A stretch of DNA of 64,000 nucleotides from Methylobacterium radiodurans. Lineage in GTDB: Bacteria > Pseudomonadota > Alphaproteobacteria > Rhizobiales > Beijerinckiaceae. The number at the start of each line of letters is the position of its first letter. Position 1 is the first letter of the stretch. The notes under the pieces were generated by a model. It worked only from the letters and a program-made list of their open reading frames with translations, had not been told where the DNA came from and searched no databases. The DNA lies in assembly GCF_003173735.1 (NCBI RefSeq), contig NZ_CP029551.1:1727501-1791500 (forward strand), written 5' to 3'. Of this stretch, positions 1 to 64,000 are shown in pieces. Both the position numbers and the translations under genes were made by a program.

Positions 1-23
1 CCAAGCGCGAGGCGGCCGAGTAG
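1..23 (+). CDS. 3' end of an upstream gene (partial)
   Basis: The first 20 bases read in one frame as Lys-Arg-Glu-Ala-Ala-Glu followed by TAG at 21-23. This composition is typical of a GC-rich C-terminus. Nothing can be said about function because the gene lies outside the window. Confidence 0.3.
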
Positions 24-44
24 GCGGGGTCGGGAGGTCTAGGG

Positions 45-539
45 GTGCGGGGGATCGGTCTATTCGGGGGCATCTGCGCCGCGGCGCTGCTCGGGGGCTG
101 CGCGGGCGATACCGGCGCGCCGGTCGCGGCCGTGCCGACCCTCTACCTGCCGCTCGCCAGCACCGCCGCGCAGGTGGACGCGGCGGCGGCGCGGGACATG
201 ATCTCGGCCTACCGGCGCAACCGCGGCGAGAAGCCCCTGGTGATCGACCCGGAATTGCAGCGCCTGGCCGAGGCTGAGGCCGCCGCGATGGCGCTGGCCG
301 ACCGGCCGAGCAAGGCCCAGACCGTGAAGACCGCGGTCACGCGCCTCGGCTACGACCAGGCCAACGCCAACCTGTCGGCGGGATACCACACGCTGGCCGA
401 GGCCTTCTCGGGCTGGCGCGACAGCCCGCCCCATAACGCCGTGATGCTGGACCCAGCCGCGACCCGGATGGGCATCGCCACGGCCTTCGCGCCGGGCTCG
501 AAATACAAGGTCTACTGGGCGTTGCTCACGGCCAAGTAG
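45..539 (+). CDS. CAP-domain (SCP/PR1-like) lipoprotein
   Basis: The 164-residue product starts with GTG at 45 and has a short hydrophobic signal ending in the lipobox LLGGC (Cys at about residue 19), so it should be lipidated and anchored in the envelope. The remainder resembles the bacterial CAP/YkwD family: an early helix with ISAYRRNRG, the segment LVIDPELQRLAEAEAAAMA, and later FSGWRDSPPHNAVMLDP, which contains the conserved HN of the family. Members are secreted and many have no known enzymatic activity. The stop codon lies in a 12-bp tandem repeat, so three further in-frame TAG codons follow it. The family call is from motifs, and the substrate or partner is unknown. Confidence 0.8.
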   Translation: MRGIGLFGGICAAALLGGCAGDTGAPVAAVPTLYLPLASTAAQVDAAAARDMISAYRRNRGEKPLVIDPELQRLAEAEAAAMALADRPSKAQTVKTAVTRLGYDQANANLSAGYHTLAEAFSGWRDSPPHNAVMLDPAATRMGIATAFAPGSKYKVYWALLTAK

Positions 540-575
540 CCGGGCAAGTAGCAGTCCAAGTAGCGGTCCAAGTAG
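533..575 (+). repeat. 12-bp tandem repeat containing the stop codon, four copies
   Basis: The heptamer CAAGTAG occurs at 533, 545, 557 and 569, exactly 12 bp apart, with a variable 5-base remainder. Because 12 is divisible by three, every copy puts a TAG in the reading frame of the preceding lipoprotein gene (537, 549, 561, 573). It looks like slippage or unequal duplication of the last codons. Confidence 0.85.
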
Positions 576-611
576 CCGGGCGGGTCGCCAGCCGAGCCGG
601 GGGAGGGGACG

Positions 612-1547
612 ATGCGGTGCGCGGTGCGGTTCCTGCTGACGCTGCTCCTTCTCGCGGGCGCGGCCCGGGCCGGGGAACTGCGCCTCAGCCTCGGCACCGC
701 GACGCCCGGCGGCGGTTTCCCGGCCTACGCGGAGGCGCTGGTCGGCGCCATGCGGACGGTCGATCCCGGCCTCGTGATCGAGACGCGCCCGACCGGCGGC
801 TCGGTCGAGAACCTCGACCTCCTGCGCCGCGGCGCGCTCGACCTCGCGCTGGTGCAGGGGGCCTACGCCTATCCGGCGCTCGCGGGCAGCGACACTCCGC
901 GGCTCGGCGTCATCGCCGCGATGTACCCGACCCCCGGCCTCTTCGTGCTCCCGCCCGGCAGCCCCGTGCGGCAGGTGGCGGACCTGCGCGGGCGCCCCGT
1001 CGCGCTCGGCACGCGGGATTCGGGCCTGACCGCCATGGGCCGGGCGGTGCTCGTGGCCTCGGGCCTTGACCCCGAGCGGGATGTCGAGCCCGTCCTCCTG
1101 GCCCGGGCGGGCGACGGGCCGGACCTCGTGCGCGCCGGAAAGGTTGCCGCTCTCTGGGGCGGCGGCCTGCGCTGGCCGGGTTTCATGGCGCTTGCCGGGG
1201 ATCCGGGCGGCGCCCGCTTCCTCGCGCCTACACCCGAGGCGGTCGCCCGGCTCGTGGCCGAGCAGCCGGAGCTGCGCCGGATGCGCGTGCCGGCCGGGAC
1301 CTTCCCGGGACAGGCTGAGCCGATCGACACGGTGGGCTCCTGGAGCCTGATCCTCGGCCGCGCGGACCTGCCGCCGGAGGCGGCCGAGCGCGTCGTCCGG
1401 GCGATGGACGGCGCGCGCGACGTACTCGCGCGGGCAACCGGCCAGGGCACGGGCAGCGACCCGCGCAACCTCGCCGAGGCGGTGCCGCCGGCCTGGCTCA
1501 ATCCCGGGACAAGGCGGGCGCTCGCGGACCTCGCGCGGACACCCTAG
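612..1547 (+). CDS. TAXI-family TRAP transporter solute-binding protein
   Basis: The 311-residue product starts at ATG 612 after a strong GGGAGGGG ribosome site. It has a Sec signal (residues 1-20, LLTLLLLAGAARA). The mature start LRLSLGTATPGGGFPAYAEA and the following segment with VIETRPTGGSVENL are typical of the TAXI subgroup of TRAP periplasmic receptors, which bind organic acids or amino acids and hand them to a fused DctQM-type permease. No permease gene is adjacent, so this is either an orphan receptor or works with one encoded elsewhere. The last 50 bases overlap the 3' end of the convergent gene on the other strand. Confidence 0.85.
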   Translation: MRCAVRFLLTLLLLAGAARAGELRLSLGTATPGGGFPAYAEALVGAMRTVDPGLVIETRPTGGSVENLDLLRRGALDLALVQGAYAYPALAGSDTPRLGVIAAMYPTPGLFVLPPGSPVRQVADLRGRPVALGTRDSGLTAMGRAVLVASGLDPERDVEPVLLARAGDGPDLVRAGKVAALWGGGLRWPGFMALAGDPGGARFLAPTPEAVARLVAEQPELRRMRVPAGTFPGQAEPIDTVGSWSLILGRADLPPEAAERVVRAMDGARDVLARATGQGTGSDPRNLAEAVPPAWLNPGTRRALADLARTP

Positions 1548-2487
1548 TCCGCTTCGGGATCGTGCCCGAGCGATCGCGAAAGCTCTCGGCGAGGATCCGC
1601 TCGGCGACCCGCGCGCGGGTGTGGTGGGCCAGCACGCGCGCCTGTGCGGCCGCGGCCATCCGCTCCAGGCGGGGCTTGTCCACCAGCAGCGCCGGGATCG
1701 CGCCGAGCAGTGCGCCGGGTCCGGGCTCGTAGTGGAAGCAGTGGACCCCGTGCCGCAGCGGCAGCGCGCGCGGGTAGGCCGGCCGGCTGGTCAGCGCGAC
1801 GAAGCTGGCAAAGTCCGCCTCGTAGTGCCGGTAGCAATCCCAGCCGAAACCGTCGGGCGAGACCACCAGCCAGGCGCGGGCGATCGCCTCCAGGTAGGCG
1901 GGGTAGGGCAGGGGATCGTCCGGCAGGTGGATCCGGTAGCCGGCCGCCTGCAGCACGCAGAGATCCTGCATCGCCCAGCGCCGGGCCGCGTTGCAGAGCC
2001 AGCCGGCGAAGAACACGTCGGTGTCCTTGATGAAGGCGGCGGGCCGGCGCGCTGCCTCGGGGATGAACAGGCCGGTCGGCCGCAGCCACGGGTCGCGCCC
2101 GGCCTGCGGCAGCTCCAACTCGCGCTTGAAATAGGCCGCGCGGGTGTCGCTGATGTCGAGGATGACGCAGCGCGTCCGCCCCAGCACGAGACGGCCGAGC
2201 GCCCCAACCAGGCGCGGCCGGCGGCTTCCGGGGAGCAGGGCCGCCTTCAGGAGGAGCTTGGCGCGGGATTGCCGGTCGGTATGGCCCGGATGCAGGGCCG
2301 CCACCACGACGAGATAGAAGCGTCGCAGAAGGAGCCGCAGCAGGACCCGGGCGGCGGTGCGCGCGCCGAGTGCCTCGGGCGTCTGCGATTCGGAGGCGGT
2401 CAGCGGCCCGCCCCAGCGCAGCCACATCGTCCGCTCCGGTGCGGGCGCCTTGAACACGCCGACCCGGCTGATTTCCAGTACCCGCAT
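1498..2487 (-). CDS. glycosyltransferase-like protein (CgeB/GT1-like)
   Basis: The 329-residue product begins at ATG 2487. Its middle contains DTDVFFAGWLCNAARR, then a sugar-nucleotide-fold-like segment around SPDGFGWDCYRHYEADFASF. The C-terminus LVDKPRLERMAAAAQARVL followed by HHTRARVAERIL matches the end of the Glyco_trans_1_2 domain found in CgeB-type glycosyltransferases. The enzyme class is therefore likely, the donor and acceptor unknown. The 3' end overlaps the convergent TAXI gene by 50 bp, so one of the two stops might be misplaced, although both frames look coding. Confidence 0.6.
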   Translation of the reverse strand: MRVLEISRVGVFKAPAPERTMWLRWGGPLTASESQTPEALGARTAARVLLRLLLRRFYLVVVAALHPGHTDRQSRAKLLLKAALLPGSRRPRLVGALGRLVLGRTRCVILDISDTRAAYFKRELELPQAGRDPWLRPTGLFIPEAARRPAAFIKDTDVFFAGWLCNAARRWAMQDLCVLQAAGYRIHLPDDPLPYPAYLEAIARAWLVVSPDGFGWDCYRHYEADFASFVALTSRPAYPRALPLRHGVHCFHYEPGPGALLGAIPALLVDKPRLERMAAAAQARVLAHHTRARVAERILAESFRDRSGTIPKRTRVSARGPRAPALSRD

Positions 2488-2600
2488 CCGCCGCCCTTGG
2501 CACCGCGCCGGACGCGCGGCGGGCGCACTGTTCCTCCGCGCGCGCGGTGCCGGGCCAAGCGCGCCGATGGGGAGGGGGCGCCGCCTTCGGTGGTCGCCCG

Positions 2601-3431
2601 CTACGGCAGGCCCCGGACCGGCACGGGCGGCGCCTCCTTCAGCAGCGTCACCGTCACCCGGCGGTTGGCCGCGAGGTAGGGATTGTCGGGAAACAGGGGC
2701 TCGGTGTCGGCCTTGCCCGAGACCGAGGCGAAGCGGTCGTCGGGCACGCCTGCGCCGGCCAGGATCTCGCGGGTGCTGATCGCGCGGCCGGCCGAGATTT
2801 CCCAGGGCGGCGCGAGCGGGCGCCGGCCGGGTCGGTCGGTCGCGGTGAAGCCCGTCACCGCGATGCGGTTCGGCATCTGGCGCAGCAGGGGAGCGAGCTT
2901 CTCCAGGAGGCGCCGGGTCTGCTCGGTCGGGCGGCTCGACCCGTCCGGAAACATCGCGCGGCCGTCCTGGTCGACGATCGAGACGTCGAGGCCCTGCTCG
3001 GTCTTGGCGACGACGACGTGCTTCGACAATTCGGAGATGTCGGGCAGGTCCTGCAGCGCCTGGCGCAGGGAGGCGGCGGCCAGCCCGAAGCTGTCCGGCT
3101 CGCTCGCGCTGTTCACGCCGTAGGATGCGTCCGAATCCGGCCGCGGCGGGGTGGTGCGGTCCGTCGCGCGGTCGGGAGGGATGTCACGCAGGTAGCGGAC
3201 GTGGTCGGCGGCCGGCAGGCCCTTGTACTCGATGATGCCGGCGAACTTCGATTCCTTGTTGACGCCGAAGGCGTCGCGCATCGAGCCCGCCACCGCCTGC
3301 ATCTTCTTCTGATCCTGCGTCGAGTACGCGGCAATCATCACGAAGAAGCTCATCAGGAGCGCCATCAGGTCGGCGAAGGTGACGAACCAGCCGTGGCCGC
3401 CATGGGCCCCGCCGCGCTTCTTCTTGGCCAC
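2601..3431 (-). CDS. motB: flagellar motor stator protein MotB
   Basis: The 276-residue product starts at GTG 3431 behind GGAGGG. It has a short basic N-terminus (AKKKRGG), then one membrane helix with the MotB plug-type sequence WFVTFADLMALLMSFFVMI. The Asp in FADLM corresponds to the proton-binding aspartate of MotB. The C-terminal half (about residues 130-270) is an OmpA-like peptidoglycan-binding domain, with VTGFTATDRPG and NRRVTVTLL. MotB anchors the stator to peptidoglycan and conducts protons with MotA, whose gene lies 35 bp upstream in the same direction. No other flagellar genes are adjacent. Confidence 0.9.
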   Translation of the reverse strand: MAKKKRGGAHGGHGWFVTFADLMALLMSFFVMIAAYSTQDQKKMQAVAGSMRDAFGVNKESKFAGIIEYKGLPAADHVRYLRDIPPDRATDRTTPPRPDSDASYGVNSASEPDSFGLAAASLRQALQDLPDISELSKHVVVAKTEQGLDVSIVDQDGRAMFPDGSSRPTEQTRRLLEKLAPLLRQMPNRIAVTGFTATDRPGRRPLAPPWEISAGRAISTREILAGAGVPDDRFASVSGKADTEPLFPDNPYLAANRRVTVTLLKEAPPVPVRGLP

Positions 3432-3466
3432 CGTGCGGGCCCTCCGCTACCGATCCCCGGCCATCG

Positions 3467-4240
3467 TCACGCCGCCGCCTCCTCGAGCGGCTCGCGGTGG
3501 TTGTGCGGCAGGTAGGCCACCAGCATCTCGCGCACCAGCGTCGGGCTCTTCTGGTCGCGGATCATCAGGATGCCGTCGATGATAAGCGAGCGGGAGACGT
3601 CCTCCTCCTCCAGCTTCACGTGCAGCTTGTCGGCGATCGGCAGGGCGGCGAGGTTGGCGATCAGCGCGCCGTAGAGGGTGGCGAGCAGCGCGGTCGCCAT
3701 GGCGGGGCCGAGCTTGGAGGGGTCCGACATGTTGGCGAACATCGTCACCATGCCGAGGATGGTGCCGATCATGCCCCAGGCCGGCGCGCAGTCGCCGAAG
3801 GCCCGGTAGATCTTCGAGCCCTCGTCGAGATGCATCAGGAAGTTGTCGCGGTCGCGCTCCATCGTGTCGCGGATGAACTCGCGGTCGTAGCCGTCGGCGA
3901 TGTAGCGCGCGCCCTGGGCAAGGAACGGGTCGGAGATGTCCATGTTCTCCAACGCCATCGGGCCGCTCTTGCGCACGGTCTCGGCGATCTTGGTGATCTC
4001 CTCGATCAGGTCGTGCGGCTTCACCGCCCGCATGGTGAAGGCGTAGCGCAGGCCCATCGGCAGGCCGTGGGCGATGGTCGAGAACGGGAAGCGGATGGTG
4101 GTCGCCGCTATGGCGCCGCCGAAGATCACGATGACCGCGTGCTTGTCGAAATAGGCGGCGAAGTTGCCGCCGTCGATCATGATCAGCGTGAACACCACGC
4201 CGACGCCGCCGAGCAGCCCGATACCGGTTGCGAGATCCAT
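3467..4240 (-). CDS. motA: flagellar motor stator protein MotA
   Basis: The start ATG 4240 gives 257 residues beginning DLATGIGLLGGVGVVFTLIM, a membrane helix directly at the N-terminus as in the family. The reading frame continues upstream to 4318 but that stretch is Arg-rich and unlikely. The protein has the four-helix MotA/ExbB plan: two N-terminal helices, a long cytoplasmic loop (residues about 70-160, RKSGPMALE, FLMHLDEGSK) and two C-terminal helices with the conserved APAWGMIGTILGMVTMF and LLATLYGALIANL. With MotB it forms the proton-driven stator. The gene is first of the motA-motB pair and diverges from ndvA across 257 bp that must hold both promoters. Confidence 0.92.
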   Translation of the reverse strand: MDLATGIGLLGGVGVVFTLIMIDGGNFAAYFDKHAVIVIFGGAIAATTIRFPFSTIAHGLPMGLRYAFTMRAVKPHDLIEEITKIAETVRKSGPMALENMDISDPFLAQGARYIADGYDREFIRDTMERDRDNFLMHLDEGSKIYRAFGDCAPAWGMIGTILGMVTMFANMSDPSKLGPAMATALLATLYGALIANLAALPIADKLHVKLEEEDVSRSLIIDGILMIRDQKSPTLVREMLVAYLPHNHREPLEEAAA

Positions 4241-4497
4241 GATGTGACGACCCGGCGCGGAATATCGGAGGGCGCGGCGCCGCGGCGCTTGCGGCACGCG
4301 CCTCCCGAGCGGTAGCAAATCGTGCTGAACGAACCGTAAAGAGCCGGGCCCTGAACTCGGCCGTCATGCGCCGTTCAGCCGGGAGGCCTCATAAGCCTCC
4401 CATGCCGAGGTGCCACGGCCCGCCGAGAGAGCGGCGCGCGGACCCTGGGAGCGGTCGGCGGGCCCTGCCCGCCACCGAGGGGAGCATCGGAGTTCGC

Positions 4498-6282
4498 ATG
4501 TCGCTGGTTCGTCTCTACGCGCGGGTGCTGGGACTGCTCGGCACCGACCGCAGGCTGGCGTGGGCGCTGGCCGGCGCGAATGTGACGCTGGCGGTGGCGG
4601 CCTTCGCCGAGCCGCTGCTGATGGGCCGCATCATCGACCAGCTCACCCACCTGAAGCGCGGCGGCGACGCCATGGGCACGATGCTGCCCCTGATCCTCGC
4701 CTGGGTCGGCTTCGGCTTCTTCACCATCGCGGCGGGCGTCGCGATCGCCCTCCACGCCGACCGACTGGCGCACCGCAACCGCCTCGGCACCATGGCGCGC
4801 TACTTCGAGCACGTGCTCGACCTGCCGCTCGCCTTCCACGCCTCGAACCATTCCGGCACCGTCCTCAAGGCGATGCTGGAGGGCACGAACGGCATGAACA
4901 GCTTCTGGCTCGGCTTCTTCCGCGACCACCTCGCGGCGCTGATCTCGCTCGGCGTGCTCCTGCCGATGACGCTGTTCGTGAACTGGAAGCTCGGCCTCAT
5001 CCTGGTGGTGCTGGTGATGGTGTTCACCGCGCTCACCACGTTCGTGATGCGCCGCACCGAGACGCTGCAGGGCCGCGTCGAGGCCTACAATTCGGGTCTG
5101 GCCGCCCACGCCTCTGACGCGCTCGGCAACGTCGCGGTCATCCAGTCCTTCACCCGCGCCAAGGCGGAGAAGGAGGCGATGCGCGACATCATCCAGAATC
5201 TGCTCGCCGCGCAGATCCCGGTCCTGTCCTGGTGGGCGCTGGCCAACGTCGCCACGCGCGCCTCCGCCACCATCACCATGACGGCGATCTTCGTCACCGG
5301 CATCTTCCTGTACCAGGCCGGCACCACGACGGTCGGCGAGGTCGTGGCCTTCATGGGGCTCGCGACCGCCCTCGTGGCGCGCCTCGACCACGTGGTCGGC
5401 TTCGTCAACGGCGTTTTCCAGCAGGCCCCGAAGATCGCCGAGTTCTTCGCAATCTTCGATACGGTTCCGGCGGTGCGCGACCGGCCGCACGCGAAGCAGG
5501 TCGCCCGCTTCGAGGGCGAGGTCAGCTTCGAGGGCGTTGAGTTCTCCTACGACGGTCGCCGCAAGGCGCTCGACGGGGTCTCGTTCTCGGCGCGCGCCGG
5601 CGAGACGGTGGCGCTCGTCGGCACCACGGGTTCGGGCAAGTCGACCACGCTCGGCCTCCTGCACCGCAGCTTCGACCCGGCGGCCGGCGCGATCCGGATC
5701 GACGGGCTCGACATCCGCGACATCGGTCTCGCCTCGCTCCGGCACAACATCGGCGTGGTCTTCCAGGAGCCGATGCTCTTCGCCCGCTCGATCCGCGAGA
5801 ACCTGCAGGTCGGCTGCCCCGAGGCGACTGACGCCGAGATGCTCGACGCCCTGGAGCGGGCCCAGGCTTCCGCCTTCATGGCGCGCCAGCCCGACGGGCT
5901 CGACACGATCATCGGCGAGCGCGGCCGCTCGCTGTCGGGCGGCGAGCGCCAGCGCCTCTCGATCGCCCGGGCTCTGCTGAAGAACCCGCCGATCCTGATC
6001 CTCGACGAGGCGACCTCGGCGCTGGACGCCGCCACCGAGCGCAAGCTCCAGGGCGCGCTGGAGACCGTGATGGAGGGCCGCACCACCTTCGTGATCGCCC
6101 ACCGCCTCGCCACGATCCGCAACGCCGACCGCATCCTGGTCTTCCACGAGGGCAGGATCGTCGAGGCCGGCACCTTCGACGAGCTGGTGGCCGAGGGCGG
6201 CCGCTTCGCCGAACTCGCCCGGGCCCAGTTCATGGCCGCCGAGGCGGAGGAGACCGGCGTCGAGATGGCGATGGCGGCGTGA
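4498..6282 (+). CDS. ndvA: cyclic beta-1,2-glucan ABC exporter, fused permease and ATPase
   Basis: The 594-residue product starts at ATG 4498 ([20 protein letters not shown]), closely resembling the N-terminus of the NdvA/ChvA family. Residues 1-300 form a six-helix type I exporter domain. The ATPase has Walker [10 protein letters not shown] near residue 375, the signature LSGGERQR near 479 and Walker [13 protein letters not shown] near 500. The family exports periplasmic cyclic glucans involved in osmotic adaptation and plant interaction; that substrate is inferred from family. The longer upstream frame back to 4366 is Arg-rich and was not used. A GC-rich stem-loop follows the stop. Confidence 0.9.
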
Positions 6283-6288
6283 CCCGGC

Positions 6289-6312
6289 GAGCCCTCCCCA
6301 CGGGGAGGGCTC
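6289..6312. terminator. GC-rich stem-loop after ndvA
   Basis: An 11-bp perfect inverted repeat (GAGCCCTCCCC, loop AC, then the complement) follows the ndvA stop by 6 bp. It lacks a T-run, so it may be a weak terminator or an mRNA-stabilising hairpin. Confidence 0.6.
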
Positions 6313-6349
6313 CCGCGCGCGGACGGCCCGCCGATCGTAAACGCCCGAC

Positions 6350-7801
6350 ATGAGCGCGCTCGGAAAGCGCCTGCGGCGGTGGCTCTACCTCGGCCATCGC
6401 TGGCTCGGCATCCTCACCGGCCTGCTCTTCGCCACCTGGTTCGTCTCCGGCGTGGTGATGATGTATGTGGGCTTCCCGCATCTGAGCGACGCCGAGCGCC
6501 GCGCGGCGCTCTCGCCGATCGCCTGGGACCGCGTGGCGATCGAGCCCAAGGCGGCCCTGGACCGGGCCAGCCTGGCACGTGCGGCGGTGCGCCGCCTCGA
6601 CCTCGCGATGCTGGCGGACGAGCCGGTCTGGCGCCTGACGCCCTGGGAGGGCCCGCGCCGCACGCTCTCGGCCCTCGATGGACGCGCGATCGAGGCCGTC
6701 CCGGCCGAGCAGGCCCTGGCGGCTGCGCGCCACCACCCGGCCGCCGCCACCGTGACCGATCTCGGCCTCGTCGAGCGCGATCAGTGGACAGTGCCGCAGC
6801 GCTTCGACCCGCTGCGCCCCTTCCACCGCGTGGCGCTGGGAGACGCGGCCGACACCCACCTGTACGTCTCGGCCGCGACGGGCGAGATCGCGCTGGACGC
6901 CACCGGGCACGAGCGGTTCTGGAACTGGTTCGGCGCGGTGCCGCACTGGATCTACTTCACGCCGCTGCGGGCGCAGGTCGATCTCTGGCGCGACGTGGTG
7001 CTCTGGCTCTCCGGGATCGGGATCGTCGGGGCCGTTACCGGCCTCGTCGTCGGCGTGATGCGGGTGCGCCTGCGGCGGCGCTACGCCCGGAGCCGGGTCA
7101 CGCCCTACCGGGGCTGGATGGCGTGGCACCATATCGGCGGCCTCGTGGCCGGCACGACGCTCGTCACCTTCGTCGCGAGCGGCTGGATCTCGATGAACCC
7201 CAACCGCTGGTTCTCGCCGCGCGAGCCGGACCGCGCGGCGCTCGAGCGCTACGCCGGACCCGCGGAGCCGTGGCCGAACATCGACCGCGCGGCCCTGGCC
7301 GCAGCCTGCCCGGATGCGCGGGAAGCGCGCCTCGCCCGCCTCGACGGGCAGGCGCAGATGCTCCTCGCCTGCGCGGACGGGCGGGTGATCCCCTGCTGCG
7401 GGGCGGCGCCGGACCCGGCGCGGATCGCCTCAGCCGCGGCCCGGCTCGTGCCCGGGGCCGCGGCACCGATCGTCGAGCGGCTCGTCTCCGAGGATCTCTA
7501 CTGGTACGGCCATCACCGCGACGCGCGGGTGCTGCCGGTGCTGCGCGTCCGCTTCGCGGATGCGGCCGCGACGTGGTTCCACATCGACCCGGCGACCGGC
7601 GAGATCCTGAACCGGACCGACCGCTCGAACCGCGTCTACCGCTGGCTGTTCAACGCCCCCCACAGCTTCGATTTCGGGCCGCTCCTCCGGCATCGGCCGG
7701 CCTGGGATCTCCTCCTGATCGTCCTGCTGCTCGGCGGCCTGCTGATCTCGGCCTCCGGCGTGGTCATCGGCTGGCGGCGGCTCGGGCTGACGATGCGCTA
7801 G
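6350..7801 (+). CDS. PepSY-associated TM helix (iron-regulated type) membrane protein
   Basis: The 483-residue product starts at ATG 6350. It opens with a helix pair typical of PepSY_TM proteins (YLGHRWLGILTGLLFATWFV), contains a middle helix pair (DVVLWLSGIGIVGAVTGLVV, then WMAWHHIGGLVAGTTLVTF) and ends with LLIVLLLGGLLISASGVVIG. Conserved histidines before the helices (GHRW, WHHIGG, HHRDAR, NAPHSFD) resemble those in PepSY_TM proteins linked to siderophore-iron reduction. Such proteins are usually beside TonB receptors, but here none is adjacent. Its stop codon coincides with the start of an intergenic repeat. Confidence 0.8.
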   Translation: MSALGKRLRRWLYLGHRWLGILTGLLFATWFVSGVVMMYVGFPHLSDAERRAALSPIAWDRVAIEPKAALDRASLARAAVRRLDLAMLADEPVWRLTPWEGPRRTLSALDGRAIEAVPAEQALAAARHHPAAATVTDLGLVERDQWTVPQRFDPLRPFHRVALGDAADTHLYVSAATGEIALDATGHERFWNWFGAVPHWIYFTPLRAQVDLWRDVVLWLSGIGIVGAVTGLVVGVMRVRLRRRYARSRVTPYRGWMAWHHIGGLVAGTTLVTFVASGWISMNPNRWFSPREPDRAALERYAGPAEPWPNIDRAALAAACPDAREARLARLDGQAQMLLACADGRVIPCCGAAPDPARIASAAARLVPGAAAPIVERLVSEDLYWYGHHRDARVLPVLRVRFADAAATWFHIDPATGEILNRTDRSNRVYRWLFNAPHSFDFGPLLRHRPAWDLLLIVLLLGGLLISASGVVIGWRRLGLTMR

Positions 7802-7902
7802 AGCGCTCTCCGCCGAAGTGGACGCCGGTTCGGCGCAAGAGAGCACGTCAAAACAAGGACTTAGAGCCGTCCCGATTGCAACGTGATCGGGAATGGCTCT
7901 AG
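7800..7902. repeat. palindromic intergenic repeat element (REP-like)
   Basis: The segment begins TAGAGCGCTCTCCGCCGAAG and ends in an imperfect palindrome (7862-7901) whose arms are TAGAGCC-GTCCCGAT and ATCGGGAA-TGGCTCTA. From recollection, this pattern is widespread as an intergenic repeat in Methylobacterium and related genomes. Only one copy is in this window, so repetitiveness is from knowledge and not seen here. Confidence 0.6.
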
Positions 7903-7939
7903 GGCCGCCCCGCACGGTAGCCGGGGCCGCAGAGACTGC

Positions 7940-8149
7940 TCAGGACCGCCCCGCGCCGTATGCCATGGCCGACCGCGCGACGAGGAGCGGGGTCCAGAAG
8001 TGGACCAGGCCCGTGCCGCTCCATACGGTGAACCGTTCGCCGCAGCCGGTCGTGTTCATCGCGCATCCCAGGGGGACGAGGTAGAAGAACCACACGGCCG
8101 TCGCCACGAGCAGGCCGAGGCCGAAGAACAGTGCAGCGATCCGCATCAT
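7940..8149 (-). CDS. small membrane protein of unknown function
   Basis: The 69-residue product starts at ATG 8149 with GGGAGG 6 bp upstream. It has one strong N-terminal helix (FGLGLLVATAVWFFYLVPLG), a central stretch with two cysteines (GCAMNTTGCGE) and a second, weaker hydrophobic segment. I do not recognise a family. The good ribosome site and membrane pattern make it likely to be real. Its location between a repeat element and the 3' end of ssuD gives no functional clue. Confidence 0.6.
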   Translation of the reverse strand: MMRIAALFFGLGLLVATAVWFFYLVPLGCAMNTTGCGERFTVWSGTGLVHFWTPLLVARSAMAYGAGRS

Positions 8150-8243
8150 CGCCCACCTCCCGCAGATCGGCCGATAAACGGGTTCCCGGCCCCGGGGAAG
8201 CGCTCGGGAGCCGGCCGGAGCCCTGACAGAACGGTACCGCGGC

Positions 8244-9368
8244 TCAGCGCCGGGTGGCGCGGATGTCGAAGGCGCCGCCGGTCTGGGCGGAGTCGTGCAG
8301 CGTCACGGGCACCTTGCCGGCGATCAGCGGGAAGGCGAGTTCGGCGAAGCGGATCGACTCCTCCAGGTGCGGGTAGCCGGAGAGCACGAAGGTGTCGACG
8401 CCGAGCGCCGCGTAGTCGTTGAGCCGCTGCACCACCTGCTCGGGCGAGCCGACCAGCGCCGTGCCCGCGCCGCCGCGCACCAGCCCGACGCCGGCCCAGA
8501 GATTCGGCGCCACCACGAGCCGGTCGCGGCGCCCCCCATGCAGCGCCGCCATCCGGGCCTGCCCGACCGAGTCCATGCGGGCGTAGTTGGCCTGGGCGCG
8601 GGCGATGTCCTCGTCGGTCAGCCGGCTGATCAGGCGGTCGGCCGCGGCCCAGGCCTCGTCCTCCGTCTCGCGCACGATGACGTGGAGGCGCACGCCGAAG
8701 CGCACGCTGCGACCCTCGCGCGCCGCCCGGGCGCGGACGTCGGCGATCTTCTCCCCTACCGCCTCAGGCGGCTCGCCCCAGGTCAGGTAGGCGTCGACGT
8801 GCCGGGCCGCGAGGTCGTGGGCGGCGGGCGAGGAGCCGCCGAAATAGAGTGGCGGCCAGGGCGTCTGCACGGCGGGGTGGAAGTTCCGCGCGCCCTGGAC
8901 GCGGACGTGACGCCCCTCGAAATCGACCGTCTCGCCCGCCATCAGCCGCTTCCAGACGGTGAGGTACTCGTCGGCCGCGGCGTAGCGCTCGGCGTGGTCG
9001 TAGAAGGCGCCGTCGGCGGCGAGTTCGGTGGCATCGCCCCCCACCACCACGTTGAGGAGGAGCCGCCCGCCCAGCGCCTCGTCCAGCGCCGCGGCCTGCC
9101 GCGCGCCGAGCGTCGGGCCGGTGATCGAGGTGCGCAGGGCCACCAGGAGCTTGATGCGCCGGGTGACGGTGACGAGGCTCGCGGCGGTGACCCAGGGATC
9201 GGTGCAGGAGGCGCCGGTGGGAATCAGCAACCCGTCGTAGCCGAGCCGGTCCGCGGTCTCGGCGATCTGCCGGATATAGGCGTTGCTGGGCGCCCGGCCG
9301 GAGTCGGACGTGCCGAGATAGCGCGTATCGCCGGAGGTCGGCAGGAACCAGAAGACGTCGTAGGCCAT
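8244..9368 (-). CDS. ssuD: FMNH2-dependent alkanesulfonate monooxygenase (SsuD type)
   Basis: The 374-residue LLM-class enzyme starts at ATG 9368. It has [15 protein letters not shown] near the N-terminus, [14 protein letters not shown] (the SsuD cysteine region), [19 protein letters not shown] and the C-terminal [15 protein letters not shown], all characteristic of alkanesulfonate monooxygenase. It would use reduced FMN and oxygen to release sulfite from sulfonates; no flavin reductase gene (ssuE) is beside it. It is the last gene of the metQ-metN-metI-LLM-ssuD operon, which suggests that uptake and desulfonation of an organosulfur compound are coupled. Confidence 0.88.
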
Positions 9369-9404
9369 GGGTTGTCCTGGTGGGGGCTTTCCTGGGCGTG
9401 TTCG

Positions 9405-10772
9405 TCAGGCCGCCGGGGCGGCACCGGAGCGGAAGGCGCTGGCAGCGTGGCGAGCCGGCAGGCGGTCCCCCGCAGCGAAGAGCTTTTGGCGCAGCGAGCC
9501 CTCCGCGTAGGCGGTCTTGTAGAGCCCGCGGTCCTGAAGCTCCGGGATCACGAGGGCGATGAAGTCCTCGAAGCTCTCCGGCACGACGATGCGGCTGAGG
9601 TTGAACCCGTCGATCTCGCCCTCCTCGATCCAGGCCTGCAATTCGTCGGCGACCGTGGCGGCGTCCCCCGTGAGCACGGCGTAGCGCCCGCCGAGCCCGA
9701 GTTCGGCGAGCAGGTCGCGTTTGGTCAGACCGCGCTTGGCCGCCGCGGAGGTCGCGGACTGGATGGCATTGCCGGGCGCGTAGGGGATCGGGTCGTCGAG
9801 GCCGTAGGCGGCGAAGTCGATGCCGGTCGAGGCGGAGAAGTGCGCCAGCCCCGCCTCGGGGCTGGCGTAGCGCAGGTACTCGGCGCGCTTGTCCTCGGCC
9901 TCCGCCTTCGTCCGCCCCGGGATGATCGCGATGCCGACGAAGACCTTCACGTCCTCGGGGTTCCGGCCGGCCGCCGCGGCCTCGGCCCGCACGGCGCGGG
10001 CGGCCTCGCGGGCGCTCGCGCGGTCGCGTGCGGAGATGAACACGCACTCGGCGTGGCGGCCCGCGAACGCCCGGCCGCGGCCCGAGGCGCCGGCCTGGTA
10101 GAGCACCGGCGTGCGCTGGGGAGAGGGCTCGCAGAGATGGTAGCCCGCGACCTCGAAGAACTCCCCGCGATGCGCGACCGGGCGGATGCGGGTGGGGTCG
10201 GCGAAGACGCGGGCGGCGGGATCGCGCCGCACCGCCGCGTCGTCCCAGCTCCCCTCCCAGAGCCGGTAGAGCACCTCCAGATACTCCTCGGCGTAGTCGT
10301 AGCGCCGGTCGTGGGTGGGAAGCGCGCCGCTGCCCTGGCCGCGATGGGCACTCTCGAGATAGCCGGTCACGATGTTCCAGCCGATGCGGCCGCCCGTCAG
10401 GTGGTCGAGGGTCGAGAAGCGCCGGGCGAAGGTCGAGGGCGCCTCGGTGTGCACGTTGACGGTGATGCCGAAGCCCAGGTGCTCCGTCACCGCCGCCATG
10501 GCGGAGACCAGCACGGTCGGGTCGTTGACGGGCAGCTGCACGGCCTCGCGCGCGGTCACGTCGATGTCCCCGCCGTAGATGTCGTAGACGCCGATGATGT
10601 CGGCGATGAACAGCCCGTCGAACAGGCCGCGCTCCAGGAGCTTCGCCTGGTCGGTCCAGTAGGCGAGCGTGTTGTAGGCGGTCGAGCGGTCGCGCGGATG
10701 GGTCCAGAGCCCGTGGTTGATGTGGCCGATGCAAGCCATGTTGAACGCGTTGAGGAGGATCTGCTTCGTCAT
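9405..10772 (-). CDS. LLM-class FMN-dependent monooxygenase (NtaA/SnaA/DszA type)
   Basis: ATG 10772 lies behind AGGGGACC and gives 455 residues beginning TKQILLNAFNMACIGHINHG. The sequence has the NtaA/SnaA/DszA hallmarks: LWTHPRDRS, DGLFIADIIGVYDIYGG, GRIGWNIVTGYLESA, PVLYQAGASGRGRAFAGRHA and GFNLS near the end. This subfamily oxidises nitrilotriacetate, EDTA, dibenzothiophene sulfone, dimethyl sulfone derivatives and others with FMNH2 supplied by a partner reductase. Its place between metI and ssuD argues for an organosulfur substrate. A TTG 18 bp upstream is a possible but poorer start. Confidence 0.85.
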   Translation of the reverse strand: MTKQILLNAFNMACIGHINHGLWTHPRDRSTAYNTLAYWTDQAKLLERGLFDGLFIADIIGVYDIYGGDIDVTAREAVQLPVNDPTVLVSAMAAVTEHLGFGITVNVHTEAPSTFARRFSTLDHLTGGRIGWNIVTGYLESAHRGQGSGALPTHDRRYDYAEEYLEVLYRLWEGSWDDAAVRRDPAARVFADPTRIRPVAHRGEFFEVAGYHLCEPSPQRTPVLYQAGASGRGRAFAGRHAECVFISARDRASAREAARAVRAEAAAAGRNPEDVKVFVGIAIIPGRTKAEAEDKRAEYLRYASPEAGLAHFSASTGIDFAAYGLDDPIPYAPGNAIQSATSAAAKRGLTKRDLLAELGLGGRYAVLTGDAATVADELQAWIEEGEIDGFNLSRIVVPESFEDFIALVIPELQDRGLYKTAYAEGSLRQKLFAAGDRLPARHAASAFRSGAAPAA

Positions 10773-10808
10773 CGGTCCCCTGGAGAGCAAGCGGGTGCGC
10801 GCCGTTCG

Positions 10809-11462
10809 TCAGCGGGCGCGCAGGCGCCGCACGGCGCTGTCGCCCGCGAACTGCACGAGGCAGACGAGCGCGATCAGGATCGCGATCACCGCCAGCATCA
10901 CGGTGGTGTCGAAGCGCTGGTAGCCGTAGCGGATGGCGACATCGCCGAGCCCGCCGGCGCCGACCGCGCCCGCCATGGCGGAGGCGCCGATCATCGAGAC
11001 GACGGTGATGGTGAGCCCGCCGAGGATGCCCGGCAGCGCCTCGGGCAGCAGGACGTGGAGGAGGATGTGGCGGCGGCGGCAGCCGATCGACTGCGCAGCC
11101 TCGATCAGCCCCGCATCGACCTCGCGCAACGATACCTCGGCGATCCGGGCGAAGAACGGCGTAGCGCTGACCGAGAGCGGCACGATCGCCGCCCAGACGC
11201 CGATCGTGGTGCCGGCGACGAGCCGGGTGAACGGGATCAGCGCCACCAGCAGCACGATGAAGGGCACCGCCCGGAAGCCGTTGACGAGGGTTCCGACCAC
11301 CCGGTTCGCCCGCGGCGCCGGGAAGATGCCGCCCGGCCCCGAGGTGACGAGGAAGAGCGCGAGCGGGAGCCCCGCCAGCACGGCGATGCCCGCCGAGACG
11401 CCAACCATGAAGAGCGTGTCGAGGCAGGCTTGGGAGAGGCGGTCAATCATCTGCGGCGACAT
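10809..11462 (-). CDS. metI: methionine-type ABC transporter permease
   Basis: The 217-residue product has five membrane helices and the MetI signature [17 protein letters not shown], the EAA loop that docks on MetN. The helix [20 protein letters not shown], with [10 protein letters not shown] after it, is also conserved in MetI. The gene overlaps metN by 20 bp and is followed 36 bp later by an LLM monooxygenase gene. In canonical organisms MetNIQ imports methionine; here the operon partners make another sulfur compound plausible. Confidence 0.9.
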
Positions 11463-12585
11463 AGCCGATCCTCTCGATCGTGATCCCGTCGAGCGCGGCG
11501 AGGCGCTCCGCCGGCTCGGTGCCCGCGACGCAGACCAGCATCCGGCCGACCGCGCGGCCCTGGATCCGCTCGATGCCGGCCTGGAGCAGGCGCACCGGCG
11601 CGCCCGCGGCCGCCGTCAGCGCCGAGAGGTCGGGGGCCTCGCCCGCGCAGGTGATCCGCAGCAGGGCCTGCGCCCCCGGCGCGGGCGCCGGGCGCAGCCG
11701 GGCCGCGAGGTCCTCGGGCAGGCCGCGGGTCAGCGGTTCGAGGAGCGCGCGGGTCGCCGGATGCTCCGGGGCCCCGAAGACGCGCCAGACCGGCCCGGTC
11801 TCGACGGCGCGGCCCTGGTCCAGCACCACCACGTCGGTGCAGATCTCGCGGATCACGCTCATCTCGTGGGTGATCAGCACGATGGTGATCCCGAGGCGGC
11901 GGTTGATGTCGCGGAGCAGGGAGAGGATCTGGAGCGTCGTCTCGGGGTCCAGCGCCGAGGTCGCCTCGTCGCAGAGCAGGATCTCCGGACGGCTGACGAG
12001 CGCGCGGGCGATGCCGACCCGCTGCTTCTGCCCGCCCGAGAGGCGCGAGGGATAGGCCTCCGCCTTGTCCTCCAGCCCGACGAGGCGCAGGGCCTCCTCC
12101 ACCCGCCGCCCGATCTCGGCGCGCGGCACCCCGGCCACGGCGAGCGGCAACGCCACGTTCTGCCGCACGGTCTTGGCCGAGAGCAGGTTGAAGTGCTGGA
12201 AGATCATGCCGATGCGCCGCCGCAGCGCCACGAGCCCGGCCGCGTCCAGCGCCCCGATCGGCTCACCGTCGATCAGCACCCGGCCGGCGCTCGGCTGCTC
12301 CAGCCGGTTCACGGTGCGCAGCAGGCTCGACTTGCCGGCCCCCGAGCGGCCGATGATGCCGAAGATCGCGCCAGCGGGGATCGCGAGGTCGATGCCATCC
12401 AGCGCCCGTACCGCACCCGAGGCGGCATGGTAGATCTTCGAGACCCCCTCGAACCGCACGGTGCCGGCGGCCGGGCGGATGTCCTCACCGGCAGCCCGAT
12501 CGATCGTCGTGTGACGGGCGGCCGGACCGCTGCGGGCGATCCAGGCGCCGGCGTCGCGGAGACTGTCGAAGGCGAGGCCGGGCAT
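11443..12585 (-). CDS. metN: methionine-type ABC transporter ATPase with C-terminal NIL domain
   Basis: The 380-residue product starts at ATG 12585, its A shared with the metQ stop (TGATG). An unusual 45-residue N-terminal extension precedes the ATPase. Walker A is GRSGAGKSS, signature LSGGQKQR, Walker [13 protein letters not shown] and the switch histidine is in VLITHEMSV. The C-terminal part from about residue 295 ([20 protein letters not shown], then [17 protein letters not shown]) is the NIL/ACT-like domain that gives substrate trans-inhibition in MetN. This supports a true MetN over other amino-acid ATPases. Confidence 0.92.
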
Positions 12586-13385
12586 CAGTTGAGCCACGCC
12601 AGCAGGTAGAGCTTGTCGCTGTCGGCGAAGGACCTGTGGATCTGCGCCTTCACCGCATCCGATCCTTGAAAGAGCGCGACGAACTTGGCGATCGTCGGGT
12701 CGTCCTTGCGCTTGGCCTTGGTGACGAAGCTCACCGCGAAGAGCTTGTCCTCGATACCGGAATAGATCAGGCCGCTCTTCGGATCGAAGGCCTTGGCCGC
12801 GACGATGAAGTGCGGGTAGCCCTGCGCGAGGTCGACGTCGCCGGTGACGCGCACGAGCTGCGGACCCTCGACCTCGGTGAATTTCAGCTTTTTCGGGTTT
12901 TCGGTGATGTCGTCGAGGGTGCCGAGGAAGCCGACGCCGTCCTTCAGTTTGATCAGCCCTGCCTTCTGGAGCAGCAGCAGGCCGCGGCCCTGGTTCACCG
13001 GATCGTTGGCGATCGCGACGCGCCCGCCGACCGGGATCTGGTCGAGGCTCTTGTGCTTCAGGGAGTAGAGGCCGAGATTCTGCAGGATCCCGGCGCCGAC
13101 GATCTCGAAATCGTAGCCCTTCTGCTTCTCGGTATTCTCCATGAAGGGGCGGTGCTGGAAGAAGTTCACGTCGATGTCGCCGGCGTCGAGCGCGACGTTG
13201 GGCGTCGTCCAGTCGCTGAACTCGACCACCTTCACGTCGAGGCCCTTCGCCTTGGCCTCCTGCGCCGCGACGTTGACCGCATCCGCGTAGGCGCCCGGCA
13301 CCACGCCGACCGTCAGGCTCTCCGCCCGCGCGGCGAACCCGCCGAGCACCAGGGCGGCGACGGCGATCAGTCTTGGAACACGCAT
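12585..13385 (-). CDS. metQ: MetQ/NlpA-family periplasmic binding protein
   Basis: The 266-residue product begins at ATG 13385 with a Sec signal ([20 protein letters not shown]). There is no lipobox cysteine, so unlike Escherichia coli MetQ it is probably soluble in the periplasm. Family features include [44 protein letters not shown] and [13 protein letters not shown]. It is the first gene of the operon with metN and metI, and translationally coupled to metN. It captures the transported ligand, either methionine or a related organosulfur compound. Confidence 0.9.
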
Positions 13386-13700
13386 CTGTGGAACTCGTAG
13401 GTCTGGCGGCTCGGCGGAGCCGGCCTGTCGGCAGGGCGCATCGATCCGGGCGCGCCCGATCGTGCACATCGCCCGATCTGGAGACGAGCGGACCTGTAGA
13501 GCGAGGATCGATACTTATGCCATGCTAGAGCGAACGATCCTGGCCCGACATTCCAAAGATCCGAGATGTCGGGTGAAAACGACCTCTCGCGCCGCGGCAT
13601 GGAGGAAACTTCGTTCCGGCTCCCACCGCGGGTACAGGCTCAGCACCGAGATCGTGGCCTGTCCTCCGGACGGCGTCGCGATCCACCCGCGAGACGATCC
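13386..13700. promoter_or_regulatory. divergent intergenic region between metQ and the ProX-type gene
   Basis: This 315-bp gap separates two divergent genes and must hold the sulfur operon promoter. It contains an 8-bp inverted repeat, CCCGACAT at 13544-13551 and ATGTCGGG at 13565-13572, a possible operator or RNA hairpin. I saw no convincing match to a SAM riboswitch. Confidence 0.4.
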
Positions 13701-14225
13701 ATGCCCCTGAGTTCCGACGACCTGCTGGCCCGGCTGCAAGCCCGCGGCATCACCTACAGGCTCTACGAGCACCCGCCGGTCCCGACCGTCGAGGCGATGC
13801 TGGCGGCCTGCGGCGACATCGCGGGCGCCCACACTAAGAACCTGTTTCTCCGCGACGGGAAGCGGACGTACTTCCTCGTCACGCTCCGCCACGACGCGCG
13901 GGTCGATCTCAAGGCGTTCCGGTCCGTGCTCGGTGCCCGCGGCGGCCTGTCCTTCGCGAGTGCCGAGGCGCTGCACGAGCAGCTCGGCGTCGCGGGCGGC
14001 GCCGTCTCGCCGCTGGCCGCTCTCAACGCCGCGCCGGGCAGCGTGCGGGTCTTCATCCAGGACAGCCTGCTGGCGCAGACCCTGGTGAACGTGCACCCGC
14101 TGGTGAGCACGCGCACCCTCAACCTCGTCCCGGGCGACCTGCTCGACGTCCTGCGCGCGGCGGGCCACGAGCCCGTCGCCTTCGCGCTGCCGGACACGGC
14201 ACCCGCGGGCACGCCGGCCGCCTGA
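13701..14225 (+). CDS. ProX-type (YbaK/PrdX) aminoacyl-tRNA deacylase
   Basis: ATG 13701 gives a 174-residue protein matching the free-standing editing domains related to the ProRS INS domain: [16 protein letters not shown], then [13 protein letters not shown] with the conserved lysine, [14 protein letters not shown], and near the end [14 protein letters not shown]. Such proteins hydrolyse mischarged Ala-tRNA(Pro) or Cys-tRNA(Pro). The reading frame continues upstream to 13566 but that extension has no family similarity. Confidence 0.88.
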
Positions 14226-14245
14226 GGGCGCGGCCGGAATCCGCC

Positions 14246-15607
14246 TCAGCAGGCCGCGACGTTGACGGCGAGGCCGCCGAGCGAGGTTTCCTTGTACTTC
14301 GCCTGCATGTCGTGGCCGGTTTGGCGCATCGTCTCGATGACCTCGTCGAGGGTGACGAAGTGGACGCCGTCGCCCCGCAGCGCCAGGGAGGCGGCGGCGA
14401 CCGCCTTGTTGGCCCCGAAGGCGTTGCGCTCGATGCAGGGGATCTGCACCAGCCCGCCGATCGGGTCGCAGGTCATGCCGAGATGGTGTTCCATCGCGAT
14501 CTCGGCGGCGTTCTCGACCTGGCGGGCGTCCCCGCCCAGCACCGCGGCGAGCCCTGCCGCCGCCATGGCGGCCGCCGAGCCGACCTCGCCCTGGCAGCCG
14601 ACCTCGGCGCCGGAGATCGAGGCGCGGCGCTTGATCAGCCCGCCGACCGCGGTGGCCGTCAGAAGGTAGGCGCGCCCGTGCGCCTCCGACCAGCCGGGGC
14701 AGAAGTCGACGCCGTAGCGCAGCACCGCCGGCACGATGCCGGCGGCCCCGTTGGTCGGCGCGGTGACGACACGCCCGCCCGAGGCGTTCTCCTCGTTGAC
14801 CGCCAGCGCGAACAGGCTGATCCAGTCCATGATCTCGTGGGCGGGCCGGTCGTTGGCGCCGCGCCGGGCCGCCTCCAGGGCCTCGTGCAGGCGGCGCGCC
14901 CGGCGGCGCACCTTCAGGCCGCCGGGCAGCTCGCCCTCCATGCGCAGGCCCCGCGCGATGCAGGCGAGCATCGCGTCGCGGATGGCATCGAGCCCGGCGT
15001 CGATCTCCGCCTCGGACCGAAGCGCGCGTTCGTTGGCCATCTGGACCTGCGCGATCGTCAGGCCGGTCCCGGCGCAGATCCGCAGCAGGTCGGCCCCGCT
15101 CTCGAAGGGATGGGGCACCGCGACAGCCTCGATCCCGGCCTCCTCGGCGGCGCCCGCCTCCTCCACGAAGCCGCCGCCGACCGAGTAGCAGACCATCTCG
15201 TCGACCAGCGCGCCGGCGGCGCCGTGCGCGCGGAAGCGCATGCCGTTGGTGTGGCGCGCCAGGATCTCGGTAAAGTTGAAGACGAGGTCGTGCTCGGGAT
15301 CGAAGGCGATCCCGGGCAGGCCGACGTCGCCGGTCTCAGCGAGTGCCCGGACATAGTCCGGGACACGGTCCGGATCGACGGTCGCCGGGTCGTGCCCGAG
15401 CAGCCCGAGGAAGATCGCCGTGTCCGTGCCGTGGCCGCGCCCGGTCCAGGCGAGCGAGCCGTAGATCTCCGCGTCCACCCGCACGACCGTGCCCGTGGGC
15501 CGGGCCGCGACCCGCTCGCGGAAACGGCGCGCGGCGACCATCGGGCCGATCGTGTGCGAGCTGGACGGGCCGATCCCGATCTTGAACAGGTCGAAGGCGC
15601 TGATCAT
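14246..15607 (-). CDS. sdaA: L-serine ammonia-lyase (serine dehydratase)
   Basis: ATG 15607 gives 453 residues beginning [20 protein letters not shown], the standard SdaA start; the upstream frame is not conserved-looking. The enzyme is the fused, single-chain form. It carries the cysteines expected for the 4Fe-4S cluster in [24 protein letters not shown] and [19 protein letters not shown]. It deaminates serine to pyruvate in the cytoplasm; in methylotrophs it could drain the serine-cycle intermediate. The C-terminus [14 protein letters not shown] ends in the cysteine typical of the family. Confidence 0.95.
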
Positions 15608-15813
15608 CGCGCGGTGGTTCCCTCCGCCGAGCCCCACTCCGCGGCAGGCCTTCGCCAGCAAGGCGCGCGCTGGCCCAAATGGGGAAGCCGGCACGCGACA
15701 CCGTAGCACGGAACCGGGCCGGCGCGGCGGATCGTCGGATGATGCGGTCACGGGATCAGCCGGGGACGGCGTGTGACCGTACTGTCCCGAACGCTGAGAT
15801 GATCTTGGAAGTT

Positions 15814-15852
15814 TTGGTGGGCGCACTAGGGTTCGAACCTAGGACCCGCTGA
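15814..15852 (-). other. attachment site, left end of element 1
   Basis: The 39 bases from TTGGTGGGCGCACTAGGG to CCCGCTGA are identical to the 3' part of the intact tRNA-Lys gene at 45730-45768. Identity stops at the anticodon stem, the usual crossover limit of tRNA-targeting tyrosine integrases. Confidence 0.9.
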
Positions 15853-15988
15853 AGAGTACGTGGCGAAGCTTGCTCCAATCGCTAGAAAGGTCAGTAGGTT
15901 GGGCGAAAAACGCGTTTCGAAGCAGGAGGTTAATGTTGCCATTGGCTGACATTCGTGTACGCTGACGCTTGGTCGAAGTCCGCAGATG

Positions 15989-16031
15989 TGCGGACACAGT
16001 GCGGACACAGTGCGGACACAGTGCGGACACG
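15989..16031 (+). repeat. four 11-bp direct repeats, probable integrase arm sites
   Basis: TGCGGACACAG occurs at 15989, 16000 and 16011, with a fourth copy at 16022 differing in the last base. The period is one DNA turn. They lie between the att site and the integrase start and recur at the other end of the element, as expected for arm-type sites. Confidence 0.75.
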
Positions 16032-16046
16032 AAGGCGGCGGGTTGC

Positions 16047-16859
16047 ATGGTGCAACGGATAACTGAGACCTTCGTCAAGTCAGCACCCCGGCCTGAGACG
16101 GGTTCGCGGATTGTCTATGATGCCGATCTGAAAGGGTTCGGCCTGCGGCTGACGGCAGGGGGAGCCCGCGCGTTCATCCTCAACTATCGCTCCGCTGGTC
16201 GCGAGCGCCGCCTCACAATCGGCTCCTACCCGGAATGGTCGGCCACCGCCGCTCGGAAAGAAGCCGAGGCGTTAAAGCGCAAAATCGACATGGGGCACGA
16301 TCCCATGACCGCGAGGGATGAAGAGCGGGCCAGCCCAAACATCGCCGAGCTTTGCGACCTCTACATATTGCGCCATCTGCCAAAGAAACGCCCGGCCTCT
16401 CAGCGAGACGATCTGTCCGCCATCGAAAAGATCATCAAGCCGAAGCTCGGCACGACGAAGGTCGCTTTGCTGCGTCACTCGGATGTTGAGACGCTACACC
16501 GGGACATTTCAAAGCGTGCACCCTTTCGAGCGAACAGGGTCGTTGCTCTTCTGAGCAAGATGTTCAGCCTCGCCGTAAAGTGGGGCTACCGAACGGATAA
16601 CCCTGTGAAGGGCATCGATCGAAACCCCGAGAATTCCCGCTCACGATACCTGAGCCGGATCGAGCTTGGGCGTCTCGCTGACGCGCTCGACGGATACGCC
16701 AATCAGAACGTCGCATCGGCCATCCGTTTGCTCCTTTTCACTGGAGCCCGCCGCATGGAGGTGCTGAGTGCGCAGTGGGCGCACTTTGACTTAGAGGCGG
16801 GCGCCTGGACCAAGCCAAAGACGAATACGAAGCAAAAGCGCGAGCACCGGGTGCCATGA
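16047..16859 (+). pseudogene. P4-type tyrosine integrase, 3' truncated by an IS
   Basis: ATG 16047 begins VQRITETFVKSAPRPETGSR. The N-terminal DUF4102-like arm-binding domain follows (IVYDADLKGFGLRLTAGG, RRLTIGSYPEWSATAARKEA), then the core-binding domain and the start of the catalytic domain with LLLFTGARRMEVLSAQW, which contains the first catalytic arginine. The frame ends after about 270 residues at KREHRVP, exactly where the IS begins at 16857. The lysine hairpin beyond TKQKREHR, the HxxR box and the catalytic tyrosine are missing and not found beyond the IS, so the gene should be inactive. Confidence 0.9.
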
Positions 16860-17200
16860 CGTGACCGGCTGGCTTTGGACCGAGCTGATTGAGAGGATCA
16901 GCCAGGACCGAAGGAGTCGGACATGCGACGAGGACAGAAGACGAGCGCGGAGCAGGTGGTGCTGAAGCTGCGCCAGATCGAGGTGCAGACGGCGCAGGGC
17001 AAGAACTTAGCGCTAGCGTGCAAGGAGGTGACGTGACCGGCTGGCTTTGGACCGAGCTGATTGAGAGGATCAGCCAGGACCGAAGGAGTCGGACATGCGA
17101 CGAGGACAGAAGACGAGCGCGGAGCAGGTGGTGCTGAAGCTGCGCCAGATCGAGGTGCAGACGGCGCAGGGCAAGAACTTAGCGCTAGCGTGCAAGGAGG
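16857..17200 (+). repeat. exact 172-bp tandem duplication of the IS left end
   Basis: Positions 16857-17028 are repeated at 17029-17200. Each copy contains the terminal repeat, the ribosome site and the first 34 codons of orfA. The orfA copy in the first unit (ATG 16923) runs into the second terminal repeat and stops after LALACKEVT, so only the second copy is functional. Confidence 0.92.
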
Positions 17201-17376
17201 CAGAGATCTCTGAGCAAAGCTACTACCGCTGGCGCAAAGAGTACGGCGGCCTGCAGGTCGATCAGGCGCGGAAGATGAAGGATCTGGAGCGCGAGAACGC
17301 TCGGTTGCGGCGGCTTGTGGCCGACCTGTCCTTGGAGAAGCAGGTGTTGGCGGACGTCGCGGCGGGAAACTTGTAG
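17095..17376 (+). CDS. IS3-family transposase OrfA
   Basis: The 93-residue product has the expected helix-turn-helix (AEQVVLKLRQIEVQTAQGKN, then ACKEAEISEQSYYRWRKEYG) and a leucine-zipper-like C-terminus (KMKDLERENARLRRLVADLS). It binds the terminal repeats and multimerises. Its last codons contain the heptamer G-GGA-AAC at 17364-17370, two codons before the TAG, which would shift part of the ribosomes by -1 into orfB to make the OrfAB transposase. Confidence 0.9.
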   Translation: MRRGQKTSAEQVVLKLRQIEVQTAQGKNLALACKEAEISEQSYYRWRKEYGGLQVDQARKMKDLERENARLRRLVADLSLEKQVLADVAAGNL

Positions 17377-18236
17377 CCCCCGAGCGACGCCGGCAGGCGG
17401 TTGACGGCATCCAAGAGAAGTACGGCCTCTCGGAACGTCACGCCTGCCGGATCGTCGGCCAGCATCGGGGCACGCAGCGCTACGTGCCCACCGTGTTGGC
17501 CGACGAGGATGGGCTGACCCGCGCCATCGTCGCCCTGGCATCCGAGTACGGGCGCTATGGCTACCGCCGCGTCACCGCCCTGCTGCAGGCAGCGGGCTGG
17601 CAGGTGGGCAAAGATCGGGTTCAGCGTATCTGGCGTCGTGAGGGGCTGAAGGTCCCGCAGAAGCACCGCCCGCGCAGCCGCCTCTGGCTGAACGACGGGT
17701 CCTGCGTGCGCCTACGGCCGCTCCGCCGCAATCACGTCTGGAGCTTCGACTTCGTGCAGGCTCAGACCCACGACGGGCGGAGCTTGCGCATCCTGACGCT
17801 GATCGATGAGCACAGCCGGGCGTGCCTGGCGCTGAAGGTGGCTCGGCGCATCAACAGCCTGGGCGTGATCGAGGCGCTGGCCGACGCGATGTGCCTGCAC
17901 GGCATCCCGGAACACATCCGTTGCGACAATGGTCCGGAGATGATCGCGAAGGCATTGCGCAAGTGGGTCGCCAAGGCAGGCTGCCAGATCCAGTACATTG
18001 CGCCCGGCTCGCCGTGGGAGAACGGGTACTGTGAGAGCTTCAACGGCAAGCTGCGCGATGAGTGCCTACGGCAGGAAATCTTCTACTCATTGAGAGAAGC
18101 GCAGATCGTGATCGGGCTGTGGCAAAACACTTACAACCGCGTCCGGCCGCACTCGTCCCTGGGCTACCGGCCGCCCGCGCCTGTCAGCTTCCCTGATCTG
18201 GCCTTCCGGCTACCCATGGCAGCGGCCATGCAGTAG
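17364..18236 (+). CDS. IS3-family transposase OrfB part (DDE integrase core)
   Basis: The frame is open from the slippery heptamer at 17364 to TAG at 18236, reading KLVAPERRRQAVDGIQEKYG in its first part. A GTG at 17484 could also serve as an independent start. The rve-type core has the three catalytic acidic residues: Asp in WSFDFVQAQT, Asp in HIRCDNGPEM and Glu in ENGYCESFNGKLRDE. The C-terminus PHSSLGYRPPAPV is typical of IS3 transposases. No disruption is seen, so the IS may still be active if the extra left end does not interfere. Confidence 0.9.
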   Translation, partial: GKLVAPERRRQAVDGIQEKYGLSERHACRIVGQHRGTQRYVPTVLADEDGLTRAIVALASEYGRYGYRRVTALLQAAGWQVGKDRVQRIWRREGLKVPQKHRPRSRLWLNDGSCVRLRPLRRNHVWSFDFVQAQTHDGRSLRILTLIDEHSRACLALKVARRINSLGVIEALADAMCLHGIPEHIRCDNGPEMIAKALRKWVAKAGCQIQYIAPGSPWENGYCESFNGKLRDECLRQEIFYSLREAQIVIGLWQNTYNRVRPHSSLGYRPPAPVSFPDLAFRLPMAAAMQ

Positions 18237-18266
18237 CCTCTCAATTGGCTCGGTCCAAAATACCGG

Positions 18267-18545
18267 TCAGGTCAGTATGCCGCGCCTCTGACATTCAACC
18301 AGGGTTGTGCCACTCCCGACAAACGGATCTAGCACGGCCGTATCAGGTGGTATGGGCAGGATATCGAGGAGCGTACCTGGAATGTCCGGAATGAATTTGG
18401 CGGGATAAGGGTGAATGGCTTCAAGTTCGCTCAGCCGCTTTCGGCCAGCGAAGCTCCAATCAACCGCGTTAAGGGCTGCAGCTATATCAGCGACGACTGG
18501 CCCAGGCTCTTGGGTGCCTCGCACACGATTGTGCTGTGGTACCAT
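18267..18545 (-). pseudogene. DNA methyltransferase N-terminal fragment cut by the IS
   Basis: ATG 18545 opens a frame whose recognisable part is PYPAKFIPDIPGTLLDILPI and AVLDPFVGSGTTLVECQRRG. The DPFVGSGT motif is the SAM-binding motif I of N6-adenine/N4-cytosine methyltransferases, and the HPYPAKF stretch is common just before it. The match ends at 18275 where the IS starts; the last few codons are IS sequence. The catalytic DPPY-type motif IV and any cognate restriction gene are absent. Confidence 0.8.
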
Positions 18546-18654
18546 CAGCTCTGCCCTGCATTCTCGTTCGCGCTACTGGCTCGGATCAGACGTATCATAA
18601 CAAAACAACCTTAGCAGGTGCGTGATAGGGCGCCCAACTCATACCGCTGCACCC

Positions 18655-18886
18655 GCACCATGACATCTCCGCACGATGGTGCTGGCGCACCGATGCAATC
18701 TGACACCATCCCACCTTGGCGTTAACGCACCGTTGCGCCTTTGCACCTTGGCATCTCAGCACGAAGATGCGGCAGCACCACTGTGCCTCAGTACCACGGT
18801 ACCAAAGCACCAGAGTGCAGGCATTACCGTCCAAGCCGGTCAAAACGTACCGTAGCACCATGGTGCTTAAGTGCCCGCGTCCCGGA
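18655..18886. repeat. array of about 29 degenerate 8-bp units, consensus GYRCCNNN
   Basis: From 18655 the sequence can be cut into consecutive 8-mers that mostly begin G-C/T-A/G-C: for example GCACCGTT, GCGCCTTT, GCACCTTG at 18727-18750 and GCACCACT, GTGCCTCA, GTACCACG, GTACCAAA, GCACCAGA at 18775-18814. About 20 of 29 units fit the first four positions and the phase does not slip over 232 bp. Paired units form short palindromes such as GCACCATGGTGC. Frames on both strands stay open for long stretches as a by-product of the repeat; I do not regard it as coding. It sits 110 bp upstream of the methyltransferase start. Confidence 0.8.
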
Positions 18887-18908
18887 ATTTGCACCCGGGC
18901 GCAAAAGG

Positions 18909-19493
18909 CTACTCTCCCATAGGAGGCAGCGGGCGGCCCATCGCGGCGCGCCACGCATCGACCACGTTCTGAAGGATGCACGATAGGGCACGTTCGGTCC
19001 CATCGTTCAGGGTCACAATGACCTGCTCCACCCCGCCGAACTTGCCTTCACCCCACGCCATTTTGCCGAAGCCGGTGGAACTGGTGACGGTAGCCGCGGC
19101 CGATGTGATCCGGCGGGGTACCCGTCGCCCTTGCGTTAGCACTGCGTGCTTGAAAGCATCAGCTACATCACCCAACAGGTGCACGTCGTCGGGCTGTGCG
19201 ATGCCCCGGAGCATCTTGCAGTGGTTCGCCTGGAGCCAATCACGTAGCCGATCTAAGCCGGCGAGGTTCGCCGGCATCCATGATGGGCGTGGCTGCTCCG
19301 CCCATGCGTAGTCGCCCATCTGATGGGCCTTGGTCGCAGCATTCCATGCAGCTTGCATCACATCATCGCGCGCCGCCTCAAGCTCATCTGGCGTGCCGTG
19401 TAACGCCGCTTGGGTGAGTGCGCCTTCGGCCGCAATGAAGCGGCGGAACTCGGGTGCTACCTGCTTGTCGAAGAACCGGGCTGCGTCTGTCAT
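18909..19493 (-). CDS. hypothetical protein
   Basis: ATG 19493 (TDAARFFDKQVAPEFRRFIA) gives 194 residues; the upstream extension to 19610 looks non-coding. The protein is soluble, with a helical first half rich in Trp (EQPRPSWMPANLAGLDRLRD) and a second half with a beta-like segment GVEQVIVTLNDGTERALSCI. I recognise no family. It is the second of two same-strand genes (19607-19924 first) that may form an operon in the mobile element. Confidence 0.6.
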   Translation of the reverse strand: MTDAARFFDKQVAPEFRRFIAAEGALTQAALHGTPDELEAARDDVMQAAWNAATKAHQMGDYAWAEQPRPSWMPANLAGLDRLRDWLQANHCKMLRGIAQPDDVHLLGDVADAFKHAVLTQGRRVPRRITSAAATVTSSTGFGKMAWGEGKFGGVEQVIVTLNDGTERALSCILQNVVDAWRAAMGRPLPPMGE

Positions 19494-19606
19494 CCGCGCT
19501 CCCCCCCTGCCTCGGAAGGTATGCCGTCCGGCGAGTTCCGCCGGGAAGTGCAACCGATTGCGCAGAGCGGGGCGGGTACTCGACCCGCCCTTCGTGTAGG
19601 CCGCCG

Positions 19607-19924
19607 TCACTTCTTGCTGAGGAGCGCCTTCGCGAGTGCCAGCTTGTCAGCAGGAACGACCTTTTGGGTCAGCAATGGCTCTTCAAACTCCGGCGGCATG
19701 ATGAACCAGGTCGGGAAGCCGCGGGCGCTCGGGTTGCCAGCAGCAGAGCCACCCTCGTCATTCCCGTTCCAACGAGCGGCCAGCCTCACCTTGTCATACC
19801 ACCGTCCGACAGCAAGGGACCAAGCACCCTCATCCGTGGTGCTGGGTCCTCCGTCATAGAGGACGTGGAGGAGTGTCCAGGCACCCCTGGGGGAGTGAAC
19901 GTCTTCAGCCTTGATGTAAGCCAT
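19607..19924 (-). CDS. hypothetical protein
   Basis: ATG 19924 (AYIKAEDVHSPRGAWTLLHV) after a GAGAG ribosome site gives 105 residues. Features include VGRWYDKVRLAARWNGNDEG and GFPTWFIMPPEFEEPLLTQK. I recognise no domain. Balanced composition and the ribosome site suggest a genuine gene of the mobile element. Its promoter faces the resolvase promoter across 242 bp. Confidence 0.6.
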   Translation of the reverse strand: MAYIKAEDVHSPRGAWTLLHVLYDGGPSTTDEGAWSLAVGRWYDKVRLAARWNGNDEGGSAAGNPSARGFPTWFIMPPEFEEPLLTQKVVPADKLALAKALLSKK

Positions 19925-20070
19925 AGTGCTCTCATTGGTGTTTGCACACCATGAACGGTTGGTGTCGGCAATGGTTTCAAGACACCAAGGAGAAATCTGC
20001 CCGAAGGTGGACACCCACCCAACCGGCAGCCCTTTTGTATCAATAGGGTAAACCCCGACAAGGCAGTGGC

Positions 20071-20093
20071 ATGAGACGCATTTCGCGTCTCAT
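20071..20093. promoter_or_regulatory. perfect 9-bp inverted repeat between divergent genes
   Basis: ATGAGACGC, loop ATTTC, then GCGTCTCAT. It lies in the spacer between the hypothetical gene at 19924 and the resolvase, a position suited to an operator for either promoter. Confidence 0.5.
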
Positions 20094-20111
20094 AAGGGTT
20101 GACTTCGAATT

Positions 20112-20162
20112 TTCGAGGCAGCAGATTGCGAGGGTCTAGATCCTAACGAGACATTCGAGGCA
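20112..20162. promoter_or_regulatory. candidate res/operator sites of the resolvase
   Basis: TTCGAGGCA occurs directly repeated at 20112-20120 and 20154-20162, ending 4 bp before the resolvase start. Serine resolvases usually bind and autoregulate through paired sites upstream of their gene. The motif assignment is an inference. Confidence 0.4.
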
Positions 20163-20166
20163 ACGA

Positions 20167-20772
20167 ATGACCGTCCGTCCCCGCACCGCTGTCAGTGCCT
20201 CGGATGCAGCCCCGACCGGCCACCTGTACGGCTACGCCCGCGTCTCCACGACGGATCAAGACCTCTCCATCCAAGAGGATGCGCTACGGGCCGCCGGCTG
20301 TGAGATCGTGCGGGCCGAGAAGCGCAGCGGCACGAGCCGGGACGGCCGGACCGAGTTGGTTACGCTCCTGGATTTCATTCGGGCCGGTGACACGCTGATG
20401 GTCACCCGCGTTGACCGGCTCGCCCGCTCGATCGGAGACCTTCAGGACATTGTCCGCACTCTGAAGGCGAAGGGCGCTCACCTGAAGGCGACCGAACAGC
20501 CAATCGACACGAGCACCGCGGCCGGCAAGGCGTTCCTGGACATGCTCGGTGTGTTCGCCGAGTTCGAGACCAACATCCGCCGGGAACGCCAACTGGAGGG
20601 CATCGCCAAGGCGAAGGAGGAAGGGAAGTACAAGGGGCGCCCCCCATCGATCGATGCCACGCAGGTCCGGGCGCTCCAGGCGGAAGGGCTCGGCGCCAGT
20701 GCCATCGCTGCCAAGCTCGGGATCGGCCGGGCTTCCGTCTACCGGCTCCTTGGCGAGAAGGGGGGCGAGTGA
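20167..20772 (+). CDS. serine recombinase (resolvase/invertase family)
   Basis: The 201-residue product has an N-terminal catalytic domain beginning LYGYARVSTTDQDLSIQEDA, with the nucleophilic Ser in ARVST, and the active-site block DTLMVTRVDRLARSIGDLQD. The middle part is AGKAFLDMLGVFAEFETNIR with RRERQLEGIAKA. The C-terminus carries a helix-turn-helix (GASAIAAKLGIGRASVYRLL). It resembles Pin/TnpR resolvases of mobile elements and could resolve multimers or invert DNA. The next gene starts within its stop codon (TGATG), so the two are co-translated. Confidence 0.92.
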   Translation: MTVRPRTAVSASDAAPTGHLYGYARVSTTDQDLSIQEDALRAAGCEIVRAEKRSGTSRDGRTELVTLLDFIRAGDTLMVTRVDRLARSIGDLQDIVRTLKAKGAHLKATEQPIDTSTAAGKAFLDMLGVFAEFETNIRRERQLEGIAKAKEEGKYKGRPPSIDATQVRALQAEGLGASAIAAKLGIGRASVYRLLGEKGGE

Positions 20773-21143
20773 TGCGCACCGCCAACCACACGACCTACGC
20801 TGGCCCTGGGCGCATCATCCTGACCCCGGCGCCGGCCGGGACGCCACGGTGCTACCGACTTGCCCCTCGCGCTCTCCGGCACCGGAAGCCCCTGCCGGCT
20901 GCCGAGCTTCAAGCCCGCTTGTCCCGGCTAGATCCTGGCACCGTATGGGCCGAGCTTCACGCCCTGACGTACCCGGCCGAGCCCGTGCTGATAGCGGCTG
21001 GGCATGATGTGTCTTGGCGAGATGCCGTTGCCCGATGGCTGGCGATGTGGACCGGCCATGCGGTGCCCGAACTCGATTCTATGAGCCACCGTCCGCAGCG
21101 CGCTCATCCACGCGTCTGGCGTAAGTCATTGATACACAAGTAA
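20772..21143 (+). CDS. hypothetical protein coupled to the resolvase
   Basis: ATG 20772 overlaps the resolvase stop by one base. The 123-residue product (RTANHTTYAGPGRIILTPAP) is basic, with LHALTYPAEPVLIAAGHDVS and WRDAVARWLAMWTGH in the second half. I recognise no domain. Coupling to the resolvase suggests an accessory role or simple hitch-hiking. Confidence 0.55.
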   Translation: MRTANHTTYAGPGRIILTPAPAGTPRCYRLAPRALRHRKPLPAAELQARLSRLDPGTVWAELHALTYPAEPVLIAAGHDVSWRDAVARWLAMWTGHAVPELDSMSHRPQRAHPRVWRKSLIHK

Positions 21144-21210
21144 ATTAAAGTATTCATATCAGAATTTATAGCTGCACCTAGATTACGTGTCAAAGACACA
21201 GCATTTTACA

Positions 21211-21223
21211 CTTGCAATGCAAG
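21211..21223. promoter_or_regulatory. operator-like palindrome before the wHTH gene
   Basis: CTTGC-AAT-GCAAG lies 42 bp upstream of the wHTH gene start in a notably AT-rich stretch (21144-21264). It may be an autoregulatory site. Confidence 0.4.
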
Positions 21224-21264
21224 TCTATGCGTGTATGTTCAGCCTCAACATAAGGGGCTGACAG

Positions 21265-21588
21265 ATGAGTTTGCTTATCCTGAATGACATCCATCCATCG
21301 CTGAAACATGATGGTCAAGGACGCTCCCGCAAGTCTGCAATTTTGGAGCCCGGAGCCCGAGGCGAGATTGAAAATCGCATTCTGTCGCTGTTGCGCCGCT
21401 CTCCGCAGGTAAGTGCAGAAGCCATCGCGCGGGATTTGAAGCTGCCGGAGGAGCCTGTCCGGCGCGCGATCAATGATCTTCGGGACCGCAACTTGGTCCG
21501 GAGCCACACCGATGCTTTTGGTGGCACTCGCCTGGAAGCTGTGAACTCCTCTGTGACCGTAGCGTCCTACACCTTCCTCGGTTCGTAA
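21265..21588 (+). CDS. small winged helix-turn-helix protein
   Basis: ATG 21265 follows AAGGGGCTGACAG. The 107-residue product contains a clear winged-helix core: RGEIENRILSLLRRSPQVSA, EAIARDLKLPEEPVRRAIND and LRDRNLVRSHTDAFGGTRLE. It is likely a DNA-binding regulator of the element. Its own promoter region carries a small palindrome. No ligand domain is visible. Confidence 0.7.
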   Translation: MSLLILNDIHPSLKHDGQGRSRKSAILEPGARGEIENRILSLLRRSPQVSAEAIARDLKLPEEPVRRAINDLRDRNLVRSHTDAFGGTRLEAVNSSVTVASYTFLGS

Positions 21589-21778
21589 TTTTGCTCCCGG
21601 GTGCAGAGTTTTTGGGATGCCGGCTTCGGGAGGTGGTGCTCACCGGAGTTGGCGGGGGCGGCGGGGCTTCCTCGGCCGGGTCTGCCGCCCCGTTCAGATG
21701 CCGGCCGGTGGCTTACCCTCCACTATCCGGCCGGGGCGGCGGGGTGTTGCAACCACCGTGTCCGTCGCTCCACCCATC

Positions 21779-21815
21779 GCGGCGTGCTCCTCCAGGGGCA
21801 CGCCGCTTTCCGTTT
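21779..21815 (+). terminator. rho-independent terminator upstream of the RHH gene
   Basis: A 9-bp stem (GCGGCGTGC with GCACGCCGC, 10-base loop) is followed by TTTCCGTTT. It ends 13 bp before the ribbon-helix-helix start codon, so it could also be a leader that gates that gene. Confidence 0.6.
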
Positions 21816-21828
21816 AGTAGGAGGCCAC

Positions 21829-22074
21829 ATGCCCGAGTACGTGAACGTCAACTTCCGCATGCCGGCCACCATGAGGCGGGAAATTGAAACGATGGCAGCG
21901 ACCGATCCCGGGAACGCTCTCCGGGCCATAACGGTGTCTGATGTCATCCGGACAGCACTCGCGCACCACCTCGCCACCCACCGAGCGGCAATGGAGAGCG
22001 ACAATGTCCAACAACCTAGGTCGGCGCCACAGGTACCAGTACAGAAAAGGCTCCGGCAGTGCTTTCCTCGATAG
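21829..22074 (+). CDS. ribbon-helix-helix (CopG/Arc-like) DNA-binding protein
   Basis: ATG 21829 is preceded by TAGGAGG. The 81-residue product begins PEYVNVNFRMPATMRREIET, with an alternating hydrophobic beta strand (VNVNFRMP) followed by helix 1 (ATMRREIETMAA) and helix 2 (TVSDVIRTALAHHLATH), the RHH fold. RHH dimers bind tandem short sites in polymers, as MetJ does on 8-bp boxes and omega on 7-bp heptads. This is a candidate binder of the 8-bp array in the same element. Its 3' end overlaps the HNH gene. Confidence 0.75.
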   Translation: MPEYVNVNFRMPATMRREIETMAATDPGNALRAITVSDVIRTALAHHLATHRAAMESDNVQQPRSAPQVPVQKRLRQCFPR

Positions 22075-22537
22075 CCTTAAGGTCTACCGGCTAGCGCATC
22101 ACCCAGAGGTGCCAGACGCGATCCTTGTGTCGGATAAGACGGTCCGAGAGTACCACCGACGCCTTGTCAGATTGCCTTCTGGATGTGTGGAATTCCGCGG
22201 CAAGAACGGCCGCAAGCTACGGGCCAAGTACCCCATCCTGACCTGGAAGGATGCGGAAGGTCGAAGGCATCGGATTTCCAGCAACCGCTTGGCCCTGTTA
22301 ATCGGAGAAGGCCCAATACCCTTCGCCCACTATGGGTGCCACCGATGCCTGAACACGCAGTGCGTGAACGTCGCTGACGGACATGTCTACGCCGGCACCC
22401 CATCCGACAATCAGGACGACAGGTGGAGGATGGCCAAGGCCAGAACTCGCACTGGCCGCGCCGTCATCGTGCTCCCGATGCGGTCTAGCCGTCGCTTGGC
22501 ATCTCTCGGCATAGCTTGCGAGGCTGTAGCCGCCTAG
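22004..22537 (+). CDS. HNH endonuclease-like protein
   Basis: ATG 22004 (SNNLGRRHRYQYRKGSGSAF) lies inside the RHH gene, in another frame, and gives 177 residues. The C-terminal half has the Zn-binding HNH_3-type pattern: SSNRLALLIGEGP, then HYGCHRCLNTQCVNVADGHV and YAGTPSDNQDDRWRMAKA. This resembles phage HNH homing-type nucleases with the C...C, CVN, GT..DN signature. It is the last gene of element 1 before its right end. Confidence 0.75.
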   Translation: MSNNLGRRHRYQYRKGSGSAFLDSLKVYRLAHHPEVPDAILVSDKTVREYHRRLVRLPSGCVEFRGKNGRKLRAKYPILTWKDAEGRRHRISSNRLALLIGEGPIPFAHYGCHRCLNTQCVNVADGHVYAGTPSDNQDDRWRMAKARTRTGRAVIVLPMRSSRRLASLGIACEAVAA

Positions 22538-22576
22538 CGGTGGGAAAAGTTGGGCGGCTGGAGCGCCTCTCACCCC

Positions 22577-22617
22577 TGCGGACATAGTGCGGATACGGCG
22601 TTCTGGCCGTGTCCGCA
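22577..22617. repeat. TGCGGACAC repeats inside the right end of element 1
   Basis: TGCGGACATAG at 22577 and TGCGGATACGG at 22588 are 11 bp apart; CCGTGTCCGCA at 22607 is an inverted copy. They match the four repeats near the integrase. The last two also form a hairpin, so a terminator role after the HNH gene is an alternative. Confidence 0.7.
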
Positions 22618-22642
22618 TGATCATCCTAAGTCTTTGAAAGTC

Positions 22643-22688
22643 TTGGTGGGCGCACTAGGGTTCGAACCTAGGACCCGCTGATTAAGAG
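22643..22688 (-). other. attachment site between element 1 and element 2
   Basis: Forty-six bases, from TTGGTGGGCGC to GCTGATTAAGAG, are identical to the intact tRNA-Lys gene at 45730-45775. This copy extends through the anticodon (7 bases further than the left-hand site), so the two insertions used slightly different crossover or homology limits. Confidence 0.9.
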
Positions 22689-22760
22689 GCTCAGCCAACC
22701 CATTGATCCCAAAGAGAAGCGTTGGAAGTCACCCCGCCAACGTCTCTGCTGAAGGGTTCC

Positions 22761-23231
22761 ATGTCAGCCGTTGCCTCACGCCACTCGTTCCTCGGCCTTC
22801 TGGCTGCAGCGTCCGCCGCCCGCATCGTCATTCCGGCCTTCACGCCACCGCGAGAACCCTGCGTGCGGGTCCGGCAGTTCGTGTCCTCCGTGGGGCTTGC
22901 TCTGCACCCGGCCCCGACCTTCATTGGGACGCTCACCGTCGTGGCGATCGGCGCGTGGGACGCGGCCCGATATCCCGTGACGCTCGATGACAGCGGGTTC
23001 GGTCCGCCCGGCCGGGCGGTCCAGTTCTACGACGTCGATCTGGCCGACCTCAACGCGGAGGTGCCGCGGGACTTCTGGCACCACGAGGCGAACTGGCGGC
23101 GCTACCCGAACGTGCACGCCCACGTCCGCGAGCAGCTCTACGGCGAGGATCCCGCCGTAATGCGCCGTCGGTTCGGGCAGGCGTGCGGCTGGTACGCCGA
23201 CGACGCCTCAATGACCCCGGGGAGGGTCTGA
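22761..23231 (+). CDS. hypothetical protein
   Basis: ATG 22761 gives 156 residues. The N-terminal part (SAVASRHSFLGLLAAASAAR) is unconvincing; the second half, VVAIGAWDAARYPVTLDDSG then PRDFWHHEANWRRYPNVHAH, looks coding. The true start may lie further downstream, or the 5' end may have been lost at the integration site. The next gene starts inside its stop codon (TGATG). No family is recognised. Confidence 0.5.
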   Translation: MSAVASRHSFLGLLAAASAARIVIPAFTPPREPCVRVRQFVSSVGLALHPAPTFIGTLTVVAIGAWDAARYPVTLDDSGFGPPGRAVQFYDVDLADLNAEVPRDFWHHEANWRRYPNVHAHVREQLYGEDPAVMRRRFGQACGWYADDASMTPGRV

Positions 23232-23533
23232 TGCCGCGGATCGAGGTCGGCGTCGACGTCTACGTGCGCGAGCCCCAGCGCTTCGAGTCCGGCTGCATCA
23301 GCATCACGGGCACGGTCACCGCCATCGACGGCGAGGCCTGCACTGTCGCGGCCTACGTGGCGCGTCCGTGGGTGCCGGGCATCGGAAGTCTGAGCGAGCT
23401 GAAGACCGTCACCGTGCCGCTCGCCGAGGTCGGGCGCCAGATCGGCACGCCGGTCTCGGCCCTGTCCGGCCGGCCTGGGGCAGCGGGCTACGCGGAGTTC
23501 ACCCGAATCGCCCGATCGTGGGGCTGCCCATGA
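23231..23533 (+). CDS. hypothetical protein
   Basis: ATG 23231 overlaps the preceding stop and has GGAGGG as ribosome site. The 100-residue product begins PRIEVGVDVYVREPQRFESG and continues CISITGTVTAIDGEACTVAA, a beta-rich pattern reminiscent of small SH3-like or Hypervirulence-associated domains. I cannot assign a function. It forms a tight run with the genes on either side (ATGA overlap to the next). Confidence 0.55.
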   Translation: MPRIEVGVDVYVREPQRFESGCISITGTVTAIDGEACTVAAYVARPWVPGIGSLSELKTVTVPLAEVGRQIGTPVSALSGRPGAAGYAEFTRIARSWGCP

Positions 23534-23688
23534 GCGGCGAGGTCCTGGCCTTCTCCCGCCGGAAGCGCCGATCCCCGCCTACGCTGCGCTGCCTCATGAT
23601 CAAAAAGGGCCGCTTCTCTCGCAGCCATTTTTTGAAAGTCTTTAGGTCAGCAGCGTCGCAACCGAGGTGCTGCTGCGCCCGTTGCTGA
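23530..23688 (+). CDS. short, probably truncated ORF
   Basis: ATG 23530 overlaps the previous stop (ATGA). The first 20 residues (SGEVLAFSRRKRRSPPTLRC) look like a genuine small basic protein, but after about 20 codons the composition changes and the frame ends at 52 residues (CCCARC). It is most likely the 5' remnant of a gene broken by recombination. Confidence 0.35.
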   Translation: MSGEVLAFSRRKRRSPPTLRCLMIKKGRFSRSHFLKVFRSAASQPRCCCARC

Positions 23689-24146
23689 GCCCGAGACGCC
23701 CGCCCTCTCGCCCGAGGCGTCCAAGCGTGGTCGCCGGAAGAAGGCCGACCAAGAGGAGGAAGGGGCGAGCCGAGCGACCGGACAGCCGCGGCAGCCACGA
23801 TGCGCTTGCGCAAATCAACGGACGACGGTCACGGCATTGCAGGCTCCCTCATCCGTCAACGCTCCAGCCGTCGCCTCCCCGCAACACCCGCAGGCGCGAC
23901 TCTAGACACGATTAAAATCAATCTATTTCAAATATTTTGCACCCGTAACCGACGTTAGACTGACAGAGATCTTCGGATTGCGCTGCATATGTCGACAAGA
24001 TCTCGTGCGGCTTGCTCGCGGACGTGAGATAATTTCTGCGCAGTGAACCACATGCATTGGCAGCAAGAATCCATTGACATCTGTGCTCCGAATGAACATC
24101 AAATCCGCTCGCAGTTAACTGGGAGCCTCAAGGAGGCTTGGGCGGT
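23689..24146. other. 458-bp gap with a sharp GC drop
   Basis: No convincing gene is seen. Up to about 23900 the sequence is GC-rich debris; from there (TTAAAATCAATC, CAAATATTTTGCACC) it is AT-rich and continues so into the next three genes. It likely contains the left border and promoter of a separately acquired cassette. Confidence 0.5.
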
Positions 24147-24902
24147 ATGATCAGTCGACGATCATTTCTGGGTAATGCTGCTGGTATATGCGCCTGTGCC
24201 GCGCATGGATTCGGAGCTTCAGCAAACGATTTCTATGCTGGCTGTACGCTCCCAAGCAGACAAGCTAGAAACTTGATAGCTAGTAGCTCAGCACGCTTTG
24301 GCTACAAATCGGCTTTGGATGGAAGCCTGAGTTCTGGCGATAAGGGCTTCGACCGCGCTCTCGCAAAAACCCTCGTTCGACTCAGCGACTTATTTGAGGT
24401 TCTTCCTGGCTTTGCCTTCCAAGAACTCGATGAAGAGAACGCATACGCCACGTCACATGATAAGTTCGGGAATCGTGATGATGGAACAGTCATTTTTGGT
24501 CGCTCGCTCTACAAAAGCATTATGAATCGTCCCGAAAATCCCCACATCTGCGTGGCGGCGGTTTGCGCTCATGAATTTGCTCATATCCTCCAATTCAAAA
24601 CAGGAATACGCCAACGTTTGGTAGGACCTGACAATCGAGTCAAAAAGTTGGAGCTACATGCAGATTTTCTCGCAGGTTACTTTGCCGGCATCAGAAAAAA
24701 AGAGTCGCGGGACTTCCCTGCCGCTGCATTTGCATCGATGCAGCATTCAATCGGCGATAATAGTTTTGGTAGCGTTCAGCACCACGGAACCGCCGAGGAA
24801 AGGGGAGCTGCCGTAGTAGCCGGATTTTCTTCAGCTTTTCATATGCGTCAAACACTTTCGGAAGCAATTGAGGCAGGGATCAGCTACGTGAAACGTGGAT
24901 AA
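24147..24902 (+). CDS. Tat-exported zinc metallopeptidase (YpfJ/neutral zinc peptidase-like)
   Basis: ATG 24147 gives 251 residues starting ISRRSFLGNAAGI, a clear twin-arginine signal (SRRSFLG), so the folded protein should be exported. The catalytic motif is HEFAHILQFKTG (HExxH). About 30 residues later KLELHADFLAGYFAG matches the ELQAD-type third-ligand motif of the PF04228 putative neutral zinc metallopeptidases, and HHGTAEERGAAVVAGF matches their C-terminal HG motif. The substrate is unknown. The gene leads a low-GC cassette with an LprI-like protein and an amidase, hinting at a cell-wall role. Confidence 0.75.
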   Translation: MISRRSFLGNAAGICACAAHGFGASANDFYAGCTLPSRQARNLIASSSARFGYKSALDGSLSSGDKGFDRALAKTLVRLSDLFEVLPGFAFQELDEENAYATSHDKFGNRDDGTVIFGRSLYKSIMNRPENPHICVAAVCAHEFAHILQFKTGIRQRLVGPDNRVKKLELHADFLAGYFAGIRKKESRDFPAAAFASMQHSIGDNSFGSVQHHGTAEERGAAVVAGFSSAFHMRQTLSEAIEAGISYVKRG

Positions 24903-24945
24903 AGTGGTTCTACAACTGTAAGTTAGCGCCGTATTGGGGTATGCG

Positions 24946-25359
24946 ATGAGATGCCAGTGGCTTTTAGCGTGTGTTTTTATTGTTATCTATGCAGTGCATC
25001 AAGAGGCACAAGCTCAGGGCTTCGATTGCTCTTTGGCTCGTTCAGATGCCGAATTCACAGTATGTGGTAATAAGTCCCTCTCAAGTTTAGACATGACGCT
25101 CAATCAGCTTTATATCAATTTGAAGGCATTGCCGGGAATAAGAGATCAACAAAAGCGCTGGATTGCGCAAAGAGATTCATGCGGCCAAAATCATGGCTGT
25201 CTGAATATAATTTATAAGTCTCGCGTGAATGAACTTCGGTCGCTACTGTCAGCCCCAAACAGGGACACAACAGAAGTAGAGCGACCTGGAAGCGGTGGAG
25301 GCCGCTCACCAGCCCCCACTGAGAGCAGTGATTGTAAGCGATTCCCTGGGCTTTGCTGA
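24946..25359 (+). CDS. LprI/DUF1311-like secreted protein
   Basis: ATG 24946 gives 137 residues with a signal peptide (LLACVFIVIYAVHQEAQAQ). The mature part, FDCSLARSDAEFTVCGNKSL then LSSLDMTLNQLYINL and CGQNHGCLNIIYKSRVNELR, has the four-cysteine pattern of LprI-like (DUF1311) proteins. The Mycobacterium member inhibits lysozyme; function here is inferred. The C-terminus is a low-complexity tail (ERPGSGGGRSPAPT). It lies between a zinc peptidase and an amidase in the same direction. Confidence 0.8.
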   Translation: MRCQWLLACVFIVIYAVHQEAQAQGFDCSLARSDAEFTVCGNKSLSSLDMTLNQLYINLKALPGIRDQQKRWIAQRDSCGQNHGCLNIIYKSRVNELRSLLSAPNRDTTEVERPGSGGGRSPAPTESSDCKRFPGLC

Positions 25360-26138
25360 ACATTTCCGTACTACAAACTGCTTCATGGGAGAAGATCAAA
25401 AAAGTGTTTGCACTCGCCATTCTCCTAGCTTCTGTGCTACTGGCCGCATCCGGATCTTTTGCGCTGGCATCATGCAAGTTGAACACCGCCCGCATAGCGA
25501 TTGACGTTGGTCATACTCCAATGAGTCCAGGAGCGACGAGCGCACGTGGAAAGACGGAGTTTTCATTCAATCAGAGTTTGTCTCAGGTGCTTGTCCTTCA
25601 TTTGAGATCGAAGGGGTTCGTTAACCTGTTTGTCAATCGACTCGATGGACGAGAAAACTTAGCTTTCAGAGTAGCGTCGCTGAATTCGTATAAGCCGGAC
25701 TTCGTCATTTCCATACACCACGACTCGGTAGTCGGTGCTTACCAAAAGCCATGGAACTATAATGGACGCCCATTTAAGTACAGTGATATATACAATGGAT
25801 GGTCCCTATTGGTATCTACCTCAAACGCCAGTTCGATGCAGAGTATTGTCCTGGCAGAGAAAATCGCAGATAGATTATTATCCCACGGTCTTCCATTTTC
25901 AAAGCATCATGCCGAACCAATTTCGGGTGAGAATAGACAGTTTATCCGCGCAGATTTTGGAATTTATAGGTATGACAACCTTGCCGTCCTCAAGATGACC
26001 AATAGCCCTGCCGTGTTAGTAGAGGCGGGTATAATAGTGAACCGGGACGAGGAAGAGGCCCTGTCCGGATCCGAGCGTCGAAATATCCTGGCGAAATCCA
26101 TTGCAGAAGCAGCTTACGAATACTGCCTGCGTGGATAG
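25353..26138 (+). CDS. N-acetylmuramoyl-L-alanine amidase (Amidase_3)
   Basis: The product of about 261 residues has a membrane/signal segment (VFALAILLASVLLAASGSFA) and an AmiC-type catalytic domain: ARIAIDVGHTPMSPGATSAR with the first zinc His, the region RENLAFRVASLNSYKPD, then FVISIHHDS with further zinc His, and the C-terminal Glu in AVLVEAGIIVNRDEEEAL. It should cleave the stem peptide from muramic acid in the periplasm. The start is uncertain: TTG 25353 overlaps the previous stop, and a GTG at 25407 would still keep the signal. Confidence 0.85.
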   Translation: MLNISVLQTASWEKIKKVFALAILLASVLLAASGSFALASCKLNTARIAIDVGHTPMSPGATSARGKTEFSFNQSLSQVLVLHLRSKGFVNLFVNRLDGRENLAFRVASLNSYKPDFVISIHHDSVVGAYQKPWNYNGRPFKYSDIYNGWSLLVSTSNASSMQSIVLAEKIADRLLSHGLPFSKHHAEPISGENRQFIRADFGIYRYDNLAVLKMTNSPAVLVEAGIIVNRDEEEALSGSERRNILAKSIAEAAYEYCLRG

Positions 26139-26140
26139 AC

Positions 26141-26230
26141 CGAGTCCCATTAAGTCGATCGTGATGAAGCCGGCCTTGCTGTAGCCCCACGGCCGCTCGC
26201 CCGGCTCGCGCCAGTCCGCGAGGTAACGCC
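26141..26230 (-). pseudogene. umuC fragment
   Basis: On the minus strand this stretch reads [20 protein letters not shown] followed by ITIDLMGLG. It corresponds to [23 protein letters not shown] in the intact umuC at 33.5-34.7 kb. Only about 30 codons remain. It marks the right border of the low-GC cassette. Confidence 0.8.
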
Positions 26231-26260
26231 TGCGCAAGATCGAGCCGGCAGAGGGGCGGA

Positions 26261-26635
26261 ATGTCTGCGCACCTTGCCCCCGTCCCGACCTCTGATCTCT
26301 ACACCTGGCGCTCCGGCGTCGAGAGCCTGAGTCCGGCGAAGAGCCCGTGCCCCGGCCTCTACGGCGAGCCGTGGCAGAAGACGCACGCCGCAATGATCGA
26401 CTTCCTGGAGCGGTTCGGCGCGCAGGCGGCGGACCTCGGCTGGACCGACCTCGACCTGTTCGGGATCCACTCGCAGATTGGCACGGGCCGCGCGGACTAT
26501 TGCGGCGCGCTGGTGCTCACCGGTCGGCAGGTCGAGGCGATCGACGCGATGACGATACGCTACGGGAACCTGACCTACCGCCGGGACAAGCCGCACAAAC
26601 CGCGGGGCATCCCGATCTGGGCGTTCAGGGGCTGA
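26261..26635 (+). CDS. hypothetical protein
   Basis: ATG 26261 gives 124 residues (SAHLAPVPTSDLYTWRSGVE). It contains GEPWQKTHAAMIDFLERFGA, then AADLGWTDLDLFGIHSQIGT and ends IPIWAFRG. No named domain is recognised. I recall similar short proteins of unknown function in Methylobacterium genomic islands, which is weak evidence. Confidence 0.6.
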   Translation: MSAHLAPVPTSDLYTWRSGVESLSPAKSPCPGLYGEPWQKTHAAMIDFLERFGAQAADLGWTDLDLFGIHSQIGTGRADYCGALVLTGRQVEAIDAMTIRYGNLTYRRDKPHKPRGIPIWAFRG

Positions 26636-26703
26636 TCCAGCGCCGCCGGGGCGGAACCGCTGCTTGCGACCCTTCTAAGACCTTGGGAGGGTCCGCTTCC
26701 GGG

Positions 26704-29664
26704 CTACGCGGGTATCGTCAGCTTCGCGACGGCACCAACGATCTGCCGAAGCTGAAGGGGCTTCTCCAACCGTTCCACGCCCGCGAACTCCGCCGGGATG
26801 ACCTCCGCGTCGTAGCCGGTCATGAACACGAACGGGATGCCGCGATCCTTCAGAGCCTCGGCCAGCTTGAACGATGGGCCCGGCCCGAGGTTGATGTCGA
26901 CCACCGCCACGTCAGGCCGCTGCTCGTCGAGTTGCACCCGAGCGTCCTCCTCGGTCGCGCACGGACCCATCACCTCCGCACCGGCGCCGCGCAGCGCCCG
27001 CGCGGCGTCGGTGGCAAGGTAGAAGTCGTCCTCGACCACCAGGACGCGGCGGCCTGTCAGGTCCGGTTCACCCGTCATGTCGATCGCTCCTCCAAACACG
27101 CTCGCGCGCTGCGGGGCGCCCGTATCCAGGATGCTGGCGCCCTCCTGAAGCGGGAACTCCAGGTGACAGCGGGCGCCGCCCGGCTCGATCGTGACCTCGC
27201 CGCGGCCGCGCAACTCGTAGGGGATGCGCCCCTCGATCAGCTCCGTACCGAAGCCGCGGCGTCGCGATGCATCGGCCGGGGGCTGTGGCCGTGCCGGGGC
27301 GCCTTCCTCGGTCCAGTCGAAGGCGAGCCACGGCCCGCCGCGCTTCTCGAAGGTCGACCAGCGCACCGTGACCCGGCCGTCCGCAGCGGAGAGGGCTCCG
27401 TACTTCACTGCATTGGTCGCCAGCTCGTGGATCGCCAGCGTCAGCACCTCGGCGGCCTTCGGCGCAAGGGCGACGTCGGGGCCATCGAGGACGTACTGGC
27501 CCTCGTGCTGAGCCTGCACGCTGATCTCGTCGCGCACGATGGTCGCGACGCCGACGCTGACGTTTGCGGCGCGGGTGAGCAGCGCCTGGACGCGGGCAAA
27601 GGCCAGCAACCGGCCCATCATCAGGTCGCGGTACTCCGGCACGCTCTCGGCGCGCTCGCCGGTCCGGTTCGTGATCGAGCGCAGCAGGGCCATGATGTTG
27701 CGCACGCGGTGCTGAAGCTCGGCCAGCAGCACGGCCTGATGCTCGGCGAGAAGCTTGCGCTCTGTGAAGTCGGCGGAGATGCCTCCGATCTTATCGACAT
27801 GGCCTTGAGCGTCGACCAGGGGGAAGCCGGTACTGCGCATCCAGCGGAAGGCGCCATCGGCGCGCTGAATGCGGTAGTCGTGGACCACGGCCTCGCCGTT
27901 GCGCACCCGGGCGATGTTGTCGAACACGTCCTGCCGATCGTCCGGCACGATCATGGCTATGCCGGGCTTGGGATCGCCGAGCAGGGTCTCGGGCTTTACG
28001 CCGTAAATGTCACGGGCTGCCGCGCTCAGAAACTCCAGCTCCAGGGTCTCAACGTCCCTGATCCAGAGGACGTCAGACGACGACGCGGCAAACTGCGAAA
28101 AGCGCTCCTCGCTCTTGCGCAGCGCCGCCTCGGCACGGGCGCGTTCGGCCGCGGCCCACGTGCGTTCGCCGACCTCGCGCACCAGCGAGATCTCGGCGTC
28201 CGTCCATGTGCGCGATGTCTGGGAGTGTACGCCGAGTTCGGCGACCAACCGGCCCCCCTTGATGAGCGGCGCGACGATTGCCGCCTGAACGCCAGCCCCG
28301 GCCCAAGCCACGCGCTCGGTCGGGGCGAAATCCGGGTCGGTATTCACGTCTGCAACGGCGAGGCCTTCGCCGCTGTAGCGTCTCGCCATCACACCCGCGC
28401 CGAAAGTCTCGAATGTGAAGTAATCCGGGAAGGGGGCTGGTGCAGGGCGGCCCTCAGCCGCCCGCCGGACAAACTGGCCACGGATCACCCCTGTTTCCGC
28501 GCCGGGTTCGCCCGTCACCTCCCCGTACATCGCGCGGTCGACACCCAGATGCGCACCGAGGAGCCGCGTCGTAGTCGCCTGTATCTCTTCCGCCTCGGCG
28601 AGTGGCCGCAGCGCATCGCTTAGCTTTAGCAGGAACGCCTGACGCTCCTCGCTCCTGCGCAGCGCCGCCTCGGCACGCGCGCGCACGAGGTCGGCCCAAA
28701 GTCGCTCCGAAACCTCTTGCACCAGCGCGACCTCGTCGTCGGTCCAAGAGCGCGCTGTGTCCTGATGAACGGACACGTTCACCAGCAGCCGATCGCTAAC
28801 GAGTAAGGGGACGCTGATTAGCGCCATCACACCGAGTTCGGCGATGGCCGTCAGGTCGGGGCGTGCGAGCGCGGGGTCGCACGTGTCGTCGATCCGCACC
28901 ACCCGTCCGGCGCGAAGATCACTCAGGATTGGTCCCTCGTACTCCTCAAGCCGCATGACAGTTGGGAAAGGCTTGGCGCCATCCGCGAACCATCCGAAGA
29001 AGATGTCGGCGATGCCTCTGGCCTCGTCGAACTCAGCGAACATGATCCGCGACGCGCCCAGCCGCTCGCCGATCAGGCGGGCTGCGGCCTCAATCAGGCC
29101 ATTCGCGCTGGTCTGGGCACGCATCGCGTCGCCGAGTGTGAGCAGGAACGCCTGCCGCTCCTCGCTCTGGCGCAACGCAGCCTCCGCGCGCTTGCGCTCC
29201 GTGATGTCTTCGTAGAACACGCCAACACCACTCCTCCCAAAGGGAGTGACGTTGATGGCGAACCAGCGATCTAAAGCCGGGATGAAGTTCTCGTAATGCG
29301 AGGGTTTGCCAGAGACGAAGACCTGCGAATAAGCATCTATCCAATAGCGCGCATCCTCAGGCGGTAGCACCTCGCCGACTAGGCGGCCAAGGACCTGTTC
29401 GTCGAGAAGTCCTGTCACGCGCGCGCTTGCTGGATTTCGTGCTAGATGGCGGAAATCCTTCAGGTTTCCTTCATCGTCGCGCACCGCCTCCAACTCGGCG
29501 AAGCCCTCGGCCATGCGTTCGAATAGTTCTAGATGGCGGGCTTCGCTGTCTCGGAGAGCGTCTTCGGCACGCTTTCGGGCGACGATGTCGGCTTTCTCCG
29601 ACAAAGACGCCTCCGCCGACGCGAGGCGACGCTGGAGATCGGCGATGATCGTACGTTCGTTCAT
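26704..29664 (-). CDS. hybrid HWE-family histidine kinase with PAS, GAF and receiver domains
   Basis: ATG 29664 gives 986 residues, cytosolic by sequence. Order: a short coiled coil, a PAS domain (ARHLELFERMAEGFAELEAV), a PAC end (VFYEDITERKRAEAALRQSE), two GAF domains (each near SEERQAFLL), a second PAS (FSQFAASSSDVLWIRDVETL), then an HWE kinase core with the phospho-acceptor His in ELQHRVRNIMALLRSI near residue 650 and ATPase motifs HELATNAVKYGAL and RGFGTELIEGRIPYELRG. The C-terminal receiver (from about 865) has VLVVEDDFYLATDA, the acceptor Asp in VAVVDINLGPGPS and the Lys in RLEKPLQL. HWE kinases often sense light or stress. No partner regulator is adjacent. Confidence 0.9.
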   Translation of the reverse strand: MNERTIIADLQRRLASAEASLSEKADIVARKRAEDALRDSEARHLELFERMAEGFAELEAVRDDEGNLKDFRHLARNPASARVTGLLDEQVLGRLVGEVLPPEDARYWIDAYSQVFVSGKPSHYENFIPALDRWFAINVTPFGRSGVGVFYEDITERKRAEAALRQSEERQAFLLTLGDAMRAQTSANGLIEAAARLIGERLGASRIMFAEFDEARGIADIFFGWFADGAKPFPTVMRLEEYEGPILSDLRAGRVVRIDDTCDPALARPDLTAIAELGVMALISVPLLVSDRLLVNVSVHQDTARSWTDDEVALVQEVSERLWADLVRARAEAALRRSEERQAFLLKLSDALRPLAEAEEIQATTTRLLGAHLGVDRAMYGEVTGEPGAETGVIRGQFVRRAAEGRPAPAPFPDYFTFETFGAGVMARRYSGEGLAVADVNTDPDFAPTERVAWAGAGVQAAIVAPLIKGGRLVAELGVHSQTSRTWTDAEISLVREVGERTWAAAERARAEAALRKSEERFSQFAASSSDVLWIRDVETLELEFLSAAARDIYGVKPETLLGDPKPGIAMIVPDDRQDVFDNIARVRNGEAVVHDYRIQRADGAFRWMRSTGFPLVDAQGHVDKIGGISADFTERKLLAEHQAVLLAELQHRVRNIMALLRSITNRTGERAESVPEYRDLMMGRLLAFARVQALLTRAANVSVGVATIVRDEISVQAQHEGQYVLDGPDVALAPKAAEVLTLAIHELATNAVKYGALSAADGRVTVRWSTFEKRGGPWLAFDWTEEGAPARPQPPADASRRRGFGTELIEGRIPYELRGRGEVTIEPGGARCHLEFPLQEGASILDTGAPQRASVFGGAIDMTGEPDLTGRRVLVVEDDFYLATDAARALRGAGAEVMGPCATEEDARVQLDEQRPDVAVVDINLGPGPSFKLAEALKDRGIPFVFMTGYDAEVIPAEFAGVERLEKPLQLRQIVGAVAKLTIPA

Positions 29665-29943
29665 GGGTCGAGTGAGCACGGCGAGGCTTCGAAGCGCAAC
29701 CAGACGTCGGCTTTCGGGCGCCTGCCCAATGACGGCTCCCCACCCTGAGCGGTCCTTGCCCCCAAACCGATCCGGGCATTCAAGGGACGAGCGTGCATCC
29801 TGACATGAAAGACGAATCACATCTCGGGGTGCGCCCCGGTCTTATGCGGGGCGGCCTTGCGGTTGCCCGTCAACAGTCGGGATACACGCAAGCGTGATCG
29901 CGGGATGCGTCCGTCGCTGGCAGACCACGTGGGAAGCGACGAC

Positions 29944-30603
29944 TCAAGCCCGACCTATGGGCAGAAGCGAAAGGGGCGGACGACGAGAGTGACGCCGAAG
30001 CTCTGCAACAAGCGCGAAGAGCTGATCGAGGATGGGCACGCAGGGGCCGTAGCTCCAACCGGGCTTGCTCGGGTGATGTATCGGCAATGCTATCGCAGGA
30101 TGTTCCGCCCCCGTGTCGAACTCTTTTGTGGACCACCACTGTTCGCTCGACTGATACCGGCGATCGCTCGGGATACCCGGCGGTAAATGGTGCCAGGTGT
30201 CGCTGCCACAAACGAGAATACCCTCCGGCTGCAACTCGCGGACGACCTCGAGGAATAGGCGAGGAGCATCGCCGACCCAGAGCTGCGCAGGTGGCCGCTG
30301 CCGGGGCTTATTCGCCGCGATCATGGGGACGAAGTTGTAGAAGGCCACACTTTGCCAGAACTTCACTGACTCAGTTTGCGTAAGCCAGGTTTGGCCGCCG
30401 TTCACGACCAGTCGGCTAAGTTTATTGTAAAAGGTGAATCTCTCACCAGCGAGGACGCGTTTCATCACGTTTTGGGTGATCTGATCGTCATATGTGCCGA
30501 TAGGTGCGTCGGAGTAGTTCGACTCACCGAGAATTAGTAGCCTGAAGTCCCCGAGCAGGCTGCAGCTGTTCCCATAATCATCTCCCTTCCAGAATAAAGC
30601 CAT
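29944..30603 (-). CDS. uracil-DNA-glycosylase-fold-like protein, function uncertain
   Basis: ATG 30603 gives 219 residues. FRLLILGESNYSDAPIGTYD near the start, VVRELQPEGILVCGSDTWHH in the middle and ALPIHHPSKPGWSYG near the end recall the layout of the uracil-DNA glycosylase superfamily (water-activating loop after LxxGE, HPS motif late). The resemblance is partial and the catalytic residue is unclear, so this is a tentative fold call. It stands alone between the kinase and flgE genes. Confidence 0.5.
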   Translation of the reverse strand: MALFWKGDDYGNSCSLLGDFRLLILGESNYSDAPIGTYDDQITQNVMKRVLAGERFTFYNKLSRLVVNGGQTWLTQTESVKFWQSVAFYNFVPMIAANKPRQRPPAQLWVGDAPRLFLEVVRELQPEGILVCGSDTWHHLPPGIPSDRRYQSSEQWWSTKEFDTGAEHPAIALPIHHPSKPGWSYGPCVPILDQLFALVAELRRHSRRPPLSLLPIGRA

Positions 30604-30858
30604 GCGAGGTCCAATTTCGGTCAGCAGAGGAACGAGGAAGTACGGATCTTGCCGACTTGATCGTGGCCATTCGGTGAAAGCTGCCGTGGACCGGCATCAG
30701 GCATTGTGCCGGCGGGCACATTCTCCAGCGATCGCAGGCAGTGACGCTTGATCCGTCGACCAACCTTCGCTTGAGGCCAGGTCATCAGGGCGACTCGCTA
30801 GGATTATCCCAGACGACTTCCCACATCGGACTGACCTGGGCGTTCAAGGGCTGAGGCC

Positions 30859-32076
30859 CTAGCGCTTCAGCTGCATGAGGGTGTCTAACAGTTCCTTGCC
30901 GACCATGAACGTCTTCGAATTGGCGGTGTAGACCGATTGCGACTCGATCATCGTGGTGAGTTCCGTGGCCACATCGACGTTCGACTGCTCCAGCGCCTTG
31001 GACTTGATGGTGCCTAGCCCGTTCTGCATCGCGAAGCCGAGCTCGATGTTGCCCGAGGTCGAGGTCGCCTCGAAGATATTGCCGGCCCGGGGCTGGAGCT
31101 GGTCCGGGCTGCCGACGTCGGCGACCGGGACCCGGTAGGTCGCCGCGCGGGTACCGTCGGCGTAGATCGTGTAGACCGTGCCGTCGTCGCCGAAGGCCAC
31201 CCCCGTGCTGCTGGTCGGGGCCGAGCCGTCCGCGACGCCCTTCGGGCTGTTGTCGGGGGCGAGCTGGGTCATCGCCCCGAGGTCGAGCGTCAGGGCCGGG
31301 CGGCTCCCGTCCGCCGGAAGGGCGAAGGTCGAGGTGCCGGTGATCTGGCCGGTCGGCCCGAAGCTGATCGTGTTCGCGGTCCCGACGAGCGCGGGCGTCG
31401 CGTCCTGGGTGTAGACGCTGACCGACCACTTGTTCGGCTCGGCGGCGGTGTCGGCCACCTTCGAGAAGACGACGTCGAGGGTCACCTTGTTGCCGAGGCT
31501 GTCGTAGGTCGTGACTGGCGTCTTGGTGGTGAAGCTCGTGGCGCTGGGCGTGGTGACCGTCGCGGAGCCGGCCTTCAGGTTGCCCTGCAGGGTCATGGTG
31601 CTGGACGGGCGCGCCTGCAGCTGCGTCGCGCCCGACTTGATCTCCGTCAGCTTCGGGGTGGCGGGCAGCGAGCCGTCGGCATTGAGCGCGTAGCCGAGCA
31701 GGGTGAAGCCGCCCGCGTTCACGAGATTGCCGGTGGTGCCGTCCTTCACGAAGTTGCCGGCGCGGGTCAGGAACTGGCTGCCGCTGCCGTCCTGCACCAG
31801 GAAGAAGCCGTTGCCGTTGATCGCGAGGTCCGTGTCCGAGGTGGTGAAGCTCGTCGGCCCCTGCTCGCCGACGCTGCGCCGGACCGTGGTCTCCACCGCG
31901 CCCGAATTGTAGTTGCCGGTGCCGGAGGATTCGAGCAGCAGCGACGAGAACTCCGTCGCGGTGCGCTTGTAGCCCGTGGTCGAGGCGTTCTGGATGTTCT
32001 CCGCCACCGTCGAGATGCGGTTGGTCTGGGCGTTCATGCCCGAGACGCCGGTGCGGAGCACGCCGGTGAGACTCAT
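30859..32076 (-). CDS. flgE: flagellar hook protein FlgE
   Basis: ATG 32076 gives 405 residues with both conserved ends of the rod/hook family: the N-terminal SLTGVLRTGVSGMNAQTNRI, then NIQNASTTGYKRT, and the C-terminal VDVATELTTMIESQSVYTAN with SKTFMVGKELLDTLMQLKR. The central domain holds GNGFFLVQDG and TRAGNFVKDG, typical of FlgE. The gene looks intact. It polymerises into the hook that joins rod and filament. Its position is odd: it lies in the integrative element, without any other flagellar gene nearby. Confidence 0.92.
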   Translation of the reverse strand: MSLTGVLRTGVSGMNAQTNRISTVAENIQNASTTGYKRTATEFSSLLLESSGTGNYNSGAVETTVRRSVGEQGPTSFTTSDTDLAINGNGFFLVQDGSGSQFLTRAGNFVKDGTTGNLVNAGGFTLLGYALNADGSLPATPKLTEIKSGATQLQARPSSTMTLQGNLKAGSATVTTPSATSFTTKTPVTTYDSLGNKVTLDVVFSKVADTAAEPNKWSVSVYTQDATPALVGTANTISFGPTGQITGTSTFALPADGSRPALTLDLGAMTQLAPDNSPKGVADGSAPTSSTGVAFGDDGTVYTIYADGTRAATYRVPVADVGSPDQLQPRAGNIFEATSTSGNIELGFAMQNGLGTIKSKALEQSNVDVATELTTMIESQSVYTANSKTFMVGKELLDTLMQLKR

Positions 32077-32222
32077 ACTTGGAACCCGTTGGACACGCGT
32101 GGCAGCTGCACACAGCCTCCGGTAGCTTGTGCCAGGCTGTGCCGCTGCCCGCCCTTAGGTTGGTCCTGCCGTGGTGAAAGGCGTACGTGGTCATCAATCC
32201 GAGCGCCTGCTAGTCAGATCGT

Positions 32223-32486
32223 ATGGCTGATCCCAAGACCACGGGCGAACTCCGCAAGGCCGCCGAGGTCACCGACGACGAAATCAACGCCGCGGTCGAC
32301 GCGGTGCTGGCGAAGCCGGAAACGGGCCAGTACCCGATCGGCGGCGGCTACCTGCTTGACCTCGCCGCGGCCATCGAGGCGCACGAGCCGTCCGCGAAGG
32401 CTCTGGCCGATCCCGAGGCCAAGCCCGGGTGGCGGCGCACGATGGCGCGCACCGCGATCCTGATGGGGCGGCCTGAGAAGGCGTGA
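32223..32486 (+). CDS. hypothetical protein
   Basis: ATG 32223 gives an 87-residue acidic, helical protein (ADPKTTGELRKAAEVTDDEI, later AGGY-like GGGYLLDLAAAIEAHEPSAK). No family is recognised. It starts a three-gene run with the two following small genes (9-bp gap, then a GTGA overlap). Confidence 0.55.
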   Translation: MADPKTTGELRKAAEVTDDEINAAVDAVLAKPETGQYPIGGGYLLDLAAAIEAHEPSAKALADPEAKPGWRRTMARTAILMGRPEKA

Positions 32487-32494
32487 GGAGCACC

Positions 32495-32704
32495 ATGGCG
32501 AAGGCGAAGAAGGATGAGGCCGTTGACGAGATGACCCCGGCGCCGGGACTGCCGCCACGGTTCATGTTCGCGGTGGGCGAGCGCGTGTCCGGCCACGGCA
32601 TCGTAGGCGAGGTCGTCACGCAAGACGGGCCCTGGACCGTCACCGTTCAGCAGGACCGCGGTGGCAAGATCACGGCGGCCGTCACGCTCCTGAGCCAGGC
32701 GTGA
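32495..32704 (+). CDS. hypothetical protein
   Basis: ATG 32495 follows GAGGAGC. The 69-residue product (AKAKKDEAVDEMTPAPGLPP) has a second half FMFAVGERVSGHGIVGEVVT and QDGPWTVTVQQDRGGKITAA, a beta-barrel-like pattern. Function unknown. It overlaps the next gene by GTGA. Confidence 0.55.
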   Translation: MAKAKKDEAVDEMTPAPGLPPRFMFAVGERVSGHGIVGEVVTQDGPWTVTVQQDRGGKITAAVTLLSQA

Positions 32705-32910
32705 TCCCGCCTGAGTTCCACAAGCCGACGCCGGCCGACCAGTTCGAGGCCGCGTTGCGCGAAGCTGATGCGCGTGAAGCGGCGAAGCCTCGTCGTCTTA
32801 CCCGTCCGCGCTCGACATGGCTGCAACTCGCGGTCGCTCTCGCGCTCGGCCTGGCGCTCTGGGCCGTGATCCTCGCCGGGCTGTCGCGAGCGGTGTTCGG
32901 CTGGCCGTGA
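32701..32910 (+). CDS. small single-span membrane protein
   Basis: GTG 32701 overlaps the previous stop. The 69-residue product has a charged N-terminal half (ADQFEAALREADAREAAKPR) and one C-terminal membrane helix (WLQLAVALALGLALWAVILA). Likely topology is N-terminus inside. No family recognised. Confidence 0.55.
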   Translation: MIPPEFHKPTPADQFEAALREADAREAAKPRRLTRPRSTWLQLAVALALGLALWAVILAGLSRAVFGWP

Positions 32911-32997
32911 GGCGGGCAATCCGTCACGGAGGCGCTTTGCGGCAGAGGACCCATTCGCACGTTCTACCGCAAGTGGTCGTGCGGATCGGATCCCAAC

Positions 32998-33441
32998 ATG
33001 TGGTATCTCTACGCCATCGTCCTCCTCGCAGGGATCGCCAACGCGATCCAGCCAGGACAGAACGGTGCGCTGGCCAAAGGTCTTCCCCAGCCGCTCACGG
33101 CCGGGTTGGTCGTGGGCCTTGGGACTTTCCTGACGGTCTTGGTTGCCGGCTTGGTGTCGGGTCGCCTCGCGCTGCCGACCTACGAGGAGGCGGCACGTAT
33201 ACCCTGGTGGGCGTGGTTCGGCGGCGTTCTGGGAGGCGGCATCGTCGCCACACAACTTCTGGTCGCGCAGACGGTCGGAGCGGCTGCGTTCACAGGTCTG
33301 TTGGTGACGGCCGGTGTCGTCACCTCAATTGCGCTCGACCATTTCGGCTGGGTCGGCTTCGAGCAGCACAGCGCGAATCTTCCGCGCATCCTCGGCGGGT
33401 TGCTGATGATTGGCGGGGTCGCGCTGATTGCCAGATCCTGA
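32998..33441 (+). CDS. DMT-superfamily membrane protein (YdcZ/DUF606)
   Basis: ATG 32998 gives 147 residues with five hydrophobic segments. MWYLYAIVLLAGIANAIQPG, then QNGALAKGLPQPLTAGLVVG and FGGVLGGGIVATQLLVAQTV match the DUF606/YdcZ half-transporters of the drug/metabolite superfamily. Substrate unknown. It stands alone before the convergent umuC. Confidence 0.85.
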   Translation: MWYLYAIVLLAGIANAIQPGQNGALAKGLPQPLTAGLVVGLGTFLTVLVAGLVSGRLALPTYEEAARIPWWAWFGGVLGGGIVATQLLVAQTVGAAAFTGLLVTAGVVTSIALDHFGWVGFEQHSANLPRILGGLLMIGGVALIARS

Positions 33442-33461
33442 CGGCCTCCTACGCCCCAGGC

Positions 33462-34751
33462 TCAAGCCACCGCGACCGGTAGCTCGCTCACCTGCGTGGT
33501 GTAGCGCGGGGTCCGCATCTCAAACTTCGTGCTCCAGTCCCGCTTCTCCAGCACGCCGGCCCGCGCTGGCACGACGGCGCCTGCGCCCCAGCGCGCGTTG
33601 CAGGCGTCGATCGCCGCCATCAGCGGCCCGGAGCGCTCCCGGTCCATCTGCCCGATCAGCGCCCGCGGGCTGTCCTCCAGCCGCATCAGGTCCGTGGTGA
33701 TCACCCCGGCCTTCGCATAGCGCCAGGGCCGCTCGCCTGGCTCGCGCCAGGTCTTGGCGACGCCCAGCAGCGCCGCCTTGATCAGCGCCAGCGTGTCGCT
33801 CGTCGCCTCCGGCAGCGTCACGGTGGTGGACACCGAGCGCATCGGGTCGCCGCGGTCGTGCTCGCTGGTGTGATAGAAGACGCTGACGTGGTTGGTCGCG
33901 AGCCCGCCCCGGCGCAGCTTCTCACCCAGGCGCGTGGCATGCGTCGAGACCGCCTGCTCCAGTTCGGTCCGGTCGGTGATCCGGCGCGAGAACGAGCGGG
34001 TGACGGCGCAGCCCTTGCGCTGGGCCGGCATCAGCTCGAGCGGCAGGCAGGCCAGCCCGCGCAGCTCGTGGATGATGCGCTCGCCCACCACCGTCATGGC
34101 CTTGCGCACCGGCCGCGGGTCGAGGTCGCGCAGGTCCGCCGCCGTGTCCACGCCAAGCGCCTGTAGCTTCACCAGCGAGGCCCGGCCGATGCCCCACACT
34201 TCCTCGACGCCGATCCGGCAGAGCCAGTGATCGTAGGCTACTGGGTCGGTGAGATCGCACACGCCCTGCAGGTCCGGCACCGTCTTGGCGATGTGGTTGG
34301 CGAGCTTGGCCAGCGTCTTTGTCGGGCCGATGCCGACGCAGGTCGGGATGCCGGTCCAGGCGCGCACGGTGGCGCGCAGGTCGCGGGCGAGTTCGACACG
34401 CCGGTCCGCTCGCACATCGGAGAGATCGAGGAAGCTCTCGTCGATCGAGTAGATCTCCACCCGGGGTGAGAAGTCCCGGTACACCGCATTGGTGCGGGCG
34501 CTCATGTCGCCGTAGAGCGTATAGTTCGAGGAGAACACCCGCACGCCTTGGGCCCGGCACATCTCCCGGATCTTGAAGAAGGGCTCGCCCATGCGGATGC
34601 CGAGCGCCTTGGCCTCGGCCGTGCGGGCGATGGCGCAGCCGTCGTTGTTGGAGAGCACGATGACGGGCACGCCCGCGAGCTTCGGGTCGAACACGCGCTC
34701 GCACGAGCAGTAGAACGAGTTGCCGTCGATCAGCGCCAGGGCACGGCTCAT
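33462..34751 (-). CDS. umuC: error-prone DNA polymerase V subunit UmuC
   Basis: The 429-residue Y-family polymerase starts at ATG 34751, overlapping the umuD stop (ATGA). Catalytic motifs are [20 protein letters not shown] near the N-terminus and [15 protein letters not shown], with the acidic metal ligands. [20 protein letters not shown] and [17 protein letters not shown] (helix-hairpin-helix) are typical of UmuC. With two UmuD' subunits it performs mutagenic translesion synthesis. A short second copy fragment lies at 26.1 kb. Confidence 0.95.
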
Positions 34752-35203
34752 CGGCCGAGCCGCCCGCGGATCAAGTGCCAGCGGATCGTGAAGCGCACCA
34801 CGCCCCAGATCGCAGCCTCCTCGAGATCCTCGACCGCGAAGGCGGGCAGGTCCGGGTTGTCAAAGGCGAGGCGCGCGCGGTTGCCCTCGATGACGAGCCG
34901 CTTGATCGACATCTGCCCGGCGACCACCGCGACCACCACGCTGTCGTGCCCCGCCTTCAGGCTGCGATCGACACAGGCGAGGTCGCGGTCGAAGATGCCG
35001 GCGCCGCGCATCGACTCGCCGCTGATCTGCCAGAGGAAGGTGGCGGGTGGGTTCGGTACCAGCCAGCGCGGCAGCTCGATCGCCCCCTCCATGAAGTCGT
35101 CGGCGGGCGAGGGGAAGCCGGCGCAGAGCCGCTGTCCCAGCAGCGGCACGCGCACCGTGGACAACCCGTCGTCCGGCAGTTCTGCGACCCGATGCAGACT
35201 CAC
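34748..35203 (-). CDS. umuD: UmuD, autoproteolytic subunit of polymerase V
   Basis: GTG 35203 gives 151 residues of the LexA-like S24 family. The cleavage site lies in [12 protein letters not shown] (Ala-Gly instead of the Cys-Gly of Escherichia coli). The nucleophile Ser is in [12 protein letters not shown] and the general-base Lys in [13 protein letters not shown]. RecA filaments would trigger cleavage to UmuD'. A LexA box sits 22 bp upstream of the start. Confidence 0.93.
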
Positions 35204-35224
35204 GCCAGCGCCTCACCCCTGCTA

Positions 35225-35239
35225 GAACGTTTAGAGAAC
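35225..35239 (-). promoter_or_regulatory. LexA (SOS) box of umuDC
   Basis: On the minus strand the sequence is GTTC-TCTAAAC-GTTC, an exact match to the alphaproteobacterial LexA direct-repeat site GTTC-N7-GTTC. Its position just upstream of umuD indicates SOS control of the operon. Confidence 0.88.
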
Positions 35240-35327
35240 AAGCACGGCTGGCCGACGCAGCACAATCCGAGCGCGCGCAGATTCCGCTGCGGTTGTGAAG
35301 ACGTGTGGATGATGAGGCGAAAGGCGA

Positions 35328-35576
35328 ATGCAGCCCGGCACTTACCGCTTCCATTGTACCGACGGCGAGCACGCGGTGCTCGATCACGCAGGCCGGTACC
35401 TGCGTGCCCGCGACGACCTGCGCGCGGAAGCCGCACGGGCAGCGCGCGCGATCATGGACCGGGTGGCCGGCCGGCTCGACTGGTCGGCCTGGATCGTGGA
35501 CGTGCACGACGGCGCGGGCCGCCACGTGCTCACCCTGAAGTTCACGGAAGCTGGCCCCGCACTGCGGGCGGCCTGA
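35328..35576 (+). CDS. DUF6894 protein
   Basis: ATG 35328 gives 82 residues. RFHCTDGEHAVLDHAGRYLR, then DDLRAEAARAARAIMDRVA and WIVDVHDGAGRHVLTLKF follow the pattern of the small DUF6894 proteins common in Methylobacterium and Bradyrhizobium, often present in many copies. Function unknown. Confidence 0.75.
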   Translation: MQPGTYRFHCTDGEHAVLDHAGRYLRARDDLRAEAARAARAIMDRVAGRLDWSAWIVDVHDGAGRHVLTLKFTEAGPALRAA

Positions 35577-35591
35577 GAGAGGACCCAGAGC

Positions 35592-35843
35592 ATGGCCCTG
35601 AAGACGAGCTTCATGGTGCAGACCTTCAGCATCCACCGGAAGCGGCTGAAGCCGGACCGGCCGGAGCTCGCCTCGACCGAGAGCGGAGCGCTGAAGAAGG
35701 CGCAAGCCATGTCAGCCCGGATGCCCGGCACGGCCGCCATCCGGATCGTAGCCGACGACGAGACGGGCGAACTGGAGAGCGCGACAATCCTCGGGCAGTT
35801 CGGCGAGGTGCCGGACGATTTCGCCGAGAGCCTGCAGAGCTGA
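35592..35843 (+). CDS. hypothetical protein
   Basis: ATG 35592 follows an AGAGAGGA ribosome site. The 83-residue product (ALKTSFMVQTFSIHRKRLKP) has a beta-like second half (GTAAIRIVADDETGELESAT). No domain recognised. It lies 15 bp after the DUF6894 gene and probably shares its transcript. Confidence 0.6.
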   Translation: MALKTSFMVQTFSIHRKRLKPDRPELASTESGALKKAQAMSARMPGTAAIRIVADDETGELESATILGQFGEVPDDFAESLQS

Positions 35844-35852
35844 GGGGGCGTC

Positions 35853-36104
35853 GTGGGGGAGCCAGACGAAAGGCGGCGTGCGACCGCGGAGGGCTACCTG
35901 CGCGGCCGCACCTTGGAAGAGACCCTGGCCGCGTGGCGCTCGGACTACGACGCGCCAACCTATCGCGAGCGCCGGCTCATCCTGGCGCGCTTCGGCACCC
36001 TGCTTCGGAGGCGCCCGGCCGAGGCCCAAAAGGACACAGCGAGAAAACAACCCGAACAAGGCAGATGGAATTGCCCGCCATGGCGTTACGCCGAGCAGGC
36101 ATGA
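35853..36104 (+). CDS. hypothetical protein
   Basis: GTG 35853 gives 83 residues, helical and strongly charged (GEPDERRRATAEGYLRGRTL, then AAWRSDYDAPTYRERRLILA). The last 20 residues (ARKQPEQGRWNCPPWRYAEQ) look unlike the rest and may stem from an out-of-frame join. It follows the previous gene by 9 bp. Confidence 0.5.
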   Translation: MGEPDERRRATAEGYLRGRTLEETLAAWRSDYDAPTYRERRLILARFGTLLRRRPAEAQKDTARKQPEQGRWNCPPWRYAEQA

Positions 36105-36134
36105 TTATTTATATCAGTCGTTATTTGGGTTTTA

Positions 36135-37877
36135 TCACCAGAAGACACTGTAATCGAGCTGGATACCGGACGTCAACGTTGGGTCCACTCTCGCATGGTT
36201 TTCCGGACTTTCCGAGAAACCGGCAAGAACGGTTGCTCTATCGAAAGAGCGATCTGCGAGATGGCCTAGCCAGAAGGCTAGGCCGCCAGCATCCGGGGCT
36301 CGCTTGAGGACGTTGGCATAAAGCGCCGTTACGAAGGACTGATCGCTCAGTGTTGCGCCGTAGCGTTGAGCAAACTCGGGTGAAGAAAGGAAGTTCACAG
36401 CCGCATCATGTAAACTCGTGCCTCTGTCTGCGCGGCTTACGTGCCAGGAAAGGCCGGCCGCATCAGGTAAACGGTTCAAGGCAGCCTGATATAATCTGTA
36501 GGCCTGCCCCGCAGTGCCATCAATATCAAAAGCCAATGTTCCATCTGAAAATTTAACGCGCTCGACATTTATCAACGTATCCGAACCATTCCGATTGAGG
36601 TCATTATCGGTGATAGTTACAACCCTCTTTTGATCCTGGGTCACGAAGGAAGTTGCTTTAAACTCCTTGCGCGATCCGCTCATAGCGGCTGTGTCGGTTC
36701 CTGCGCCGCCTGCGATCAAGTCATTCCCGCCACCGCTGTCGAAGAGGTCGTTCCCATCGCCGCCGCCCATCACGTCTCGTTGCTGGCTTCCGATATGGTA
36801 GTCGTTGCCTTTGCTACCGATGTAAATCTGTGAACTAGAGTCGTATTGAGGTTTGTATTCATAAGATTTTACGATTTCTACTGTGCCAGATGTTTTGTCA
36901 TTGGGCTTGATATTTTTGATCACAATGCCCAACGTTTCATAGGAAGCCTCTACGATCGATGAGGCGGTGGTATTGCCAACCCCAAGCTGCTCCATCAACT
37001 TTGCGGTCACGCTGCCCGACGTCGAAATGATATATGAATCGATCAGCCGGTCGGCTGTGCCGGGATCCATCGTCTCGAAGTTGGTTAGGAGATTTGATAT
37101 GAGATCGGTACCGTTTTTTTGAATGTCATATAGAGTAAGTCCAAGGCTGACGGCGTTTCCGATGGCCGCAGCATATTGCGGAACTAGTTTCTTTGCTGCG
37201 AATTGTGAGGCTGCTTCTAAGCCTGTGTTGATCGCTGTTGTAACAATTGAGCCGGCGACGTCGGATGTCGCAACTCGCCAATCAAAAGACCATGAACCAT
37301 CTGCGTTAATAGTCTTTTGTTGAATATCAGATGTTGTTGTGTAGCTTTTGGACAGTCCGAAAGGGATCGCAAAATCGTCGGGCACGCTAAAGCCAGAATA
37401 TTTATAATACCATCCTGTCCCGGGCGCGCCGCTAAGGGACTCGATTTCATAAGTCTCCCTTACAGACCCGGGATACTTGTTATAGATGCCAGTTATCTGG
37501 AACTCTGCATAGTCAAAGTTATCGTAGCCCCGTGGCTCGCCTGGATCGCCGTACCCGAATTCCAAACCATACTTGTCTCTTACAGCATATCCATCGACTG
37601 TAAGCTTGGCTCCGTAGTCGCTAGGCCGCTTCTGATGCAGCGATACGAACTTGATTTCGGCGTAAAGCGTCTTAGTCATGAGCGAATCCGGAGGCCGAAT
37701 CAGTAAATCGGTTTCAGCCAAAACGGTAGCCGGAAAGTATGCAAAGGGAAACCCATTGCCACTGATTGTTCCGAGCGACAGATTGCTTACATTGCCCAGC
37801 GCCCACGGTAAAAAATTGGATCTGGAGAACAGAGTAAATGCATCTTTCGTCCCGGCGGTATCGCGTGAAATTCCCAA
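36135..37877 (-). CDS. RTX-type secreted protein with DUF4214 domain
   Basis: The frame has 580 codons from TTG 37877; ATG 37679 is an alternative start, but coding character is visible before it (RSNFLPWALGNVSNLSLGTI). The region around residue 390 has calcium-binding RTX nonapeptides (SKGNDYHIGSQQRDVMGGGD, then GNDLFDSGGGNDLIAGGAGT). The C-terminal 110 residues are DUF4214-like (AYRLYQAALNRLPDAAGLSW, ALYANVLKRAPDAGGLAFWL). Such proteins leave the cell by a type I system with a C-terminal uncleaved signal. The N-terminal domain is unfamiliar. No secretion genes are adjacent. GC content is lower than that of the flanks. Confidence 0.8.
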   Translation of the reverse strand: MGISRDTAGTKDAFTLFSRSNFLPWALGNVSNLSLGTISGNGFPFAYFPATVLAETDLLIRPPDSLMTKTLYAEIKFVSLHQKRPSDYGAKLTVDGYAVRDKYGLEFGYGDPGEPRGYDNFDYAEFQITGIYNKYPGSVRETYEIESLSGAPGTGWYYKYSGFSVPDDFAIPFGLSKSYTTTSDIQQKTINADGSWSFDWRVATSDVAGSIVTTAINTGLEAASQFAAKKLVPQYAAAIGNAVSLGLTLYDIQKNGTDLISNLLTNFETMDPGTADRLIDSYIISTSGSVTAKLMEQLGVGNTTASSIVEASYETLGIVIKNIKPNDKTSGTVEIVKSYEYKPQYDSSSQIYIGSKGNDYHIGSQQRDVMGGGDGNDLFDSGGGNDLIAGGAGTDTAAMSGSRKEFKATSFVTQDQKRVVTITDNDLNRNGSDTLINVERVKFSDGTLAFDIDGTAGQAYRLYQAALNRLPDAAGLSWHVSRADRGTSLHDAAVNFLSSPEFAQRYGATLSDQSFVTALYANVLKRAPDAGGLAFWLGHLADRSFDRATVLAGFSESPENHARVDPTLTSGIQLDYSVFW

Positions 37878-38249
37878 TTATTTTGATATTCATATGTAAA
37901 GTGGCTGCAATCATTCGGGTAGCGTTCCGCAGAAATGCAGTGGCATTCTGTAGATGTGCATCGTCAATACGCTGCAGGCGGCTTGGCGCCCGCTAAGCCG
38001 TGTTCCCCGGCAATCGCTCACTGAAGCGTATTGTCAAAGGTGCACAGTCAGCCAGAGGCTGCGCAAAGGTCGCGTGACATGCGAGGGGCCGCGCCAGGGC
38101 CACTTTGTGCGCAAAAAGCCCGGTCGCGGCATCACGCACGCGACCGGGCGAAGGTTCGAGCCTGCAGCGGCGGGGGTTGTGCCGGCCGGCTCTTCGGAAC
38201 GTGGAATCCACGAGCTGGCCGGTTGTTCCCGAGCTGCCGCGAAAAAGGT
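37878..38249. other. 372-bp gap with a terminator facing the phage genes
   Basis: No gene is supported. The left 100 bp are AT-rich and belong with the RTX gene; a possible start MNIKIIGNF-like in another frame near 37895 hints that the RTX 5' end may be frameshifted. The right part contains the terminator at 38113-38149. Confidence 0.5.
38113..38149 (-). terminator. rho-independent terminator of the phage lysis operon
   Basis: On the minus strand GCCCGGTCG pairs with CGACCGGGC across a 14-base loop and is followed by five T residues. It lies about 100 bp after the last minus-strand phage gene. Confidence 0.8.
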
Positions 38250-38456
38250 TTAGGCGCCCAGCGCTGGGCGGGCCCGGCCGAGCATCACCTGCGCCTCGGC
38301 GATCGACAGGCCGAGGCGCGCGAGCGCCAGCGGGTCGAGGGGCACGCGCACGAGCTGGCCGCGCGGGTCGGTGTAGAACAGGGCGGCGCGCCCGTCCTCC
38401 AGCCAGCCGATCCAGGGCGGGAGCATCGGGGGTTCTAGGGCGGCGTCATCCGGCAT
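38250..38456 (-). CDS. small phage-associated hypothetical protein
   Basis: ATG 38456 gives 68 residues (PDDAALEPPMLPPWIGWLED, then GRAALFYTDPRGQLVRVPLD). It overlaps the 3' end of the next upstream gene by 11 bp. Its position at the end of the lysis/tail gene run suggests a phage origin; function unknown. Confidence 0.55.
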   Translation of the reverse strand: MPDDAALEPPMLPPWIGWLEDGRAALFYTDPRGQLVRVPLDPLALARLGLSIAEAQVMLGRARPALGA

Positions 38457-38664
38457 CGGGCGTCCTTTCGGGGTCGGCGGGGGTGATTCCGCGCAGCGCG
38501 AGCGCCGGCCGGCCGAAGCAGCGGCCGAGCGCCCGGCCGAGCGCCTGACCGTAGGGCTCGCCCGCGGCCTCGCTCGCGGGCTCGGCCGCGCACAGGCGCG
38601 CAAAGGCCGCGCGCAGGTCAACCTCGTCGGCCGCGAGCGGCGTGGGTGATGGAGCCTCCGACAT
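38446..38664 (-). CDS. small phage-associated hypothetical protein
   Basis: ATG 38664 gives 72 residues (SEAPSPTPLAADEVDLRAAF, then ARLCAAEPASEAAGEPYGQA). Alanine-rich, soluble. It lies 4 bp after the preceding phage gene. No family recognised. Confidence 0.5.
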   Translation of the reverse strand: MSEAPSPTPLAADEVDLRAAFARLCAAEPASEAAGEPYGQALGRALGRCFGRPALALRGITPADPERTPDAG

Positions 38665-38668
38665 GCGC

Positions 38669-39136
38669 CTATCCTCCCGATCCGCCGCCCCAGCCGCCGG
38701 GCGGCGCGGGCGGGGCGCCGCGCTGCCGGATCAGCTCGTTCCAGCGCCGCTCGACCGCGGCCGCGATGCGCCACTCCTGAAAGTCGTCTTCCTGCGCCTT
38801 GGCCCAGACGGTGGCGGCGGCCGAGATCGTCTTCAGCGCCTCCGACTGGATCACCATGTGGGCGGCGATCGTGTCGTGGGCGGTGAGGAAGCGCAGGACG
38901 GCGGCCGAGGTGAGCAGGTCCTGCGCGTCGAAGGCCTCGTGGCCGGGCTCGGTCGGGAGGGCCACCGGCCCCGCCTCCGCGCCCTTCTCCGCCTTGACGG
39001 CGGCCTTGCCGGCCCGGTGCTGCGACACGTACTGCCACACGCCCCAGGCGGCGATGCCGAGCCCGATCGCGACGTTGGCCACCAACTGGCCCGAGGGGGA
39101 GAGCTGGGCGATGTAGTCCGTCAGCTCACCCGGCAT
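38669..39136 (-). CDS. phage-associated membrane protein
   Basis: ATG 39136 overlaps the preceding gene by 11 bp and gives 155 residues. A hydrophobic segment at residues 15-35 (LVANVAIGLGIAAWGVWQYV) is followed by a charged helical region with AQDLLTSAAVLRFLTAHDTI and a Gly/Pro-rich tail. Position next to holin and endolysin genes suggests a role in lysis or as a virion protein, but no family is recognised. Confidence 0.6.
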   Translation of the reverse strand: MPGELTDYIAQLSPSGQLVANVAIGLGIAAWGVWQYVSQHRAGKAAVKAEKGAEAGPVALPTEPGHEAFDAQDLLTSAAVLRFLTAHDTIAAHMVIQSEALKTISAAATVWAKAQEDDFQEWRIAAAVERRWNELIRQRGAPPAPPGGWGGGSGG

Positions 39137-39722
39137 CGCCCGCTCTCCTGCCCTCGACGCGGCCCGTGTCGCGGATCGCACAGATGAAGTTGAAGAGTTC
39201 GAGCGCGGCCACCCAGGCGTAGGTGCGCAGGCCCGTGCCGCCGACGCCGGAGAGGAGCATCGCCCAGCTCACCTGCAGCCAGAGGAAGATCGCCACAAAG
39301 CTCGAGGCCGCGCGGATGTGGGGCGAGAAGCGGAAGCCCCGGAAGGTGCCGTTGACGGCCAGGGCCGCGAAGCGGATCGCGGCGACCGCCAGGAAGCACT
39401 CACCCCAGGTCTCCTCGCTCATCCACGCCGCCATCACGGTCATGTTGGGCGAGACGGCAAAGACCGGCACCGCCGAGTAGAGCGTCCAGCCGAAGAGCAG
39501 GAGCTCGCCCATCGCCCACCATTCCGGGAATCGCAGCCGGAAGTGGCCGATGACGCCGCGCCAGAGGCGCCGCCAGAGCGGCGGGCGCACGGTGCGGGCG
39601 CTGGCGTGCAGGCGCAGAACGGTCAGGACCATGGCGGCTTCCAGGGCTGGCGAGCGGTCGACCGGCTCGCGGGGCCCGAAGCCGGGCGGCATCGGCGCCG
39701 GGTCGGGCAGTGCGGCGTGCAT
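39126..39722 (-). CDS. phage-associated multispan membrane protein
   Basis: ATG 39722 gives 198 residues; a second ATG 12 bp upstream is possible. Several hydrophobic helices are seen (MGELLLFGWTLYSAVPVFAV, FLAVAAIRFAALAVNGTF, then SSFVAIFLWLQVSWAMLLSG). I recall similar small membrane proteins next to phage lysozyme genes in alphaproteobacterial prophages. A holin-like or immunity role is possible but not shown. Confidence 0.55.
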   Translation of the reverse strand: MHAALPDPAPMPPGFGPREPVDRSPALEAAMVLTVLRLHASARTVRPPLWRRLWRGVIGHFRLRFPEWWAMGELLLFGWTLYSAVPVFAVSPNMTVMAAWMSEETWGECFLAVAAIRFAALAVNGTFRGFRFSPHIRAASSFVAIFLWLQVSWAMLLSGVGGTGLRTYAWVAALELFNFICAIRDTGRVEGRRAGDAG

Positions 39723-39760
39723 GGGGCGTCCCAAGGGGCGGGAAATGCGGGGAGGCAGGG

Positions 39761-39805
39761 CGTCTAGACGGGCAGCCGGCAGGCGCGACCGGGAGCGTCT
39801 AGACG
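39761..39805. repeat. two copies of the palindrome CGTCTAGACG in a phage spacer
   Basis: The 10-bp palindrome occurs at 39761-39770 and 39796-39805 in the spacer upstream of the 39126-39722 gene. A third copy is at 42490-42499. CTAG is generally rare in bacterial DNA, so three perfect copies in 2.7 kb stand out. A phage regulator site is possible. Confidence 0.5.
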
Positions 39806-39846
39806 GGGCGCTCGCCGGCCAGAGCGCGGTCCGGCCGGCGGCAGGC

Positions 39847-40245
39847 CTACTTCTTCGTGTCGATGAATTTGTCGACGGAGCGGGCGAGCATGTAGGCGCC
39901 GATCCCGACGGACAGGAGCGACCACAGCTCGGCCGGCACGCCCTTGAGGGCCGCCACCACCTCGGCCTGGAGGCCGAGCATCGGCGAGATCACGCCCACC
40001 CACGTGATCATGGCGAGCGCCCAGAACACCGTGGCGGGCCGGGCGTTCCTGGCCCACGGGCTCTCGGAGGCCGCGTCCGCCTTCATCACCTCGGCCATGG
40101 CCCTGTTGAGGTCGGACTGCTGGTCGAGCGCCGCGCGCTGCAGCTCGGCCTGCACCTGGGCGCGCTGGCCCTCGTCCGGGATGATCCGCTGCAGGATCGG
40201 CCCGACCGTCGAGAGGAGGGCGGGCAGGATCGTGAGGAAGCCCAT
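39847..40245 (-). CDS. three-TM holin of the GTA/prophage type
   Basis: ATG 40245 gives 132 residues (GFLTILPALLSTVGPILQRI). A helical charged part (QRAQVQAELQRAALDQQSDL) is followed by two membrane helices (TVFWALAMITWVGVISPMLG, LLSVGIGAYMLARS). This matches the GTA_holin_3TM family. It would open the inner membrane for the endolysin encoded 3 bp upstream. Confidence 0.85.
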   Translation of the reverse strand: MGFLTILPALLSTVGPILQRIIPDEGQRAQVQAELQRAALDQQSDLNRAMAEVMKADAASESPWARNARPATVFWALAMITWVGVISPMLGLQAEVVAALKGVPAELWSLLSVGIGAYMLARSVDKFIDTKK

Positions 40246-40248
40246 GGC

Positions 40249-41028
40249 TCAAAGCCCCTTCTGCATGTTGCGACGGACGGCGTAGACGAGGCCGGCAAGA
40301 CCCGTGGGCGGGGCGGTGAGCGCGGCGACCGCGGCCGGGCTCGCGGGCGCGCCGAGCGCCGCGGGCAGGCGGGCGGCGGTGAGCGGCATGCCGCCGGCCG
40401 TGAGCGCCGCCTCGAAGCGGCGGGCGTACCCGGCGATGTCGGCGGCGCGGTCCGTGCCGTTCACGGTGCGGCGCGCGCCCTCGTAGTCGCAGCGCGCGCC
40501 CGCGATGAAGTCCTCGAGCGCGCGGCCCGTGAAGTCGCCGCGGGTCGAGGCGCCGCGGGTCACGCCCTCGATCAGGATGCGGGCGGAGATCGCCGGGTCG
40601 AGTGCCAGATCCGGGTTGCCCGCGAGGTCGAGGCCGATGAGCGCGCCCATCGCGCGGTAGTTCGCCTCGTGCGTGAGCTGCACGTCGCCGCGCCCGAACC
40701 AGCCGGCGCGCCAGTAGGGCGTCTTCACCGACTTGAGCCGGCCGGCGGCGAAGGCCCGGTCTAGGCGGGCGATGGCGTCCGCCGTCGAGGTGGCGAAGCC
40801 CTCGCGCACGGGCTGCATGCGCTGGCCCGTCTCGTGGAACGAGGTCGCCAGGATGTAGGCCAGATGCCGCCGGTCGAGCAGGAAGGCGTAGGCCAGGAAG
40901 GCGTCGAGCAGGCGCTCGATGCCCGCGACCTGCGCGAGCGAGAGCGTGCCGAACAGGGGGCGGATGGACGCGAAGAAGCGCGCCCGGTCGAGGCGCGCGA
41001 AGGCGCCCGCGTCGGGGGACGTGGCCAT
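40249..41028 (-). CDS. GH19-type (chitinase-like) phage lysozyme
   Basis: ATG 41028 gives 259 residues. The catalytic region YILATSFHETGQRMQPVREG holds the family glutamate; RGDVQLTHEANYRAMGALIG (wall-hydrolase RGxxQLT motif) follows, as in GH19-type phage endolysins. The C-terminal 60 residues are Ala/Pro-rich with a hydrophobic stretch. No signal peptide is apparent, consistent with holin-dependent export. Confidence 0.85.
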   Translation of the reverse strand: MATSPDAGAFARLDRARFFASIRPLFGTLSLAQVAGIERLLDAFLAYAFLLDRRHLAYILATSFHETGQRMQPVREGFATSTADAIARLDRAFAAGRLKSVKTPYWRAGWFGRGDVQLTHEANYRAMGALIGLDLAGNPDLALDPAISARILIEGVTRGASTRGDFTGRALEDFIAGARCDYEGARRTVNGTDRAADIAGYARRFEAALTAGGMPLTAARLPAALGAPASPAAVAALTAPPTGLAGLVYAVRRNMQKGL

Positions 41029-41052
41029 GGGTCGGGCTCCGGACATGAGAAA

Positions 41053-41073
41053 GCCCGCCGGGTGAGGGCGGGC
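41053..41073 (-). terminator. stem-loop between the tail-hub and endolysin genes
   Basis: GCCCGCC and GGCGGGC pair across a 7-base loop; on the minus strand TTTCT follows. A partial terminator separating gpD from the lysis genes. Confidence 0.6.
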
Positions 41074-41114
41074 GGGGTGAAGGCTGACGGGCGTGCGTGA
41101 CCAGGCGGCCGGGC

Positions 41115-42176
41115 TCAGCCCTTGCGGGTGTCGCTGCCGGCCTCGCCGCCGGGCTGCACCAGCGTCAGCTCGGTCGTGTAGCCCTCGCGCCGGGTCAGGC
41201 GGTGCCGGGCGGTCTTGATGCGGTAGGTCCCGTCGATGCCGGGCCGCACGCCCGAGACGATGCAGGAGGCCTCGGCCTGCGCGGACGGATCGCCGTCGAT
41301 GGTGACCGTGCCGCCCCCCTGCTCGCGCTCGGCCTCGGCGCCGGTGGACTTGGTGCGGGACTGCGCGGCGCCCTCGTCCGCTCGGGTGAAGCGGTCGCGG
41401 TGTGTGGCGCTGCCCGGGCGGCGCCGGGCCTTGACGGTCTTGGTCTTATACTTGGCGTCCTCGGTGTCGTAGTATCGCGCCTCGAACTCCGACCAGCTGT
41501 GACGGTCATCGACGGGGCTGAGATCGCCCGAGATGATGTTGCCGATGCGGGTGCCGTCCGGATCGAATTCCCGATGGGCGCGGACCGAGGCCAGCCCCCG
41601 CCCGCCGACCGACTGGCCGCCGGAGCGGTCGGCGAAGATCGCCCGGCTGCCTCGCACCTTGAAGGTCTTGCCGGCCTCTTGGGCGACGCGCATGCCCCAT
41701 TCGAGGAAGCTCTCGCCCTGCATCGCCCAGTAGGGCCGTTCGACGTCGTCGCCCTGCACCTCGACCTGCAGGCCCGCCGACCCGCCGAACTTCTTGGCGG
41801 CGGCCGAGAGCTTGCCCTTGTCATGGTGGCTGTGCTGGCGCTCTTTCGGCTTGCCCTTCTGATCGACGGACTTGGCCGAGATCCGGAGCGTCAGGCCGCC
41901 GCCGCGGGCGAGGGTCGAGGTCGGCCGATCGACCTTGCCCTCGAACATCACGGGCGGGCCGGCCGCGCCGCCGTCGTCGACGAGCATCATGCCGGCCTGG
42001 ATCGGGGCGCCTGTCGGCGGCAGCGCGATCGAGCCGCCGGCGTCGTCGAGTTCGATCTCCAGGCTGTCGGCCTCGCCGCCGTCGTTGTCCGTGATCGACA
42101 TGGAGATCAGGATCGGCGCCAGCGTGCGCGAAATCTCGGTGCCGTTGACCGAGACCCAGAACTCCGTGTGCGGCAT
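41115..42176 (-). CDS. phage late control protein gpD (tail hub)
   Basis: ATG 42176 (PHTEFWVSVNGTEISRTLAP) after GGAG gives 353 residues. The order fits gpD of P2-like contractile tails: an N-terminal beta domain with DGGEADSLEIELDDAGGSI, a lysine-rich middle part (SAKSVDQKGKPKERQ) with MQGESFLEWGMRVAQEAG, then SPVDDRHSWSEFEARYYDTE and the C-terminal TYRIKTARHRLTRREGYTTE. It forms the hub at the base of the tail tube. It is intact, but the remaining tail genes are missing. Confidence 0.85.
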   Translation of the reverse strand: MPHTEFWVSVNGTEISRTLAPILISMSITDNDGGEADSLEIELDDAGGSIALPPTGAPIQAGMMLVDDGGAAGPPVMFEGKVDRPTSTLARGGGLTLRISAKSVDQKGKPKERQHSHHDKGKLSAAAKKFGGSAGLQVEVQGDDVERPYWAMQGESFLEWGMRVAQEAGKTFKVRGSRAIFADRSGGQSVGGRGLASVRAHREFDPDGTRIGNIISGDLSPVDDRHSWSEFEARYYDTEDAKYKTKTVKARRRPGSATHRDRFTRADEGAAQSRTKSTGAEAEREQGGGTVTIDGDPSAQAEASCIVSGVRPGIDGTYRIKTARHRLTRREGYTTELTLVQPGGEAGSDTRKG

Positions 42177-42180
42177 CGGC

Positions 42181-42330
42181 TCACTCCATCGACCAGAGGG
42201 TGATGAGGGGGCGGGCCCGCGCGGCGGCCGGGGAGCGGGCGTCGGGGATCTCGACCACGACCTTCGTGCCGACCGGCAGGATGGGTCCGTGGTCGGCGAG
42301 GCCACCGTCCGCTTCGTAGACCGCACCGGC
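42181..42330 (-). pseudogene. phage tail protein X (gpX) fragment, 5' end missing
   Basis: On the minus strand the codons read VYEADGGLADHGPILPVGTK followed by VVVEIPDARSP and end TLWSME. This matches the C-terminal half of the LysM-like tail protein X (GLADxGPxLPxGT...LPD). The N-terminal half is not found; upstream sequence belongs to an opposite-strand gene. The boundary is near 42.33 kb. Confidence 0.7.
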
Positions 42331-42516
42331 CGTCGCGACGCCGACCGCGCCCTCAACACCGCCTCCGACCTCATGGTCGGACTGGTGATGACCCGCGAGG
42401 CGCAGTTCGAGGCTGACACTCCGGCCAATGCGGCAGCGCTCGCCGAGCGGGCGCGGGACATCGTCACCCAGCTTCAGGTCGCCATCGGGCGTCTAGACGC
42501 CCGCGCGGAGGCGTGA
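42289..42516 (+). CDS. hypothetical protein, probably truncated
   Basis: GTG 42289 gives 75 residues (VGEATVRFVDRTGRRDADRA, then LNTASDLMVGLVMTREAQFE). The frame is convincing up to the stop but overlaps the gpX fragment on the other strand, so its 5' end may be artificial. It is followed 3 bp later by an HNH gene. Confidence 0.45.
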   Translation: MVGEATVRFVDRTGRRDADRALNTASDLMVGLVMTREAQFEADTPANAAALAERARDIVTQLQVAIGRLDARAEA

Positions 42517-42519
42517 GCC

Positions 42520-42948
42520 GTGGCCTTCGCCTGCACCGACGTCGGCACCACGCCCCGCACCCGGCTCACCGACAGCGAGAAGCTCGAGCTTTACGAGGCG
42601 CAACAGGGGCTCTGCCCGCTCTGCGGCCGCGTCATGGTCCAGGGCGAGGCCCTGACCGACGAGCACATGCGCGCCCTCGGCCTCGGCGGCTCGAACGATC
42701 CGGACAACCGCGCGATCGTCCACCGGGCCTGTGCGCTCGCCAAGACCCACGGTCCGGAGGGCGACCTTGCCCTGACGGCTAAGGCCAAGCGCCGGAAGCG
42801 TCGCGGCCTCGGCTTCGTCACCCCGAAGCGCCCTATGCCCGGCTCCAAGGCCTCTGGCGTCAGCCGTGGCCTCGATGGTCTCACCCGCTGCCGGCGCACC
42901 GGCCGCGTCCTCTCCCACCCCTCTGTGATCGACGTGAGGTCGCTGTGA
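42520..42948 (+). CDS. HNH endonuclease
   Basis: GTG 42520 gives 142 residues. QQGLCPLCGRVMVQGEALTD contains the first zinc Cys pair and TDEHMRALGLGG the HNH His pair; SNDPDNRAIVHRACALAKTH contains the Asn and the last His. This is the phage-type HNH fold, often a packaging nuclease or an intron-type nuclease. A basic C-terminal tail follows. No terminase or portal gene is nearby. Confidence 0.8.
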   Translation: MAFACTDVGTTPRTRLTDSEKLELYEAQQGLCPLCGRVMVQGEALTDEHMRALGLGGSNDPDNRAIVHRACALAKTHGPEGDLALTAKAKRRKRRGLGFVTPKRPMPGSKASGVSRGLDGLTRCRRTGRVLSHPSVIDVRSL

Positions 42949-42962
42949 CGCTTGCCGTCCCC

Positions 42963-43283
42963 TCAGGCGAGAGGCTTTTGCTCGTCGCCGAGTTCCTCGA
43001 GGATCGCGCAGACGCGGCGCTCGGCTCCTGCGACGATCCCGAGTTGCGACCAGTCGGGGCGGGCGGCCTCAATCTGGCGCGCCGCAGCTACAATTTCCGT
43101 GTGCAGCAGGGTCACAATCCGTGGTCCCTCGGCCGGCACAGCATCAAGCATCACGGCCGTAACAGACCGAACGACAGCCTCAAGAAGGTCGAACGCAATC
43201 TCCGACTCAGCGATCTGCGGATCGATGTCAGCATCCAGCTCCGAAAACTTAAGCCGCCTGGCTTGAGGCATCATTTCCACCAT
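42963..43283 (-). CDS. hypothetical protein
   Basis: ATG 43283 gives 106 residues (VEMMPQARRLKFSELDADID, then PQIAESEIAFDLLEAVVRSV). Helical, acidic. No family recognised. It converges on the HNH gene. Confidence 0.5.
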   Translation of the reverse strand: MVEMMPQARRLKFSELDADIDPQIAESEIAFDLLEAVVRSVTAVMLDAVPAEGPRIVTLLHTEIVAAARQIEAARPDWSQLGIVAGAERRVCAILEELGDEQKPLA

Positions 43284-43501
43284 GATCGTCCGCTTTCGTA
43301 CATTATCAAGACAATCAGGGGTGGGCGGCAGGGCTCCTGCATCAAAACCGCACACCTTCAACGGTTGGAACTACCGGGTCAGGCCGGACGCGCCTGCGCA
43401 TACCGGCTTCGGCCTCGGCGCTCAGCGGTTCGCACCCCGCCAGGCTCTCAACACTCCGCTTCGCACGCTCGTCTCACCCCCTGCAGCACGGAGCTGCCCG
43501 C

Positions 43502-44041
43502 GTGAACGGTGTCTCTCACTGCCTCGTGCGCATCCCCGACCTCACGCCCGTGACGCTCGCCACCTTCCTGGCCGAGCATGCCGTGACCGACGCCCACGGC
43601 CGGGACATCGCGCTCGACCTCCTGACGCACGGCGCGAAGGTCTCCGTCACGCTCAACGACGGCCGCACCGTCATCCTGGAGCGTCAGGGCTTCTTCGTCG
43701 TCGGCACGGCGCTCCCGGAAGACTGCCACGAGCGCGAGGCGTGTCTCTCCGCGATCGGCCATGTCATGGCGGGCCACTTCATCCCCGGCGGTTCGGTCGA
43801 TGTCTGGCTCGCGCCGGTCTCGACCTTCGTGCTGCTCGGTCTGATGGGCCGGCCCTGCGGGCAGTGGCGCGAGCTGTTGCTCGCCGAGGTCGGCCGGGCG
43901 CGCGGCGCGACCGCCCGGACCGTGCTGGAGGCCTACCCGCTCGACGCGAATGGCGGACGCGCAAACATGGACGCGTGCCGGTCTGGGTCGCGCCGGCCGA
44001 GGCGCGACGGCAGGGTTTCACGCCCGCGACCGTGCAACTGA
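43502..44041 (+). CDS. hypothetical protein upstream of the recombinase
   Basis: GTG 43502 gives up to 179 residues. Residues 1-155 (NGVSHCLVRIPDLTPVTLAT, later GGSVDVWLAPVSTFVLLGLM) look coding; the last 25 (SGSRRPRRDGRVSRPRPC) lie over the recombinase in another frame and are probably not meaningful. No domain recognised. A frameshift joining it to the recombinase is possible. Confidence 0.5.
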   Translation: MNGVSHCLVRIPDLTPVTLATFLAEHAVTDAHGRDIALDLLTHGAKVSVTLNDGRTVILERQGFFVVGTALPEDCHEREACLSAIGHVMAGHFIPGGSVDVWLAPVSTFVLLGLMGRPCGQWRELLLAEVGRARGATARTVLEAYPLDANGGRANMDACRSGSRRPRRDGRVSRPRPCN

Positions 44042-45156
44042 GTTCCGAGGCCTACGCGGTCGAGCCGAACAAGACCGAGCGCGCGGCGCTGGCCTCGACC
44101 TGCCGGCGATTGCAGGCCGAGGCGAAGGAGTGGCTGTCGGGCCAGCACAACCCGCCGAAGGCCCGCTACGACGGCACGCTGAAGTCCCTGATGGACCTCT
44201 ACCAGGTGCACGAGCTGAGCCCGTTCCACGCCATCACGGCCGAGACACGGCGGAGCTACGTTTACAATCTCGGCGTGCTGACGAAGCGGGTCGGCGCCCG
44301 GCGGCTCGATCGGGTGACAGGCGAGGATCTGTTGCGCTGGCACCGCGAGTTCGCGAAGCCGAGCAAGCTAGGGGGCAAGCCGCGGATCCGCTTCGCCCAC
44401 GCCCTGATGACGATGGTTCGGATCGTGCTGAAGTTCGGCAAGGTGCTCAACATCGCCGACGCGCGAGCGCTCCGGTCCGTCATGGACGACATGGAGTTCG
44501 CGACCGCGCCGCAGCGGGAGGCCTTCATCGCTCCGGAGCAGGTCGAGGCTGTGCGCGCCGTCGCGCACAAGCGCGGCCTGCCCTCGATCGCGCTGGCCAC
44601 CGCCCTGATGTTCGAGGCAGTGCTGCGGCAGAAGGACGTCATCGGCGAGTGGGTTGCCGACGCGACTGCCGATCCGGCGGGCGCGCTGACCGACCGGGGG
44701 CGTGTCTGGGGTACGGGTCTGCGCTGGGGGGAACATGTCGATCCGCGCACGCTCATCATGATCAAGCCGACCTCGAAGAGCCGAGGCCGACGCTCGGCCG
44801 AGCACGATCTCAGTCTCATGCCCATGGTGGTGGCCGAGCTGGCGCACGTGCCCGCGCTGAAGCGCATCGGCCCGATGATCGTCTGCGAGACGACGGGCCG
44901 GCCCTGGCGCGCCCGCCACTTCCGCGAGATCTGGCGCGAGTGCGCACGCGAGGCCGGCGTGCCGGATGAGGTGTGGTGCATGGACGCCCGCGCAGGCGGC
45001 ATCACCGAAGGGTCGGACGCGGGGGCGGACATCGCGCATCTCAGCAAGACCGCAACGCACACCAACACGGTGACGACGAGCCGCTACAACCGGGATGCCC
45101 TGTCGAAGTCCAGAAAGGTGGCTGAGCTGCGAGTTCTGAGCAGGAGGGCGAGATGA
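43975..45156 (+). CDS. divergent tyrosine recombinase (integrase of element 2)
   Basis: The best start codon is GTG 43975 (PVWVAPAEARRQGFTPATVQ), 393 residues. A helical core-binding part (TAETRRSYVYNLGVLTKRVG) is followed by a catalytic region with the Box I Arg in MFEAVLRQKDVIGEW, Lys in TSKSRGRRSAEHD and the end ARAGGITEGSDAGADIAHLS, ATHTNTVTTSRYNRD. The Tyr in SRYNRD fits the nucleophile and the His in THTN the preceding histidine. The usual HxxR box is replaced by MDAR, a divergence seen in some phage-like integrases. It stops inside the next start (ATGA) and lies 600 bp from the tRNA target. Confidence 0.75.
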   Translation: MPVWVAPAEARRQGFTPATVQLSSEAYAVEPNKTERAALASTCRRLQAEAKEWLSGQHNPPKARYDGTLKSLMDLYQVHELSPFHAITAETRRSYVYNLGVLTKRVGARRLDRVTGEDLLRWHREFAKPSKLGGKPRIRFAHALMTMVRIVLKFGKVLNIADARALRSVMDDMEFATAPQREAFIAPEQVEAVRAVAHKRGLPSIALATALMFEAVLRQKDVIGEWVADATADPAGALTDRGRVWGTGLRWGEHVDPRTLIMIKPTSKSRGRRSAEHDLSLMPMVVAELAHVPALKRIGPMIVCETTGRPWRARHFREIWRECAREAGVPDEVWCMDARAGGITEGSDAGADIAHLSKTATHTNTVTTSRYNRDALSKSRKVAELRVLSRRAR

Positions 45157-45635
45157 GGGAAACTCTCAATCTGGAGTGGCGCCAGCGGAAAGCTGGTGTC
45201 GTCGCCTACTGGGTGTGCCCGCGGGCCAAAGCCGCCCAAGGCTTCACGCCCCGAACCGTCCAGCTGTGGTCAGGTCTCGACAAGGCCTCCGCCGATCTCG
45301 AAACGATCCGGACGCGATGCCTCGTGCTGCAGGCCGAGCTTCTCGACTGGATGAAACGAAGGGAGAGCCGGCGCGGTCTTGGGAGCAAACGGCTTGGAAT
45401 CATCTACTTTATCAGGTCGGCCGACCTCGTGAAGATCGGCTTCACGAACAATCTCAAGCGCCGGCTCGAAGCGTTCACCACCGCAACCCCGCAGGGCTAT
45501 GAGGTCATCGGCCACGTGTCCGGAACGGCCCTCGACGAGCGGTTGTGGCACGCGCGCTTCAAGAAGCTGAGGGTGCGGGGCGAGTGGTTCCGCTACACGG
45601 ACGGCCTAGCCGCCGCGATCCAATCGGCCGCGTAG
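45153..45635 (+). CDS. recombinase N-domain fused to a GIY-YIG/MUG113-type nuclease domain
   Basis: ATG 45153 overlaps the recombinase stop. Of 160 residues, the first 65 (NLEWRQRKAGVVAYWVCPRA, then GFTPRTVQL) resemble the recombinase N-terminus (EWRTRKHGRVPVWVAPAEAR, GFTPATVQL). The rest, IIYFIRSADLVKIGFTNNLK, RRLEAFTTATPQGYEVIGHV and RLWHARFKKLRVRGEWFRYT, is a MUG113/T5orf172 domain of the GIY-YIG nuclease superfamily. I infer a DNA-cutting or regulatory partner of the recombinase that uses the same DNA-binding module. Confidence 0.75.
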   Translation: MRETLNLEWRQRKAGVVAYWVCPRAKAAQGFTPRTVQLWSGLDKASADLETIRTRCLVLQAELLDWMKRRESRRGLGSKRLGIIYFIRSADLVKIGFTNNLKRRLEAFTTATPQGYEVIGHVSGTALDERLWHARFKKLRVRGEWFRYTDGLAAAIQSAA

Positions 45636-45655
45636 AACACGCGCCGAACAACGCG

Positions 45656-45685
45656 TTCCAACGCTTTCTCCAACGGATTCCAATG
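45656..45685 (+). repeat. phased TCCAAYG repeats inside the right end of element 2
   Basis: TTCCAACGC at 45656, CTCCAACGG at 45668 and TTCCAATG at 45678 are spaced 12 and 10 bp. The inverted form GCGTTGGAA occurs at 22719-22727 inside the left end. Candidate arm sites for the element 2 recombinase. Confidence 0.5.
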
Positions 45686-45730
45686 TTTTTGGCTGTGTCT
45701 TCCTAACCGATTGTTTCGATTAGAGATATT

Positions 45731-45806
<76 letters not shown>

Positions 45807-45870
45807 GATCGCTTCTCAGCGATGGCGAGGCGGCCACCAAGTCCGCCGTCGATGGAGGGGCTGATATCAA

Positions 45871-45908
45871 GCGGCCCGGGGGCTGTCCACCCCCGGGCCG
45901 CAGGTTTT
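45871..45908. terminator. strong stem-loop between tRNA-Lys and leuA
   Basis: A 12-bp perfect stem (GCGGCCCGGGGG with its complement, 7-base loop CTGTCCA) is followed by a T-run on the plus strand. It lies downstream of leuA, and on the plus strand it would stop transcripts leaving the island. Confidence 0.8.
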
Positions 45909-45952
45909 TCCGGAAATGTGTGCACCGCGGTCGGCTCGGGGTCGGATCGCGG

Positions 45953-47506
45953 TCAGATCGCCTGTGCGTGCAGCCGCCGGGCCGCCGCCGAGAGCTTGTT
46001 CAGGGCCGAGAGATAGGCCTTGGCCGAGGCCACCAGCGTGTCCGGGTCGGCGCCGCGCGCCGTGACGCTGCGCTCGCCGTCCTTCAGCCGCACCGAGACC
46101 TCGGCCTGCGCGTCCGTGCCCTCGGTCACGGCGTGGACCTGATAGAGTTCCAGCACCGCCTCGTGCGGGACGAGGGCGTGGATGGCGTTGAACACCGCGT
46201 CCACCGGCCCGTTGCCGTCGGCCTCCTCCGTCACGGTGCGCCCGTCGACCATGATCTTCAGCGTGGCGCGCTGCGGGCCGTGCGTGCCGGCGATCACCGA
46301 GAGCGAGACGAGGCGGATGCGGTCGTGGGCCGTGGCGAGGTTCTCGTCCACCAGCGCCTCGATGTCCTCGTCGTAGACGTGCTTCTTGCGGTCGGCCAAG
46401 GCCTTGAAGCGCTCGAACACGTCTTGGAACTGGTTGTCGGTCAGGTGCAGGCCGAGTTCGCCGAGCTTCGAGCGGAAGGCGGCGCGGCCCGAATGCTTGC
46501 CCATCACCAGCGAGGTCTTGGCGAGGCCGACCGAGGCCGGGGTCATGATCTCGTAGGTCTCGGCGTTCTTGAGCATGCCGTCCTGGTGGATGCCGCTCTC
46601 GTGCGCGAAGGCGTTGCGGCCGACGATCGCCTTGTTGAACTGCACGGGGAAGTTCGTGGCGTGGCTCACCAGCTTCGAGGCGCGGGTCAGGAGCGTGGAC
46701 TCGATGCCGGTCTCGAAGGGCATCACGTCGCCGCGGGTGCGGATCGCCATGACGACCTCCTCCAGCGCCGCGTTGCCGGCCCGCTCGCCGATGCCGTTGA
46801 TGGTGCACTCGATCTGCCGCGCGCCGCCCTCCAGGCCCGCGAGCGTGTTGGCCACGGCGAGCCCCAGGTCGTTGTGGCAATGGACTGAGAAGACCGCCTT
46901 GTCGGCGTTCGGCACGCGCTCGCGCACGGCGGCGAACATGGCGCGGTACTCGGACGGCGTGGCGTAGCCCACCGTGTCCGGCAGGTTGATCGTGGTGGCG
47001 CCGGCCTTGATCGCCGCCTCAACGCAGCGGCACAGGTAGTCGATCCCGGTGCGGGTCGCGTCCATGGCCGACCACTCGACGTCGTCGACGAGGTCGCGGG
47101 CCTGCGCCACCGTCTTCAGGATGATCTCGACGACCTCGTCCTCGCTCTTGCGCATCTGGTGGGCGAGGTGGATCGGCGAGGTCGAGACGAAGGTGTGGAT
47201 CCGGCCGGCTCGCGCGTGGCGCACCGCCTCGCCGGCCCGGGCGATGTCGGCGGGGATGGCGCGGGCGAGGCCCGCGATCACCGCGCGCTTGGAGCGCCGG
47301 GCGATCTCGGCGACCGCCTCGAAATCGCCGTTCGAGGCGATCGGGAAGCCGGCCTCGATGATGTCGACGCCCATCGTGTCGAGGAGCTCGGCCACCGCCA
47401 GCTTCTCGTCGAGCGTCATGGTGGCGCCGGGGCACTGCTCACCGTCGCGCAGGGTGGTGTCGAAGATGAGGACGCGGTCGCGGGCGCCGGAGGTGGTCGT
47501 GGTCAT
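45953..47506 (-). CDS. leuA: 2-isopropylmalate synthase
   Basis: ATG 47506 gives 517 residues. The catalytic TIM barrel starts VLIFDTTLRDGEQCPGATMT; VFSVHCHNDLGLAVANTLAG carries the metal-binding HxH and NGIGERAGNAALEEVVMAI follows. HESGIHQDGMLKNAETYEIM and GKHSGRAAFRSKLGELGL identify the subdomains of LeuA, and the C-terminal part (residues about 390-517) is the leucine-binding regulatory domain. It condenses acetyl-CoA with 2-oxoisovalerate, the first committed step to leucine. A candidate attenuator lies upstream. Confidence 0.95.
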   Translation of the reverse strand: MTTTTSGARDRVLIFDTTLRDGEQCPGATMTLDEKLAVAELLDTMGVDIIEAGFPIASNGDFEAVAEIARRSKRAVIAGLARAIPADIARAGEAVRHARAGRIHTFVSTSPIHLAHQMRKSEDEVVEIILKTVAQARDLVDDVEWSAMDATRTGIDYLCRCVEAAIKAGATTINLPDTVGYATPSEYRAMFAAVRERVPNADKAVFSVHCHNDLGLAVANTLAGLEGGARQIECTINGIGERAGNAALEEVVMAIRTRGDVMPFETGIESTLLTRASKLVSHATNFPVQFNKAIVGRNAFAHESGIHQDGMLKNAETYEIMTPASVGLAKTSLVMGKHSGRAAFRSKLGELGLHLTDNQFQDVFERFKALADRKKHVYDEDIEALVDENLATAHDRIRLVSLSVIAGTHGPQRATLKIMVDGRTVTEEADGNGPVDAVFNAIHALVPHEAVLELYQVHAVTEGTDAQAEVSVRLKDGERSVTARGADPDTLVASAKAYLSALNKLSAAARRLHAQAI

Positions 47507-47590
47507 GGAGAATCTACCCTGTCGCGGGCCGCCCGCCGCGCCGTGCGGTCGAGAGCGGCCGAAGCCTGAACGGAGGAGGCGTCGTGCGAT

Positions 47591-47726
47591 CCCCTGAGAG
47601 CCCAGGCGCGCGCCCGGACGGCCCTCAGGGGCGGGTAAGGAGAAGGCTGGCGAGAAGCGCGCGCGCGCGAACGACCGCCGTGGCGGCCCGCCCGATCCCG
47701 TACGCTGCTGAGCCGGCTCCGGCCAA
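47591..47726 (-). promoter_or_regulatory. candidate leucine leader peptide and attenuator of leuA
   Basis: In the 404-bp gap upstream of leuA a 33-codon ORF starts at TTG 47726 after GAGAGAGG and ends at 47625 with LLASLLLTRP: five Leu codons in seven (CTT CTC GCC AGC CTT CTC CTT). Its stop codon lies inside a stem formed by CCCCTGAG and CTCAGGGG (47591-47631). This is the usual layout of amino-acid attenuation. The non-ATG start and lack of a clear T-run leave doubt. Two more hairpins at about 47822-47866 follow slyX. Confidence 0.5.
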
Positions 47727-47910
47727 GGCTCGCCTCTCTCCGCATCGCGGCCCGACGGGCCGCCCACAATCAGCCGGCACAGGTATCCGCTGCGCGCCCA
47801 CAAGGCAAGCGAGTCCCGGTTTCGAAAGGTCCGGGACCTTTCGCGGGTGCAGGGCGGAGCCCTGCGGAAGCTTCGGGAGATCGGCCGGGGCCCGCGAGCG
47901 TTCCGCAGTC

Positions 47911-48114
47911 TCAGTAATGCGGCGGGGGCGGCTCCGGCCCACGGGGCACGCGCTCGGCCACGGTCTCCACCTGCTCGTGCAGGGCGGCGACCTGCCGGGT
48001 GAGGCGGTCGATCAGGCGCCACTGCTCGGTGACGACGCGGTTCAGGTCCTCGATCGTGGCGTCCTGCTCGCTCAGGCGCATCTCGAGGCGGGTGAGGCGG
48101 GCCTCGTCGCTCAT
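47911..48114 (-). CDS. slyX: SlyX family protein
   Basis: ATG 48114 gives 67 residues: SDEARLTRLEMRLSEQDATI, then EDLNRVVTEQWRLIDRLTRQ, a continuous coiled coil, and the C-terminal PPPPHY that is the hallmark of SlyX. The molecular role of SlyX is unknown. Confidence 0.92.
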   Translation of the reverse strand: MSDEARLTRLEMRLSEQDATIEDLNRVVTEQWRLIDRLTRQVAALHEQVETVAERVPRGPEPPPPHY

Positions 48115-48143
48115 GCAGTCTCCGGGTTTCGTGCCCGGGTCTA

Positions 48144-49286
48144 TCACGCCGCGCGGGGCAGGGGAGCGGCCACCACGCGGTCGCGGCCGGCGCGCTTGGC
48201 CGCGTAGAGGGCGTTGTCGGCCCGGCGCATCAGCGTGTCGAAGGCCCCGCCCGCCGCCCGCGCGACGCCGGCGCTGACGGCGAGGCGCAACTCGGGCAGT
48301 TCCGGCAGGGCGACCGCCGCGAAGGCGCCGCGCACCCGCTCGGCCCGGGCGAGCACCGCGGCCGGGCCGTCGTCGGCGATCAGGCAGGCGAATTCCTCGC
48401 CGCCGAGCCGGCCGATCACGGCCTCGGGCATGAGCGCGCGGGCGAGCGCGCAGAAGGCGACGAGCACCGCATCCCCCACCGCGTGGCCGTGCGTGTCGTT
48501 GACGGCCTTGAAGTGATCGAGGTCGAACAGCAGCAGGGCGACCGGCTCGCCGCGGGCGAGCCGCGCCTCGGCCTCGGCCACGAAGGCGCGCCGGTTGGCG
48601 ACGCCGGTCAGCCCGTCGGTCGAGGCGGCGATCCGCTGCCGGTGCTCGGCCCGCTCCTTCACCAGGGCGATGAAGCCGAAGGCGATCGCGAGCGTGAACA
48701 GCATGGCGGCGAAGCAGAGGCCTGTCACCCAGCCGGACTGGAGCGGGTTTCGGGTCTCCCGGAAGGGGACCAGCACCGCCGCCGGGATGCGCAGGGCGTA
48801 GCAGGCGGCGTAGGCGGCGAGCACCAGCGCGGTCACGGTGCGCGAGGGCAGGGGTTCGGCGCGCCCCGCCCGGAGGGCGAGGGCGCTGGCCGTGCAGTAG
48901 GCGGCGGCAAGCGCCGAGGCGACGACCACCCGCGCGCCGATCGCGGCGTAGAAGGCGGGCAGGCAGCAGAGCGCGAGCCAGACGAGCGCACCGCCGAAGG
49001 CGAGGAGAGGCCGGAAGCGGCGCCCCTCGAAGGCCTCGACGCCGCTCCAGATCAGGCCGTAGCCGGTGAGGATCGCGGCGTTGGCGAGGACGATCGAGAG
49101 TGAATCCGGGATCAGGCCCCGCAGGGCGAGGCCGGCCGAGCCGAGCGCGCCGAGGAGATGGGCGAGCCCCCAGATCAGCAGGGCCGGGGTCTCTCGCTGC
49201 TGGCGCCACGCGAACAGGAACAGGATGCCGACCATGACGGTCAGCACGAAGGTCACGATCAGCAGGGTCGTGATGTCGAGCTGCAT
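48144..49286 (-). CDS. membrane diguanylate cyclase (GGDEF)
   Basis: ATG 49286 gives 380 residues. Six or more N-terminal membrane helices form a sensor (LLIVTFVLTVMVGILFLFAW and others up to residue 210). The catalytic domain begins DGLTGVANRRAFVAEAEARL, has LLLFDLDHFKAVNDTHGHAV and the active GGEEF loop in IGRLGGEEFACLIADDG. It should make cyclic di-GMP from two GTP. An RxxD inhibitory site was not obvious. The gene is monocistronic by spacing. Confidence 0.9.
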   Translation of the reverse strand: MQLDITTLLIVTFVLTVMVGILFLFAWRQQRETPALLIWGLAHLLGALGSAGLALRGLIPDSLSIVLANAAILTGYGLIWSGVEAFEGRRFRPLLAFGGALVWLALCCLPAFYAAIGARVVVASALAAAYCTASALALRAGRAEPLPSRTVTALVLAAYAACYALRIPAAVLVPFRETRNPLQSGWVTGLCFAAMLFTLAIAFGFIALVKERAEHRQRIAASTDGLTGVANRRAFVAEAEARLARGEPVALLLFDLDHFKAVNDTHGHAVGDAVLVAFCALARALMPEAVIGRLGGEEFACLIADDGPAAVLARAERVRGAFAAVALPELPELRLAVSAGVARAAGGAFDTLMRRADNALYAAKRAGRDRVVAAPLPRAA

Positions 49287-49557
49287 CGCTGGCGGTGCCT
49301 GCTCCCGGAACGACGATCGGTACGCCGGACGACCCGGCCTCGCGGGTCCGCCGCGCCGCACATCCGCACCGAGCCGGACCGACGGCCGCAACCGCTGCAT
49401 CTGCACGGATCACCAATGTAGCCGATCGTACAGCAAAGCTCAGCCGCGATAAAGCGCCGGCCCGTCTCTGCTGCGGGGCTCTCTCCAGCCTGCACTCACT
49501 TGGGTTGAGGACGACTATGCTCCGCGCATGCTTCGTCGTGGCGAGCCGGGCTCAGCG

Positions 49558-51042
49558 TCAGCGCGGGGCGACCGCCCGCACCGTCCAGGTCGCCCAGTAG
49601 ACGGGGCGACCGTAGAGGGCCGAGGCGCGGCTGCCGTCCCGGCGCGGGGCGAGCCGATCCAGCCAGGTGAGGAAGCCGGACTTGGCCGACAGAGAGCCCG
49701 GCAGGTCGAGATTGCCGTAGCGGTCGGTCATCCAGTAATGCGCAACCCGGCCGTAACGCCCGCTGCCGTCGCCGCCGGAGCGCAGGCCCAGATAGGCTGG
49801 CGAGCGCTGGGCCGAGACCGGCTCGGCGAAGAGCTTCAGGGCGCCGAGCGACTCGGGCGAGAGGTCGGTGCTGTACTGCGCGCAGATATCGGGCACCGGG
49901 CCGCCGGGGGCGTTGGCCGGGCGGAGGCAGCTGTAGGAGAGCACCCAGCGGTCCATGCCCTTGGCCCTGGCAGCCCGCACCTGGATGCCGGGCGGCAGCC
50001 CCTCCATCAGGGTGCGGGGCGCGGACCAGACCCGCGGGGCGCCGAGGTCGCGGGCGGTGCGGAGATAGAGCGCGGTGCGTCGCCGCGCCGACGGCTCGCC
50101 GCAATCCTGCGGCATCGCGTCGGTGTAGATGTAGTGGTAGGTCTGGTCGATCACGCTGATCGAGCCGCTGAGACCCTGCGCGTCCAGCCGCTCCGAGGCG
50201 CAGTTGCCGACGACCGGGCGGCCGGTCTCGTCGATCACGGCCGAGGGGATGGCGGCCGTGCCCGCGTCGGATCCGCGGCGCCTGTCCTGCCCCGCGCCGA
50301 AGGGCGTCCAGACGACGCCGGAGCCGTCGGGGCCGCGGCCACGGATCTCGAAGCTCTCGAAATCGGTGGTGCGCGCCTGGATCTGCACCCGCCGCGCCGC
50401 GTCGCCGCTGCCGACCGTCGAGATCAGGAAGACGTGGTGATAGGCCTCGCCCGCCCAGTCGCGGCCGGCCACCGCGATCGGGTTGCGGGCCGCGACGCCG
50501 AACTCGGTCTCGGGCTCGTCCGCCGTCTCGCGCCCGCGCCGGCCCCGCCGGGCGGCGGGCCGGGGCGGCTCGGGCTGCGCCTCCCACAGGCGGGGCTCGG
50601 CCGGCGGCATCGTCGTGGCGAGTTGGTCGAGGCCGCGGCCCGCGTGCACGGCGCCGGAATCCATCGGATCGGTGGCCCGCCGCTCCGCGCAGGCCTCGCG
50701 CCCGCGGCGGGCCGCAGGGGGCGTCTCGCCGTGGTAGATCACCTGCAGGGGCCCGGCGGCGCTGCCGCTGGCGAGGCGCAGGACCTGCACGCCGCGGGCG
50801 AAGGCGCAGGCCGGCGGTGCCCAGAAGACGCCCTCCGCTTCGGACCCGTCCCGGCAGATCTCCAGCGCCCCGCCGCCGGTGCGGAAGCAGGCCGGGGCCG
50901 AACCCTCGGCCGTCTGCGCCAGCGCGGGCGCGCCCGTCCCGAGGAGCAGGGCGATTGCGAGGCGCACGCCGTGATGCCGCGCCGACGGGCCGCCAGGCCT
51001 GCCCGTCCGATGAATCGTGATCTCTGTTGTCGATGCGCTCAT
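49558..51042 (-). CDS. secreted protein of unknown function
   Basis: ATG 51042 gives 494 residues. A hydrophobic segment (VRLAIALLLGTGAPALA) ending in ALA-Q near residue 43 suggests export. The body has repeated beta-type segments with aromatic residues: AYHHVFLISTVGSGDAARRV, TYHYIYTDAMPQDCGEPSAR and VWSAPRTLMEGLPPGIQVRA, with several cysteines. The spacing of blades and phrases like YHYIYTD and WVLSYSC recall five-bladed beta-propeller (GH43/GH68-like) proteins, but no catalytic signature is secure. Confidence 0.55.
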   Translation of the reverse strand: MSASTTEITIHRTGRPGGPSARHHGVRLAIALLLGTGAPALAQTAEGSAPACFRTGGGALEICRDGSEAEGVFWAPPACAFARGVQVLRLASGSAAGPLQVIYHGETPPAARRGREACAERRATDPMDSGAVHAGRGLDQLATTMPPAEPRLWEAQPEPPRPAARRGRRGRETADEPETEFGVAARNPIAVAGRDWAGEAYHHVFLISTVGSGDAARRVQIQARTTDFESFEIRGRGPDGSGVVWTPFGAGQDRRRGSDAGTAAIPSAVIDETGRPVVGNCASERLDAQGLSGSISVIDQTYHYIYTDAMPQDCGEPSARRRTALYLRTARDLGAPRVWSAPRTLMEGLPPGIQVRAARAKGMDRWVLSYSCLRPANAPGGPVPDICAQYSTDLSPESLGALKLFAEPVSAQRSPAYLGLRSGGDGSGRYGRVAHYWMTDRYGNLDLPGSLSAKSGFLTWLDRLAPRRDGSRASALYGRPVYWATWTVRAVAPR

Positions 51043-51272
51043 CCTGCCGCCGTCACTCCGCGCCGCCGCGTCCCGATCGCGGGGGCGGCCCTCTAACGAT
51101 CCGCACCGGCATCGCGATCCGCAGAGCTTGTGGACGCGCCGCAGGGCGCCCGGAAGCCCGGCAGAGCACGCAGCCCCGGCGGCCCGGCTCGCCCGGCCGC
51201 GCGAACCGGGCCGCCCCTCGCAAGTTGTCGCTGGTCAGTAGGGCCGCGCGGCCCGCCGCATCGGAGTGCTCA

Positions 51273-51671
51273 ATGGATATCGCCGTCGACAAGGTCAGCG
51301 AGATGATCGTGCGCCTGAGGGCCGTCGAGGTGAAGGAGGGGCCGACCGACCCGGATTCGGGCTCGAACGCGATCGACGACGGCGCCACCGACGTGCTGGT
51401 CGGCGGCACCGACGACCAGACCGAGCGGGAGATCCGCGACGTGTTGGCCGGCCTCAACGACGACGAGCGGGCCGACCTCCTGGCCCTGCTCTATGTCGGC
51501 CGCGGCGACATGGAACCGGAGGAGTGGGCCGACGCGGTGCGCTTCGCCCGCGACCGCGAGGCCGCAGGGGAGGGCGCCGCGCGCGAACTGCTCGGCGTTC
51601 CGAACGCCAGCGACCTGCTGTCCGAGGGGCTCGACCGGCTGGGGATCGCCCAGGATTTGCCGGAGGATTGA
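51273..51671 (+). CDS. DUF3775 protein
   Basis: ATG 51273 gives 132 residues: DIAVDKVSEMIVRLRAVEVK, then REIRDVLAGLNDDERADLLA and LYVGRGDMEPEEWADAVRFA, matching the conserved core of DUF3775 proteins of alphaproteobacteria. Acidic, soluble, function unknown. The last six codons with the stop are repeated in tandem after the gene. Confidence 0.85.
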   Translation: MDIAVDKVSEMIVRLRAVEVKEGPTDPDSGSNAIDDGATDVLVGGTDDQTEREIRDVLAGLNDDERADLLALLYVGRGDMEPEEWADAVRFARDREAAGEGAARELLGVPNASDLLSEGLDRLGIAQDLPED

Positions 51672-51689
51672 GACCTGCCGGAGGGTTGA
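51654..51689 (+). repeat. 18-bp tandem repeat containing the stop codon
   Basis: The unit coding Asp-Leu-Pro-Glu-Asp-stop (51654-51671) is followed in frame by a near copy coding Asp-Leu-Pro-Glu-Gly-stop (51672-51689). This mirrors the stop-containing repeat after the gene at 45-539. Confidence 0.8.
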
Positions 51690-51734
51690 GGCTCTCGGAC
51701 GGATCCGGTCGCGCGGGCAGGAGGCCGGCCTTCC

Positions 51735-52589
51735 TCAGCCCGCGCGCAGGAACGCGATCAGGGCGGCGTTCACCGCCGCCGGCTCCTCGTGCTGGAGCCA
51801 GTGGGTTGCCCCGGGGAACCACTGGACGCGCCCCCGGTCGCAGAGCGCGAGGCTCGCCTCGGCGAGGCCGGATTGCAGGGCGTGGTCGCGCCGGCCCCAG
51901 AGGATTAGGGTCGGGGCGCGCACCCGGGGGGCGGGACGCCGGGGCAGGCGCAGCGCCCGGTACCAGTTCAGCATCGCCGTCATGGCGCCGGGTCGTGCCC
52001 AGGCCTCGGCGTAGCGGTCGAGTTCGGCGGCCGTGAAGGTGCCGGGCCGCGCGGTGTCGGCCAGCGCCCGCCGCAGCACCGCGCCGTCGTCGGCCAGAAG
52101 CCGCCGCTCGGGCAGGCGGGGGATCTGGAACAGGGCGACGTAGAGGCTGCGCAGCCACTGCCCGGGATGGCGCCGGGCGTAAGGTCCGACGATGCCGGGA
52201 TGCGGCGCGTTGAGGATCGCCAGCCGCTCGACCCTGTCGGGATAGAGGCTCGCCACCCACCACGCGACGAGCCCGCCCCAATCGTGCCCGATGAGGCGGA
52301 AGCGGGCGTGGCCCAGCGCATCGGCGAGCGCCGCGACGTCGGCGGCGAGCCGGTCGAGGTGGTAGGCGGCGATCCCCTCCGGCCGGGAACTCAGGTTGTA
52401 GCCGCGCTGGTCCGGCACCGCGAGCCGGAAGCCGGCTTCCGCGAGCGGGCCGATCTGGTGGCGCCAGCCGTACCAGAACTCCGGAAAGCCGTGCAGCAGG
52501 ATCACGGGCGGCCCGCCAGCCGGTCCTGCTTCGGCGAGGTGGATGCGCGCGCCCGGCAGATCGATCGTCCGGAAATCGGTCTCCACCAT
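51735..52589 (-). CDS. alpha/beta hydrolase, epoxide-hydrolase-like
   Basis: ATG 52589 gives 284 residues. The oxyanion motif is LLHGFPEFWYGW (HGFPE is typical of epoxide hydrolases and haloalkane dehalogenases). DQRGYNLSSRPEG follows, then the nucleophile elbow LIGHDWGGLVAWW with Asp as nucleophile, and the catalytic His in GATHWLQHEEP. The Asp nucleophile supports epoxide hydrolysis or dehalogenation over esterase activity. It lies 11 bp after a sensor kinase gene and may be co-transcribed. Confidence 0.88.
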   Translation of the reverse strand: MVETDFRTIDLPGARIHLAEAGPAGGPPVILLHGFPEFWYGWRHQIGPLAEAGFRLAVPDQRGYNLSSRPEGIAAYHLDRLAADVAALADALGHARFRLIGHDWGGLVAWWVASLYPDRVERLAILNAPHPGIVGPYARRHPGQWLRSLYVALFQIPRLPERRLLADDGAVLRRALADTARPGTFTAAELDRYAEAWARPGAMTAMLNWYRALRLPRRPAPRVRAPTLILWGRRDHALQSGLAEASLALCDRGRVQWFPGATHWLQHEEPAAVNAALIAFLRAG

Positions 52590-52600
52590 GCTCCGTCTCC

Positions 52601-54823
52601 TCACCCCGGCATCGGCAGCGGCGCGATGCGCGGCGGCGGCGTCGCGCCCGCCTTGCGCTCCAGGAGGCTCGGCGGCGGCACGGGCGCCGCGATGGTGCAG
52701 ACGACGCCCGCCGCCTCGTAGGCGAGCTGCACCTCGCCGGCGAGCTCGCGCGCCAGTCCCCGCTCGATCAGGCGCGATCCGAAGCCGGTGCGGGTGGGCT
52801 TCGTGACCGGGGGGCCGCCGCTCTCGGACCAGCGCAGGGTCAGGCGGGTCTCGGGCCCGCGCGCGACCGACCATGCGATGGAGACGCGTCCGCTCTCGTT
52901 CGACAGGGCGCCGTACTTGACCGCGTTGGTGCCGAGCTCGTGCAGCGCCATGGCGATCGAGAGGGCGACCCGCGGCGGCAGGCGCAGGGGCGGCCCCTCC
53001 ACGTCGAAGCGCGAGCGGCCGGGCTCGCTCGCGTCGAGCGGGCGGATCGCGTCGGCCACCACGGTGCCGAGTTCCGCGCCCTCCCAGCTCTCGCGGGTGA
53101 GCACGTCGTGGACGCGGGCGAGCGCGAGCAGCCGCGCCTCGAAGGCCGCGCGCGCCGCGTCCGCCGCCGGGCCGTCGAGGCCGCGCAGGGACTGGCTGGC
53201 GATCGACTGCACGGTGGCGAGCGTGTTCTTCACCCGGTGGTTCAGCTCGTGGATCAGGAGCAAGAGGTGCTCCTCGGCGAGCTTGGCTTCGGTGATGTCG
53301 ACGTTGCAGCCGGTGTAGCCGAGGAAGCGGCCCGCATCGTCGAGGCGCGGCACGCCCTCGCAGCGCAGCCAGCGCGTCGCCCCGTCGCGGTCGATCACCC
53401 GCATCTCCGTGCGGAAGGTCTGACGGGCCGCGAAGGCGTCCGCGAAGGTGGCGGAGAAGCTCTCGAGGTCGTCCGGGTGGACGATGCGGTGCCAGCCGGC
53501 ATCCGCGAGTTCCGCCGCCGGGATGCCGAAGAGGTGGTCGAAATGCATGTTGACGAAGCTGACCTCGGCCCGCTCGTCCGTCATCCAGATCAGGGCCGGT
53601 GCGGAATCGGCCATGTGGCGGAAGCGGGCCTCGCTCTCGCGCAGCGCCGAGAGGCCGCGCCGGGTCTCGTCGAGCGCCCGGTCGCGCTCCGCCTCGCGGG
53701 TGCGCAGGCGCAGAGAGGCGTCCGAGAGGACGTCGCCGAGGCGGCGGATCTCGTGCACCGGCGAGGCGATGCGGGGGATGGCCTGCCCCCGCGCCAGGGC
53801 GGGTCCGGAGGCAGCGAGCTGGCGCAGGGGCCGCGAGACCCGCGACCAGAGGTTCACGGCGAGCAGCGAGGAGGTGGCGAGGACGAGGAGCCCGAAGCCG
53901 CCGAAGGCCCAGGTCCAGCGGCGGGTGCGCGCGTCGACCAGACTCTTGGGGATGCTGGCACCGACCGTCCAGCCTGTCAGCCGCGAGCGCGCCTCGACCA
54001 CCACCACCGGCCGGTGCTGACGGTCCTTGCCCTCCCAGACGCCGGGCGTGTCGCTCTGCACCTGGCGGAGCGTGGCGAGCCGCGGGCGACCCACCACGGC
54101 GGCGGGATCGGGCAGGCGGGCGAGCACCCGCTGGTCGCGGTCGGAGATGCCGGTGGTCCAGCCCTCCACCACCTCGCGGGCGAGGATGCCCTGCAGCCGC
54201 GAGAGCGGCGCCCGGAAGCCCAGGATGTAGGTCACCTCGCCGTCAACCTGCACCGGCACCGCCACGGCGTAGCCTGCCTGGTCGGGCGTCGCCCCGGCGA
54301 GGAACCCCGAGACCATCGCGCGTTGGCTACCGCTCGCGACCTCGGCGTCGAAGGGCATCGGGGTCATGGGTAGCGGCGCACCGCGTTTCACGCCGGTGTT
54401 GACGAGCTGCTGCCCGTCCGGCTTCCGCAGCACGATGTCGAGCTCGATGGCGTCGCGCACGAGGCGCGCCTGCGCGTCGAAGGCCTCGAAGTCGCCGGCC
54501 TTGAGCCGCGGCGAGGTGGCCAGCGTCTGCAGCACCGAGACGAGGCCGGCGGTGTCGCGATCGACCGAGAGGGCGATGCCGCGCACGTTCTCGCGCGCGT
54601 CCTGCTCGAAACGAGCGCGCTCGGCCGCGGCGTAGCGCATCAGCAGGATCCCGGTGAACAGGAGGCCGGGCCCGATCAGCGCCACGACCAGCGCGACGAG
54701 GTAGAACTGCGTCGAGAATCCGTTGCGGCCGAGCCGCCGCCCGAGCCAGGCCCGGCGCGGGGGTGGCGTCTCCGCGGAGGAATCCCCGGATGCCGCCGGG
54801 GTCGGGTCGGCCTCCGGGCTCAA
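52601..54823 (-). CDS. membrane HWE/HisKA_2 sensor histidine kinase
   Basis: TTG 54823 gives 740 residues. An N-terminal membrane helix (YLVALVVALIGPGLLFTGIL) is followed by an extracytoplasmic sensor of about 230 residues and a second helix (WAFGGFGLLVLATSSLLAV). Then come HAMP-like linker, PAS domain (FRHMADSAPALIWMTDERAE to YTGCNVDITEAKLAEEHLLL) and kinase core with the acceptor His in ELNHRVKNTLATVQSIASQS, HELGTNAVKYGALSNESGRV and GFGSRLIERGLARELAG. The C-terminal tail is Pro-rich. Related kinases act in general stress or envelope signalling. No response regulator is adjacent. Confidence 0.9.
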   Translation of the reverse strand: MSPEADPTPAASGDSSAETPPPRRAWLGRRLGRNGFSTQFYLVALVVALIGPGLLFTGILLMRYAAAERARFEQDARENVRGIALSVDRDTAGLVSVLQTLATSPRLKAGDFEAFDAQARLVRDAIELDIVLRKPDGQQLVNTGVKRGAPLPMTPMPFDAEVASGSQRAMVSGFLAGATPDQAGYAVAVPVQVDGEVTYILGFRAPLSRLQGILAREVVEGWTTGISDRDQRVLARLPDPAAVVGRPRLATLRQVQSDTPGVWEGKDRQHRPVVVVEARSRLTGWTVGASIPKSLVDARTRRWTWAFGGFGLLVLATSSLLAVNLWSRVSRPLRQLAASGPALARGQAIPRIASPVHEIRRLGDVLSDASLRLRTREAERDRALDETRRGLSALRESEARFRHMADSAPALIWMTDERAEVSFVNMHFDHLFGIPAAELADAGWHRIVHPDDLESFSATFADAFAARQTFRTEMRVIDRDGATRWLRCEGVPRLDDAGRFLGYTGCNVDITEAKLAEEHLLLLIHELNHRVKNTLATVQSIASQSLRGLDGPAADAARAAFEARLLALARVHDVLTRESWEGAELGTVVADAIRPLDASEPGRSRFDVEGPPLRLPPRVALSIAMALHELGTNAVKYGALSNESGRVSIAWSVARGPETRLTLRWSESGGPPVTKPTRTGFGSRLIERGLARELAGEVQLAYEAAGVVCTIAAPVPPPSLLERKAGATPPPRIAPLPMPG

Positions 54824-54910
54824 GCACGCCCCCGCGCGTCAGGCCCGCTCACCGGCGCCAGCATCGCTCGCGTTCCGCCCTCACGTGTCATTGCCGGCCC
54901 CGCCGGTTGG

Positions 54911-55231
54911 TCAGCGGTCGATATGACCGAGATCGCGACCCGGGTCGAGGCGGTCGCGCACGCGCTGCTTCAAGGCTTTGACGTCCGGGAAGCCCCCGTC
55001 GCGCACGCGCTCCCACACAACCTCCTCGCCGACCGCGATGCTGAAGGCGCCCCCCGTCGCCGGGACCAAGGCCACCTCGCCGAGGTCGTCCCGGAAGGTC
55101 GACAGCAGCTCCTGCGCCATCCAGGCCGCCCGCAGCAGCCAGTTGCAGCGGGTGCAGTAGGTGATGGCGATGCGCGGTCCCGCAGGGCGGGGCTCGGGTA
55201 GGGCGACCGCCGGTGTCTCCTGAGGCTCCAT
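54911..55231 (-). CDS. SelT/SelW/SelH (Rdx) family thioredoxin-like protein
   Basis: ATG 55231 gives 106 residues. RIAITYCTRCNWLLRAAWMA holds the CxxC motif of the Rdx family (Cys in both positions, so no selenocysteine). AQELLSTFRDDLGEVALVPA and GGAFSIAVGEEVVWERVRDG, then FPDVKALKQRVRDRLDPGRD, follow the family layout. A redox role is inferred. Confidence 0.9.
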   Translation of the reverse strand: MEPQETPAVALPEPRPAGPRIAITYCTRCNWLLRAAWMAQELLSTFRDDLGEVALVPATGGAFSIAVGEEVVWERVRDGGFPDVKALKQRVRDRLDPGRDLGHIDR

Positions 55232-55450
55232 GCGGGGAATGCGCCTCGCGGCGACCGGATTGTCAACCACCGGACGCCTCGACCGCCGCCGGGCCGCGCA
55301 AGGAGGCGCAAGCGGGCGGCGCACGGAGGCACGAGACGCCGAGACCACGAGACGCCTTGACGGCACCGCCCGTCGCGCCCTAGAAGGCCGCCACCCGAGC
55401 CGCACGGCGGCTCCGGCAAGCCTCGGCCCCGGTGCCGACGGCTCCGGTAC

Positions 55451-55525
55451 GGACGGTTAGCACAGCGGTAGTGCGTTCCCTTCACACGGGAAAGGTCGCA
55501 GGTTCGATCCCTGCACCGTCCACCA
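55451..55525 (+). tRNA. tRNA-Val(CAC)
   Basis: Acceptor GGACGGT pairs with ACCGTCC; anticodon arm TTCCC-TTCACAC-GGGAA has anticodon CAC; T arm GCAGG-TTCGATC-CCTGC; CCA is encoded at 55523-55525. No integration signs flank it. Confidence 0.96.
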
Positions 55526-55704
55526 CTCTCTCTCCAGCGTCGACACAAAGCGGAAACCGCTCGCCGATAGAGGCGGGCTCATGATCGTGCTGGCCGCCAC
55601 CCACAGCTTTCCCTCCGCGTCGCGCTGCGGCTCCGCGGCGCGCTGTTCGCGTCCGCCGTCCCGGTATACCGTGTGCCCGACCGGCCGCTGAGAGCCCGAG
55701 GATC

Positions 55705-56979
55705 ATGAAGGCCCACGGCGACGCGCGCGATATCCCGCCCCCTCCGCGCAAGGGGCCCTTCCTGCTGGCGGGGCTCGTGGTGCTTGGGCTCGTGGGCTGG
55801 GGCGGCTACGGCCACTGGCGCCGGGCTGAGGCCGCTGCCGAGACCCAGCGCAAGGTGAAGAGCTTCGTGCCGCGGCTGCGCACCGCCTCAGCGACGCGCA
55901 CCGACAAGCCGATGGACCTGACCCTGCCGGGCGAGATCCAGGCCTATGCCCGCGCGGCGATCGCGGCGCGCGCCACCGGCTACGTCGCCGAGCGCCGGGT
56001 CGATCTGGGCTCGCGGGTGAGGGCCGGCGACGTGCTGCTGCGCATCGCCGCCCCCGACCTCGACCAGCAGCTCGCCCAGGCGGAGGCGCAGGTTGGGCAG
56101 ATGCGGGCGCAGCTGCTCCAGGCGAGGGCGCAGGTCGATCAGGCCCGCGCCAACGTGAACCTCGCCAACGCCACGAACAGCCGCACCTCGACGCTGGCGA
56201 CGCAAGGATGGGCCTCGCGCCAGACGGCCGACAACACCCAGGCCAGCGTGCTGAGCCAGACCGCCAACCTCGCCGCCGCCGAGGCCGGTGTGAAGGTCGC
56301 TGAGGCGAACCTGAAGGCCCAGGAGGCGACCGTCGACCGCCTCAAGGCGCTCACCGGGTTCAAGGACGTGGTCGCGCCCTTCGATGGCGTGGTCACCGCC
56401 CGCAGCGTCGAGGTCGGCGATCTCGTCCGGGCCGATGGCGGCGGCACGCCGCTCCTCAGCATGGATCGGGACGACGTGCTGCGCATCAGCGTCAACGTCC
56501 CCCAGAACGCGGCAGTCGGCGTGAAGCCCGGCGTCGAGGCCGCGATCCGGGTGCCGCAGATCCCCGACCGCACATTCCGCGGAGAGGTCGAGCGCTCATC
56601 CGTCGCGCTCCTCACCGCCTCCCGCACCCTGACGACGCAGGTGGACGTGCCGAACCCGGACGGCGCGCTGCGGGCCGGCCTCTACGTTTACGTCACGCTG
56701 CAGATCCCCCGGGTCGAGCCGGGCGTCACCCTCCCGTCCGAGGCGCTGGTGTTCAACCAGCGCGGCACGCAGGTGGCGCTGGCCGGTGAGGATGGGCGGG
56801 TCGCGTGGCGCACCGTCCGGGTCAAGCGCGATTTCGGCCAGACCATCGAGGTTGATCAGGGCCTCGACGGGCGCGAGCGCGTGGTGCTGAGCCCGCCGGC
56901 AGACCTGCGCGACGGCCAGCCCTACGAGCGCGGCGACGAGCCGGAGCGCGACCGGCCCATGCAGGCGGCGACGCGATGA
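55705..56979 (+). CDS. RND efflux periplasmic adaptor subunit
   Basis: ATG 55705 gives 424 residues. One membrane helix (FLLAGLVVLGLVGWGGYGHW) precedes a membrane-fusion-protein body: lipoyl half RATGYVAERRVDLGSRVRAG, a long coiled hairpin (QLAQAEAQVGQMRAQLLQAR and its return), second lipoyl half VVAPFDGVVTARSVEVGDLV, then beta-barrel and ALVFNQRGTQVALAGEDGRV. It should bridge an RND pump and an outer membrane channel, but no pump gene follows; the next gene is on the other strand. Confidence 0.9.
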   Translation: MKAHGDARDIPPPPRKGPFLLAGLVVLGLVGWGGYGHWRRAEAAAETQRKVKSFVPRLRTASATRTDKPMDLTLPGEIQAYARAAIAARATGYVAERRVDLGSRVRAGDVLLRIAAPDLDQQLAQAEAQVGQMRAQLLQARAQVDQARANVNLANATNSRTSTLATQGWASRQTADNTQASVLSQTANLAAAEAGVKVAEANLKAQEATVDRLKALTGFKDVVAPFDGVVTARSVEVGDLVRADGGGTPLLSMDRDDVLRISVNVPQNAAVGVKPGVEAAIRVPQIPDRTFRGEVERSSVALLTASRTLTTQVDVPNPDGALRAGLYVYVTLQIPRVEPGVTLPSEALVFNQRGTQVALAGEDGRVAWRTVRVKRDFGQTIEVDQGLDGRERVVLSPPADLRDGQPYERGDEPERDRPMQAATR

Positions 56980-56994
56980 GGCTTGGCTCGGCGG

Positions 56995-57540
56995 TCATGT
57001 GTCGGCGCCTGCCGTCTCGTCCAGGACGAGCATCAGGGTCAGCTCCGCGGTGAGAACCGGCCTGCCCGGCTCGCCCCCCTCCGCCTGAACCGCAGCCCCG
57101 AGCCGCAGCGCCGCCTTGCCCTCCGGCAGCGCGCTGACCCCGGTGAGGGTGAAGACCGCGCGGACGCGCGTGTCCACCCGGACGGGGGCGAGGAAGCGCA
57201 CCTTGTCGGCCGCCATGTTCAGCACGGCCCGCACACAAGGGTGCGCCGGTAGGACCTCGCCGACCGCGCCGCCGAGCAGCGACAGCGTGAGGTAGCCGTG
57301 CGCCACCGTTCCGCCGAAGGGCGTCTCGGTCGCCGCCCGCACCGGATCGACGTGGACGAACTGGCGGTCCCCAGTGGCCTCGGCGAAGCGGTCGATCCGC
57401 GCCTGGTCCACGAGCGTCCAGGCGGACGCCCCGACCTCGGTCCCGGTCCGGGCCCGAAGCCCGGCGAGGAACGCCGCCGCGTCCGGGGGCGCGGGATCGC
57501 AAGGTCCGGGATCGGGCCCACGGAGGGGGGACGCGGTCAT
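56995..57540 (-). CDS. MaoC-like (R)-hydratase, NodN-like
   Basis: ATG 57540 gives 181 residues. The hydratase motif is WTLVDQARIDRFAEATGDRQ followed by FVHVDPVRAAT (catalytic D and H) and FGGTVAHGYLTLSLLGG, the full MaoC signature. VNMAADKVRFLAPVRVD-type (NMAADKVRFLAPVRVDTRVR) follows. It hydrates enoyl thioesters. It lies 81 bp after a ketoacyl synthase gene and likely acts on an acyl chain carried by the ACP encoded in the same cluster. Confidence 0.88.
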   Translation of the reverse strand: MTASPLRGPDPGPCDPAPPDAAAFLAGLRARTGTEVGASAWTLVDQARIDRFAEATGDRQFVHVDPVRAATETPFGGTVAHGYLTLSLLGGAVGEVLPAHPCVRAVLNMAADKVRFLAPVRVDTRVRAVFTLTGVSALPEGKAALRLGAAVQAEGGEPGRPVLTAELTLMLVLDETAGADT

Positions 57541-57621
57541 CGGTGCGGGTATCCCTTCGCTGTCGCCGCCGTGGCGGCGGTTCGCATCGCCCCGGCTCCC
57601 TGGATCGATCCGGGAGCCGTC

Positions 57622-58812
57622 TCAGACCTGCCGGAGCACGAGGCTCGCGTTGAGCCCGCCGAACGCGAAGGAGTTCGAGATCGCCGCCGGGATCGGCATG
57701 GCGCGCGCCTCCACCGGGATGGCGTCGATGTCGAGGTCCGGGTCGGGGTCGGTCAGCTGGGCGGTCGGCGGCGCTAGCCCGTGCGTCATCGCCAGCACGG
57801 TCGCGACGGCCTCCAGGCCGCCGGCCCCGCCGAGTGCGTGCCCGGTCACCGCCTTCGTCGAGGAGACCGGCGGCGGCGTGGCCCCGAAGACCGCGCGCAG
57901 GGCCTGGACCTCGGTGAGGTCGTTCGCCCGCGTCCCGGTGCCGTGCGCGTTGACGTAGGCGATGTCGGTTGGCGCGAGGTCCGCCTCCGCCAGGGCGGCG
58001 CGCATCGCCCGGGCCATGCCCTCGGCCGAGGGGGCGACGATGTCGCCCGCATCCGCGCCCGCGCCCAGGCTCGCCACCGCCACCCGCGGGATGCGCCCGC
58101 GCGCCCGCGCATGCGCTTCGCGCTCCAGGATCACGATGCCGGCCCCTTCGCCGACGACCAGACCGTCGCGGTCGCGCGAGAACGGACGGCATCCCGTGCG
58201 GCTCATGATTTTCATGCCGTTCCAGGCCTGCAGCGTGCCGCGCGAGAGCGGCGCCTCGGTTCCCCCGGTGATCGCCACGTCCACGACGCCGGCGCGCACG
58301 AGCTGGGCCGCCACGCCGATCGCCTGCGTGCCGGATGCGCAGGCGCTCGCCACCACGAAGCACGGGCCCTGCGCCCCGAACGCGATGGAGACCCAGCTCG
58401 CCGAGGAGCTGCCCATCGCCCGCACAACGGCGAAGGGGTGGGGGCGCTTGTTCTCCACGAACAGGCGCTCGTACTGGGTATCGAGGCTCGTGAGCCCGCC
58501 GCCGCCGTTGCCGATCACGACGGCGACGCGCTCAGGCGCCACGGAGCCCGGCGTCAGGCCGGCATCCGCCATGGCCGCGCGCGCGGCAGCGACTGCCAGC
58601 AGGGCATTGCGGTCGCAGGCCCCGGGCACCGGGATCGGCAGGCCGGCGAAATCCGCGCTCTCCGGGATCTCGGCGGCGATGATGCCGGCATCCGGCAGCG
58701 CCCGCGCCGGCGTGAAGGCGGGGCGGCCCGCCACGAGGCTCGCCCAGAAATCCGCGACGGTAAGGCCGCAGGGGGCCGCGACGCCGAGGCCGGAGACGAC
58801 GACGGCGCTCAC
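57622..58812 (-). CDS. beta-ketoacyl-ACP synthase (FabF/NodE-like)
   Basis: GTG 58812 overlaps the ACP stop (GTGA) and gives 396 residues. The thiolase-fold active site is complete: nucleophile Cys in FVVASACASGTQAIG near residue 160, His in YVNAHGTGTRANDL and His in KAVTGHALGGAGGLEA. It condenses malonyl-ACP with an acyl primer. Linked to a dedicated ACP and a MaoC hydratase, it more likely builds a special acyl chain than serves primary synthesis. Confidence 0.92.
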   Translation of the reverse strand: MSAVVVSGLGVAAPCGLTVADFWASLVAGRPAFTPARALPDAGIIAAEIPESADFAGLPIPVPGACDRNALLAVAAARAAMADAGLTPGSVAPERVAVVIGNGGGGLTSLDTQYERLFVENKRPHPFAVVRAMGSSSASWVSIAFGAQGPCFVVASACASGTQAIGVAAQLVRAGVVDVAITGGTEAPLSRGTLQAWNGMKIMSRTGCRPFSRDRDGLVVGEGAGIVILEREAHARARGRIPRVAVASLGAGADAGDIVAPSAEGMARAMRAALAEADLAPTDIAYVNAHGTGTRANDLTEVQALRAVFGATPPPVSSTKAVTGHALGGAGGLEAVATVLAMTHGLAPPTAQLTDPDPDLDIDAIPVEARAMPIPAAISNSFAFGGLNASLVLRQV

Positions 58813-59120
58813 GCGGTGCGGGCCTTGCGGGCCAGGGCGGTCCGGATCAGCTCGACGACGTTGCCGAACGTCATCTCGCTCACCGGCTGCGCGTTGGCAT
58901 TGAAGTTCAGCTCGATGCCGAACTTATCCTCGATCTCGAAGACCAGTTCGACGAAGTCGAGGGAGTCGATCTGAGCCTCCTCCAGACGCGTCTCGGTGTT
59001 CCAGGTCGCGTCGGTCGCCTTGAGATACTTCTTGGCGATCTCGAAGACGCTGGACACGACCGTGTCGCCGGCGGCAGTGCCGAACTGGGCGGCGGCGGGG
59101 ATCGCGGCGGAAGCGGCCAT
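58809..59120 (-). CDS. acyl carrier protein
   Basis: ATG 59120 after GAGAGGAGA gives 103 residues. The phosphopantetheine site is Ser in EEAQIDSLDFVELVFEIEDK. The N-terminus is about 20 residues longer than in AcpP (AASAAIPAAAQFGTAAGDTV). It is the first gene of the ACP-synthase-MaoC operon and so probably a specialised carrier comparable to NodF. Confidence 0.9.
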   Translation of the reverse strand: MAASAAIPAAAQFGTAAGDTVVSSVFEIAKKYLKATDATWNTETRLEEAQIDSLDFVELVFEIEDKFGIELNFNANAQPVSEMTFGNVVELIRTALARKARTA

Positions 59121-59468
59121 GTGACATCTCCTCTCTGAAGAACGAGATAAGTCTTCAATATTCGCTGGACGATCCGCAAGGGATCGGTCTGATCTTGACT
59201 GTTGAAGAGTATTCATAGTAAACGTAAACGATCAACCCTCGGTTGCAATGCCGTTCGAGGCGTGCGGTGACTGCCGATGGCGGCGACGGGCCCAGGGCCT
59301 CGGCGCGTTCCGGCGTCTTGGTCCCTCGAGGTTCCGCTCTGCTGCGGTGCTGGCGCGCCCGAGTTCGCGGCGCGAGGGGATCGGCGTCATGCCGCGCGAA
59401 CAGCTTCGCGTGGATCCGCCGTATCCGGGCCGCCGGTCACGACCCTGTCCGGACCGTGCGGGTTCCGC
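59121..59468 (-). promoter_or_regulatory. 348-bp gap with the promoter of the ACP cluster
   Basis: The part nearest the ACP gene (59140-59240) is clearly AT-richer than its surroundings and contains related motifs GAATACTCTTCAAC and GAATATTGAAGAC on the minus strand, about 40 bp apart. They could be regulator half-sites. The remainder, up to the cupredoxin stop, shows no gene I would support. Confidence 0.45.
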
Positions 59469-59825
59469 TCAGTTCACCCGGACCAGGAGCTTCATCTTCG
59501 GGTGTATGCCGCAGAGCACCAGGAAGGTCCCGCTCTTCCGGAAGACGACGGGTGTGCGGCTGCCAGGTGCCTGATCGCCGGAATCGAAGGTGAAGGCCTC
59601 GGACTCGATGTAGACGTGATGCAGCAGATCACTGTCGTCGTTGACGATCGTGACTGTGTCGCCGCGTCCGACGACGAGGCTGCCGGGCTGGAAGGCGCGC
59701 CCTTTCTGCGACACCACGTAACCCTCCGGTCCCACCACCGCGAGGGCACCGGTCGCGAGGGCGCCCGTCAGCATGCCGGCGGCGAGCGCGAGGATGGGGC
59801 GGCGCGGGAGCAGCGGAGCGCGCAT
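59469..59825 (-). CDS. periplasmic cupredoxin (plastocyanin/methylamine-utilisation type)
   Basis: ATG 59825 gives 118 residues (a TTG 15 bp upstream is possible) with a signal helix (ILALAAGMLTGALATGALAV). The blue-copper ligands are visible: His in DSDLLHHVYIES, then Cys, His and Met in FLVLCGIHPKMKLLVRVN. This arrangement fits small type 1 copper proteins that carry electrons in the periplasm, similar to those of methylamine utilisation. No mau genes are adjacent. Confidence 0.88.
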   Translation of the reverse strand: MRAPLLPRRPILALAAGMLTGALATGALAVVGPEGYVVSQKGRAFQPGSLVVGRGDTVTIVNDDSDLLHHVYIESEAFTFDSGDQAPGSRTPVVFRKSGTFLVLCGIHPKMKLLVRVN

Positions 59826-60027
59826 ACGGTTTTCCGACAAGACCTGACGGGAGCGATAGCATAGGCGAGGCGCGATTGATGAAGTGTTGTCGTGCTGCGA
59901 TCCCGCGCGCTGTGAACGAGACGGAGTGCGAGGTCACGGCGCGGCCGAGGCTAATCGCCTCTTAAGATCTTCCTTGCATCCTGCCGGAACCTGCACGGCG
60001 AGCAGGTATCAACTCGGCAGGGTTGCC

Positions 60028-62895
60028 TTGGAACGGAACGTGGAACGGCAAGGGCCGCCGACGAGCCCGCCGCGCGGCGGGCGGGCTTGGCTGCGGATCA
60101 CGGGAGCTGCGGCGACGATCCGTGGCCGCATCCTGCTGGCCTTCCTCACCATGAGCCTGCTCACCGGAGCGCTCGGCCTCTACGCCATCGGCGGTATCCA
60201 GCGCGTCGGCGACCTCGTCCATCGGACCTATGACGAGTCGCTGATGTCCATCAACTACGCGCGCGCCACCGCGGCGGACTTCGCCAAGATGCGCGCCGCC
60301 TTCGTCCGGCGCAGCCTGGTCGCGGACCCCGCCACGGTCGCGAACCTCGACGGCGAGATCACGGACCTCGCCACCGCTCTGGCCGAGGATCTCGCCATCG
60401 CGGTCGAGCGCGCGCAGTCGGAGCGGGCCGCGCGCGCCGGCGAGTCCGTGCAGACGGCGGTCGCCGCCTGGGAGGAAATGCGCCGTGCCATCGCGCCGGG
60501 CCCGCGCGCCGGCCGCAGCGAGACCTGGGCCGCCCTCGACCGTCAGGCCGCGGCCGTCGACGCGCAGATCGAGCTTCTAGTCAACTACACGGCCGGCGAC
60601 GGCTTCACCTTCCGGCAGGCCGCCCGCACCATCGTCGACGAGCAGATCCGCTTCAACGCCGCCGCCACAGGTGCCGCGCTGGTGCTCGCGGGATTCGTGG
60701 CCTGGCTGCTGCACCGGCGCATCGTCGGCCCGCTGACGGCGGCCTCCTCGGTTGCCCAGCGCATCGCCGCGGGTCAGCTCGACGTGGCGGTTCCTGCAGG
60801 CGGCCGGGGCGAGCTCGGCCGCCTGCTCATCGCCATGGCGCAGATGCGCGACAACATCCACACCATGATGGAGCGTGAGGTCAGCCAGCGCCGCTCGGCC
60901 GAGACCTTGCTCGCCGACGCGCTCCAGAGCTCGCGCGAAGGTATCGTGGTGGTGGACGGGCAGGGGCGCATCGTCCTCGCCAACGCGCAGGCACTCGATT
61001 TCTTCTCGGGTCTCGGTACCGCGATCCAAGACGGCTCTGCCCTGATGCCGGGGCCGGGCGCGGCCCCGACCGCGGATTACAGCCGCGCCCTCTCCCAGGA
61101 CGGGGAGACGCTCCTGCCCGACGGCCGCCGCCTGCGGGTCAGCCGCAGCGCCGTGCAGAGCGGCGGCTTCGTCGCCGTCTGCACCGATGTCAGCCTGGTG
61201 CGCGAGCAGGAGGACCGGCTCACGGCAACGAACAACCGTCTCGACGCGGCCCTCGACAACATGTCCCAGGGCCTGTGCCTGTACGATTCCGATCGCCGCG
61301 TTATGGTGGTGAACCGCCGCTACTGCGAGATCTACGGTCTGCCGCCCGATTCCATCGTGCCCGGCATGACGGCCGGCGAGGTGGTGGCCCGCAGCATCGA
61401 GGCCGGCAATCATCCGGGACGCAGCGTCACCGAGATCCTGCGCCAGGCGCGCAGGGCCTTCGCTAGCACCCTGTTCCAGGAACTCGGCAACGGCCGCGTC
61501 GTCGCCATCGCGGCGCGCGAGACGGAGGAGGGCGGCTTCGTCGCCACCTACGAGGACGTGACGGAGCAGCGCCGCGCCGAGGCGCGCATCGCCTTCCTGG
61601 CCCATCACGACGCCCTGACCGGTCTCCCGAACCGGGTGAAGTTCGCCGAGCAGGTGGATGCCGCGATGGCGCAGGCGGGCCGCGACGGCGGCGGTTTCGC
61701 GGTGTTCTCCCTCGACATCGACGGCTTCCGACCGATCAACGACACGCTCGGGCGCGCGGTCGGGGACGAGGTGCTGCAGGCGGTGGCCAACCGCCTCTCG
61801 GCCTGCGTGCGCGAGATCGACGGCGTCGCCCGCGTCGGCGCGGACGAGTTCGCCATCCTTCAGCGCGGGGTCGAGCGGCCGGAGGAGGCCGCCATCCTCG
61901 CCCGCCGCATCCTCGACGTGGTGAGCGCGCCCTACCGCCTGTCGAACCATGGCGTCACGCTCGGGCTCACCCTCGGCATCGCGCTCGCGCCCAGCGACGG
62001 GTCGAGCTGCGACCGGCTGCTCAAGAGCGCCGACATGGCCCTCAATCGGGCCAAGGCCGAGGCGCGCGGCGCCTTCCGCTTCTTCGAGACGGAGATGGAC
62101 GCCCAGATACAGGCCCGGCGCCTGCTGGAGCAGGACCTGCGCGCTGCGCTCGCCGCCGAGGCCTTCGAGCTGCACTACCAGCCGATCTACGACCTCGCCT
62201 CGGATCGGATCTGCGGCTTCGAGGCCCTGCTGCGCTGGAACCATCCGGTGCGCGGGCGAATCTCGCCGGCCGAGTTCATCCCGGTCGCCGAGGAGATCGG
62301 CCTCATCGTGCCGCTCGGCGAGTGGGTGCTGCGCCGGGCCTGCGCCGAGGCGAGCCGCTGGCCGGACGGGCTGAAGGTTGCGGTCAACGTCTCGGCGGTG
62401 CAGTTCACCTCGGCGAGCCTCGTGACCGCGGTGCGCGACGCGCTGCGCAACTCGGGCCTGCCGGGACGTCGCCTGGAACTGGAAATCACCGAGTCCGTGC
62501 TGGTGGCCAATCCCGGTGCGACCACCGCGATCCTGCACAGCTTGAAGGGCTTAGGGGTGCGGGTCTCGATGGACGATTTCGGGACCGGCTACTCGTCCTT
62601 GAGCTACTTGCGCTCGTTCCCGTTCGACAAGATCAAGATCGACCAATCCTTCGTGCGCGACCTCGGCGGCCCGAACGGCACCGACTTCATCGTGCGTGCG
62701 GTGATCGGGCTCGGCGACAGCCTCGGCATGACGACGACCGCCGAGGGCGTGGAGACCGAGGCGCAGCTCGCCACGTTGCGCGCCGAGGGCTGCGACGAGG
62801 TCCAGGGCTACCTGTTCAGCCGCCCCGTGCCGGTCGAGGACGTGCCGGCGGTCATCCGGCGCTGGAACGGCGCCATCCACCGTGCCATCGCCTGA
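60028..62895 (+). CDS. membrane GGDEF-EAL protein, probable c-di-GMP phosphodiesterase
   Basis: From TTG 60028 about 955 residues; GTG 60040 and GTG 59884 are alternative starts. A first helix (RILLAFLTMSLLTGALGLYA), a four-helix periplasmic sensor of about 150 residues and a second helix (ALVLAGFVAWLLHRRI) with HAMP are followed by PAS (LADALQSSREGIVVVDGQGR), a second PAS (DNMSQGLCLYDSDRRVMVVN), a GGDEF domain whose loop reads VGADEFAIL and an EAL domain with GFEALLRWNHP, ITESVLV and VSMDDFGTGYSSLSYL. The EAL residues are intact while the GGDEF loop is altered, which favours hydrolysis of c-di-GMP. Confidence 0.88.
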   Translation: MERNVERQGPPTSPPRGGRAWLRITGAAATIRGRILLAFLTMSLLTGALGLYAIGGIQRVGDLVHRTYDESLMSINYARATAADFAKMRAAFVRRSLVADPATVANLDGEITDLATALAEDLAIAVERAQSERAARAGESVQTAVAAWEEMRRAIAPGPRAGRSETWAALDRQAAAVDAQIELLVNYTAGDGFTFRQAARTIVDEQIRFNAAATGAALVLAGFVAWLLHRRIVGPLTAASSVAQRIAAGQLDVAVPAGGRGELGRLLIAMAQMRDNIHTMMEREVSQRRSAETLLADALQSSREGIVVVDGQGRIVLANAQALDFFSGLGTAIQDGSALMPGPGAAPTADYSRALSQDGETLLPDGRRLRVSRSAVQSGGFVAVCTDVSLVREQEDRLTATNNRLDAALDNMSQGLCLYDSDRRVMVVNRRYCEIYGLPPDSIVPGMTAGEVVARSIEAGNHPGRSVTEILRQARRAFASTLFQELGNGRVVAIAARETEEGGFVATYEDVTEQRRAEARIAFLAHHDALTGLPNRVKFAEQVDAAMAQAGRDGGGFAVFSLDIDGFRPINDTLGRAVGDEVLQAVANRLSACVREIDGVARVGADEFAILQRGVERPEEAAILARRILDVVSAPYRLSNHGVTLGLTLGIALAPSDGSSCDRLLKSADMALNRAKAEARGAFRFFETEMDAQIQARRLLEQDLRAALAAEAFELHYQPIYDLASDRICGFEALLRWNHPVRGRISPAEFIPVAEEIGLIVPLGEWVLRRACAEASRWPDGLKVAVNVSAVQFTSASLVTAVRDALRNSGLPGRRLELEITESVLVANPGATTAILHSLKGLGVRVSMDDFGTGYSSLSYLRSFPFDKIKIDQSFVRDLGGPNGTDFIVRAVIGLGDSLGMTTTAEGVETEAQLATLRAEGCDEVQGYLFSRPVPVEDVPAVIRRWNGAIHRAIA

Positions 62896-62956
62896 ATCGG
62901 GAACCCTGCCGCGAGCCGCACCGTTGAGTGCAGCTTGCAGTTGTAGGAGTTCCGCG

Positions 62957-63043
62957 ATGCTCAAAGGTGGTCTTCTCTGGCTGATCGGCATTCCGCTGCC
63001 GATCATCCTCCTGATCTACTTCTTCACCGGTTGGCTGCGCTGA
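62957..63043 (+). CDS. 28-residue membrane peptide
   Basis: ATG 62957 is preceded by TAGGAG. The product MLKGGLLWLIGIPLPIILLI plus YFFTGWLR is a single hydrophobic helix with two prolines. I recall closely similar 25-30-residue proteins in Hyphomicrobiales, which are usually missed by gene finders. Function unknown. Confidence 0.75.
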   Translation: MLKGGLLWLIGIPLPIILLIYFFTGWLR

Positions 63044-63085
63044 GCCGGGCCGGCGGCGGGCGAGACCCGTCGCCGGCCGGTCGCA

Positions 63086-64000
63086 TCACTCGGCCGCGTC
63101 GAGGCGGGGGCGCTCGATCTCGGCGCGCTCGCGCTTGATCAGCTCGGCCGTCAGGAACGCCACCTCCAGCGCCTGCTCCGCGTTGAGGCGCGGGTCGCAG
63201 TAGGTGTGGTAGCGGTCCTGCAGGTCGTCGGCCGTCAGTGCCCGGGCGCCGCCCGTGCACTCGGTGACGTCCTTGCCGGTCATCTCCAGGTGGATGCCGC
63301 CCGCCACCGTCCCTTCCGCGCGGTGCACGCCGAAGAAGCCCTCGATCTCCTGCATCACCCGCTCGAACGGACGCGTCTTGTAGCGCCCGGCCGCGACGGT
63401 GTTGCCGTGCATCGGGTCGCAGACCCAGGTCACGGTGCGACCCTCACGCTCGACTGCCCGGACGAGCCGCGGCAGGTGCTCGCCCACCTTGTCCGCGCCG
63501 AAGCGGCAGATCAGCGAGAGGCGCCCCGCCTCGTTCTCGGGGTTGAGCTGGTCGATCAGGCCGATCAGCCCCTCGGCCGTCATCGATGGGCCGCACTTCA
63601 GGCCGATCGGGTTCCTGATGCCGCGGGCGTACTCGACATGCGCGTGGTCGGGCTGCCGGGTGCGATCGCCGATCCAGAGCATGTGGCCCGAGGTGGCGTA
63701 CCAGTCGCCGCTCGTCGAATCGACGCGGGTCAGCGCCTCCTCGTAGCCGAGCAGCAGCGCCTCGTGGCTGGTGTAGAAGTCGGTGGTCCGCACCTCCTGG
63801 TGAGTCTCGGGATTGATCCCGATCGCCTGCATGAAGTGCAGCGCGTCCGACATCCGGCCGGCCACGTCCTGGTAGCGCGAGGATTGAGGGCTGTCCTTCA
63901 CGAAGCCCAGCATCCAGCGGTGCGCGTTGTCGAGGTTGGCGTAGCCGCCGGTCGCGAAGGCGCGCAGCAGGTTCAGCGTCGCCGCCGACTGCCGGTAGGC
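63086..64000 (-). CDS. class II DAHP synthase (3' part; 5' end beyond the window)
   Basis: The frame is open from the right edge ([20 protein letters not shown], then [20 protein letters not shown]) to TGA at 63086. It contains [60 protein letters not shown] and [20 protein letters not shown], all signatures of plant-type AroA-II. It joins phosphoenolpyruvate and erythrose 4-phosphate, the first step of aromatic amino-acid synthesis. About the first third of the protein lies outside. Confidence 0.95.

What the first reader, a model, noticed from the sequence alone, without database searches (positions are those of the whole stretch)
18655..18886. Phase-locked array of about 29 degenerate 8-bp units (GYRCCNNN) in a mobile element
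Cut into 8-mers from 18655, the sequence keeps G-pyrimidine-purine-C at the first positions in roughly two thirds of units over 232 bp, with no phase slip. Long unspaced arrays of 7-8 bp are the binding sites of polymerising ribbon-helix-helix proteins (MetJ on 8-bp met boxes, omega on 7-bp heptads), and element 1 encodes an RHH protein at 21829. MetJ arrays have only 2-5 boxes, so about 29 would be exceptional. It may be a centromere or mega-operator for the element or for the truncated methyltransferase. Neighbouring units form palindromes such as GCACCATGGTGC. I do not know a described array of this form.
Basis: partly seen in the sequence, partly recalled or inferred. Interest (0 to 1): 0.75.

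Follow-up and report, generated by a model that had tools for sequence, protein, structure and literature searches.

The report
Orphan plasmid centromere array in chromosome
A 232-base stretch built from about 29 degenerate 8-base units looks like the centromere of a known type of plasmid partition system, stranded without its partner genes inside an element integrated in a bacterial chromosome.

Summary
The array is real. Lag-8 identity is 0.42, against 0.26±0.03 in shuffles (0 of 3000 reach it). GYRC occurs in 18 of 29 units in one phase and in 0-1 of 29 in the others.
It is best explained as the centromere of a ParA / ribbon-helix-helix (type Ib) plasmid partition system. Its only plasmid match (81% over 81 bp) lies immediately upstream of parA on a Methylobacterium fujisawaense plasmid, where an RHH-like gene and a second array follow.
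In the genus, 18 of 22 places with relatives of that RHH protein have a period-8 array that no shuffle reaches. None of the 30 best ParA-only places has one.
In the window the par genes are missing, and no cognate was found in the own genome. The array sits in a 6.8-kb element flanked by tRNA-Lys ends. It is fused to a methyltransferase module; the two plasmid relatives examined lack it. The RHH proposed at 21829 is no recognisable relative.
It is either a relic or an orphan centromere able to interfere with plasmids, as SGI1's parS mimics do. No binding was tested.

The parts
18655..18886 (.). Array of 29 contiguous 8-bp units, consensus GYRCCNNN (self-complementary GYRC box plus 4-bp spacer); weak at 18823-18846
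18656..18736 (+). Stretch homologous to the parA-proximal end of the array of M. fujisawaense plasmid NZ_CP155001 (81%); ten aligned units agree in boxes and spacers
18618..18655 (.). Junction between the array and a methyltransferase module; parA would be expected to begin here but is absent
18270..18545 (-). 5' remnant of an N6/N4 DNA methyltransferase gene (Pfam match just below cut-off), ending beside an insertion sequence; homologous to a M. indicum plasmid module that has no array
16874..18259 (+). Insertion sequence with HTH_Tnp_1 and rve transposase ORFs (IS3 type by recall), 23-bp inverted repeats and an internal 172-bp tandem duplication (16857-17200), lying between the truncated integrase and the truncated methyltransferase
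15969..16859 (+). Truncated tyrosine integrase (Arm-DNA-bind_3 and Phage_int_M domains) of the element
15814..15852 (+). att-like repeat: 3' end of the tRNA-Lys gene, left end of element 1
22643..22681 (+). att-like repeat: right end of element 1 and left end of a second segment that reaches tRNA-Lys at 45731-45806
18909..19610 (-). ORF of unknown function next to the array; no match in the plasmids, and none outside the own genome in 111 genus genomes (195-aa part)
20167..20769 (+). Serine resolvase; relatives on Methylobacterium plasmids (one 0.46 kb from a parA)

Best explanation
By descent the array is the centromere (parS/parH-like site) of a type Ib plasmid partition system, separated from its genes. 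[quoted passage not shown] Dimers of that protein would bind one GYRC box per 8 bp side by side, coat the array as a filament, repress the par promoter and stimulate ParA, which moves the DNA apart. In the window a plasmid-type array was joined, at the position where parA begins, to a methyltransferase module inside an integrated element; the par genes were lost. Shown here: the array, its homology to a parA-proximal plasmid array, the linkage of such arrays to parA-rhh operons in the genus, no detectable cognate in the own genome, and the junction. Inferred: protein binding, filament, promoter repression, partition function, and that the window copy is silent unless a plasmid supplies the proteins.
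For: The only blastn match in 72,556 plasmid records is upstream of parA, where the first unit overlaps the parA start codon. The next gene has weak HicB, Arc and RHH_1 matches in its C-terminal half. The modelled relative has a low-confidence tail and two helices where RHH helices are expected; Foldseek lists Arc, ORF56, ParG and CopG (E 0.35-0.85, none below 0.001). A second array overlaps the end of that gene. Of 22 places with RHH relatives, 18 have arrays, 18 have ParA, 17 have both. Those 18 exceed all of 60 shuffles each, while 0 of the 30 best ParA-only places do. All 15 matches of the genus-type array model lie within 2 kb of such an RHH gene. Ten window units align with plasmid units, spacers included.
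Against: No binding or partition was tested and no promoter was mapped. Only one plasmid was found with an array homologous to the window's; the other genus arrays have a different unit (GYRYTRYA), so their link to the window is by kind, not descent. The genus-type model was built from some of the same loci: 5 of the 8 genomes it hit had given it sequence, so those matches are expected, and only the lack of matches elsewhere is informative. The 30 ParA-only places are the top of a list of more than 150. L053 has ParA and RHH but no array. Of 14 par plasmid loci only 7 exceed their shuffles; the two with annotated ParG (L092, L094) do not. Period-8 peaks up to 5.6 also occur away from par genes (L090, L093). 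The Pfam RHH matches are below cut-off and the model is a monomer with mean pLDDT 65.6.
Confidence: 0.87

Rival explanations
1. Active orphan centromere: the array is kept because it captures the RHH and ParA of incoming plasmids, destabilising them by partition incompatibility or helping the element's circular form to segregate, as SGI1 does with IncC parS.
For: The array lies in an element flanked by tRNA-Lys ends. Its boxes are about as intact as those of the plasmid array (18 of 29 against 12 of 23 exact) and in phase over 232 bp. 57 relatives of the RHH protein exist in the large protein set. SGI1 is a precedent (abstract and passages).
Against: Integrase and methyltransferase of the element are truncated. 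By the looser count the plasmid boxes are better kept (22 of 23 against 25 of 29). The window-type array is single in the own genome, and no second one was found in 111 genus or 397 order genomes, though that search uses strict filters. Intactness may only mean youth.
Confidence: 0.15
2. Mega-operator of the methyltransferase, bound by the element's own proposed RHH at 21829.
For: The array lies about 110 bp upstream of the methyltransferase start.
Against: Methyltransferase homology to the M. indicum plasmid ends at 18617, and neither plasmid relative examined has an array; the gene is cut off; the 21829 protein has no RHH match in Pfam or NCBIfam and no plasmid relative.
Confidence: 0.04
3. 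Chance or coding periodicity.
For: Raw lag-8 identity of 0.406 occurs elsewhere in this GC-rich window.
Against: 0 of 3000 shuffles; the composition-corrected multi-lag score is 10.8 against at most 4.0 elsewhere; period 8 is not a codon multiple; three overlapping ORFs have no Pfam match; a matrix from the plasmid array alone finds it.
Confidence: 0.01

Closest known systems
TP228 parH centromere with ParF/ParG (type Ib)
   Same: Array of degenerate tetramer boxes with spacers beside a ParA-type gene and a small tail-plus-RHH protein (passages of PMC7308502, PMC5016525, PMC5389482); Foldseek lists ParG 1p94 at E 0.59
   Different: Box recalled as ACTC with 4-bp AT-rich spacers (the primary paper is not held); here the box is the self-complementary GYRC, spacers are not AT-rich, and in 13 of 22 relatives a signal lies on both sides of the operon
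pSM19035 parS heptads with omega and delta
   Same: Contiguous unspaced short repeats, one RHH dimer per repeat, at least four contiguous repeats needed to activate ParA (PMC9499535 passages)
   Different: 7-bp non-palindromic WATCACW, 7-10 repeats per site; here 8 bp, self-complementary box, 29 units
SGI1 parS mimics of IncC plasmids
   Same: Plasmid-type centromere on an integrative element, acting with the plasmid's ParA and ParB (PMC10954446 abstract and passages)
   Different: There two direct repeats with 22-bp inverted repeats for an IncC ParB, function shown; here a long RHH-type array, function untested
MetJ met boxes
   Same: 8-bp repeats bound by an RHH protein (recalled)
   Different: Consensus AGACGTCT (recalled) is not seen; arrays much shorter (recalled)

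Membership tests
Type Ib plasmid partition centromere | Array of short repeats, in the intact relatives next to the par operon | tested here: met
   M. fujisawaense plasmid and 18 of 22 genus places, 17 of them with ParA
Type Ib plasmid partition centromere | Small Walker ParA encoded beside the array | tested here: not met
   Present in the plasmid relative (NCBIfam ParA_partition E 2.2e-46, 158 bits, below its cut-off of 180); absent from the window, and none of 6 ParA matches of the own genome has an array. Hence 'orphan centromere by descent', not a complete system
Type Ib plasmid partition centromere | Small RHH centromere-binding protein with N-terminal tail | tested here: inconclusive
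   Plasmid relative: weak RHH matches and model; own genome: no match at E 0.01
Type Ib plasmid partition centromere | Bound by the RHH protein; gives stability and incompatibility | not testable with these tools
   Needs EMSA and plasmid stability assays
pSM19035 omega parS | 7-bp heptads WATCACW | tested here: not met
   Period is 8, lag 7 is at background 0.20; consensus GYRCCNNN
TP228 parH | ACTC boxes (recalled) | tested here: not met
   Consensus GYRC
MetJ operator | AGACGTCT boxes (recalled) | tested here: not met
   Unit composition differs
SGI1-like parS hijack | Plasmid-type centromere on an integrative element, without par genes | tested here: met
   att-like repeats and missing par genes
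SGI1-like parS hijack | Uses or disturbs the partition of a plasmid | not testable with these tools
   The held genome is one contig and no cognate par genes were found in it; an assay is needed

The most novel reading that the evidence does not exclude
A chromosomal integrative element carries a long RHH-type centromere array without par genes and uses it as a sponge or hook for the partition proteins of incoming plasmids, so excluding them or riding on them: a type Ib counterpart of the SGI1 parS trick, in a different lineage and with an unrelated centromere.
Probability: 0.15. Interest if true: 0.75.

Novelty: new variant of a known kind. Interest (0 to 1): 0.5.

Why it matters
It points to a set of type Ib centromeres in Methylobacterium with 8-bp units, long arrays, often on both sides of the operon, and two box types (GYRCC, GYRYTRYA) that go with two RHH subfamilies. 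That is a natural set for working out how ribbon-helix-helix centromere proteins choose their DNA. The orphan copy on an integrative element makes testable, outside SGI1, whether plasmid centromeres are taken over as anti-plasmid devices.

Tried and rejected
Rejected: chance; coding; methyltransferase operator by descent (two relatives examined of six plasmid records matched); the protein at 21829 as a recognisable relative of the plasmid RHH; a phage source (no match in 50,697 phage records).

Led nowhere or against: close RHH relatives were not found in genome contigs or viral contigs (17 and 116 pattern stretches, none confirmed). They were not found in 397 order genomes either, at the strict limit of 1e-8, where the tool itself warns that an empty answer shows nothing. 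Yet 57 relatives exist in the large protein set, whose contigs could not be fetched. The window-type model gave six weak places in six other genus genomes (L072-L077); none has a period-8 array. A sequence search of solved structures gave no significant match. Annotated ParG loci L092 and L094 have 3 and 6 ACTC/GAGT boxes against about 3 and 2 expected, with runs of 2 and 3 at 8-bp spacing, and no period-8 signal. Of 14 par plasmid loci, L003, L048, L088, L089, L090, L093 and L110 exceed their shuffles and L044-L047, L091, L092, L094 do not; the peak of L110 lies away from its parA (a lesser one is beside it), and L090 has its highest peak away from parA. Passages of the Paracoccus plasmid paper were not relevant. 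Literature searches; apart from SGI1, no orphan centromere on an integrative element was seen in their listings.

Full report
OBSERVATION. At 18655-18886 identity at lag 8 is 0.424 against 0.261±0.029 in dinucleotide shuffles (0 of 3000), with like peaks at 16, 24, 32 and 40. Raw lag-8 identity alone is not unique: GC-rich places at 38497 and 50969 reach 0.406. The composition-corrected score over four lags is 10.8 for the array and at most 4.0 elsewhere in the window. GYRC is exact in 18 of 29 units, in phase, and in 0-1 of 29 in the other phases; 25 of 29 units match at least 3 of 4 positions. Units 18823-18846 barely match. Tandem Repeats Finder hardly sees the array. The core GYRC is its own reverse complement.

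WHAT IT IS. A low-stringency blastn search of 72,556 plasmid records gave one match: 81% over 81 bp on a 62-kb M. fujisawaense plasmid. There an array of 23 units begins at the start codon of a small parA and runs upstream of it. parA is followed by a gene for a short protein whose C-terminal half weakly matches HicB, Arc and RHH_1. A second array of 13 units overlaps the end of that gene. An alignment of 20 relatives gave a model with a low-confidence tail and two helices where those of a ribbon-helix-helix are expected (mean pLDDT 65.6). Foldseek lists Arc, ORF56, ParG and CopG at E 0.35-0.85, with no match below 0.001. A matrix made from the plasmid array alone scores the window array 93 and nothing else on that strand above 16.5. 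Ten window units align with ten plasmid units in spacers as well as boxes, so the two are related by descent.

GENERALITY. Relatives of the RHH protein were found at 22 places in 21 of 111 genus genomes. Eighteen have period-8 arrays, 18 have ParA adjacent, 17 have both. L053 has ParA and RHH but no array; L066 has an array but no ParA match; L068-L070 have neither and are probably chance matches. Each of the 18 exceeds all of 60 shuffles of its own sequence; L053 and L068-L070 do not. In 13 of 22 a signal lies on both sides of the operon (matrix score at least 18 or period-8 score at least 4, my count). By contrast 0 of the 30 places with the best ParA matches (of more than 150 listed) exceed their shuffles. 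So the arrays go with the RHH type rather than with ParA similarity. A model of the genus-type array (unit GYRYTRYA) gave 15 matches in 8 of 111 genomes, all within 2 kb of such an RHH gene. Five of those 8 genomes had given sequence to the model, and it missed other array-bearing genomes, so what it adds is only that nothing was found elsewhere. Of 14 par plasmid loci looked at, 7 exceed their shuffles: besides L003, the M. indicum plasmid L089 (11.1), the M. radiotolerans, Microvirga and Stutzerimonas plasmids L088, L090 and L093 (about 6), the M. aquaticum plasmid L110, and a Xanthomonas plasmid with a different motif, L048. Two loci annotated as ParG (L092, L094) do not.

THE WINDOW COPY. 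Homology to the plasmid array ends at 18656, where parA should begin. Homology to a M. indicum plasmid methyltransferase module starts at 18617. So array and module were brought together in this lineage or an ancestor; the two plasmid relatives of the module that were examined (L004, L005) have no array. ParA and RHH are absent from the window. The own genome has no RHH match at E 0.01 and six ParA-family matches, none with an array. The held genome is one contig, so a plasmid missing from it cannot be excluded. The array lies in a 6.8-kb element bounded by copies of the tRNA-Lys 3' end at 15814-15852 and 22643-22681; a second segment follows up to the tRNA gene at 45731. The element's integrase and methyltransferase are both truncated, with an insertion sequence between them. 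Its resolvase has relatives on Methylobacterium plasmids, one of them 0.46 kb from a parA, and the region 22775-23147 in the second segment matches the same plasmid.

HOW IT WORKS. In known type Ib systems a small RHH protein coats the repeats and stimulates ParA. pSM19035 needs at least four contiguous heptads, one dimer each (PMC9499535, passages). TP228 ParG coats degenerate tetramer boxes and carries an arginine finger in its tail (PMC7308502 and PMC5389482, passages). The plasmid RHH family has an invariant tail arginine in its GARM motif, a candidate finger by analogy. By inference one dimer takes one 8-bp unit. The window array could only work if a plasmid supplies the proteins. SGI1 carries parS mimics that exploit IncC plasmids in this way (PMC10954446, abstract and passages). 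Whether this copy is a relic or a device is open. The truncated genes around it favour a relic. The box counts do not decide: exact boxes 18 of 29 against 12 of 23 on the plasmid, looser boxes 25 of 29 against 22 of 23.

VERDICT. The RHH-array idea is right in kind; the proposed partner and the operator idea are not supported. This is a new variant of a known kind (type Ib centromere), found as an orphan.

Noticed in passing
window 15814-15852, 22643-22681, 45730-45768: Three copies of the tRNA-Lys 3' end suggest two elements integrated in tandem at tRNA-Lys(CTT).
   Followed up: partly
window 16857-17200: Perfect 172-bp tandem duplication at the left end of the insertion sequence, where the integrase reading frame ends.
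   Followed up: partly
window 15988-16030: 11-bp tandem repeat (GTGCGGACACA, 3.9 perfect copies) at the start of the integrase reading frame.
   Followed up: no
L048 2366-2700: Xanthomonas campestris plasmid: dense GCATGC-type array with 4/8/12-bp periodicity directly downstream of parA and a small ORF; another box type in a par locus.
   Followed up: partly
L110 1331-1500: M. aquaticum plasmid pMaq22A_4p: a second period-8 signal (CATGACCT-like) about 7 kb away from its parA.
   Followed up: no
L046 and L047 about 2411-2530: Period-11 signal at the start of parA in M. extorquens p3META1 and pAMS5c (score 5.4): perhaps a different repeat length in a related par family.
   Followed up: no
L066: RHH gene with a period-8 array about 1 kb away but no adjacent ParA match, on contig C1 of genome G102 at about 4.42 Mb.
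   Followed up: no
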